Shown in pieces: positions 1 to 32,983 of a DNA stretch of 32,983 nt. Position 1 is the stretch's first letter. Every line of letters begins with the position of its first letter. The translations under genes and the position numbers were made by a program. The stretch is taken from the NCBI GenBank assembly GCA_025361625.1, contig JANYKL010000138.1:1-32983 (forward strand), written 5' to 3'. Under the pieces are notes generated by a model. It ran no database searches. It worked only from the letters and a program-made list of their open reading frames with translations, and was not told the DNA's origin. The DNA comes from Acidobacteriaceae bacterium (GTDB taxonomy: Bacteria > Acidobacteriota > Terriglobia > Terriglobales > Acidobacteriaceae).

Positions 1-2
1 CG

Positions 3-665
3 CTTCCCGGCCACGTCGATTCCAAGAAAGTTCTGCTGGCGGTTGATCCGCGAAAAGATGTTGATGGCTTTCACCCGATGAATGTTGGCAATGTGTCGAC
101 GCAACGGCCCGGTCTTGTTCCTTGCACTCCGGCCGGAGTGATGGAAATTCTCCAGCGCAGTGGAATTAACGTTGCCGGTCATGAAGCCGTCGTCATCGGT
201 CGCAGCGACATCGTCGGGAAGCCGGTGGCGATGCTGCTGCTCAATCAAAACGCGACCGTGACCGTTTGCCATTCGAAGACGCGCGATCTAAAGGAAGTAT
301 GCCGGCGCGCCGATATTCTGGTTGCTGCCATTGGCCGCGCTGGCATGGTCACGCGCGAGTATGTGAAGGCGGGCAGCACAGTGATCGACGTCGGCATCAA
401 CCGGGTCACCGATCGAGAAGAATTTGCTCGGCTGTTCGCCGGTGAATCCGCGGCAAACAAGAAGAGACAAGAAACTTTTGCCGCAAAGGGATCGACGCTG
501 GTGGGAGACGTTCATCCGGAAGTGGCCGAAATAGCCGGAGCCATCACGCCCGTGCCAGGCGGAGTTGGCCCGCTGACGATCGCGATGCTGATGTCCAACA
601 CGGTGAAGGCGGCAATGCTGCGGCGCGGGCTGAAAAACGGGAGTGAATCCGTTTTCTTTGTGTGA
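3..665 (+). CDS. folD: FolD bifunctional methylenetetrahydrofolate dehydrogenase/cyclohydrolase (5' end missing)
   Basis: Cytoplasmic one-carbon enzyme that interconverts 5,10-methylene-THF, 5,10-methenyl-THF and 10-formyl-THF with NADP. The reading frame is open from the left edge, so the start and roughly the first 70 residues lie outside the window; about 220 residues remain of the usual 285-300. Visible family marks are LPGHVD at the very start, [12 protein letters not shown], the dinucleotide-binding stretch [16 protein letters not shown] and the C-terminal signature [16 protein letters not shown]. An insert (about residues 140-160 of the fragment, rich in K, E and A) sits between the NADP domain and the C-terminal signature. 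The first internal ATG (78) is not the start because conserved sequence continues upstream of it. An 85-bp gap separates it from coaE. Confidence 0.95.
634..655. terminator. possible hairpin at the 3' end of folD
   Basis: A perfect 7-bp inverted repeat (AAAACGG / CCGTTTT, 8-nt loop) lies just before the folD stop codon and is followed by CTTT. The T's belong partly to the stem, so it is a weak terminator candidate at best. Confidence 0.25.
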
Positions 666-750
666 GGGTGCGAACTTGAAGTTTAGTACGCCGGCGGCGG
701 CGCGAGATGCGGCAAGCCCCGCCTCTGCGGAATTCTGATATGAGCGGCTC

Positions 751-1380
751 GTGTTGAAAATTGGACTTACGGGCGGAATTGCGAGCGGAAAATCCGCTGT
801 CGGCGAGATGTTTGTAAAGCTTGGAGCCCGGCTTATCCAGTCGGACGCTGTGGCTCGCGAACTCATGAAGCCGGGGCAAAAGCCCTATGCGGAAGTCGTC
901 GATTGCTTCGGCCGCGACATTCTCGATTCCGACGGCAGCATCAATCGAGCACGCCTAGCCGAGGCGGCGTTTGGCAGTTCGGGCCAGAGCAATCCACGGG
1001 TCAAAGAGCTCAACGCAATTGTCCATCCAGCCGTCATCGCGAAAGAAAATGAATGGATGCGAGAGGTCGGGCGGTGCGATCCGGCTGCAATCGTTATCGT
1101 CGAGGCGGCGTTAATACTGGAATCGGGCGCACTCGATCGGTTTGACGATTTGATCGTCGTGACCTGCCGTCCCGAGCAACGGATCGCGCGTTATGCCAAG
1201 CGGCACGGGCTATCGGGAGAAGCGGCGCGGGCAGAAGTAACGCGGCGCATGTCGGCACAGCTTCCCGATGAAGAGAAAATCAAAGCTGCGGATTTCATCA
1301 TCGACAACTCTGGGCCGGTCGAAGCGACGGAGATCGAGGTTAGTAAAATTTTTGCGAAGCTTAAGGCCAAGACCGCTTAA
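751..1380 (+). CDS. coaE: dephospho-CoA kinase
   Basis: Catalyses the last step of coenzyme A synthesis, ATP-dependent phosphorylation of the 3'-hydroxyl of dephospho-CoA. The 209-residue product has the usual family length. It opens with the P-loop GLTGGIASGKS (residues 5-15), followed by the DAVAREL segment typical of CoaE and a C-terminal ADFIIDNSG motif that is a family hallmark. The start is GTG at 751; an ATG at 740 is out of frame and quickly closed, and TTG at 754 is an alternative. No strong ribosome-binding site is visible. The gene ends tail-to-tail with the next minus-strand gene, sharing a 4-bp TTAA in which both stop codons lie. Confidence 0.95.
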   Translation: MLKIGLTGGIASGKSAVGEMFVKLGARLIQSDAVARELMKPGQKPYAEVVDCFGRDILDSDGSINRARLAEAAFGSSGQSNPRVKELNAIVHPAVIAKENEWMREVGRCDPAAIVIVEAALILESGALDRFDDLIVVTCRPEQRIARYAKRHGLSGEAARAEVTRRMSAQLPDEEKIKAADFIIDNSGPVEATEIEVSKIFAKLKAKTA

Positions 1381-1730
1381 CTACGCTTGCGGCGCGGAAT
1401 TACGAGCCACTGCAAGATCGAACTGACGATACTGAGCACGATCGCCCCGAAGAATGCCGCGACAAAATCCCGCACATAGAATCCGCGTACAAAGTTGGCA
1501 GCGAGTTCCAGCATAAGCGCGTTGATCACGAACCAGAAAAGGCCAAGTGTCAAAATGGTGAGCGGAAACGTGAGAATCTTCAATACGAAGCCGATGGTGG
1601 CGTTAGCTAAACCAATGGCGGCCGCCGCTATCAGCGCCGCGACCGGGTCGCTTACTCTTATTCCCGGCACGACATGGGCGACGATCCACACTGCCAGGGC
1701 GGTTAGAATCCAGTGCAGCAAAAGACGCAC
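1377..1730 (-). CDS. phage-holin family IV-like four-helix membrane protein
   Basis: A 117-residue very hydrophobic protein with four predicted membrane helices. It has the layout of the YvlD / mycobacterial four-TMS 'holin superfamily IV' group: a first helix with HWILTALAVWIVAHVVPGI, a small Ala/Gly-rich second helix, a third with FPLTILTLGLFWFVINALML, and a last helix before a basic tail (RRKRS). Despite the name, members in non-phage contexts are ordinary inner-membrane proteins of unknown function. Nothing nearby is phage-like, so a lysis role is not supported. The stop overlaps the coaE stop by 4 bp in convergent orientation. Confidence 0.85.
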   Translation of the reverse strand: MRLLLHWILTALAVWIVAHVVPGIRVSDPVAALIAAAAIGLANATIGFVLKILTFPLTILTLGLFWFVINALMLELAANFVRGFYVRDFVAAFFGAIVLSIVSSILQWLVIPRRKRS

Positions 1731-1835
1731 AGTGTCCTCCAGAACAACTTGAAACGGTGATGCACACTATACAACGCGGGGCCGCTTTCAAAAAATCTTT
1801 GAGCTGGAATCCCATGCCGCGGAAATCATAACGCT

Positions 1836-2315
1836 GTGCGGAAAACTAATGCAGTTCGTTTACTCGATCAGTGGGGGATTCGCTACAAGCTATCCGGGTA
1901 CAGCGTCGACGCCAATGATCTGGCGGCCGAGACGGTGGCGGCAAAGATCGGATTGCCTCCGGAACAGGTGTTTAAAACCCTGGTCGCACGTGGAGATCGT
2001 ATCGGTATTTTCATGGCGGTGATTCCAGGGAATCAGGAATTAAATTTGAAAGCGCTGGCTCACGTTGCAGGGGAGAAAAAGGTTGAACTGGTTGCGGTGA
2101 AAGAGTTGCAAGCCCTGACCGGCTACATTCGCGGCGGAGTCACTGCGCTCGCGGCGAAGCGGGAGTTTCCGGTTTACGTGGATGAGACGATCGAGTTGTT
2201 CGATGTTATCTCGATTTCGGCAGGCGTTCGAGGTCTGCAAGTTTTGCTGGCGCCTGCAGACTATTTGCGCGCCACGAAGGGCAAACTAGCTGCGCTCAGC
2301 CAGCCAAAGCTTTAG
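1836..2315 (+). CDS. ybaK: YbaK/EbsC-type aminoacyl-tRNA deacylase
   Basis: Trans-editing enzyme of the YbaK family, which hydrolyses mischarged Cys-tRNA(Pro) and related species. The 159-residue product has the family length. VFKTLVARG carries the conserved catalytic lysine (about Lys47, equivalent to E. coli Lys46). The mid-region GYIRGGVTALAAK matches the family G-Y-x-x-G-G-x-x-P segment, although the usual P-x-G is replaced by T-A-L here. The C-terminus has the FDVISISAGVRGLQVLL substrate-pocket pattern. GTG at 1836 is the start, with GGAAA about 11 nt upstream. The gene stands alone, 70 bp before the next gene. The tRNA specificity cannot be read from sequence. Confidence 0.9.
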   Translation: MRKTNAVRLLDQWGIRYKLSGYSVDANDLAAETVAAKIGLPPEQVFKTLVARGDRIGIFMAVIPGNQELNLKALAHVAGEKKVELVAVKELQALTGYIRGGVTALAAKREFPVYVDETIELFDVISISAGVRGLQVLLAPADYLRATKGKLAALSQPKL

Positions 2316-2385
2316 GAGCTCTAGGGATCGGGTTAAACTACCCTCATTCCCCGAGGGAAGGCATCATACGGAGACCGAGGTTTAG

Positions 2386-3597
2386 ATGACTGCTGCTACG
2401 CGCGCCAATCCGCTTTCGTTTTTGAGTGACCAGTTGCGTGAACTAAAAGCCAAGGGGACGCATTTCAAGTTACGCGTGCTCGACGATGAGCAGGCGGCGC
2501 TCTGTACTTTTGACGGCAAGCGCGTCATCAACCTTGCCTCCAACAATTATCTCGGCTTCACAACCCATCCCAAGCTTCGGGAAGCGGCGCTCGACGCGAC
2601 GCGCAAATACGGAGTCGGATCGGGCGCGGTGCGCACGATTGCAGGCACGATGAAGATCCACATGGAATTGGAGGAAAAAATCGCGCGCTTCAAGAATGTG
2701 GAAGCTTGCGTAGTCTTCCAATCGGGATTTACGGCGAATGCGGGAACGGTCTCATCTTTTCTGGGCAAAGACGACTTTATTATTTCGGATGAATTAAATC
2801 ACGCTTCGATCATCGATGGAGCGCGTCTCTCCCGCGCGAAGATTCTCGTTTTCCGCCACAAAGACGTTGCGCATGCGGAAGAACAACTAGCCAGTATCAA
2901 GGATCAACCCGGCAAAAAGCTGGTCATTACCGACGGCGTGTTCTCGATGGATGGCGATATTGGCCCTTTGCCCGGCCTCTGCGACGCGGCCGAAAAGTAC
3001 GGCGCAATCATGATGGTCGACGATGCGCATTCCTCCGGCGTTCTGGGCCGGCAAGGTCGCGGGACAATCGATCACTTTTCAGTTCACGGGCGCGTCGACA
3101 TTCAAGTTGGGACGTTATCGAAGGCGATCGGAGCACTAGGCGGATACGTCTGCGGTACCCGCGACCTAATCGATTTTCTTTATCATCGCGCCCGGCCGTT
3201 TCTTTTTTCTACTTCTCACCCGCCGTCCGTCGCTGCCACCTGCATTGCAGCGTTCGATGTTCTCGAAAGCGAACCACAGTGGATGGAGCAGCTCTGGGAG
3301 AACACTCGCTTCTGGAAAAAAGAACTGGGACTGCTCGGTTTCAACATAGGAGGAAAGACAACGCCGGCAAGCGAAACTCCGATCACCCCGATCATCATTG
3401 GCGACGGTCGACTGACCATGGATTTCTCGCGCGAGCTGTTTACAGAAGGTGTGCTCGGAACTGGTATCGCTTTTCCAACCGTTCCGGAAGGCAAGGCGCG
3501 CATACGCACGATCGTCACGGCCACTCATACCAGAGACGAACTGCAGCAAGCTCTCGAAGTGCTGCAACGTGTCGGCAAGAAAATGGGAATTTTGTAA
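2386..3597 (+). CDS. alpha-oxoamine synthase, probably glycine C-acetyltransferase (Kbl) or BioF-like
   Basis: PLP enzyme of fold type I that condenses an acyl-CoA with an amino acid. Kbl uses glycine and acetyl-CoA; BioF uses alanine and pimeloyl-CoA or -ACP. The 403-residue product has the right length. Visible residues are the Schiff-base lysine in TLSKAIGALGGY (Lys246), the cofactor residues in MMVDDAHSSG (Asp213, His215), the stacking histidine in DELNHAS (His139) and the substrate loop SNNYLGF. The TLSKAIG form resembles the Bacillus/Thermus group with broad Kbl/BioF activity. Neither threonine dehydrogenase nor other biotin genes are nearby, so the substrate is undecided. ATG 2386 has GAGG 8-9 nt upstream. 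Confidence 0.9.
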   Translation: MTAATRANPLSFLSDQLRELKAKGTHFKLRVLDDEQAALCTFDGKRVINLASNNYLGFTTHPKLREAALDATRKYGVGSGAVRTIAGTMKIHMELEEKIARFKNVEACVVFQSGFTANAGTVSSFLGKDDFIISDELNHASIIDGARLSRAKILVFRHKDVAHAEEQLASIKDQPGKKLVITDGVFSMDGDIGPLPGLCDAAEKYGAIMMVDDAHSSGVLGRQGRGTIDHFSVHGRVDIQVGTLSKAIGALGGYVCGTRDLIDFLYHRARPFLFSTSHPPSVAATCIAAFDVLESEPQWMEQLWENTRFWKKELGLLGFNIGGKTTPASETPITPIIIGDGRLTMDFSRELFTEGVLGTGIAFPTVPEGKARIRTIVTATHTRDELQQALEVLQRVGKKMGIL

Positions 3598-3725
3598 ACG
3601 CCCACTATAGATTATTTCCTTCTTGTTCTGCGGGCATGCGTTGGGCGTAAGCGTTGAGAACGAAGAATTGCGGGTGTCGTCTAGTGAGTAATCTACCTGC
3701 AAGGGTGAGGCGCCTGGAATCGTTC

Positions 3726-3731
3726 TAGAAT
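3726..3731 (+). promoter_or_regulatory. candidate -10 element of folP
   Basis: TAGAAT ends 10 nt before the folP ATG, so a transcript would have almost no leader. No good -35 is visible 17 bp upstream. The same arrangement recurs elsewhere in this window. Confidence 0.4.
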
Positions 3732-3741
3732 AGCGGGCGGC

Positions 3742-4677
3742 ATGCGACCGATATTCCAATGGCGTCTAAATTCCCGTGTTCTCGAACTGGGACGCCGAAC
3801 GCTGATCATGGGGGTCGTAAACGTAACTCCAGATTCGTTCTCCGATGGCGGCCTGTTTATTGACGCCGAAAAAGCACTGTCTCACGCAGAAAAATTATTG
3901 GATGAGGGAGCGGCCATCATCGATATAGGTGGAGAGTCGACCCGGCCTGGAAGCATCGTTACTTCTGCGGCAACTGCAAGATCAGCAGGGCCGTACGTTT
4001 CCGAGGAGGAAGAGAAGGCCCGCATTCTTCCCGTCATCGGCGAATTGAAGCGACGGCGTCCGGAGGCAATCCTTAGCGTCGATACCTACAAGGCAAGTGT
4101 CGCGCGAGCAGCGGTTGAAGCCGGGGCGGAGGTTGTAAACGACGTCAGCGGAGGATTGTGGGACCAAAAAATGTCGAAGGTTCTGGCCGAGCTTAAAGTT
4201 GGGGTTGTCTTCATGCATACGCGCGGCAAACCGGAAGAATGGGATTCATTGCCGCCGATTGGAGACTCGGTACTTACGGTCAAGCGTGAGTTGCAGCAGA
4301 TTGCGCAGTCCGCGACTCTGGCAGGGATCAAGCGCGAAAGCATCGTGTTGGATCCTGGCTTCGGGTTTGGCAAGCGCTACGAAGAAAACTATCCTTTGCT
4401 TGCCCACTTCGCTCAATTTCAACAAATGGGTTTCCCGCTCCTCGCCGGCGTTTCCCGCAAGGGCTTTATCGGGCGCTTGCTGGCGCGCGCGGAATCACGA
4501 GACGCAGAGAGCGTCGACGCTAAAAAAGATGTCGATGTTTCGAAGCGGTTATTCGGGACGTTGGCTGCGGAGACAGCGCTGATTCTGAAAGGCGCTCATA
4601 TCATCCGAACGCATGACGTGCGTGCGGCGGCGGATGCTGCGCGGGTAGCCGATGCGATCGTGGCGAGTGGCGGCTAG
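3742..4677 (+). CDS. folP: dihydropteroate synthase
   Basis: Condenses para-aminobenzoate with hydroxymethyl-dihydropterin pyrophosphate in folate synthesis; this is the sulfonamide target family. The TIM-barrel motifs appear in order: MGVVNVTPDSFSDGG (Asn27), DIGGESTRPG (61-70), LSVDTYKA, VNDVSGG, VLDPGFGFGK (Asp204, Lys211), GVSRKGFIG (Ser238-Lys240) and the C-terminal RTHDV. At 311 residues it is longer than the usual 270-290 because of two inserts: an Ala/Thr/Ser-rich one after STRPG (about 71-85) and a charged one after GRLLA (about 250-265). Both lie in loop positions. folD is 3 kb upstream but not in the same transcription unit. Confidence 0.96.
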   Translation: MRPIFQWRLNSRVLELGRRTLIMGVVNVTPDSFSDGGLFIDAEKALSHAEKLLDEGAAIIDIGGESTRPGSIVTSAATARSAGPYVSEEEEKARILPVIGELKRRRPEAILSVDTYKASVARAAVEAGAEVVNDVSGGLWDQKMSKVLAELKVGVVFMHTRGKPEEWDSLPPIGDSVLTVKRELQQIAQSATLAGIKRESIVLDPGFGFGKRYEENYPLLAHFAQFQQMGFPLLAGVSRKGFIGRLLARAESRDAESVDAKKDVDVSKRLFGTLAAETALILKGAHIIRTHDVRAAADAARVADAIVASGG

Positions 4678-4709
4678 CACAACTTCTGTGATGAAATTTG
4701 AGAATGCCG

Positions 4710-4766
4710 GATCGTGAAGATTCGAATCGTTAAGTTTTAGATCGTAAGTTTCGAATCGTTAAGTTT
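4710..4766. repeat. imperfect ~30-bp tandem repeat
   Basis: Two copies of a unit that contains TTCGAATCGTTAAGTTT (4721-4737 and 4750-4766, period 29 bp), preceded each time by ATCGT-AAG. The second copy supplies the stop codon and the last residues of the minus-strand kinase gene. Confidence 0.8.
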
Positions 4767-6507
4767 CGACCGCTTGAGCCAGCGCTGGACTTGAGTTGAG
4801 GGCGGGCAATCGAATCTCAAATGCGGCACCACCCTCGGGGCGGTTGTAGCAGCTAATTTGACCCTGGTGATCTTGAATGACTCCATAAGTTGCGCTCAAA
4901 CCGAGGCCGGTTCCTTTGCCGATGGGCTTCGTGGTGTAGAAAGGGTCGAATACGCGGCCCGGATCGCGCATGCCGGGACCTGAATCCGCAAACTGAACAA
5001 CCACTTCATCCGCCTCATTCCACACCGAGACTTGCAGTCGTCCGCCGCCAACTTCCTGCAGGGCGTCCACCGCATTTTCTACGATTTGAAGAAACGCTTG
5101 CAGCAGTTGGTTCGAATTGCCCCGCACGCGCGAAACCTTCTCCTTGCTTTCAACCGTAAGGTTGATGCTTTTATTCTGCAGCTTGAAACCTTCCATCTGA
5201 ATGGCACGCTGCAAAAGTTGTTTGACTTCAAGAGGGCTCTTCTCCCCGGGAGTCTGCTGCGAAAAGCTCAAGAGATCGCCGACCAGCTCGCGAGTTCGAC
5301 GCGCCTGCTGCCCAATCTTCTGGGCTGTCGAGATCTGTTCGCGAGACAGTTTGCCACTGGAGGCGATGCTCTCCGAGCTTTTCAGAATCGATGACAGCGG
5401 AAATTCCAGCTCTCCGGCAGCGAGTGCTACCAATTCTCCCAGCGAGGCGAGCTTTGCCTGCTGGATTGCCCTGCCTTGCAGGCGCTTAAGATTGTCGAAA
5501 CTGTCGCGTGAATCTTCCAGAAGCTGCAAGAGACGCCGGTCGAGAATATGTTGTTTAAGAAACACGAAAAACGCCAGAAAACCGATTCCTCCCATTGCCA
5601 CGGCGAAGCGCACATGACGAAGCAGCGGCTCATCGTGCCCCATAAACAGCGACCAATAGGCCATCAACGGCAGTGAGAGTAATGCAACTTGCGCCATCGG
5701 CGAGGCCACGGGCCGGTTGGAATGCTTTAAAGACGGGAGTAAGGGGACGTCGCGTAAACGAGCGCGCCCTGCAATTGCCACCCAAAGAAACCCGAGGGAT
5801 GCGGCGATAAATGGCAGGTCGTAGATGCTGCCGCTGGAATACGTTCCCCGATAGATCGCGGTGTTCATCGATTCGGAAGAAACGGTGTAAAGAAAAGAAG
5901 CCGCCAAAATGTCGCGGTAAAGATTTTTCCAAAGCCCCGTGCTTTTGAAGTATGCGTTCGCGGAAACAGCGATCAGAATGATGCCTTCGATCAGGTACAG
6001 CAAATTCCAGCGCGGATTGTAGATCGCAATGTCAACCTTCACATATTCTTCGGGAAACACAAAGAAGGCATATACCACCACCCACCAAACCAGCAAAATA
6101 AGAACGTTTAGCGCGCTCAGCCCGACCCCTTCGCGCTCGTCAGCCTTGCGGGGCCGGATAGCCACTGCGGCAGTTAGCGGCACGATGTGCAAAAATCCGT
6201 CGATGTCTCCAAGGTAAGGATCGGGAATATGGCGTCGCAGTATAACCTCGTACCAAGTCCAACCGGCGAGGTTGATCGCCCACATTCCAAGACCTAAAAA
6301 AATCAGACTCCAGAACAGGCGCTTGTGCCCGTCACTGTCGTAGGCGTTCTTTGCTGAGATCACAGACGCTGCAAGGATTATTAAAAGAGGAACGCAATCT
6401 CCCATGACCGTCCGAAAGAACGGATTCGGGAAAATGTGAGGCGATAAGGCAAACGCTACTATCAGCCCGATGGCTCCGCACAAAAACGACTTTTGCGATT
6501 TAGACAC
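4759..6507 (-). CDS. membrane histidine-kinase-like protein lacking the phospho-acceptor histidine
   Basis: A 582-residue protein with about ten predicted membrane helices (roughly residues 8-320), a linker helix and a C-terminal transmitter of the NtrB-like type. The ATPase half looks complete: N-box ENAVDAL (Asn478), G1 DSGPGM (Asp508), F-box FDPFYTTK and G2 GTGLGLS. The dimerisation helix begins ASLGELVALAAGELEFPL, where relatives read A-H-E-[IL]-N-N-P-L. The histidine is therefore Gly365 (codon GGA at 5415-5413, minus strand), and N-N is E-F. Classical autophosphorylation on histidine should not be possible. It may be a pseudokinase, a dimer partner of another kinase, or use another acceptor. 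No response-regulator gene is adjacent. The start is GTG at 6507; the stop lies inside a tandem repeat. Confidence 0.92.
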   Translation of the reverse strand: MSKSQKSFLCGAIGLIVAFALSPHIFPNPFFRTVMGDCVPLLIILAASVISAKNAYDSDGHKRLFWSLIFLGLGMWAINLAGWTWYEVILRRHIPDPYLGDIDGFLHIVPLTAAVAIRPRKADEREGVGLSALNVLILLVWWVVVYAFFVFPEEYVKVDIAIYNPRWNLLYLIEGIILIAVSANAYFKSTGLWKNLYRDILAASFLYTVSSESMNTAIYRGTYSSGSIYDLPFIAASLGFLWVAIAGRARLRDVPLLPSLKHSNRPVASPMAQVALLSLPLMAYWSLFMGHDEPLLRHVRFAVAMGGIGFLAFFVFLKQHILDRRLLQLLEDSRDSFDNLKRLQGRAIQQAKLASLGELVALAAGELEFPLSSILKSSESIASSGKLSREQISTAQKIGQQARRTRELVGDLLSFSQQTPGEKSPLEVKQLLQRAIQMEGFKLQNKSINLTVESKEKVSRVRGNSNQLLQAFLQIVENAVDALQEVGGGRLQVSVWNEADEVVVQFADSGPGMRDPGRVFDPFYTTKPIGKGTGLGLSATYGVIQDHQGQISCYNRPEGGAAFEIRLPALNSSPALAQAVET

Positions 6508-6566
6508 CTGGCTTCATCTTATGATGTTCGTGGCGAAATGTTAGATCACCGGGCGGCTACTTGCGA

Positions 6567-6578
6567 TTACGGACGTAA
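6567..6578. promoter_or_regulatory. inverted repeat between the divergent kinase and hemB genes
   Basis: TTACG-GA-CGTAA, with a TTGCG direct repeat on either side (6561-6565 and 6581-6585), lies centrally in the 143-bp divergent intergenic region. It is a possible operator. No regulator can be named. Confidence 0.3.
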
Positions 6579-6650
6579 CCTTGCGTCAGTTCTGTTGTTA
6601 TTCTCTGACCCGGTCAAATCCTCTGACCACTTCCCACTCATCTAGGTTTC

Positions 6651-7694
6651 ATGCTGCTAAAATCACGGATCATGGCATTCCCTGCCAATCGCTTGAGGCG
6701 CTTGCGTCGCACTGAGTCGCTCCGGTCCCTGGTGCGGGAGACACGGCTCACGCCTGAATCGTTCGTGTATCCCCTTTTCGTTTGTCCTGGGAGCGGAATT
6801 CGCAAAGAAGTCGGCTCCATGCCCGGCGTTTTTAATCTTTCCGTGGATGAAGCTGTCAAAGAGGCTCGTGAAACGCGGGCGCTCGGGGTGCTGTCAGTTA
6901 TTCTGTTCGGGCTCCCGGAAAAAAAGGATGAGGTCGCGAGCGGCGCCTGGGCAGATAACGGCATAGTGCAGCGTGCGGCGAGGGCGATCAAGAGCGAGGT
7001 ACCCGATCTGCTCATTATGGGCGATGTCTGTCTCTGCGAATACATGTCTCACGGTCACTGCGGGATTGTAAAAGCCAATCCGCAATCGCTTGGCGCGGCG
7101 GCTTTAGCGCCCCCCGTGACCTCGGAATACGAAATCGCGAACGACGCCACATTAGAGGTGCTGGCTCGAGCTTCGGTGTCGTTGGCCAGGGCGGGAGTCG
7201 ACATTATCGCGCCGTCAGACATGATGGACGGACGGGTCGCGGCGATCCGCGCGGCCCTCGATCAGGAGGGGTTCGAGAATACACCAATTCTCTCTTACGC
7301 CGCCAAGTTTGCGTCCGGCTTCTATGGGCCCTTTCGAGAAGCGGCCGATTCGGCGCCGCAGTTCGGGGATCGACGCTCCTACCAGATGGATCCTGGAAAT
7401 GTACGAGAGGCTATGCGCGAGATCGAATTGGATATCGAAGAAGGCGCCGACATGATTATGGTGAAGCCGGCTATGCCTTATCTGGACGTGATAGCGGCTG
7501 CGCGGGAGCGCTTCGATCTCCCCTTGGCGGCCTATCAGGTGTCGGGCGAGTATGCCATGATCGAGGCCGCCGCGCGCAACCATTGGATCGACCGGGAGCG
7601 GGTCATGATGGAGTCACTGCTTTGCATTCGGCGCGCCGGAGCCAGCATGATTTTGACATACTATGCGAAAGAGGCTGCCAGGCTGCTTTCGTGA
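6651..7694 (+). CDS. hemB: delta-aminolevulinic acid dehydratase (porphobilinogen synthase)
   Basis: Joins two 5-aminolevulinate molecules to porphobilinogen in heme synthesis. The 347-residue TIM-barrel protein shows both active-site lysines, in [15 protein letters not shown] (Lys219) and [10 protein letters not shown] (Lys272). It also has the zinc-type triple-cysteine site [14 protein letters not shown] (Cys127, Cys129, Cys137), so a Zn-dependent form is expected. The other signature [11 protein letters not shown] is present. ATG 6651 has TAGG 5-8 nt upstream. ATG 6672 ([15 protein letters not shown]) fits the usual family N-terminus better and may be the real start. Transcribed divergently from the kinase-like gene. 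A 6-bp stem hairpin follows the stop. Confidence 0.96.
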
Positions 7695-7705
7695 TCAAAA
7701 TGCTG

Positions 7706-7723
7706 GGTTTGTATTCGCAAACC
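7706..7723. other. hairpin between hemB and the sigma-factor gene
   Basis: GGTTTG and CAAACC form a perfect 6-bp stem with a TATTCG loop, 11 bp after the hemB stop. No T-tract follows, so it is not a standard intrinsic terminator. It may stabilise the hemB 3' end or serve as an operator. Confidence 0.35.
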
Positions 7724-7754
7724 GGCTGAATACCATCCGAATCCCAAAACGGTG

Positions 7755-7760
7755 TAGAAT
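7755..7760 (+). promoter_or_regulatory. candidate -10 element of the sigma/CHAT operon
   Basis: TAGAAT 23 nt before the TTG start of the sigma gene. No clear housekeeping -35 is visible. A TGAATACC stretch at 7727-7734 could belong to an ECF-type promoter, but its spacing is loose. Confidence 0.35.
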
Positions 7761-7783
7761 CCCTCCCGAACTGGGAGTGGGCT

Positions 7784-8467
7784 TTGGCGCAGAACCTGAA
7801 TTACCCATCTTCGGAGCTCGTGAAAGCTTGCGCGAATGCGAACGATGAAGTCGCCTGGGCGGAATTTATACGACGCTTCCAGCCGCTCATAGCCGGCGCA
7901 GCGCTCAGGACGGCGCGTATGTGGGGCGATATCTCGTCACCGCATCTGGACGACTTGATTCAGGAAACGTATCTCAAGCTATGCCAGGACAATTGCCGGT
8001 TACTGCGCTCGTTCGAGGGCAGACACGAAGATTCCATTTTTGGATTTCTGAAAGTGTTGGCCGCAAACGTGGTCCACGATCATTTCAAAGCGTCGCTTGC
8101 CGCAAAACGCGGCGCAGGCGTCCGAGCCCTTCCGTGCGCAGATCTCGAAACTGCCACGGACAGAGATGATAGCTTCACGGCGGTTGCACATCGCCTACAA
8201 ATGGAACGAATTAACCGCATTCTCAATCAGGTGACCGCAGGCAAAGATCAGGAGAGAAAACGAGTCATTTTCTGGCTCCGGCACCGACAAGGTTTTACCG
8301 CGAGCGAGATTGCAGCGCTCCCGGCGATTGGCTTGACGACGGAAGGGGTCGAAAGCGTTCTTTTGCGTCTTTCGGTCATGATCCGAAATCACCTGAATGC
8401 AACTCAGCCGCATCGGGAAGTGAAGGCTTTGAAGCGAGAAAATCGTTTTAAAAGTCACGGGAGTTAG
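7784..8467 (+). CDS. ECF-type sigma-70 family RNA polymerase sigma factor
   Basis: A 227-residue protein with the two-domain layout of ECF sigma factors. Region 2 (about residues 20-105) contains DDLIQETYLKLCQD followed by SIFGFLKVLAANVVHDHFK, the helices that bind core enzyme and the -10 element. Region 4 (about 145-215) contains GFTASEIAALPAIGLTTEGVE, a helix-turn-helix for the -35. The start is TTG at 7784, supported by GGAG 6 nt upstream and by conserved sequence beginning just after it; no better ATG lies upstream. Its stop is 1 bp from the next start, and the Shine-Dalgarno GGGAG (8459-8463) of the CHAT gene lies inside its last codons. Translational coupling, and regulation of this factor by the next protein, are therefore likely. 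Confidence 0.93.
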   Translation: MAQNLNYPSSELVKACANANDEVAWAEFIRRFQPLIAGAALRTARMWGDISSPHLDDLIQETYLKLCQDNCRLLRSFEGRHEDSIFGFLKVLAANVVHDHFKASLAAKRGAGVRALPCADLETATDRDDSFTAVAHRLQMERINRILNQVTAGKDQERKRVIFWLRHRQGFTASEIAALPAIGLTTEGVESVLLRLSVMIRNHLNATQPHREVKALKRENRFKSHGS

Positions 8468-8468
8468 G

Positions 8469-11400
8469 TTGGCCGATCACGGGGCGGGGCACATCGGGCG
8501 CGACGAACTGGCAAAGCTACTGGAACAATCGCGCGGCAACGCAGCTTCCCCGCTGCATAGGGCCGAGTTGCATCCTCAACTCGCGGAGTGCGCCGCTTGC
8601 CGGGAAGAGTTTATGGATTTGTCATTGCTCGACCGCCAATTGAAGATTGGGCAGATCGAGAACACGGCGCCGGCGATTGTTCCAACGCCCCATACTGTTC
8701 CAACCCCCAATAAAGATTGTCCAGATTCGAAAATCTGGCGCGAGATAGCCAGCGGGCTGACGAATTCCGAAGATACGCTCGCGAGCATTCAACATGCGAG
8801 CGGCTGTAAGTATTGCGGCCCTTTGCTGCACCAGGCAGTATCGGAAGTCAGCCGCTTAAATGAACCGTTGAGTGACGCGGAACGCGAGCGCATAGAAAGT
8901 TTGAGCAGCGCAAGCGCGGAGTGGCGGCAACGGCTGGTTCAGCAAATTACCGGCAAGGTTTTAAATTCAGAACGGAAGCCGATAGCACGCTGGTTAAAGC
9001 CGCTCTGGCGACCTCGATTTGCCATCTTAGCAGCGTCCTTTTTAGCAATCATTGCCGGTGCCGCATGGGTGCTTAGCAATCGGAGCGGGTCGGCAGTCGA
9101 TCGACTTTTGGCCCGCGCATACTCCGATAAGCGAACCGTGGAACTGCGCATTGCAGGAGCTGACTATGCGCCAATGCGTATTGCAAGAGGAAGTCAGTCG
9201 TCGTTTAGCGAGCGCCCTTCTTCGTTGCTGAAGGCGGAATCCATGATTGCCTCGGAACTGGAATCGCATCCGGCAAATGCGAAATGGCTGCAAGCTCAGG
9301 CGAAGGCTGACCTGCTTGAAGGGAAATATGATGCCGCTGTGGAAGCGTTGCGCCACGCTCAACAATTGGAGCCAGAGTCACCCGCGATCCTGACAGATCT
9401 TGCAACAGCCCATTTTCAACGCGCTCTGCAAGCGGATAAACGGGATGAGATCGGATCGGCTTACGAATACCTAAGCCAGGCTTTAAAGCTAGCTCCTGAC
9501 GATCCGGTTGCGCTCTTCAACCGCGCGATCGTGTCAGAATACCGGTTCCTCTACCAGCAGGCGCTCAACGACTGGCAGCATTATTTGCGGGTGGATTCAC
9601 GCTCGCAATGGGCGACTGAGGCAAGGGATCGGGCGGAAGCGCTACGAGAGAAAATGAAAAGGCGGGAGAGCAGGTCAGGCCCGCTGCTGTCTCCCGCCGA
9701 GATTGCCGCACTAGGAGCCAAGACGAATGTTCTGTCTGAAAAAGACCAGCTGAAGATTGATTCTCGAGTTGAAGAGTATTTGCAGGAGGCAGTTCGTTCA
9801 TGGCTGCCACAAGCCTTTCCCGAAGTTAAGCCCGAGGAGTCTCAAGTGAGTGAGGGCGCCCTGCGGGCGCTTTTTTTTTTGGCGGAGCTGACGAAACGGC
9901 GTCACGGAGACAGTTGGCTCTCGGACCTCCTCAAGAGTTCGTCGGCCCGTAACTTTCCCCTTGCTGCGAATGCTCTTGCACGTTCCGCCGCGGCCAACCG
10001 GTCAGATGACTACGATATTTCAGGGCAACAAGCCGACTTGGCGATCAGATTGTTTCGCGCTTCCGGCAACTCTGCTGGAGCCTTGCGCGCCGAGTTTGAA
10101 CGAACTTTTGCGGCTCAAATGGAACGGCTGAGCGACGGGTGTCGCGTCGAGTCAACTGGCGCGTTTGAGGAATCTCAAAAGTACTCCTATTTGTGGTTGC
10201 AGATTCAATTCGGACTGGAGGAGAGCGTTTGCTCGAGCCTGGCCGGAGATGTGGGAACCGACGAGAAACTATCCGACCAAGCGCAACGCCGCGCTGTCAG
10301 CAGCGGCTACGATGCACTCTACCTTCGTGCCCTCTTCTTCGCAGCCGATGATAGGCTTAACATCGGCGACCGAACAGGTGCGGCGAACCTCACCGACAAG
10401 GGACTCGAAAAATACTGGAGAGGACAGCTTCCAGCGCAGAACGCGCACAACCTTTATGCCGAGTCAGCCTACATTGCTGATGCAGGTGGCTGGCCTAATC
10501 TGGGACTTGCAACGTGGCAAGAGGATGCGGCGCTACTTGCCTCCGATGAAGACTTGCTGCGCCGCGCGTGGACGCAAAATTTTGCGGGCGACGCCGCGAC
10601 CGCCGCGTCGGAGCCGCAACTCGCAGTAGCACACTATGCTGAAGCGGTTCGGCTTATGGCTTTGACGCCAAGCACCGAAGCGAGCCGAAGTTTTGCCTTT
10701 GAAGCCGGACTTCGCACCGCCCGCATGCAGGCGCGTGTTGGCCATTACGACGATGCAATCCGGCGTCTAGTGCCGCTCAGGCAAGAGATTGGATCGCAAT
10801 CGAAGTTTATTGAGCAGCTTTTTTACTCCACGCTCGGTGAAGTCGAAGTTCGCAGAAATCGAGGAGCAGAAGCGGAACAAGCGTTGCTCCCGGCGTTGAC
10901 ACTCGCCGAAAAGAGCCTTTTATCACTCGGATCTGATGAGGAGCGCGCTACCTGGAGCAAGGACGCGGCACCCGCGTACCTCGCCATGTGTGAAGCGCAG
11001 TTGCTCCAGAATCGCATGCAAGAAGCGCTCAATACCTATGAACGGTACCTGGGAGCGCCGCGACGAGCGGGGACTGCTACGGGGGGTACCAGAAACGCGG
11101 TGCGGACCGTCGCGCTGTCAGAAGGGCCCGGATCTTCTGAATCAACCTCTAACCTGCGTTTACTGACAACTCAAACCATTGCGGCATTCGCAGCCCTGCC
11201 CGACGGATTGGCAATCTGGGTATACGACGATCGTGGAGTAAAGTCGCATTGGATTCCGCAATCCACCGAGAACTTGCAGAGGCTGGCGCAGCGATTTCAG
11301 GAACTCAGCGCCGATCCCAAGTCGCAATTCGCCGCCCTGCGCAGAGATTCCCATAGCCTCTATCAATCTTTAGTGGCTCCGATCGAAGCAGATCTGGCGC

Positions 11401-12161
11401 CAGGAAGAACGCTAATCATCGAGACGGACGGGTGGCTTGCCAGCCTGCCCTTCGAGGCATTGCTCAATTCCGACGGTCATTACCTCACGGAGCGGGTCTC
11501 AATCGTCCACGCGTTTGGGAAGGCGTTGCCGGCGCTGCCACAATCTGGACCGGGCATCTCCGTGCACTCGCCAGCGTTGATCGTAGGGAGCACGGCGTCA
11601 TCGCTGGCTGATGGCGCGCTGCCTCTTCCGGACGCCGGTCCGGAGGCAGAAGCTGTCGCGGGAAGATTCATTTCCGCCAATCTCCTCAGCGGCGACAAAG
11701 CCACCTATTCCGCAGTGCTAAAAGGCTTGCCTGGCGCTGCTGTCTTTCATTTCGCCGGACATTTGGTAACGACCACGCCGAAAGCAGGGCTGCTTCTGAG
11801 GGGTATAGACGGAACGACATCCCGCTTGATGGGTGGCGATGCTGTTCGTGGTCTTGACTTGCGCCGATTGCAGTTGGCAGTTCTCTCCGCGTGCGGCACT
11901 GCTTCTGACAAAGAGGATTCGAGCGGCTACGGCAACGTTACAGGCGCGTTTCTGCGGGCGGGCGTTCCGCACGTGGTCGCCAGCCGCTGGGCCGTGGACT
12001 CTACCGAGACCCGCCGGTTTGTCGACGATTTTTATAAATACGCGCTCGCAGGGCAGCCTATCCCGGATGCACTCCGCAGCACATCGCGAAATATGCTGGC
12101 TGATCCGCGCACATCTCATCCGTATTACTGGTCCGCATTCGCAGCGTACGGACGGCCCTAA
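8469..12161 (+). CDS. anti-sigma-type zinc motifs + TM + TPR + CHAT cysteine protease domain
   Basis: A 1230-residue multidomain protein. The N-terminus holds two cysteine motifs of the anti-sigma zinc-finger kind. The first is LAECAACREEF (Cys41, Cys44; the usual histidine is Gln, with His35 nearby). The second is canonical, HASGCKYC (His109-x3-Cys113-x2-Cys116). One membrane helix (about 183-203) divides it, so the N-terminus should be cytoplasmic and the rest periplasmic. TPR-like repeats follow (about 252-390) and more helical repeats lie at 560-880. The C-terminal CHAT domain (about 930-1230) has an intact dyad: His1098 in VFHFAGH and Cys1142 in LSACGT. TTG start at 8469 with GGGAG 5 nt upstream. 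An intrinsic-terminator shape lies inside the gene at 9856-9880. Probable role, inferred: sigma-factor control by proteolysis. Confidence 0.93.
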   Translation: MADHGAGHIGRDELAKLLEQSRGNAASPLHRAELHPQLAECAACREEFMDLSLLDRQLKIGQIENTAPAIVPTPHTVPTPNKDCPDSKIWREIASGLTNSEDTLASIQHASGCKYCGPLLHQAVSEVSRLNEPLSDAERERIESLSSASAEWRQRLVQQITGKVLNSERKPIARWLKPLWRPRFAILAASFLAIIAGAAWVLSNRSGSAVDRLLARAYSDKRTVELRIAGADYAPMRIARGSQSSFSERPSSLLKAESMIASELESHPANAKWLQAQAKADLLEGKYDAAVEALRHAQQLEPESPAILTDLATAHFQRALQADKRDEIGSAYEYLSQALKLAPDDPVALFNRAIVSEYRFLYQQALNDWQHYLRVDSRSQWATEARDRAEALREKMKRRESRSGPLLSPAEIAALGAKTNVLSEKDQLKIDSRVEEYLQEAVRSWLPQAFPEVKPEESQVSEGALRALFFLAELTKRRHGDSWLSDLLKSSSARNFPLAANALARSAAANRSDDYDISGQQADLAIRLFRASGNSAGALRAEFERTFAAQMERLSDGCRVESTGAFEESQKYSYLWLQIQFGLEESVCSSLAGDVGTDEKLSDQAQRRAVSSGYDALYLRALFFAADDRLNIGDRTGAANLTDKGLEKYWRGQLPAQNAHNLYAESAYIADAGGWPNLGLATWQEDAALLASDEDLLRRAWTQNFAGDAATAASEPQLAVAHYAEAVRLMALTPSTEASRSFAFEAGLRTARMQARVGHYDDAIRRLVPLRQEIGSQSKFIEQLFYSTLGEVEVRRNRGAEAEQALLPALTLAEKSLLSLGSDEERATWSKDAAPAYLAMCEAQLLQNRMQEALNTYERYLGAPRRAGTATGGTRNAVRTVALSEGPGSSESTSNLRLLTTQTIAAFAALPDGLAIWVYDDRGVKSHWIPQSTENLQRLAQRFQELSADPKSQFAALRRDSHSLYQSLVAPIEADLAPGRTLIIETDGWLASLPFEALLNSDGHYLTERVSIVHAFGKALPALPQSGPGISVHSPALIVGSTASSLADGALPLPDAGPEAEAVAGRFISANLLSGDKATYSAVLKGLPGAAVFHFAGHLVTTTPKAGLLLRGIDGTTSRLMGGDAVRGLDLRRLQLAVLSACGTASDKEDSSGYGNVTGAFLRAGVPHVVASRWAVDSTETRRFVDDFYKYALAGQPIPDALRSTSRNMLADPRTSHPYYWSAFAAYGRP
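9856..9880 (+). terminator. intrinsic-terminator-like hairpin with T10 inside the CHAT gene
   Basis: GCGCCC-TGC-GGGCGC forms a perfect all-G/C 6-bp stem with a 3-nt loop and is followed at once by ten T's (9871-9880). The run is read in frame as part of ALFFLAEL (about residues 466-473). The shape is that of a strong Rho-independent terminator or a slippage site, but it lies mid-gene in the sense direction. Confidence 0.6.
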
Positions 12162-12182
12162 TTCAACGACTAAGGAGACCTT

Positions 12183-13229
12183 ATGCACCGTGAACGCTTC
12201 CATCTTCGCCAGTGGTTGACCCTAGCGGCTGTATTTCTTGCGGCTCTTTTGCTCGTTTCTTGCGAAGAGAAACGGAATGCTCCGACTGGAACTCTCGCTG
12301 CCGCAAAAGTAGAAGTGTTCGTGCTCTTCGAGGGGCCGTGGGCCTTCGTCGACGATCCGCACGATAGCAACAGTGTCCTTGCGCTCGCGCCGAAATCAAA
12401 TCTGCACCGTCAACTCTACGTTTCGGCCTCAAACGAAGCGATTCTGGATGGTGGAATCTACACTCTTGCAGTGCCGCCGCACGGAACGGCTTCGAACGTG
12501 CCGAGTGAGGGTACCTTTGCGCAGGGGAAAATCAGCGCTCAGAGCCTGCAGCGAGCGATGGACGACAGGTCCGCACGGTACGTAATCAGACTTCCAAAGC
12601 CGGAGGGCTATATTGCAGCGAACAGGCATGTGAGCAGGGTCGGCCCCAACTATCCGCCGGACCCATCCACGGAGCAGAACTATGTGACGATCGTATCGCT
12701 GCGCTACGCGGTTGGGGCTCTTTCGGGATTCACTTTGTCCGGGAATTCTGACAGCGGGACCTTCACGCCGCTTGCCTTGGCAATAGAAACTCCGCAGATA
12801 CGTTTTGCTATCGAGCCTTCAAAGGTCGATGACGCGTCCGATCGGTGCCACCTGCATTCGCGGCAAGCTTTTGCGTCGACTGTTAAATTGCTCAATCTGG
12901 CTCTTTTTGTGGATTTCCCAGGCGACCCGTCGAGCTGCCAAGGCAGTGACCCGCAGAGGTCGCGGTCTGCTAACGCCGCGACGCATCGAAGCTGGCCTCT
13001 TCTGCAATTTGCGCGACAGGGAATTGAGCCCGCCCCCGGGCTTATCGCCAGCGAAGTCCAGCGACTTTCTCATAGCGCCGCAGTACTTGTTAGCGAGTTG
13101 GTACTTGCTCCACGTGACGGGCGGGGCCTGCCATGCGCCAATTTTATTTCTAACGACCGGCGACTAACGCCTGTCGCTACAGCTACGATCAAGCTTATTC
13201 TGGAGCAGGCGTCACTCCAACGGGGATGA
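12183..13229 (+). CDS. unknown lipoprotein of the sigma/CHAT operon
   Basis: A 348-residue protein of no recognised family. It starts with a signal peptide of the lipoprotein kind: basic HRERFHLRQW, a hydrophobic core, and the lipobox LLVSC with Cys27 as the likely lipidation site. The mature part has a conserved-looking beta-rich stretch (VFVLFEGPWAFVDDP, LHRQLYVSASNEAIL, GGIYTLAVPP; about residues 43-110), then a less ordered region with only a few cysteines. ATG 12183 has a strong AAGGAG (12172-12177) and follows the CHAT gene by 21 bp, so co-transcription is likely. By position it could be a substrate, sensor or cargo of the CHAT protein; that is inference only. Confidence 0.85.
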   Translation: MHRERFHLRQWLTLAAVFLAALLLVSCEEKRNAPTGTLAAAKVEVFVLFEGPWAFVDDPHDSNSVLALAPKSNLHRQLYVSASNEAILDGGIYTLAVPPHGTASNVPSEGTFAQGKISAQSLQRAMDDRSARYVIRLPKPEGYIAANRHVSRVGPNYPPDPSTEQNYVTIVSLRYAVGALSGFTLSGNSDSGTFTPLALAIETPQIRFAIEPSKVDDASDRCHLHSRQAFASTVKLLNLALFVDFPGDPSSCQGSDPQRSRSANAATHRSWPLLQFARQGIEPAPGLIASEVQRLSHSAAVLVSELVLAPRDGRGLPCANFISNDRRLTPVATATIKLILEQASLQRG

Positions 13230-13253
13230 TTCCATATCGGGTGGCTACCGGTC

Positions 13254-13259
13254 TACAAT
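13254..13259 (+). promoter_or_regulatory. candidate -10 element before the 53-residue protein and miaA
   Basis: TACAAT ends 6 nt before GTG 13266, which would make the transcript start at or near the start codon. No recognisable -35. Confidence 0.4.
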
Positions 13260-13265
13260 AACGGC

Positions 13266-13427
13266 GTGGGATCCCCACTTCTCGACAAGGAGCAGCCCGC
13301 TGACCAGCATCAACATCGCCAAGCTGCCTACGCAGCGGAGGCGACCGGTCTGCTGCTTATGGCGGTCATTTTTTTGATCATCACCGTCATTCGCTACGGG
13401 CAGATGATTTCATGGAGTGCGCGCTGA
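13266..13427 (+). CDS. 53-residue single-helix membrane protein
   Basis: A small frame from GTG 13266 to TGA 13427. It encodes a polar N-terminus rich in Q, H and D (DKEQPADQHQHRQ), then one strongly hydrophobic helix GLLLMAVIFLIITVI (about residues 28-42) and a short RYGQMISWSAR tail. Support comes from the clean soluble-then-membrane pattern, the absence of any other gene in this stretch, and a TACAAT element immediately upstream. Its end overlaps the start of miaA by 16 bp in another frame, as in a coupled pair. Function unknown; it could be a small membrane regulator. Confidence 0.6.
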   Translation: MGSPLLDKEQPADQHQHRQAAYAAEATGLLLMAVIFLIITVIRYGQMISWSAR

Positions 13428-14458
13428 AGGTGATGGATGCGGGCGAACCCGCGCCTAAGCCTCCCGCTCCCACTTCCGATCCGCAATCAAACTCTGGGCG
13501 CGATCCTTTGCTGGTGGTTGTGCTGGGCCCAACCGCGAGCGGCAAAACGTCGCTGGCTCTGACACTCGCACACCGATTTCACGGTGAAATCGTCAACTGC
13601 GACTCGGTCGCGATGTACCGGGAATTTGAGATTGGCACCGCCAAGCCTTCTGTAGCGGAACGCGCTGAGGTGCCTCACCATTTGATCGATTGTGTGGACC
13701 CCCTTGGAGATTTCAGCGCTGGAGAATATTCGCGGCAGGCGCGCGAGATTTTGAGGGAAATAGTTCAGCGTGGAACACCGGAAATCGGGCAAGGGCCAAG
13801 GCATCTGTCTTATTCACTGCCGATCGTTACGGGAGGTACAGGACTCTATTTGCGGGCGCTGCTGGAAGGTCTTTTCCCTGGTCCCCAACGTTCAGATGAT
13901 TTGCGCGCAAAGTTGCGCGGGCGCGCTCGTGAATTTGGCGCCGCATATCTGCATAAAATTCTGCGGAAGCTCGATGCGACGGCGGCGAGGCAGATTCACG
14001 CTAACGACGTTTCGAAGGTGATTCGGGCGATCGAGGTGTGCGTGGCTTCACGGCAGCCGATGACGAAGCTCTGGCAGCAGGGCGCGCAACCCCTGCGCGG
14101 CTTCCGCGTTCTGCGTCTTGGGCTGAATCCGGATCGCGAGGCGCTTTACCAGCGCATCAATCGGCGAGCGCAAAGAATGTTTGATGAAGGGCTGGTCGAA
14201 GAAGCGAAGCAGCTTCTTGAAAAATACGGCGCTGAAGCGCGGCCGTTATCCTTGCTCGGATACAAGCAGGCGCTGCAGTATCTTAAGGGCGAGTTGAGCC
14301 GCGATTCGGCTATCGCAGCCGCGCAGCAGGCACATCGAAACTACGCGAAGCGTCAAATGACGTGGTTCCGTCGCGAGCCGAACGTCCATTGGCTCGCGGG
14401 CTTCGGAGATGACGCAAGTATTCAGAGTCAGGCGATTGAGAGAATAGCTTTGTCTTGA
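13412..14458 (+). CDS. miaA: tRNA dimethylallyltransferase
   Basis: Transfers a dimethylallyl group to N6 of A37 in tRNAs reading UNN codons. Visible are the P-loop LGPTASGKTSLAL (about residues 37-49), the tRNA-substrate motif DSVAMYREFEIGTAKP, PHHLIDCVDP, the TGGTGLYLRALLEG motif, and the C-terminal YAKRQMTWFRRE followed by VHWL. DSVAMY replaces the more common DSxQVY. At 348 residues it is slightly longer than usual, owing to a Pro-rich N-terminal tail (PAPKPPAPTSDP). ATG 13412 overlaps the small upstream gene by 16 bp; ATG 13433 is an alternative start with GAAGG too close to be ideal. Confidence 0.95.
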   Translation: MECALKVMDAGEPAPKPPAPTSDPQSNSGRDPLLVVVLGPTASGKTSLALTLAHRFHGEIVNCDSVAMYREFEIGTAKPSVAERAEVPHHLIDCVDPLGDFSAGEYSRQAREILREIVQRGTPEIGQGPRHLSYSLPIVTGGTGLYLRALLEGLFPGPQRSDDLRAKLRGRAREFGAAYLHKILRKLDATAARQIHANDVSKVIRAIEVCVASRQPMTKLWQQGAQPLRGFRVLRLGLNPDREALYQRINRRAQRMFDEGLVEEAKQLLEKYGAEARPLSLLGYKQALQYLKGELSRDSAIAAAQQAHRNYAKRQMTWFRREPNVHWLAGFGDDASIQSQAIERIALS

Positions 14459-14545
14459 ACCCGACCTCGCCTCGCCGTCTGCCGCAGCCTTAAGCCAGCA
14501 ACAACAGTGGTGAGGACGGGCGATATTTTTGCTATCGTCTATGCC

Positions 14546-16468
14546 ATGCTGCGACGTTCGCTAACCTATTGCTTCTGCTTGCTGATAATTTTTCTGGGCA
14601 CCTCCACAGCCACCTTGGTCAAGGATAACGATAAGAAGAAAAATGGCGGCACTCCCTCCCACGCCATTCGTCTCGACAGGAGCGGTAAAAAATGGGCTGA
14701 TAAAGCCCTGCGCAGGATGTCGAACGAAGAGAAGGTAGGGCAACTTTTTTCGATCTGGACGCGGGTGCAATTCTTTAATGATGCCGATCCTGTCTACCTT
14801 GAGTTGTTAGACAGCATTCGCAAATATCATATCGGCTCCGTGGTCATGAGCGTTCCAGTTGACGGACCGGTGCTCCTGAGAACTCAGCCTTACGTCGCCG
14901 CCGAGCTTCTCAATCGGCTTCAAAAGTCATCGAAGCTGCCTCTGCTTGTCGCCGCCGATTTCGAGCGCGGGCTCTCCATGCGAATGAGTGGCGCAACCGT
15001 ATTTCCCCACGCCATGGCCTTTGGGGCCACTGGCAACTTGGAGTTCGCGGAGGCATTTGGGCGAATATCGGGTATGGAAGCCCGGGCGATTGGCGTGCAC
15101 CTGAATTTTTTTCCTGACGCTGACGTTAACTCGAACCCGGTGAATCCCGTTATCAACACTCGTTCTTTCGGAGAAGACCCGAAGCAGGTTGGCGACTTGG
15201 TGGCGGCCTACATAAAGGGCGCTCACGAGGGCGGGATGCTTACCACCGCAAAGCACTTTCCCGGACACGGCGACACGGCCACGGATTCCCATCTGGGCGT
15301 CGCACAAGTAAGCGGTGACCGCGCCCGGCTCAACTCCGTGGAACTGCCGCCGTTTGCCGCCGCAATTGCCGCTGGCGTTGACGCAATCATGGTTGCGCAT
15401 GTCACCGTCCCAGCGCTCGATTCTGGAGCGAACCAGGTTGCCACTACCTCGAAGCCGATCGTCACAGGGCTTCTGAAAGAAGAGATGGGATTCAAGGGTC
15501 TGGTTGTCACGGATGCGCTCGATATGGCTGGCCTGACCCGCATTTACGCTGGCGACATCGGTCGCTCCGCCGTAGAGTCGTTCAAGGCCGGCAACGATCT
15601 GCTCATCATTCCCGCCGATCTCGATGCCAGCTATCGGTCGATGCTGCAGGCGGTTCGCAGCGGAGAAATCTCGCGAGAACGGCTGGACGAATCGGTCCGC
15701 AAGATTCTTGAGATGAAGGCTTCGGTAGGCCTCAACAAGCAGCGCATGGCTGATCTCGGCCAAATCTCCACCGTGATTGCCCGGCCCGATAATTTGGCCC
15801 TAGGCCAGCAGATTGCCGACTCCGCAATCACCCTGGTACGGGATAACGGCAAAACAATTCCCATACAGTTTCCTGAGAATTCCGGAACTCCGGCGTCCGC
15901 TCTTCCGTATCAATCAGTGACCGAGGTAAAAAACCGTCTAGTCGCGGTAATTTTTTCGGACGATATGCGCACCGATTCAGGGCGCATGCTAGAGCGGCAG
16001 ATCACCTCCCGCGTAAAGGATGCGCACGTGATTTATGTGGACTCGCGCTCAGCGGCAGGCATGGCGCCCTCGGTGATGCAGGCGATTGATGGAGCGGAAC
16101 GCGTGGTTGCTGCGCTTTACATTGTCCCGGTGGCAGGCAAGGCGATGCGTGCGGCAGACGGCGGAGTGACCAATTCGGTGGCGATGGATGACAGCGCGGG
16201 GGCTTTGCTCAATTCAATTCTGAAGCGCGCGGCAGAGCGGACCGTGGTGCTCGCGATGGGGAACCCCTACGTGATCCAGAATTTTCCGGCGATCCAGAAT
16301 TATGTTTGCTCATTTTCAAACGCGACGGTTTCCGAAACTGCCGCCGTTAAGGCAATTTTCGGCGAGATTCCGATTCAAGGTCACTTGCCAGTCACGATTC
16401 CTGACATTGCCAATCGAGGCGATGGAATTCAAAAGTCTGTGAAACGGAGCGTAGGAGGCTCTCACTAA
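14546..16468 (+). CDS. secreted glycoside hydrolase family 3, beta-N-acetylhexosaminidase (NagZ)-like
   Basis: A 640-residue exported hydrolase. After a signal peptide (MLRRSLTYCFCLLIIFLG) comes the GH3 N-terminal barrel. It has the NagZ-type signature KHFPGHGDTATDSH (about 236-249), containing the acid/base histidine loop, and VVTDALDMAGL with the nucleophile Asp323. The C-terminal 280 residues form a GH3 C-terminal-type domain (QQIADSAITLVRDNG onward). NagZ-type enzymes release N-acetylglucosamine from muropeptides; the two-domain secreted form may act on peptidoglycan or chitin fragments in the periplasm or outside. ATG 14546 is preferred over GTG 14507 because it begins the signal peptide directly. 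Its TAA is followed at once by the ATG of the next gene. Confidence 0.92.
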   Translation: MLRRSLTYCFCLLIIFLGTSTATLVKDNDKKKNGGTPSHAIRLDRSGKKWADKALRRMSNEEKVGQLFSIWTRVQFFNDADPVYLELLDSIRKYHIGSVVMSVPVDGPVLLRTQPYVAAELLNRLQKSSKLPLLVAADFERGLSMRMSGATVFPHAMAFGATGNLEFAEAFGRISGMEARAIGVHLNFFPDADVNSNPVNPVINTRSFGEDPKQVGDLVAAYIKGAHEGGMLTTAKHFPGHGDTATDSHLGVAQVSGDRARLNSVELPPFAAAIAAGVDAIMVAHVTVPALDSGANQVATTSKPIVTGLLKEEMGFKGLVVTDALDMAGLTRIYAGDIGRSAVESFKAGNDLLIIPADLDASYRSMLQAVRSGEISRERLDESVRKILEMKASVGLNKQRMADLGQISTVIARPDNLALGQQIADSAITLVRDNGKTIPIQFPENSGTPASALPYQSVTEVKNRLVAVIFSDDMRTDSGRMLERQITSRVKDAHVIYVDSRSAAGMAPSVMQAIDGAERVVAALYIVPVAGKAMRAADGGVTNSVAMDDSAGALLNSILKRAAERTVVLAMGNPYVIQNFPAIQNYVCSFSNATVSETAAVKAIFGEIPIQGHLPVTIPDIANRGDGIQKSVKRSVGGSH

Positions 16469-17101
16469 ATGTCTTACCCGAAATTACGCGCCTTCTCGGA
16501 ACTTGCACCTGTTCCAAAACAAGGGGCCAAACTTTCGCTTGTGGCACTGGCTGCCGCGCTCGCCTTTCTTCCGGCTTGCAGCATCGATGCGCATGATAAG
16601 AACAAGAACGGGGACGCGCACGTAGATATCAAGTCGCCGATTGGCGATCTGCATGTCAGCGAAGATGCCGACATTCGCGATGCGGGGTTGTCAGTTTATC
16701 CCGGCGCGAAGCCAGCTCCGAAAGATGGAACCGAAGATAAGAAAAGTGCAAACGTAAATCTAGCGATTCACGGCTTCTCGCTAAAAGTGGTAGCCGCGGA
16801 ATTTATCTCGAACGATGCTTCCGACAAACTGATTGCTTATTACGAGAAAGAACTGCGTAAATATGGCAATCCGATCCAGTGTCGTGGGGAGTGGAATGGC
16901 GGTGACGCTCATTCTTCTGGCGACAAGGAAGAAGGTTCGAAGCCAGTCTCTTGCAAAGGCAATAGCAATGGAAACTCGATTGAGTTGAAAGTTGGAACCG
17001 AGGCGAATCAGCACCTTGTTGCCATCAAACCGAACGGCGGCGGCACCCGTTTCGCCTTGGTATACGTGCGCATGCACACGGGCTCAGATAACAACATTTA
17101 A
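16469..17101 (+). CDS. hypothetical lipoprotein coupled to the GH3 gene
   Basis: A 210-residue protein with a long n-region and a hydrophobic segment (LSLVALAAALAFLPAC) ending in the lipobox LPAC, with Cys37 as the likely lipid attachment site. The mature part is charged and Gly/Asp/Lys-rich. It has a short DAGLSVYPGAKP motif (about 71-82) and a helix SNDASDKLIAYYEKELRKYG that resembles small acidobacterial proteins of unknown function. The ATG directly abuts the GH3 stop (TAAATG, no gap), implying coupled translation and an envelope role alongside that enzyme. Confidence 0.8.
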   Translation: MSYPKLRAFSELAPVPKQGAKLSLVALAAALAFLPACSIDAHDKNKNGDAHVDIKSPIGDLHVSEDADIRDAGLSVYPGAKPAPKDGTEDKKSANVNLAIHGFSLKVVAAEFISNDASDKLIAYYEKELRKYGNPIQCRGEWNGGDAHSSGDKEEGSKPVSCKGNSNGNSIELKVGTEANQHLVAIKPNGGGTRFALVYVRMHTGSDNNI

Positions 17102-17133
17102 CCGGGCCAGACTTGCCGGCGCAGCGAGGGCGG

Positions 17134-18075
17134 TTACTTCGAAGCTGTCCCCGCCGCGTTTTTTCCCGAGCTCTGCGCGGCCAAATGTCGTTTAAATCCT
17201 GGATATAAGTTTGCGATCGAGTAAGTCGCTCCCGCGAATGCATGCCTATGGGGACCGCCCGAGCCGAGGCCTGCCTCGAACCCACCGTCGATAACCAACC
17301 TTGGCATAACCGTATAACTTAGTGCCCATAAAGACGATGCGAATCCCGGCGTACTTCGGTCGAGGCGGGTGTTGCCGTAGAACTCGCACGTAAATTGGAA
17401 GCCTGCCTTAATGTCATGCGACATGGCCAGGTTGTATTGCTGCATGCGGCCGAAGCCGGACTGATTCGGCCTGCCGATCAAAAACTCCGTAGCGTTAAAG
17501 TCAAAATGGGTTTTGGCGAGGTCTTTGCTGGCGAGGAATGTGATTGAATGATCCACCTGCCCGGACCCCAAATTTTTTTCTACGCTGGCGCTGGGTATTT
17601 TGACTTCGTAGGCGAATGCAATGGACGGCACGCGCGATGTTTGCCGATAGAGGCGAATCTGTGGGCCGATCCAGTTATCCCCGAACCCACGACGCGTACC
17701 GGATGAATCCGTCACGAAAAGAAATGACGTTGTGTTCCACCGAATCTCCAAATCGCAAAGCAGGCCGAACTTCAACAAACCCCCGGCGGACTTGGACCGT
17801 GAAGCATCCTCCAGCCATAACTGATCGACTCCGTATTCCAGTTCCAGCACGCCATATTGGGTGACATCGGCCGGGTTCGCGACGGTGGGGCGATTCGGGT
17901 TCGCCTGCATGACATCCGCAAAACACCCCGTCTGCTTGCCAATCCATTGCCCTGCCGAGGGAGTGACGGTCGCGAGGCAGATGAAGCAGACGGCGCTAAA
18001 AGACTTCAGGAATCTTGCGATCTGGCTGAGTACAGAAGATATGCATCGCCTTTTATCGCGCATGTTTGGCTTCAT
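17134..18075 (-). CDS. outer-membrane beta-barrel-type protein (MetA-pathway phenol-degradation family-like)
   Basis: A 313-residue exported protein. The N-terminal signal segment is SAVCFICLATVTPSAGQ, preceded by a basic stretch; ATG 18075 is used, with ATG 18063 (MRDKRRC) as an alternative. The mature part alternates polar and hydrophobic residues in short strands separated by Gly/Asp/Asn turns. It shows the pattern typical of the 'putative MetA-pathway of phenol degradation' outer-membrane group: TQYGVLELEYGVDQLWLED, WNTTSFLF, GDNWIGPQIRLYR, SIAFAYEVKIPSAS and GSGQVDHSITFLASKDL. Despite that family name, no aromatic-degradation genes are nearby and the function is unknown. Convergent with the preceding lipoprotein gene, 32 bp away. 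Confidence 0.75.
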   Translation of the reverse strand: MKPNMRDKRRCISSVLSQIARFLKSFSAVCFICLATVTPSAGQWIGKQTGCFADVMQANPNRPTVANPADVTQYGVLELEYGVDQLWLEDASRSKSAGGLLKFGLLCDLEIRWNTTSFLFVTDSSGTRRGFGDNWIGPQIRLYRQTSRVPSIAFAYEVKIPSASVEKNLGSGQVDHSITFLASKDLAKTHFDFNATEFLIGRPNQSGFGRMQQYNLAMSHDIKAGFQFTCEFYGNTRLDRSTPGFASSLWALSYTVMPRLVIDGGFEAGLGSGGPHRHAFAGATYSIANLYPGFKRHLAAQSSGKNAAGTASK

Positions 18076-18240
18076 CGCGGGGATAGTCCAACTATCTCAT
18101 ATCAACCCAAAGCTGCAAAAAAATAGCCTGATTCCGCGGTGGCAGTAGTTTCGCGATCTGCTCCCGTTTAGATTGGGCCAATCCGACACTTCGATCCCGG
18201 TCTCTTGCTCTCCGCCCCGTTTGTGAGCTAGTTTCAAAGG

Positions 18241-18894
18241 GTGGATCACGCTTGCTATCAATGTGGGTCGATCATTGAAGACGGCCGGCCGTTTTGCCCC
18301 CATTGCCGCGCTCCGCAGATTAGCGTTCAGATCTCTGTCCCTTCTAATCAAGCCATCTCCGTCTCAGCGGAAGACTTGCCCTCACGCATCTCGCTTGAAA
18401 CCGTGTTATCGGACGACCCCGTCCAGCAGGCAGCTTCAAGGCGCGTACTCGACAAGCGCGCGGCGGTTCACGCGGCACTTAAAGCTGGGGTGCTAGGCGT
18501 CTTCATCGGGATTATTCCTTTTCTTGGAATCGTAATCACCGGCTACCTGGCAGTTTATTTTTATCGCAGGCAAAGTGGATTAGTGCCGATCGCATCTCTT
18601 TCATCGCGCGTCGGCGGAGCGGCGGGAGTCGTTGCATTTGCCATCAACGCAATATTAATGACGGTGCGGATCTTTATCTTTCATGCGCAACAGGAATACG
18701 TGGATCTTCTCACCCAGTTCGCGCATAAAGTGGGAGCCGACGCTTCGGACATTCAGGCCAGCATCCGTAATCTTTTCACTCCAACGGGACTCATCGTGAG
18801 CTTATTTTTTTGGATGCTAATCGCGGTGGCGCTTGCATCGATTGGCGGTGCACTCGCTTCTTTTTTTCTGCGCACGCGCGATTCGAATCCGTAG
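18241..18894 (+). CDS. zinc-ribbon membrane protein
   Basis: A 217-residue protein of unknown function. It begins with a zinc ribbon, CYQCG - 9 residues - FCPHC (Cys5, Cys8, Cys19, Cys22), then a polar linker, and then three predicted membrane helices (about residues 82-107, 123-150 and 182-208). The gene starts at GTG 18241, directly behind AAAGG and with no better start upstream. The order of soluble zinc ribbon then membrane helices is common for small bacterial regulators or chaperone-like proteins of the inner membrane. Neighbours give no hint of its job. Confidence 0.85.
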   Translation: MDHACYQCGSIIEDGRPFCPHCRAPQISVQISVPSNQAISVSAEDLPSRISLETVLSDDPVQQAASRRVLDKRAAVHAALKAGVLGVFIGIIPFLGIVITGYLAVYFYRRQSGLVPIASLSSRVGGAAGVVAFAINAILMTVRIFIFHAQQEYVDLLTQFAHKVGADASDIQASIRNLFTPTGLIVSLFFWMLIAVALASIGGALASFFLRTRDSNP

Positions 18895-18899
18895 CCTGG

Positions 18900-18921
18900 A
18901 GCTGCAACCCAGCTGCAACCC
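18900..18921. repeat. 11-bp perfect tandem duplication
   Basis: AGCTGCAACCC occurs twice in direct succession (18900-18910 and 18911-18921), directly after the zinc-ribbon gene stop and upstream of pyrB. Confidence 0.85.
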
Positions 18922-18942
18922 ATCAGCGACAACGTGAAATGA

Positions 18943-18958
18943 AGTAGAGCGCTCTACT
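18943..18958. promoter_or_regulatory. 16-bp perfect palindrome upstream of pyrB
   Basis: AGTAGAGC/GCTCTACT, 77 nt before the pyrB start. A gapless palindrome of this length is a plausible dimer-binding operator. It resembles a tRNA D-arm (GTAGAGC), but no tRNA fold is present around it. Confidence 0.45.
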
Positions 18959-19035
18959 CGCGGCTGTGGCCTTGCTCTCGCTCTGCGTCCTGCGTATCAT
19001 CCACCATTGCGTTCAAAGATCAACCTTTAGGACCT

Positions 19036-19947
19036 ATGAATTCTGCATCGCGGTCGCTGCTCAGCATCGAACAGCTTGATGCCGGCGAGATCCTGAAAAT
19101 CTTAAAATTTGCCCGGAGCATGGATCCCGACCGCCCGCGGCCCTTGCTTAAGGGCAAGCGCGTGTTCCTGCTCTTCTATGAAGCTTCTACCCGCACCCGA
19201 ACTTCGTTTGAGGTCGCCGCCAAGTCGCTGGGTGCGCAGACGGTCCTTATCCAGTCGGCAGGATCGAGCATCGAGAAAGGAGAATCGCTCCTCGACACCG
19301 GGTACACGCTGCGCGCCCTGGGGGCCGATGTGATTGTGATTCGACATCCCAATGCCGGCGCAGCCCACGTGATGGAACGGCATATTGATGTGCCGATCAT
19401 TAACGCCGGAGATGGCTTGCACGAGCATCCCTCGCAAGCCCTACTCGACGCGAACACTATTCTGCGAAATAAAAAAAGTTTCAAGGGCTTGCAGGTTGCC
19501 ATCGTCGGCGATATTTTTCATAGCCGCGTAGCGCGGTCGGCCTGCCATCTCTTGAGCAAGTTTGGAGTCAAAATTATTCTCTGCGGCCCGCATGAGTTGG
19601 TGCCTGAGATTGCGACTACTATCGCTCCCGGAGTTAGCGTGGCCAGAGACGTAAATGATGCTTTGCATGGAACCGACGTCCTTATGCTGCTGCGCGTACA
19701 AACGGAGCGGCTCGCAGGATTGAAAATTGACCCGGCGGATTACATCGCCCGTTATCAAATGACCAGCGCACGATTAAAAATGGCGAAGAAGGATTGCATC
19801 CTGATGCATCCCGGGCCGATTATCCGCGGGCTAGAGTTGACGAGCGAAGTTGCGGACGGCATGCAGTCCCGCATTCTGGAACAAGTGCGAAATGGCGTGC
19901 CTACGCGCATGGCGATTCTTGCGAGGGCGGTGGGGAAGATGCGATGA
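19036..19947 (+). CDS. pyrB: aspartate carbamoyltransferase catalytic subunit
   Basis: First committed step of pyrimidine synthesis: carbamoyl phosphate plus aspartate gives N-carbamoyl-aspartate. The 303-residue product has the family length. It shows the carbamoyl-phosphate motif STRTRTSFE (about 51-59), VIVIRHPNAG, HPSQALLDANTI (the HPxQ substrate motif), VGDIFHSRVARS and HPGPIIRG. No regulatory subunit pyrI is in the window. ATG 19036 has AGGA about 7 nt upstream. Its TGA overlaps the ATG of pyrC in the ATGA 19944-19947, so the two are expected to be translated in a coupled way and may form a PyrB-PyrC complex, as known for class I dihydroorotases such as that of Aquifex. Confidence 0.97.
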   Translation: MNSASRSLLSIEQLDAGEILKILKFARSMDPDRPRPLLKGKRVFLLFYEASTRTRTSFEVAAKSLGAQTVLIQSAGSSIEKGESLLDTGYTLRALGADVIVIRHPNAGAAHVMERHIDVPIINAGDGLHEHPSQALLDANTILRNKKSFKGLQVAIVGDIFHSRVARSACHLLSKFGVKIILCGPHELVPEIATTIAPGVSVARDVNDALHGTDVLMLLRVQTERLAGLKIDPADYIARYQMTSARLKMAKKDCILMHPGPIIRGLELTSEVADGMQSRILEQVRNGVPTRMAILARAVGKMR

Positions 19948-21269
19948 GCAGACCGTCAGCCGAGCGAACGACTCATGCCGCAGCGCTAGTGATAAAAGGT
20001 GGCCACGTGATCGACCCGGCATCGCACATCGATGCGCCGATGGATATTTTGCTGCGAGGGGGGCGGGTTGCAGAAATCGCTCCGCCGAATAAACTGACGC
20101 GCGGGGGCGAGGCGGCAAAAAAATTCGATGCCCGCGGCCTTGTCGTTGCCCCCGGCTTCATTGATCTGCATGTTCATCTGCGTGAGCCGGGGCAAACGCA
20201 CAAAGAAACCATCGCGACGGGTACGGCTGCAGCCGCCGCCGGGGGCTTCACTTCCGTCTGCACGATGCCGAATACGATCCCGGTGGTCGATTCGGTTGAG
20301 TGGATCGAATGGCTGAAAAGCCCAGCCCGCGGCGCGATTGTGAACGTCTTTCCTATTGCTGCCGCCACCAGAGGAAGCAAAGGCGGGGCGCTCACCGACT
20401 TTCGCGCGCTGCAATTGGCGGGAGCGATCGCCGTCACGGATGATGGCAAGCCAATTCTTGAAGACAGCATGATGCGCGAGGCTTTGTTGCTCGGGGGGCA
20501 GTTGAACCTCCCCGTTGTGCAGCATGCAGAAGACACGCGCATGACCGAAAATTGCTCCATGCACGCCGGGGCGAAGTCGTTTCGCCTGGGACTGCGAGGC
20601 ATGCCGTCAGCAGCGGAAAGCGTGATCGTAGAGCGTGATATCCGGCTGGCGCTGCAGATTTTTAACGCGCGGTTGCATGTAGCGCATCTCTCAACCGCCG
20701 ACGCGTTGAAGAGTGTACGCCGGGCGAAAAGCGCGAAAGCAAAAGTAACTTGCGAGGTAACGCCGCATCACTTCACGTTAATTGATGACGATATGCGTGA
20801 CTACGACAGCAACTACAAGATGAACCCTCCGCTCCGTGGGGCCGCCGACCTCGAAGCCGTTTTAGCGGCGCTCGCCGACGGAACAGTCGATGCGATCGCG
20901 ACCGATCATGCACCGCACGCCGCCCACGAAAAGCAGATGGAATTCGAGCGCGCCGCATTCGGAATAACCGGTTTGGAAACTGCCCTCGCGCTCGCCATCA
21001 CTAAGCTTTATCGCGAGAAACGCATTTCGCTCGCGCGAGTGGTTGAACTTTTTACTGCCGGGCCGGCGCGCTGCTTCGATCTTCCAGGACGAGGCAGCCT
21101 CGCGGTGGGCTCGGTTGCCGACGTCACCATCTTCGATCCGACCTCGAAGTGGGCATTCCACGCCGCGAAATCATTATCGAAATCCAAGAACACTCCTTTT
21201 GATGGATGGGAACTTACCGGAAAGGTGATGGCGACGATTGTAGGCGGGAAGATTGTGTACGTTGCCTGA
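19944..21269 (+). CDS. pyrC: dihydroorotase, class I
   Basis: Cyclises N-carbamoyl-aspartate to dihydroorotate. The 441-residue amidohydrolase shows FIDLHVHLREPG with the metal-binding His76 and His78, VTDDGKP with the class I aspartate, VTPHHFTL, the substrate motif NPPLR and ATDHAPH with the catalytic Asp. The frame is open further upstream to 19794, but that part overlaps pyrB and lacks family similarity. ATG 19944, overlapping the pyrB stop as ATGA, is the right start. It lies directly downstream of pyrB in the expected pathway order. Confidence 0.97.
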   Translation: MSRPSAERTTHAAALVIKGGHVIDPASHIDAPMDILLRGGRVAEIAPPNKLTRGGEAAKKFDARGLVVAPGFIDLHVHLREPGQTHKETIATGTAAAAAGGFTSVCTMPNTIPVVDSVEWIEWLKSPARGAIVNVFPIAAATRGSKGGALTDFRALQLAGAIAVTDDGKPILEDSMMREALLLGGQLNLPVVQHAEDTRMTENCSMHAGAKSFRLGLRGMPSAAESVIVERDIRLALQIFNARLHVAHLSTADALKSVRRAKSAKAKVTCEVTPHHFTLIDDDMRDYDSNYKMNPPLRGAADLEAVLAALADGTVDAIATDHAPHAAHEKQMEFERAAFGITGLETALALAITKLYREKRISLARVVELFTAGPARCFDLPGRGSLAVGSVADVTIFDPTSKWAFHAAKSLSKSKNTPFDGWELTGKVMATIVGGKIVYVA

Positions 21270-21337
21270 GCCCCGGAGCGGAGTAACAGGTTTATTTCGG
21301 TCGCGTCCGCCAGCGTATAAGCACTTTTCTGCGGTGT

Positions 21338-21343
21338 TACAAT
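21338..21343 (+). promoter_or_regulatory. candidate -10 element of the bicupin gene
   Basis: TACAAT ends 8 nt before ATG 21352, predicting a leaderless or nearly leaderless transcript. No -35 could be picked out. Confidence 0.4.
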
Positions 21344-21351
21344 CTCGGGCC

Positions 21352-22083
21352 ATGAAGCGCTTCCGGCTCTTCTTCTTGCTATTTTTTATCCCGCTAGTCG
21401 TGGCTCAAACGTCAACGGAAGTGGAGATCACCGCCGAGCCCTCTCACCACATAGCGCTCGAGAACGGCACGGTTCGCGTCTTTAAGGTGGAGGTCGCGCC
21501 GAAGAGGGCGACGCTCTTGCACCGCCATCGCCATGACTACTTCTTCGTGTCACTCGGCGATAGTCACATCTCGAACGAAGTTCAAGGGAAGCAGCCGGTC
21601 GATGCCAGCTTTCGCGACGCTGAAGTGCGGTTCACCGAAGGCAACTTTGCCCACATCGCTCGAGATTTATCAGACAAGCCCTTTCGGAATGTGACCATTG
21701 AGTTGCTGCAGGACGACACATTGCGGCGAACTCCATCACCGCGGCCAACGGAGCGGGGAGAAGTTACTTATGCAGGGGGCCGCAGCACGATTTTGATGGT
21801 CAAAGACGGAGTTCGCGTTTCGGACGTAACCCTTGACCCGGGAGCTACCATTCCGAGTCATCACCACGATGGCCCGCACCTCGTCGTGGCGTTAACCGAT
21901 CTTGATTTGCGAAGCGACTTGCAGGGGCGGAGCTCGTCAGCGGGGGAACATACGGGGGAACATGCGGCCGAACATGCGGACGAAGATAAGGCAGGCGACG
22001 TCATCTGGGTCCCCGGAGGGTATTCGCACACCCTGACAAATGAAGGGAAAACTCCAGCGCATTTTTTGACCTTCGAGTTTTGA
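21352..22083 (+). CDS. secreted two-domain cupin protein
   Basis: A 243-residue protein with a signal peptide (MKRFRLFFLLFFIPLVVAQ) and two cupin barrels. The first (about 35-125) has HRHRHDYFFVSLGD; the second (about 145-243) has IPSHHHDGPHLVVALTD and ends with GYSHTLTNEGKTPAHFLTFEF. The His pairs of both barrels fit a bound metal ion. Between strands of the second barrel is a short repeated insert, GEHTGEHAAEHADED, encoded by a 12-bp tandem repeat. The frame extends upstream to 21253, but that part has no signal peptide and runs over the promoter; ATG 21352 is preferred. Substrate unknown; cupins of this kind are often enzymes or sugar/metal-binding proteins. Confidence 0.85.
   Translation: MKRFRLFFLLFFIPLVVAQTSTEVEITAEPSHHIALENGTVRVFKVEVAPKRATLLHRHRHDYFFVSLGDSHISNEVQGKQPVDASFRDAEVRFTEGNFAHIARDLSDKPFRNVTIELLQDDTLRRTPSPRPTERGEVTYAGGRSTILMVKDGVRVSDVTLDPGATIPSHHHDGPHLVVALTDLDLRSDLQGRSSSAGEHTGEHAAEHADEDKAGDVIWVPGGYSHTLTNEGKTPAHFLTFEF
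21942..21977. repeat. 12-bp tandem repeat inside the cupin gene
   Basis: Three copies (21942-21953, 21954-21965, 21966-21977) of a unit like GGGGGAACATGC, with a decayed fourth. It encodes the GEH-T, GEH-A, AEH-A insert. Confidence 0.8.
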
Positions 22084-22102
22084 GCGGCGAAAATTAAGGA
22101 TT

Positions 22103-22129
22103 GCGCTGCACCAGCGCTTACGCGCTTTT
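22103..22129 (+). terminator. weak terminator region after the cupin gene
   Basis: Two overlapping hairpins: GCGCTG-CAC-CAGCGC (22103-22117) and AGCGC-TTAC-GCGCT (22113-22126), the latter followed by TTT. They lie 20-45 bp after the cupin stop and overlap the end of the convergent small gene. Confidence 0.45.
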
Positions 22130-22297
22130 CACGAGCGGAATTCCAGGCGATACCAATCCAACTTTATGAAGCTTGGCGGTAAAACGATCTTTATCGGCCG
22201 AGCTAGTGGCGGCTGCGAGACGTTTTCGCAATTTTGTTATCTTTTCCGCGCGAGTACGACGGCGGCGGATCTCTGGACGACGGCTGGGTGCTGACAT
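22118..22297 (-). CDS. 59-residue highly basic small protein (DUF6800-like)
   Basis: A small protein, MSAPSRRPEIRRRRTRAEK at its start, with many Arg and Lys residues and a short helix KITKLRKRLAAATSSADKDRF. The Arg-rich PEIRRRRTRAEK start followed by a helical Lys/Leu segment resembles the small proteins called DUF6800 in planctomycetes and acidobacteria; this link is from memory and tentative. The frame is open upstream, but ATG 22297 is chosen because it is preceded by GAGGAG with 7-nt spacing. A role in binding nucleic acid is suggested only by its charge. It follows the four-cysteine gene by 32 bp on the same strand. Confidence 0.75.
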   Translation of the reverse strand: MSAPSRRPEIRRRRTRAEKITKLRKRLAAATSSADKDRFTAKLHKVGLVSPGIPLVKSA

Positions 22298-22329
22298 GAT
22301 GGTCTCCTCGTAAGTTTCGTGTCGCTTCA

Positions 22330-22545
22330 TTATAAGGCAGCGCCGGGGCTGCCGCTCTCGGTCAGCGCATAACCGCCGCAAGCAAGCACCGGTAGTCTGG
22401 GATACTTGGGAAAACGCGGTTCTACAAACGAAAGCTTGCACATGATAAAAATCGAGCCTCGGTCGGATTCAACCAGTCGCGCGTTCGCGCAGCTGGAACA
22501 CAGGCCGGCGTTCGTATCCCGCAACGTGTTCTGTTGGCTGCTCAT
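22330..22545 (-). CDS. 71-residue four-cysteine small protein
   Basis: A small protein beginning MSSQQNTLRDTNAGLCSSC. Four cysteines (Cys16, Cys19, Cys36, Cys56) in a C-x2-C ... C ... C order suggest a zinc ribbon or iron-sulfur site. The core NARLVESDRGSIFIMCKLS followed by PRFPKYPRLPVLACGGY looks conserved and resembles small acidobacterial proteins of unknown function. ATG 22545 starts just before the cysteine region; the 20-bp duplication 22547-22586 supplies the sequence immediately upstream of it, and no strong Shine-Dalgarno is visible. The upstream part of the open frame has no conserved sequence and is left out. It is co-oriented with the 59-residue gene. Confidence 0.75.
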   Translation of the reverse strand: MSSQQNTLRDTNAGLCSSCANARLVESDRGSIFIMCKLSFVEPRFPKYPRLPVLACGGYALTESGSPGAAL

Positions 22546-22546
22546 A

Positions 22547-22586
22547 CGCTTTGCTGACGACACAGCCGCTTTGCTGACGACACAGC
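22547..22586. repeat. 20-bp perfect tandem duplication upstream of the four-cysteine gene
   Basis: CGCTTTGCTGACGACACAGC is present twice back to back (22547-22566 and 22567-22586). It ends one base before the start codon of the four-cysteine gene on the minus strand, so it occupies its leader. Confidence 0.9.
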
Positions 22587-22630
22587 TCGAACACTTCTCT
22601 CTTGTGCGCGGCCTGGCATCAATTACTCGG

Positions 22631-24838
22631 TTAGCGTCGAGGCGCGTCGGAAGGTAGAGCCTCCACAAATACCATCTCGGAGCTAAAAGGCTTCGGCAGT
22701 GACACGAGCACCCCGCCAGTTAACAGCTCATCCCCACGAAAAGTGCGGTCTTTGGATGAGCCATCATGGAAACGAATCTGGTAGGTGAGCGATGGGTCCA
22801 TCCCTCGAAGAATAAAACGATGACTGCTCTCCACCTTGGTTGAGCCTCGAAACGCCAACACCACTCCACGTCCCGTTCGGGGGTCGAAGTATTCGATGCC
22901 ATCCCACTGCTTTCCATCAGGACGTTCGGAGACGTGATATAAGTCCCCGGCGCGGATCAGCGGGCGCAATTGATCTTTATAGGTCTGAATTTCTCTTCGC
23001 GCGACGTCGTGCTGCTCTGAAGTCCAGGCGCTGGTATCGGTCATAACGCTGAACGAACCCATCATCCCGCTTCGAAGCATGTACCTGAAAACGTTAGCGT
23101 CGAGTGCCGAAGCCTCTGGCTCCCAGCGGCCAACGTAGGCCTCAAGCATGGCTGTCGGGAATAAAAAACTGGCATCGTAGAAGGCACGCCGATTTGACAG
23201 CGGATCGGTGGTGTCGGTAAGGGAAAAATAATCTCCATGAGCGGCGCTGCCAAAATCCACCATCCGTCCGCCGTCGTTGCGTACTTCAAGCAACAGCCCA
23301 GGATGCTTTTGCCGCATGTTCTTTTGAATATCGTAGTAGGCACGTGCCGCGTGATAACTGACGTCCGTTGCATTTTCGCTCTCAGAGAACAAAAATCCGG
23401 CATCGCGATAAGTTGTTTTTAGCAATGCATCAGGCGCGGCGTGAGGATGGTTTGTGCGGTCGCACCCCTTCGCGACCAGATAACCATCGTGCTCCAGCAT
23501 GTCAACCTTGTAGTCGCTGACGATCCGATCGGTTTCGCGCATGGCCCACGCCTTAGCAGGGGGATAGCCGATATCGATGGTCTGGCCTTTGAATTCGTCC
23601 GGCTTCCAATTTGCAGGTAAGTCAGTCGTCAACCAATCTTTGATCTTTGGATCGCGAACATTTAAGGAACCTGACGCCTTGCTAAGGGCGGCCTGGGCCC
23701 AGTCAACCCAAAGCCCAAACTTCAGTCCTTTCGCATGCGCGTAGTAGGCAACGGGAGCTAGTCCATGAGGAAACTTGATTGCATCAGGTTGCCAATCACC
23801 GACTGCCCTGGACCATCCGGCATCGAGATGAAACATTTCGAATCCGAGATTCGCAGCGTCTGTGATTGCCTGATTTGCAATCTCTTCGTTAAGGTTCACC
23901 CCGCCCCTTTTGTTAACCACAAGCGGATACTGCGAATTGTTCCAGGTTTTCTGATCGGTTAGGACGTCGCGAACCCAGCGCCGGATCACATTGGCAGTCG
24001 CGTCCGGGCCACCGTGCGTTGTCCCGACAAACACCCGTGGCGTCTCAAACACCTCACCGGGCTTGAGTTTCGTACGAAATTCTCCATCAAGCGGGTCGAG
24101 CCCGGCTTCGCTCTTCAACGAGTCTCCAGATCGAGAGAGAGTCAACTTAGTGCGACCGCTAAATTCGATACCTACATAAAATCCGGTTTGCATCCCCGTG
24201 GTATGTTCGACGAGCACGAAGGGGATGACCTCTCGCGCCGCTCCGTGAAGCGACTGCGCATAGCTGCTCGATTTCCCCTCCCATTTGTAATCGTCGAGCA
24301 CTTTTACTAGATGAGTTCCATCTTTCGTCGGACTGTCAGCGCCCTTCTCGATATAGAGGCTTTCTAATTTATTTAGCTCAGCCGTCCTCCAATCAAAGAC
24401 AAAACTTGCTTGCAGCGGTAAAACTATTTCACGAGATTCAAGATTTTCTATCCTGGTCACATGCTCGACGGGGCCATGCTCGGAACGAATTTCCCAATTC
24501 CACGTTAAACGCAAATGCGGAGACGCAGACTCATACACGTAGCTGACAACTTTCGCGTCGGCACGGCTCTCAGCGGCGTTGAATTTCCATTCGAGGGAGA
24601 CAGATTTGCCGCCGATCTCGGCGCTCGTAATCAACTCTTCTGTCGCTCGGTTGTCTATGTTCTCCACTCCGCTCGATAGGCTCGCCAGACGTGGCCCACG
24701 CGCTTCAGGAACGAGTTGAACGGTCGTGTCTGAAGTCTTTAATGTTGCACTCTGTAATCCTGCACTCTGCGCGGCGCCGAGCGCGGAAGCCGCAAACGAG
24801 AAAGACAGCAGAACCAATAACAGACGAAGTCGTTTCAT
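22631..24838 (-). CDS. secreted GH36-like alpha-galactosidase (clan GH-D)
   Basis: A 735-residue exported glycosidase. It has a signal peptide (MKRLRLLLVLLSFSFAASALG), an N-terminal beta-rich domain (about 25-290), a catalytic barrel (about 300-620) and a C-terminal beta domain. Barrel marks are FHLDAGW (Asp339), FGLWVDWA, DYKVDMLEHDG with the likely nucleophile Asp446, and NDGGRMVDFG with the likely acid/base Asp528. GH36 enzymes usually read C-x-S-G-G-G-R at the last motif; here it is V-R-N-D-G-G-R, so substrate preference may differ. ATG 24838 is chosen because it begins the signal peptide; the longer frame to 24937 covers the promoter leader. A promoter and LacI-type operator lie upstream, which suggests sugar induction. 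Confidence 0.9.
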   Translation of the reverse strand: MKRLRLLLVLLSFSFAASALGAAQSAGLQSATLKTSDTTVQLVPEARGPRLASLSSGVENIDNRATEELITSAEIGGKSVSLEWKFNAAESRADAKVVSYVYESASPHLRLTWNWEIRSEHGPVEHVTRIENLESREIVLPLQASFVFDWRTAELNKLESLYIEKGADSPTKDGTHLVKVLDDYKWEGKSSSYAQSLHGAAREVIPFVLVEHTTGMQTGFYVGIEFSGRTKLTLSRSGDSLKSEAGLDPLDGEFRTKLKPGEVFETPRVFVGTTHGGPDATANVIRRWVRDVLTDQKTWNNSQYPLVVNKRGGVNLNEEIANQAITDAANLGFEMFHLDAGWSRAVGDWQPDAIKFPHGLAPVAYYAHAKGLKFGLWVDWAQAALSKASGSLNVRDPKIKDWLTTDLPANWKPDEFKGQTIDIGYPPAKAWAMRETDRIVSDYKVDMLEHDGYLVAKGCDRTNHPHAAPDALLKTTYRDAGFLFSESENATDVSYHAARAYYDIQKNMRQKHPGLLLEVRNDGGRMVDFGSAAHGDYFSLTDTTDPLSNRRAFYDASFLFPTAMLEAYVGRWEPEASALDANVFRYMLRSGMMGSFSVMTDTSAWTSEQHDVARREIQTYKDQLRPLIRAGDLYHVSERPDGKQWDGIEYFDPRTGRGVVLAFRGSTKVESSHRFILRGMDPSLTYQIRFHDGSSKDRTFRGDELLTGGVLVSLPKPFSSEMVFVEALPSDAPRR

Positions 24839-24895
24839 AGTTTGGGTAAGGTTTGATCTGATTATTAAATACAGAGTTCGACTCAACGCTGGAGC

Positions 24896-24916
24896 GCAGA
24901 GATTTTGCCTCTCTGC
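24896..24916 (-). promoter_or_regulatory. hairpin at the 5' end of the alpha-galactosidase leader
   Basis: GCAGAGA and TCTCTGC form a perfect 7-bp stem around a 7-nt loop. It lies about where transcription from the predicted promoter would begin. No U-run follows in the direction of transcription, so it is a leader hairpin or operator, not a terminator. Confidence 0.4.
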
Positions 24917-24922
24917 ACGAAT

Positions 24923-24958
24923 GTTATCGCAATTCAAGAAATGTCTGTAAACGCTTTA
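24923..24958 (-). promoter_or_regulatory. predicted promoter and LacI-family-type operator of the alpha-galactosidase gene
   Basis: On the minus strand TTTACA (24951-24946) and GATAAC (24928-24923) are separated by exactly 17 bp, a good sigma-70 promoter. The -35 overlaps TAAAGCGTTTACA; on the plus strand its core AAACGCTT (24949-24956) matches the AAnCGnTT core of LacI-family operators. Binding there would block the -35. Confidence 0.5.
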
Positions 24959-25081
24959 TGAGACGCGAGCGGGGCGCTGTGTCGCGGCACTGCGGTGCCA
25001 AACTCAGCGAGGCTACGCGGCGGTAATCTCCGACGTCATCATGCTGTTCACACTCGGCCATACGCGCCAAGCGTTGTTGCG

Positions 25082-26860
25082 CTAGTGAACGGCGGTGCCA
25101 GAGCCCTCAGTCAACGTTACAAACTTGTCGACATCTGCGCCAGGAAACGTCTCGCTCTTGCCGTTTGGCCATCGAACTTCAATGCGCTCGACCCTTAAGC
25201 TGGAGCCGAGGCCGAAGTGCAGTCGCAGATCGTTGTTCGATATGTAGCTTGATCCGCTTCGTACTTCTTGTACGAATTTATGATCCGCGACCTGGACCGT
25301 GACCTTTGCTCCGATACCATCACGATTCGACTTTGTTCCGCGAGTGATAACTCCCAGCCAGTGATTCGCATTCGTCGATTGGTTCACCAAAAGCATGGGT
25401 TGGGCGCTCATGTTATTTATGACGGCAGACATGCGGCCATCATTCCAAAGATCGCCAATCGCCAATCCTCGACTGGACATCGGCTGCGTGCAGCCCGGGC
25501 CGCCCTGCTGACTGATGTCTTTGAACTTTCCGTTTCCTGCATTCCAGTAGAGAAGCCGTGACTGGCGGTACGTTGAGCCGAGGTGTGCGGTATCGACCTC
25601 AGGATAAACGTGGCCATTGACGGAAAAAATATCGAGCCTGCCGTCATTGTCGACATCCATAAACATCGTTCCCCAACCTAATTCGTGAGTATTGAGACCC
25701 AGGCCGGCCTCGAAAATAGTTGAGGCGAATGTTCCGTCTCCATTGTTGCGGTAGAGAGAGGATGAATCGTCCGAAAAATTGGTTTTAAAAATGTCCGGGC
25801 GTCCGTCGCCGTCGTAATCGCCGACCGTCGACCCCATGCCTGCCTGCTCGCGCCCGTCTTCGTTAAACGCCACACCAGCTTCTGCGGCGACGTCAACAAA
25901 GGTTCCGTTCTTAAGATTGTGGTAGAGAATGCTCGGCGTGCTGTCGCAGGCGACGTAAATATCCGGCCATCCGTCGTCGTCGTAATCAACGGTGGAGACA
26001 CTGAAGCAGTAATGACCCTCGGTTTTTTCTATACCACTTGCCTTGCTGACATTCTCAAACTTCCCGTTGCCGAGATTGTGGTAGAGAATGTTAGGGGAAG
26101 ATGCCAAGCCGCGTGGGCCGCACATCACCGGCGTTCCCTTCCATACGCAAATCTGCCCCTCTCCAGGATTCGGCGCTGTCTTCACGTTGAAATTCACGTA
26201 GTTCGCTACCATCAGATCGAGGTGGCCGTCTCGATCGTAGTCGACAAAGGCGCAACCCGTGCCCCAGGCAGAGCCGTCTCCAGCTACGCCTGCTGCCTCA
26301 CTCACGTCCTTAAATTTTCCTGAGCCTTGATTCTGGTAGAGATGGTTTTTGCCGTAGGCAGTGACGTACAAATCGTCCAAGCCATCGTTATCGTAGTCGC
26401 CGACGCAAACGCCTTGACCCCAACCCGTAAACTCCAAGCCGGAGCCGCGCGTGACATCGGTAAACGTTCCATCGTGATTATTGTGGAATAAATGGCTGGT
26501 AGGTTTGAGGCGTTGTTCGAGCTTGGCATCGAGAGTTGTGCCGTTTACCAGGAAAATGTCGGGCCAGCCATCATTATCGTAATCAAATATCGCGACTCCG
26601 CTGCCTGTCGTCTCAATAATGTATTTCTTGGTGTCAGTGCCGCCGTTGATGTTCTCCATTCGTAAGCCGGCTTGAGAAGCTACGTCGATAAACCATGCAG
26701 GGCCCGGAGGGATGGCGTTGGCTTGCGTTGGACGGTAAGGTGAAGTCGCAGGGGCAGCCTTTAGAGGTTTTGACATGTCGCCTTGCGCAGCCAGACTTGC
26801 GTATGGGGAAGGCATCCAGAGCAAGACCATCGCAAAAAAGACAAAGCATGGCCGACACAT
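25082..26860 (-). CDS. secreted CRTAC1/ASPIC-UnbV family protein with FG-GAP/VCBS-type repeats
   Basis: A 592-residue exported protein. After a signal peptide (FVFFAMVLLWMPSPYASLAAQ) it has several FG-GAP-like beta-propeller repeats, each with a calcium loop such as FDYDNDGWPDIF, GDYDNDGLDDLYV, DYDRDGHLDL, DYDGDGRPDI and DVDNDGRLDIF. These are followed by the ASPIC/UnbV C-terminal domain (GIGAKVTVQVADHKF, SNDLRLHFGLG, VEVRWPNG-like VEVRWPNGKSETF). Members are often found in Acidobacteria and Planctomycetes, with unknown ligands; related human CRTAC1 is an extracellular matrix protein. A calcium-dependent extracellular binding role is inferred. ATG 26860 is used; a palindrome and promoter-like elements lie just upstream. 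Confidence 0.92.
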   Translation of the reverse strand: MCRPCFVFFAMVLLWMPSPYASLAAQGDMSKPLKAAPATSPYRPTQANAIPPGPAWFIDVASQAGLRMENINGGTDTKKYIIETTGSGVAIFDYDNDGWPDIFLVNGTTLDAKLEQRLKPTSHLFHNNHDGTFTDVTRGSGLEFTGWGQGVCVGDYDNDGLDDLYVTAYGKNHLYQNQGSGKFKDVSEAAGVAGDGSAWGTGCAFVDYDRDGHLDLMVANYVNFNVKTAPNPGEGQICVWKGTPVMCGPRGLASSPNILYHNLGNGKFENVSKASGIEKTEGHYCFSVSTVDYDDDGWPDIYVACDSTPSILYHNLKNGTFVDVAAEAGVAFNEDGREQAGMGSTVGDYDGDGRPDIFKTNFSDDSSSLYRNNGDGTFASTIFEAGLGLNTHELGWGTMFMDVDNDGRLDIFSVNGHVYPEVDTAHLGSTYRQSRLLYWNAGNGKFKDISQQGGPGCTQPMSSRGLAIGDLWNDGRMSAVINNMSAQPMLLVNQSTNANHWLGVITRGTKSNRDGIGAKVTVQVADHKFVQEVRSGSSYISNNDLRLHFGLGSSLRVERIEVRWPNGKSETFPGADVDKFVTLTEGSGTAVH

Positions 26861-26866
26861 TTCCGA

Positions 26867-26897
26867 ATCGTAACACCCTCAAGCGACTTGAGTGCAA
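26867..26897 (-). promoter_or_regulatory. promoter-like elements with a palindrome before the CRTAC1-family gene
   Basis: Minus strand: TTGCAC (26897-26892) and TACGAT (26872-26867) with 19-bp spacing; the latter ends 6 nt before the ATG. Between and overlapping them is the palindrome CTCAAG-CGA-CTTGAG (26878-26892). Spacing is longer than ideal. Confidence 0.35.
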
Positions 26898-26905
26898 CAC
26901 GCGGG

Positions 26906-28675
26906 TTAGAATTTTATGTGCGGCATTTGCAGCACTTCGTCTTGATTGTGATTTTCACCCTTGATTCCCATTGCGTCGAGCTCTCTTGCGATCGGGCGCA
27001 CTTCATCTAAAATTCGCGCCAGGGTTTGGCCAACCGCTTCCTTGTCGCTGTTCTCTGCTCCATTTCGTTTTATCCACGATTGAATCAACGATTTCTCTCG
27101 CGGAAAGACGACGAGCTTCACCTCTTCGCCATCGGAAACATTGATAGCTTTTTTCGTTAGGCGCAACGCCGTGTCATAGCCTCCGAGTTCATCGACGAGA
27201 CCAAGATTCTTGGCGTCCTGGCCTGACCAAATCCGTCCTTTGGCAATCTCCAACACTTTTTCTTTAGGAAGCTTGCGGCCGTCGGCAACTTTGCTCGTGA
27301 AATCAACGTAGACCCGGTCGAGCCATGCCTCGAAACGCGCCAATTCCGCTGGCGTGTAATCCTGCGTGCCGGTAAACATGGTTGCATTCTCCCCTTGGTG
27401 GACTTCGTCCCACGAGAGACCGACTTTTTCCCACAAGCCGCTGGTAAGCATTTTTCCGCCTAGAACTCCGATCGAAGCCGTGATGGTGCCCGGCTCAGCG
27501 ACGATCTTGTCGGCGCCCATGGCCACAAAATATCCGCCTGAACCCGCAAGGTTGCCCATCGAAACAATCACCGGCTTGCCCGCTTGCCGCGCCCGAATCA
27601 CTTCGCGCCAGATCGTGTCGGAAGCGACATACGAGCCTCCCGGACTATCGATGCGAAATAGGATAGCCTTAACACTCTTGTCGTCAACTGCGGCCCGAAT
27701 CGCGCCCGCGACCGTATCAGAACCCATGTTCTGGCTTCCCTGCACGGGATCGAAGTCACTCTTGCCTCTCGTCACGCCGCCGACTCCAAATACCAGAGCG
27801 ACAGTCTTGCCGTTATCGTGCGGACGCCCGGCGCGCTCAAGATATTTGTCGAGATAGAGCAACTCTGACCCGCTGCCACCTTGATTTTTTACCAGGCCGT
27901 ACACTTCGTCGCGGTAAGCGACGCCGTCGACTAATTTCGCAGCAATCGCTTCTTTGCCCAGATAAGGGCCCGCGTCGACGATCGATTGAAACTTATCCGG
28001 CGGAATCTGACGGGCACCGCAGATTCCATCTTTCATTTGGTTGAACCAGGAAGTCATGATCGCGGTCATGGCCTCTTTGTGAGGCGCGGTGTACTTCGTT
28101 TCGGTGAGAGAGTTCAGAGCGTTCTTGTATTCGTAGCGATGGTCCCCGTGAAAAGTCATGCCAAGTTTGTCAAGTGTGCCCTTGACGAACGGCGTCTCCA
28201 TGATGATTCCGGTCAGGCCGACGTCGCCGGAAGGCTGCAGGTAGATGCGATCGAATGCTGTCGCCAGATAATAAGATCCGTTGCCGGGGCCAAATTCGCC
28301 GAAGGTTTCGGAGTAGGCGATGGCGAACTTCTTGTGCGATCTAAAGCGCCGGACGGCATCCCGAATTTCTTGCGTCTGCGCCATCCCCAGGGGAGCGGCA
28401 CCGATCTTAGCGACCAGGCCCACGACCCGATCGTCCATTCCGCCCCGATCGATGGCATCAATCACGTCGCGCAGCGTCTGCTTTTCGTTTGTCATCAACT
28501 TCGCAACCGGCGTGTCGGGGATATTTTCCAGAAGCGGCTGCTCAAAATTGGCTTCGAGGATCGTCTTCGAGGGAATGGTTCCTTTCGAGCCGACGAATAA
28601 CACTACGGAGACAACAATTCCGATGAGTAGCAATGCGCCTAAAATTGCGAGCAAACGAACGATGGATTTCAACAT
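26906..28675 (-). CDS. sppA: signal peptide peptidase SppA, 67K type
   Basis: Membrane-anchored serine protease that degrades cleaved signal peptides in the membrane. The 589-residue product has one N-terminal membrane helix (LLAILGALLLIGIVVSVVLFVG) and the two tandem ClpP-like domains of the E. coli-type long form. The catalytic pair is Lys184 in YEYKNALNS (N-terminal domain) and Ser379 in GNLAGSGGYF (C-terminal domain). Their spacing is close to the Lys209/Ser409 pair of E. coli. ATG 28675 is chosen over the upstream ATG 28717 because it has a strong AAAGGAG 5 nt before it. It stands divergently from the following lipoprotein gene and 45 bp before the CRTAC1-family gene on the same strand. 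Confidence 0.95.
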   Translation of the reverse strand: MLKSIVRLLAILGALLLIGIVVSVVLFVGSKGTIPSKTILEANFEQPLLENIPDTPVAKLMTNEKQTLRDVIDAIDRGGMDDRVVGLVAKIGAAPLGMAQTQEIRDAVRRFRSHKKFAIAYSETFGEFGPGNGSYYLATAFDRIYLQPSGDVGLTGIIMETPFVKGTLDKLGMTFHGDHRYEYKNALNSLTETKYTAPHKEAMTAIMTSWFNQMKDGICGARQIPPDKFQSIVDAGPYLGKEAIAAKLVDGVAYRDEVYGLVKNQGGSGSELLYLDKYLERAGRPHDNGKTVALVFGVGGVTRGKSDFDPVQGSQNMGSDTVAGAIRAAVDDKSVKAILFRIDSPGGSYVASDTIWREVIRARQAGKPVIVSMGNLAGSGGYFVAMGADKIVAEPGTITASIGVLGGKMLTSGLWEKVGLSWDEVHQGENATMFTGTQDYTPAELARFEAWLDRVYVDFTSKVADGRKLPKEKVLEIAKGRIWSGQDAKNLGLVDELGGYDTALRLTKKAINVSDGEEVKLVVFPREKSLIQSWIKRNGAENSDKEAVGQTLARILDEVRPIARELDAMGIKGENHNQDEVLQMPHIKF

Positions 28676-28810
28676 GGTTACTCCTTTAAGGGGAAACAGA
28701 AGTCTAAACAATGGCACGACAAGGCGCTATAGCGACTCTCGCTCGAACGATGAGCTAAATTGGCGAATTGTAAACAGATTGCAAACACTCGGCCTTGGCA
28801 CTTGGCGGCC

Positions 28811-28839
28811 TTGACATCTTTGTTTTGGCTATGTGGAAT
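28811..28839 (+). promoter_or_regulatory. predicted sigma-70 promoter of the amidotransferase-fold lipoprotein
   Basis: A perfect TTGACA (28811-28816), 17-bp spacer and TGGAAT (28834-28839, 4 of 6). Transcription would start near 28846, which argues that the gene starts at TTG 28864 or 28867, not at ATG 28831. Confidence 0.6.
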
Positions 28840-28863
28840 GGTAGTAGAGATTTGAAGGCGGTT

Positions 28864-29682
28864 TTGTTGCGCAATTATTACTATTTACGCCGTTTATCTG
28901 CCATTTATAGGTCGGTTTGTACCTTTCTTGCAGCGGCAATCCTGATAGGCTGCGGGTCGCATTCGAGTAGCCAGTTTGCGGCGGTGGGGCCGTCCGCACC
29001 ATTGTTACCAGCAATCGCCTCCTCCCAACCCGTTCTTCTTTTCGACGGGACAGGCACTTCCTCCGACGTCTCGGCGGTCAAAGACGTTCTCAGTAGCTTG
29101 AATATTGGTTACAACACGGCGGATTCCAGCCAAATCGAGGCGCTGAGCGAACAGCAACTCGCCGGCTACAAACTCGTCATCGTTCCGGGGGGAAACTCAA
29201 TCACCATCGGGCAGGGTGTTTCGGCCGCTGTCGCCTCGAACATTCGGGGTGCCGTTCAGCAATATGGCACTCACTATCTTGGAATTTGTGCAGGCGCTTT
29301 CTTTGGAGCCTATTCCGTTTATAACGGCGTCGATCTGACGGGGGGCGCGTCCTTCGACTTTTATGCCGACGAAAACAAAAACATTCACGTCGAGCCGGTA
29401 TTAATCACGTTTCCCAACAGTCCTCCACTTGATGTGTATTGGCAGGACGGTCCACAGCTTTCTGGGTGGGGCTCGGTGGTGGCGAAATTTCCTGATGGCA
29501 CTCCCGCCGTTGTGGAAGGCCAATCAGGAAAAGGCTTCGTCGTATTCACGGGAGTCCATGCGGAAGCTCCCGCAGCGTGGCGCGGCTCTCTGCCTTTTAC
29601 AAGCTCTCTATCAGCGGATTTGGCCTACGCAAGGACAATCGTTTCGGCGGCGCTAAGCGGAACTCTGCTGCCACATTTTTAG
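28864..29682 (+). CDS. exported amidotransferase-fold (BPL_N-like) lipoprotein
   Basis: A protein of about 272 residues. It starts with a lipoprotein signal (LRRLSAIYRSVCTFLAAAILIGC, lipobox LIGC) and continues with a class I glutamine-amidotransferase-like fold of the type seen at the N-terminus of biotin-protein-ligase-like proteins (BPL_N). The order is VLLFDGTGTSSDVSAVKDVL, a strand YKLVIVPGGNS, the nucleophile elbow GICAGAFFGA (Cys142), and late in the protein TGVHAEAP with His232 and Glu234. A complete Cys-His-Glu triad is therefore present. TTG 28864 (or 28867) follows AAGG at good spacing; ATG 28831 lies inside the predicted promoter. The role in the envelope is unknown. Confidence 0.82.
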   Translation: MLRNYYYLRRLSAIYRSVCTFLAAAILIGCGSHSSSQFAAVGPSAPLLPAIASSQPVLLFDGTGTSSDVSAVKDVLSSLNIGYNTADSSQIEALSEQQLAGYKLVIVPGGNSITIGQGVSAAVASNIRGAVQQYGTHYLGICAGAFFGAYSVYNGVDLTGGASFDFYADENKNIHVEPVLITFPNSPPLDVYWQDGPQLSGWGSVVAKFPDGTPAVVEGQSGKGFVVFTGVHAEAPAAWRGSLPFTSSLSADLAYARTIVSAALSGTLLPHF

Positions 29683-29774
29683 TCTGCTGTAGTCCTAAGT
29701 TTTCTTTGGACTCAGGTCTTCGAGGGACGGCTGTATCGTTGGCGGAGTCGTCCGCTCTCTCAGGTTGGCAAACG

Positions 29775-29790
29775 TGTAAGCGCACTTACA
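29775..29790. promoter_or_regulatory. 16-bp inverted repeat at the ilvD 3' end
   Basis: TGTAAG-CGCA-CTTACA, overlapping the ilvD stop codon. No U-tract follows in either direction, so it is not a clear terminator. It lies between the converging lipoprotein and ilvD genes. Confidence 0.35.
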
Positions 29791-31480
29791 GGCGTTGGAC
29801 TGGCGTCGTAATCGCGCCTTCTGATGCTGACGTCACGAGCGCTGCGTATTTTGCGAAGACTCCGGTCTTATAACGGGGCACTGGTTCTTTCCATTCCGCC
29901 ATACGACGTGCCATCTCAGCTTCTGAAATTTCCAGTTCCAGCTTCCTCGTCTTTGTGTCGATGTTAATTTGGTCGCCTTCGCGAATGGCGGCGATCGGCC
30001 CTCCGAGCGCTGCTTCTGGAGCAACGTGACCTACCATCAAACCTCGGGTCGCGCCACTGAAACGCCCATCGGTTAGCAAGGCGACGCTTTCGCCCAGTCC
30101 TTCGCCAACGATTGCCGCAGTTACGCTCAGCATCTCGCGCATGCCAGGGCCGCCCTTTGGCCCTTCGTAGCGAATCACCACCACGTCCCCGGGCTTAATT
30201 TGCTTACTGGTGACGGCTTTCATCGCTGCTTCTTCGGAATCAAAGACGCGTGCAGGGCCCCTGTGAGAGCCCCGTTCGTGGCCACTCATCTTAACCACCC
30301 CGCCGCCCGGAGCAAGATTCCCTTTCAAGATCACGAGGCCCCCGGTGGTCTTAATGGGTTTGCTCAGCGGTGCAATCACCTGTTGCCCTGGAGTTTCTTT
30401 CGCCGCGCTCGCTTCTTCTGCCAACGTCTTTCCGGTGACGGTCATGGTCGAGCCGTCGATAAACTTTCCATCCAGTAAACGTTTGGCAATCAATTGAATG
30501 CCGCCCGCGGCGTCGACGTCGGCCGCTACGTACTTTCCAGCAGGTTTGAGGTCAGCTAATAAAGGAGTGCGCTCACTCACGCGTTGGAAATCGTCGATCT
30601 GCAGCGGCAATCCCATCTCGCGCGAGATGGCCAGCAGGTGAAGAACGGCGTTTGTCGACCCTCCCGTGGCGGCAACTCCCGCGATCGCATTTTCGAATGC
30701 GGCATGCGTCAGAATGTCGGCGGGCTTGATCCCGCTCTTCAACAAGCTCATGACTACTTCACCGCAGCGAAAAGCGACGTCGTCTTTGCGCGGATCCATC
30801 GCCGGTATGCTGTTGAAGCCCATCGGCGACAGGCCAATCAATTCCATCACCGTACTCATAGTATTTGCGGTGTACTGGCCGCCGCAGGCGCCGGCGCCGG
30901 GGCAGGCCACGTTTTCGAGCGCTAGCAGGTCAGCATCGCTCATTTTGCCGGCTGCGTTCGCCCCTACCGCCTCGAAAACATCCTGAATGGTGACGTCTTT
31001 GCCCTTAAATTTTCCGGGAGCTATTGTGCCGCCATAGAGCACGAGGCCGGGAAGATTCATGCGGGCAAGAGCCATGGCTGCAGCTGGGATAGTCTTGTCG
31101 CAACCAACCACGCACACTACGGCGTCGAATAATTGTCCGCGGCAAACGAGTTCGATCGAGTCCGCAATCAACTCGCGACTCACTAGCGACGCCTTCATGC
31201 CTTCTGTGCCCATGGTTTCGCCGTCCGAAATTGCGATGGTGTTGAACTCCATCGGAGTGCCGCCGGCCGCCCTGATTCCCTCTTTCACTTTGGCCGAAAG
31301 GCGGCGCAGGTGGAAATTGCAGGGCATGGTTTCGATCCACGTATTGGCGACAGCGATCAGGGGTTTTGCGAGGTCGGCATCGGTGAAGCCAATCGCCTTG
31401 TACATGGCGCGTGCTGGCGCTTGATCGCGCCCGTCGGTGATTTGCCGGCTGTGCTGTTTGAGATCTGTGTGCTTGTCCAT
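29786..31480 (-). CDS. ilvD: dihydroxy-acid dehydratase
   Basis: Dehydrates dihydroxy acids to keto acids in valine, isoleucine and leucine/pantothenate synthesis. The 564-residue product is of family length. Cluster cysteines are visible in MPCNFHL (Cys54), VVGCDKT (Cys127) and VACPGAGACGG (Cys193 and Cys199). SDGETMGTEGM and the Lys next to Cys127 supply metal and substrate residues, and TDGRFSGATRGLMVGHVAPEA is the C-terminal signature. ATG 31480 starts MDKHTDLKQHSRQITDG, matching family N-termini. No other ilv genes are in the window. A long intergenic region with repeated AATTGT-type half-sites lies upstream. Confidence 0.97.
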   Translation of the reverse strand: MDKHTDLKQHSRQITDGRDQAPARAMYKAIGFTDADLAKPLIAVANTWIETMPCNFHLRRLSAKVKEGIRAAGGTPMEFNTIAISDGETMGTEGMKASLVSRELIADSIELVCRGQLFDAVVCVVGCDKTIPAAAMALARMNLPGLVLYGGTIAPGKFKGKDVTIQDVFEAVGANAAGKMSDADLLALENVACPGAGACGGQYTANTMSTVMELIGLSPMGFNSIPAMDPRKDDVAFRCGEVVMSLLKSGIKPADILTHAAFENAIAGVAATGGSTNAVLHLLAISREMGLPLQIDDFQRVSERTPLLADLKPAGKYVAADVDAAGGIQLIAKRLLDGKFIDGSTMTVTGKTLAEEASAAKETPGQQVIAPLSKPIKTTGGLVILKGNLAPGGGVVKMSGHERGSHRGPARVFDSEEAAMKAVTSKQIKPGDVVVIRYEGPKGGPGMREMLSVTAAIVGEGLGESVALLTDGRFSGATRGLMVGHVAPEAALGGPIAAIREGDQINIDTKTRKLELEISEAEMARRMAEWKEPVPRYKTGVFAKYAALVTSASEGAITTPVQRL

Positions 31481-31580
31481 GGAAGTGAAAGTAAGTTTAT
31501 CCGAACATTTGAAATTGCGAGTCCCCGTCCGATGACAGGCGTCACTGTTCTAATCCTGTGCACCCCTTGTGCAAATAGGG

Positions 31581-31609
31581 ATTGTTAACAATTTCAGCCC
31601 GAAATTGTT
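31581..31609. promoter_or_regulatory. palindrome cluster ATTGTTAACAAT plus AACAATTTC/GAAATTGTT
   Basis: ATTGTTAACAAT (31581-31592) is a perfect 12-bp palindrome. Its second half is also the left arm of a 9-bp stem AACAATTTC (31587-31595) / GAAATTGTT (31601-31609) with a 5-nt loop. Five T's overlap and follow the right arm, so a plus-strand terminator reading is possible, but no gene ends just before it. Confidence 0.45.
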
Positions 31610-31722
31610 TTTGCCTGGTGGGCGCCAAAGATAGTGCCTGTCAAGGGCGCGAGGATACTTGCGACGGGGCACCGCGCTCGAAAATAAATTTTTTACCGGG
31701 TAGACCGGAATTCCACCGTTGC

Positions 31723-31741
31723 ACAATTCTTGTGTAATTGT
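31723..31741. promoter_or_regulatory. ACAATT / AATTGT inverted repeat
   Basis: ACAATT (31723-31728) and AATTGT (31736-31741) around CTTGTGT. Same half-site type as the cluster 130 bp away; it may be a second operator. Confidence 0.35.
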
Positions 31742-31867
31742 AATGACGATGCAACCCGCGTACATTCGCTGCACTGAAGACAACAAATCCGCTGATGAAG
31801 TGCTAGCTCTGAAATCTTAAAAGTCATCAACCAACAAGACAACCGCAGTAGGCAAGAAAAAACATCT

Positions 31868-32143
31868 ATGAACTTCGATGGAGATTGGACGGTCTATCGC
31901 ACGCGCTTTTTAGTGCGAGCCCGCCAGCTCAAGCAACCGCTGCGTTTCGTCGATGGCTTGGGGCGCGAACAATCCGGAAGCCCCGGAGATTATGTCGTCG
32001 ACTCGAGTGACGGGACGACGCGAATTATTAGTCAAGCTTTGTTCGAAGATATTTATGTTCCACTGGTCCCCAAATTGTTTCTCACTTCAGCGGCAACTGC
32101 GGCGCCAGACCAACAATCGACTCAGTGTTCGAAGACGGGCTAG
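31868..32143 (+). CDS. 91-residue hypothetical protein with a PGDYVV motif
   Basis: A small protein. It starts MNFDGDWTVYRTRFLVRARQ, continues with FVDGLGREQSGSPGDYVVDSSDG and TRIISQALFEDIYVPLVP, and ends in a Ser/Thr/Ala-rich tail. The order 'FVD-GRE - PGDY - SSDG - IF-DIY-P' looks like a compact beta-domain seen in other acidobacterial small proteins. A link to the PGDYG domain family is possible but weak. There is no clear Shine-Dalgarno before ATG 31868, only an A-rich leader. Function not inferable. The first ~65 residues carry the pattern; the tail may be unstructured. Confidence 0.65.
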   Translation: MNFDGDWTVYRTRFLVRARQLKQPLRFVDGLGREQSGSPGDYVVDSSDGTTRIISQALFEDIYVPLVPKLFLTSAATAAPDQQSTQCSKTG

Positions 32144-32191
32144 ATTTGTTGTTACGACTTAGTCAAGCGAGATGTGCAAAACAGGCAGGAA

Positions 32192-32332
32192 ATGAACCAA
32201 GAAAGTCTCGTATCCAAAGGTACTCGTAGTGAGTTGGGTGCCGATCTTTGCAAACGCGAGGCGCTCACCATCTCGAAGCTTTTGAATATCAACGAATTAG
32301 CAACCCTCGTAAATGATCGAGACATCTCGTAA
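32192..32332 (+). CDS. possible 46-residue small protein
   Basis: ATG 32192 to TAA 32332 with AGGA 2-5 nt upstream, slightly too close. The product starts MNQESLVSKGTRSEL and ends with a Leu/Asn-rich helix (SKLLNINELATLVNDR). No family similarity is recognised. Support is limited to length, start context and amphipathic character; it may be a chance frame. Confidence 0.25.
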   Translation: MNQESLVSKGTRSELGADLCKREALTISKLLNINELATLVNDRDIS

Positions 32333-32365
32333 CACTTTCGGGCTACAACATGTAGTGTTTAGGTC

Positions 32366-32394
32366 TTGACAGGCCCCATATGCGGGAGTACGTT
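32366..32394 (+). promoter_or_regulatory. predicted sigma-70 promoter
   Basis: TTGACA (32366-32371) with exactly 17 bp to TACGTT (32389-32394, 3 of 6). It points into a gene-free stretch, consistent with a small RNA or a long leader for the gene at 32629. Confidence 0.45.
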
Positions 32395-32400
32395 AAGCAT

Positions 32401-32493
32401 CCCAAGCGGTTTTTGATGGCTCCTTAAATGTAGGGAGCAGCAACAAAAAATCTGGATTTTAGGTGCAATCTGAGGTCAGTTTTTCGTTTTTTT
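32401..32493 (+). ncRNA. candidate small RNA
   Basis: Starts about 7 nt after the -10 above. It contains a GCTCC/GGAGC hairpin (32419-32438), an AAAATC-TG-GATTTT inverted repeat (32447-32460) and a short CTGA-GG-TCAG stem (32470-32479), then TTTTT, CG and seven T's. The final stem is short, so termination may be inefficient. Low certainty; no known RNA family is recognised. Confidence 0.25.
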
Positions 32494-32628
32494 CTATTAC
32501 CGCGATCATCCCGCGTAAGGGTGGAAGTAGCGGTGACATAGGGTGCCGATCCTCGCGGTTGCGCTGAGTAAGGTTTTACTGATTCTTGCGGTTCGAAAGT
32601 CAAAATGTCCATGCCAATAGGAGCCCAG

Positions 32629-32817
32629 ATGGAATCTTTGATGGAACTGGTTGCCGCCTCATTCGAGCGCCACGGCATTGAGTGCAAGAGCGCCGAGTCA
32701 AATTCCATTGGCCCGGCAGTCTCTCAGGTTCTTAAACCATCGAAGGATCCAGGGTTCGCTACCGTTCTGGCCGAACATAATTACCGCCAGATTGTGCAGG
32801 GCGACCCCTCGCCGTAA
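32629..32817 (+). CDS. 62-residue hypothetical protein
   Basis: ATG 32629 has a strong AGGAG with 6-nt spacing, so it is preferred over ATG 32605. The product, MESLMELVAASFERHGIEC at the start, is mildly acidic at first and ends with NYRQIVQGDPSP. The N-terminal half looks helical. No family recognised. It lies 88 bp before the partial gene at the right edge and in the same orientation, so the two may be one unit. Confidence 0.5.
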   Translation: MESLMELVAASFERHGIECKSAESNSIGPAVSQVLKPSKDPGFATVLAEHNYRQIVQGDPSP

Positions 32818-32905
32818 GCACAAAACTTCCAGCGAAGATCGACCGAATCAACTTCAGAAGCAAGGATCGACCGTCCATTCCCAACATCTAATTTAGGAGA
32901 GAGAA

Positions 32906-32983
32906 ATGCCCGAAGTGCGAGATCAATTGAAATCCCAAACCTCCGCCAGCAACGAGACCGCCAAAAAGACCAAGGCCCAGGGC
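32906..32983 (+). CDS. start of a gene running off the right edge
   Basis: ATG 32906 with AGGAG 9 nt upstream. 26 residues are visible, beginning MPEVRDQLKSQTSASNETA and continuing with a Lys-rich KKTKAQG segment. The charged Ser/Thr/Lys start gives no family. The stop is outside the window. Confidence 0.55.
   Translation, partial: MPEVRDQLKSQTSASNETAKKTKAQG

Follow-up and report, generated by a model that had tools for sequence, protein, structure and literature searches.

A conserved sigma factor, CHAT protease and lipoprotein gene set in Acidobacteriaceae suggests control of a sigma switch by protein cutting

The window, by which we mean the whole stretch of 32,983 nucleotides analysed (contig JANYKL010000138.1 of an Acidobacteriaceae bacterium), carries three co-stranded genes on the + strand, as are all features described below. 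The first (7784..8467; 227 aa, TTG start) encodes an ECF-type sigma-70 family factor, the second (8469..12161; 1230 aa, TTG start) a protein with zinc, transmembrane, TPR and CHAT regions, and the third (12183..13229; 348 aa, ATG start) a putative lipoprotein of a family which is here termed X. The first-pass annotation had reported three tightly spaced genes, with which the ORF coordinates agree (gaps of 1 bp and 21 bp), and a Shine-Dalgarno-like sequence precedes each ORF. The TTG starts of both the sigma and the CHAT gene are shared by 17 of the 19 same-genus loci. The sigma-CHAT gap, the length of which depends on the start codons chosen by the analyst, measures 1–16 bp in ten of these loci and 33–133 bp in nine; tight spacing of the two genes is not universal within the genus.

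The sigma factor narrowly exceeds the cut-offs of two sigma factor models (PF07638, 21.9 bits against 21.1; TIGR02937, 43.9 bits against 42.9) and on these matches belongs to the ECF/sigma-70 family, while its match to the CAS_III-E_sigma model reached only E 0.058. Alignment of the upstream regions revealed a −10-like element, TGTAGAAT, 5′ of the sigma gene (7753..7760), TGTARAAT being found at the same position in 14 of 19 same-genus regions. The weight of this element derives from the alignment, since the single match in the window is close to the 0.91 expected by chance. A search for a regulon using TTTGTARAATCCRCC with one mismatch in eight genomes was abandoned, as it returned six matches, two of which were the sigma promoter itself, and the reversed control pattern also returned six. 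A hairpin masking the Shine-Dalgarno sequence of the sigma gene was likewise rejected as too weak (mean z −0.81 across 19 loci, below −1 in 8/19).

The domain layout proposed earlier for the CHAT protein was borne out, although the first of its two zinc motifs proved degenerate here. At position 37, motif 1 (H35 ... C41-x2-C44; 8571..8600) carries Gln instead of the HxxxC histidine found in each of the 18 relatives in which the motif is retained, and the motif is missing from four loci (L045, L048, L050 and L058). By contrast, the four ligand residues of motif 2, which is of the anti-sigma type (C84-x24-H109-x3-C113-x2-C116; 8718..8816), are invariant in 23/23 proteins, and it is motif 2, rather than motif 1, that is the canonical motif as judged from the alignment columns. 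Hydropathy analysis found a single hydrophobic segment in the protein, a predicted transmembrane segment at residues 184–202 (9018..9074); its N-terminal flank is the richer in Lys and Arg in 11 of 23 proteins, which favours neither orientation. It is followed by a juxtamembrane motif, RTVELRIAGADYAP (residues 222–235; 9132..9173), in which R222 and R227 are each present in 44 of 46 aligned proteins.

A putative TPR block follows at approximately residues 263–391 (9255..9641). Pfam TPR matches across residues 263–388 all remained below their curated cut-offs (the best, TPR_11, at 26.2 against 26.8), and the homologous part of the short proteins of L101 and L103 exceeds such cut-offs. A single-sequence model of the TPR fragment (mean pLDDT 71.6) matched TPR chains at Z of approximately 13, these being ordinary TPR matches; PDB entry 8rot was not among the best 50 matches listed, which carries no weight as evidence. 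Sequence searches of named genomes for related loci returned one TPR-like locus (L032). Further along, C558 and C588 (10140..10232) may form a disulfide; of 46 proteins, 31 have both cysteines, 14 have neither and 1 has a single one, in an alignment that is rough for the 23 distant members. Residues 960–1228 (11346..12152) constitute the CHAT, or caspase-like, domain (PF12770, E 3.5e-55), and the predicted catalytic residues His1098 (11760..11762) and Cys1142 (11892..11894), previously noted as an intact dyad 44 residues apart, are found at those positions and kept in all 46 proteins. Domain match and dyad together place the protein among the CHAT peptidases, with a predicted protease activity. 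A single-sequence model of residues 905–1230 was discarded (mean pLDDT 39.9).

In the third protein, the lipobox cysteine, Cys27 (LVSC; 12261..12263), occupies an alignment column that is at least 90% conserved, although it is absent in L051. Homology to relatives ends at ~12,980–13,004, and tblastn with five relatives located the conserved C-terminal segment of X in a frame other than that of the ORF (13087..13158), including the near-terminal cysteine of the family (13129–13131). The ORF thus departs from the family frame between ~12,980 and 13,086, a change near its 3′ end that the first description had not included and that leaves the final ~80 residues of the annotated ORF without a family counterpart.

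Orthologues of the CHAT protein were identified in 18 of 23 same-genus genomes, and in all 19 same-genus loci with CHAT, the window included, the sigma gene lies 5′ and X lies 3′ of it. A search across the phylum supplied 20 loci, in 18 of which a same-strand sigma-70-type gene lies upstream of CHAT amid other neighbours, and X follows CHAT in 11/11 genomes with a class-wide match (nine of these known beforehand). Exceptions are L094, a sigma-CHAT locus without X, and L105, a CHAT locus without a sigma match upstream. It might be argued that this order merely reflects synteny of a hemB-to-miaA housekeeping region, since within the genus hemB lies upstream in 17/19 and miaA downstream in 14/19 loci; yet five paralogous or distant sigma-CHAT-X loci (L051–L054 and L058) have no hemB or miaA matches alongside, and in all three same-genus genomes where hemB and miaA share a contig without the unit (G015, G018 and G021) sigma, CHAT and X are missing as a block. 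Loci in other genera and classes already contradict this explanation, which is very improbable. The three genes, as judged from these comparisons, are a real conserved unit; the three-gene set noted at the outset is confirmed, its conservation lifts it above chance, and the gene order that a genome-context search might have failed to find in relatives was recovered at every same-genus locus with CHAT.

Membrane-bound ZAS anti-sigma factors have a motif of the form H/C-x(~24)-H-x3-C-x2-C followed by one transmembrane segment, and are encoded beside their sigma factor, a layout that the window protein shares. Against zf-HC2 (PF13490), its zinc region reaches 8.5 bits, short of the cut-off of 22.2, a threshold that aids detection and is not a defining trait of ZAS anti-sigma factors. 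In split loci, a separate zf-HC2/TM/TPR protein is encoded directly 3′ of sigma and passes the Pfam cut-off in L101, L103 and L113, and the family profile joins these three proteins to the family of the window protein (E 1e-40, 3e-38 and 2e-20, respectively). In L146–L149 of the same genus, a homologous sigma factor (E 5e-69 to 6e-68) stands beside a protein with a homologous zinc region (E 2e-17 to 9e-17), the ectodomain of which has no TPR or CHAT match. The invariance of motif 2, the separate protein in split loci and the occurrence of the zinc region with another ectodomain beside a homologous sigma factor point to an N-terminus that behaves as an interchangeable anti-sigma module. In agreement with this, distances between sigma factors rise with those between CHAT proteins (r 0.87 across 23 loci, matched by 0/2000 permutations), also within the genus (r 0.57, 18 loci, 4/2000). 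The juxtamembrane Arg motif is retained in the CHAT proteins of L101 and L103, which have no zinc motif, and for this reason it is not obviously the cut site for sigma release.

The analysis also brings out X as a protein family that the searches made place in no known family. An X profile joins the downstream genes of 11 distant loci, as well as a second, tandem X in L055, and no other ORF of 730. The notion of X as one phylum-wide family was rejected, as the profile took 11 of 23 labelled downstream genes and 12 stayed out (L100–L107, L109, L110, L112 and L113); the latter resemble X in size and position, and ten (not L101 or L103) have a cysteine within their last 30 residues, features that are not proof of kinship. 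Searches of Pfam and PHROGs with ten proteins, five of them from the joined family, returned nothing above cut-off, the best sub-threshold matches being a TAT signal (E 0.03) and DUF6506 (E 0.31), and searches of the PDB yielded four matches at E 0.14–0.57 from one alignment (A3) and none up to E 3 from another (A5). In these searches, X matched no Pfam, PHROG or PDB entry better than chance would allow.

X may itself be the target of the protease, the sigma factor and zinc domain merely setting the level of the operon, with activated CHAT cutting X, for example near its conserved C-terminal cysteine; the cut X would then work in the cell or its envelope, perhaps as part of a stress or defence response. 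The constant position of X after CHAT in the genus and in 11 distant loci speaks for this, as do the cysteine within the last 30 residues of 36 of 38 X proteins (97 of 292 background ORFs) and a weak match of the CHAT domain to the PADLOC SAVED_CHAT model (E 1.4e-4), beyond which that defence library returned nothing for the three proteins. Against it, X has no recognisable cleavage site, no Pfam family that we judged to be of defence type was found among the 19 window ORFs scanned, and the predicted location of X varies while the CHAT anchor is constant. A signal peptide is not visible in seven of 12 distant X proteins (from 11 loci), a feature left unexplained by a model in which X is a periplasmic partner; since such proteins would not have to encounter a CHAT domain in the periplasm, the earlier suggestion that the lipoprotein is a possible substrate is weakened. 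We regard CHAT acting as the output in this manner as unlikely.

Caspase-like proteases of the CHAT type are widespread among bacteria, and to our knowledge an input or a substrate is known for few of them. Our best reading, to which we assign a probability of roughly one half, is that the window encodes a membrane anti-sigma factor with a caspase-like protease as its sensor half, from which the sigma factor would be released by regulated proteolysis. At rest, the N-terminal zinc domain, through motif 2, would keep the ECF sigma factor membrane-bound. CHAT would be activated once the TPR solenoid, together with X or by way of it, perceives a cue, by analogy with Csx29, where the TPR gates the CHAT site. 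Active CHAT would then initiate proteolysis, its likeliest cut being in the membrane-proximal ectodomain of its own or a neighbouring subunit, and a site-2 protease would liberate the zinc domain with its sigma factor, X serving as a dedicated partner that may be a ligand, a chaperone or a further substrate. Architecture, conservation, gene order, the relationship of the N-terminus to proteins of the anti-sigma type and the conserved dyad are directly supported; it is the binding, the cleavage and its substrate, the signal and the signal's direction that we infer. M50 (site-2 type) homologues are present in the genome, which constitutes weak support because all 14 control genomes also match. 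As conserved genetics ties CHAT to an anti-sigma-type domain in the same polypeptide, CHAT output would be measurable as sigma-dependent transcription.

TPR-CHAT could alternatively act as a sensor or scaffold only, a ligand-driven shape change or general envelope proteases freeing the sigma factor with CHAT catalysis dispensable. The paralogous sigma/zinc pairs of L146–L149, which do without a CHAT domain, agree with such an arrangement and count against our best reading, whereas retention of the His and Cys in every one of 46 otherwise divergent proteins argues for catalysis, and we consider a purely structural role improbable. Bolder than our best reading, and no more than tentative, is the proposal of a one-chain self-cleaving transcription switch, in which one membrane protein would serve both as anti-sigma factor and as protease, CHAT being its in-built site-1 protease under the control of the TPR ectodomain and of X, a previously undescribed partner family. 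Such a switch would be scattered through the phylum, and its logic may be ancestral to that of the sigma arm in Craspase.

Among known systems, membrane ZAS anti-sigma factors resemble the window protein in their zinc motif, single transmembrane segment and gene position directly 3′ of an ECF sigma gene; their protease is normally a separate protein, whereas here it lies within the anti-sigma-like chain. Among solved structures, the profile matched a 991-aa "CHAT domain-containing protein" (PDB 8rot/8rw5; E 1.6e-14), and no other of the 45 solved sequences matched at E 0.001 is named as a CHAT protein; in alignment, 8rot_B shares with the window protein HxxxCxxC at the N-terminus, a stretch of hydrophobic residues, RTLEAR in juxtamembrane position, and regions of TPR-like and CHAT character. 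Among the papers listed in our literature search, which covered mostly titles and the openings of abstracts, with bioRxiv and most subscription journals outside its scope, none describes an anti-sigma/CHAT fusion. ECF54 sigma factors have CHAT, subtilase or carboxypeptidase neighbours, and control by proteolysis has been proposed for them (PMC8999054); they share with the window an ECF sigma factor with a CHAT gene in its context, but that article describes ECF54, with an example from Geodermatophilus, as having no anti-sigma factor, whereas the window CHAT protein carries an anti-sigma-like domain. Membrane anti-sigma factors of the ZAS type are released by regulated proteolysis; RseA and RsiW are named in PMC10028731. 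In the type III-E CRISPR system (Craspase), according to the latter article, Csx29 cleaves Csx30, which inhibits an ECF sigma factor. Since this TPR-CHAT route to sigma release and the ECF54-CHAT context are both published (PMC10028731, PMC8999054), the principle is better known than the first-pass annotation held. The interpretation given in that annotation is supported in part, for the real unit, the anti-sigma-like N-terminus and the conserved dyad. No Cas family was found by Pfam among the 19 window ORFs, so that the Cas7-11 and Csx30 which accompany TPR-CHAT in Craspase are not seen here. Like the window protein, Csx29 is a TPR-CHAT protein with a His/Cys dyad (H615/C658, 43 residues apart against 44) and is genetically linked to an ECF-type factor (CASP-sigma), upon whose inhibitor it acts (PMC10028731), as the window CHAT would. 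Csx29, however, forms a complex with an RNA-guided nuclease, with Csx30 as a separate protein (PMC10028731), whereas the window unites an inhibitor-like zinc domain, a membrane anchor and a protease in one chain, and would thereby connect sigma control by proteolysis in CRISPR type III-E with a membrane-based system that lies outside CRISPR.

The sigma factor, the CHAT protein (zinc motifs, a membrane segment, TPRs and a CHAT domain) and the third component, X, were shown to form a conserved module with a conserved catalytic dyad and an interchangeable N-terminus of anti-sigma type. As the first-pass annotation had described, the genes for the sigma factor (7784-8467, 227 aa), the CHAT protein (8469-12161, 1230 aa) and the lipoprotein (12183-13229, 348 aa) are adjacent on one strand and separated by 1 and 21 bp. 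The sigma ORF narrowly passes the cut-offs of the ECF-type models TIGR02937 and PF07638. The CHAT protein contains two zinc-type motifs, a single hydrophobic segment (residues 184-202), TPR matches between residues 263 and 388, all under the Pfam cut-offs, and a CHAT domain at residues 960-1228 (Pfam, E 3.5e-55), while the lipoprotein carries a lipobox (Cys27) and has no match in Pfam, NCBIfam or PADLOC. The neighbours are ordinary, with hemB and a histidine kinase upstream and miaA and a GH3 enzyme downstream, and across the genome PF12770 and this sigma factor are matched once each. With starts as chosen, 17 of the 19 same-genus loci use TTG for sigma and 17 of 19 for CHAT (the remaining two start with GTG in each case), and X begins with ATG in all 18 located cases; the conserved weak TTG start may keep sigma and anti-sigma factor low and balanced.

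Full-length CHAT relatives were found in 18 of 23 same-genus genomes, the 17 relatives in the CHAT alignment (A2) being 46-56% identical. Sigma lies upstream and X downstream in 19/19 CHAT loci, the window included (X is truncated by the contig end in L040 and L049), and the lack of conserved gene order that the first-pass annotation had named as evidence against its proposal was thus not observed. Since hemB precedes the unit in 17/19 and miaA follows it in 14/19 loci, this order partly reflects general synteny within the genus. The tight sigma-CHAT spacing recurs in 10/19 loci (1-16 bp) but not in the other nine (33-133 bp). Three of the five genomes lacking the unit (G015, G018 and G021; completeness 85, 92 and 96%) hold hemB and miaA on one contig, separated by approximately 260 bp (L141), 1.3 kb (L142) and 3.1 kb (L143), respectively, and tblastn matched none of the three genes in these intervals. 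In the same genomes neither the X profile, which matches G000 and G016, nor the sigma profile at E 1e-12, which matches the controls G016 and G010, found anything, and CHAT matches were either absent or confined to the CHAT domain, indicating that the block is missing as a unit. Separate contigs carry hemB and miaA in G001 and G002.

Beyond these loci, sigma immediately precedes CHAT in six of eight second-copy or other-genome loci, namely the diverged second copies of G003 and G009 (L053, L054) and the copies in G036, G051, G033 and G037 (L051, L052, L056, L058); sigma was found in neither of the contig-edge pieces L055 and L057. At L059 (G052) sigma adjoins a short zinc protein and the CHAT gene is divergent. 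The zinc-TM-TPR profile gave 53 matches in 34 of 396 genomes across the phylum, and the system is therefore patchy. Among 20 higher-scoring loci taken from 19 of these genomes, 18 have an upstream sigma-70-type gene on the same strand, which in L101, L103 and L113 stands before a short zinc protein rather than directly before CHAT; L105 has no sigma match upstream of CHAT, and in L110 sigma and a zinc protein lie nearby on the opposite strand. By eye these sigma factors are of at least three kinds, and those of L102, L104, L106, L107, L111 and L112 are weaker matches, under the TIGR02937 cut-off. In L104, L106, L107, L111 and L112 a CHAT-linked protein without HxxxCxxC at its N-terminus follows a sigma factor of another-looking subfamily. 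His1098 and Cys1142 are present in all 46 CHAT proteins (23 from A2, and 23 distant proteins brought in by a rough alignment). Another CHAT protein of approximately 1000 aa, outside the studied family, occurs in the genus (L060:6693-10222, minus strand) and overlaps an ORF that the sigma profile matches weakly (E 8e-4).

The anti-sigma-type zinc motifs proposed in the first-pass annotation were borne out for motif 2 (C84, H109, C113, C116), which is invariant in 23/23 aligned proteins, but not fully for motif 1, as in the window Gln37 replaces its HxxxC histidine. Histidine is kept in the 18 other motif-keeping proteins, and the motif is missing in L045, L048, L050 and L058. The zf-HC2 score of the window's own zinc region, only 8.5 bits, counts against an anti-sigma reading. 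In the split loci L101, L103 and L113 the TPR-CHAT protein has no HxxxCxxC motif, and a separate protein of 303-333 aa is encoded between sigma and this CHAT gene; the separate protein has a hydrophobic segment, TPRs and a zf-HC2 match above the Pfam cut-off of 22.2 bits, which the short proteins of L059 (21.9 bits) and L110 (13.2 bits) do not reach. Four loci, in G001, G010 and G011 (two in the last), pair a sigma factor of this family (profile E 5e-69 to 6e-68, searched over the ORFs of these loci) with a downstream ORF of 376-406 aa that shares the zinc region (E 2e-17 to 9e-17), in which a hydrophobic segment and an ectodomain CxxCH motif were read directly and whose ectodomain has no TPR or CHAT match; TPR-CHAT thus occupies the place of that other ectodomain. 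Sigma and CHAT distances correlate over 23 loci (r 0.87; 0/2000 permutations as high) and within 18 same-genus loci (r 0.57; 4/2000), partly due to shared ancestry. Judged from the motif, the split loci, the domain exchange and the distance correlation, the N-terminus of the CHAT protein looks like an interchangeable anti-sigma-type module. In the split architecture (L101, L103, L113, also L110 and L059) the TPR-CHAT partner has a paralogous TPR ectodomain, and the two proteins might pair via their TPR parts. At L146, L147, L148 and L149, the four loci of G001, G010 and G011, the paralogous sigma factor is paired with a tandem-zinc protein whose ectodomain ends in a cytochrome c-like CxxCH, possibly a same-genus anti-sigma factor that senses haem or redox state.

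The lipoprotein ORF leaves the family frame: with five relatives as queries, tblastn alignments stay in frame as far as 12,977-13,004, and the relatives' C-terminal segment matches 13,087-13,158 in a different frame. The frame change, within 12,950-13,167, could be an assembly indel or could mean that the gene is broken in this genome; in L041, too, X is divided between two frames. An X profile built from 13 same-genus lipoproteins was iterated for six rounds (inclusion E < 0.01) over 730 six-frame ORFs from distant loci, of which 23 had been labelled CHAT-downstream genes. Eleven of these joined (L051-L055, L058, L095-L099), as did the second tandem X of L055; such small-database inclusion can drift, for which the control is that no other ORF joined. 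The first round alone placed three CHAT-downstream genes at the top (L051, the second X of L055 and L098). Class-wide, the profile gave 13 matches in 11 of 250 genomes, nine of them known beforehand; the two new ones, G606 and G598, both have sigma-CHAT-X in that order. All 13 matches follow CHAT, although sigma is not visible in G033, where the contig begins inside CHAT. Cys occurs within the last 30 residues of 36/38 X or X-like proteins and 97/292 background ORFs, a count over related sequences, 12 of which did not join the profile, and not a probability. L094 lacks X, and there CHAT is followed by a convergent gene (L094:10200-11590, minus strand) resembling, by eye, a clostripain-type cysteine protease.

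A cytoplasmic zinc domain followed by one TM would place TPR-CHAT in the periplasm. This placement is supported by the ectodomain having only 3-6 Cys in approximately 1000 residues (23 proteins), and by C558/C588, which occur together in 31 of 46 proteins, are both missing in 14 and are split in one, a co-occurrence inflated by clade structure. TM-flanking charges point to neither orientation, with N-in favoured in 11/23. Signal peptides of X were judged by eye: the same-genus proteins, L098 and the second X of L055 have a lipobox, L051, L052 and L099 have a Sec- or Tat-like signal, while 7/12 distant X proteins have no visible signal peptide (L053, L054, the first X of L055, L058, L095, L096, L097) and poorly match a periplasmic partner. 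In the mechanism considered most likely, the zinc domain would hold sigma until a cue on the TPRs and/or X activates CHAT, which would start proteolysis, with a site-2 protease completing sigma release; M50 homologues occur in the window's genome and in all 14 control genomes. The vicinity of the juxtamembrane Arg motif (R222 and R227, each in 44/46) is an attractive candidate site for self-cleavage, but the zinc-motif-less CHAT proteins of L101 and L103 retain the motif as well, and it may therefore be structural.

In type III-E CRISPR, the TPR-CHAT protease Csx29 (H615/C658) cuts Csx30, an inhibitor that binds CASP-sigma (PMC10028731). The window module would be alike in logic, and is not a member of this Craspase system because a Pfam scan of 19 window ORFs turned up no Cas family. 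For ECF54, PMC8999054 gives CHAT neighbours and proposed proteolytic control, with no anti-sigma factor, and a solved CHAT protein (PDB 8rot/8rw5) has a layout similar to that of the window protein. No description of a single chain joining an anti-sigma domain to a CHAT protease was met in the literature searched. The unit is real, conserved and more interesting than the single locus suggests and, its principle being partly anticipated by Craspase, it represents a variant of an already known principle.
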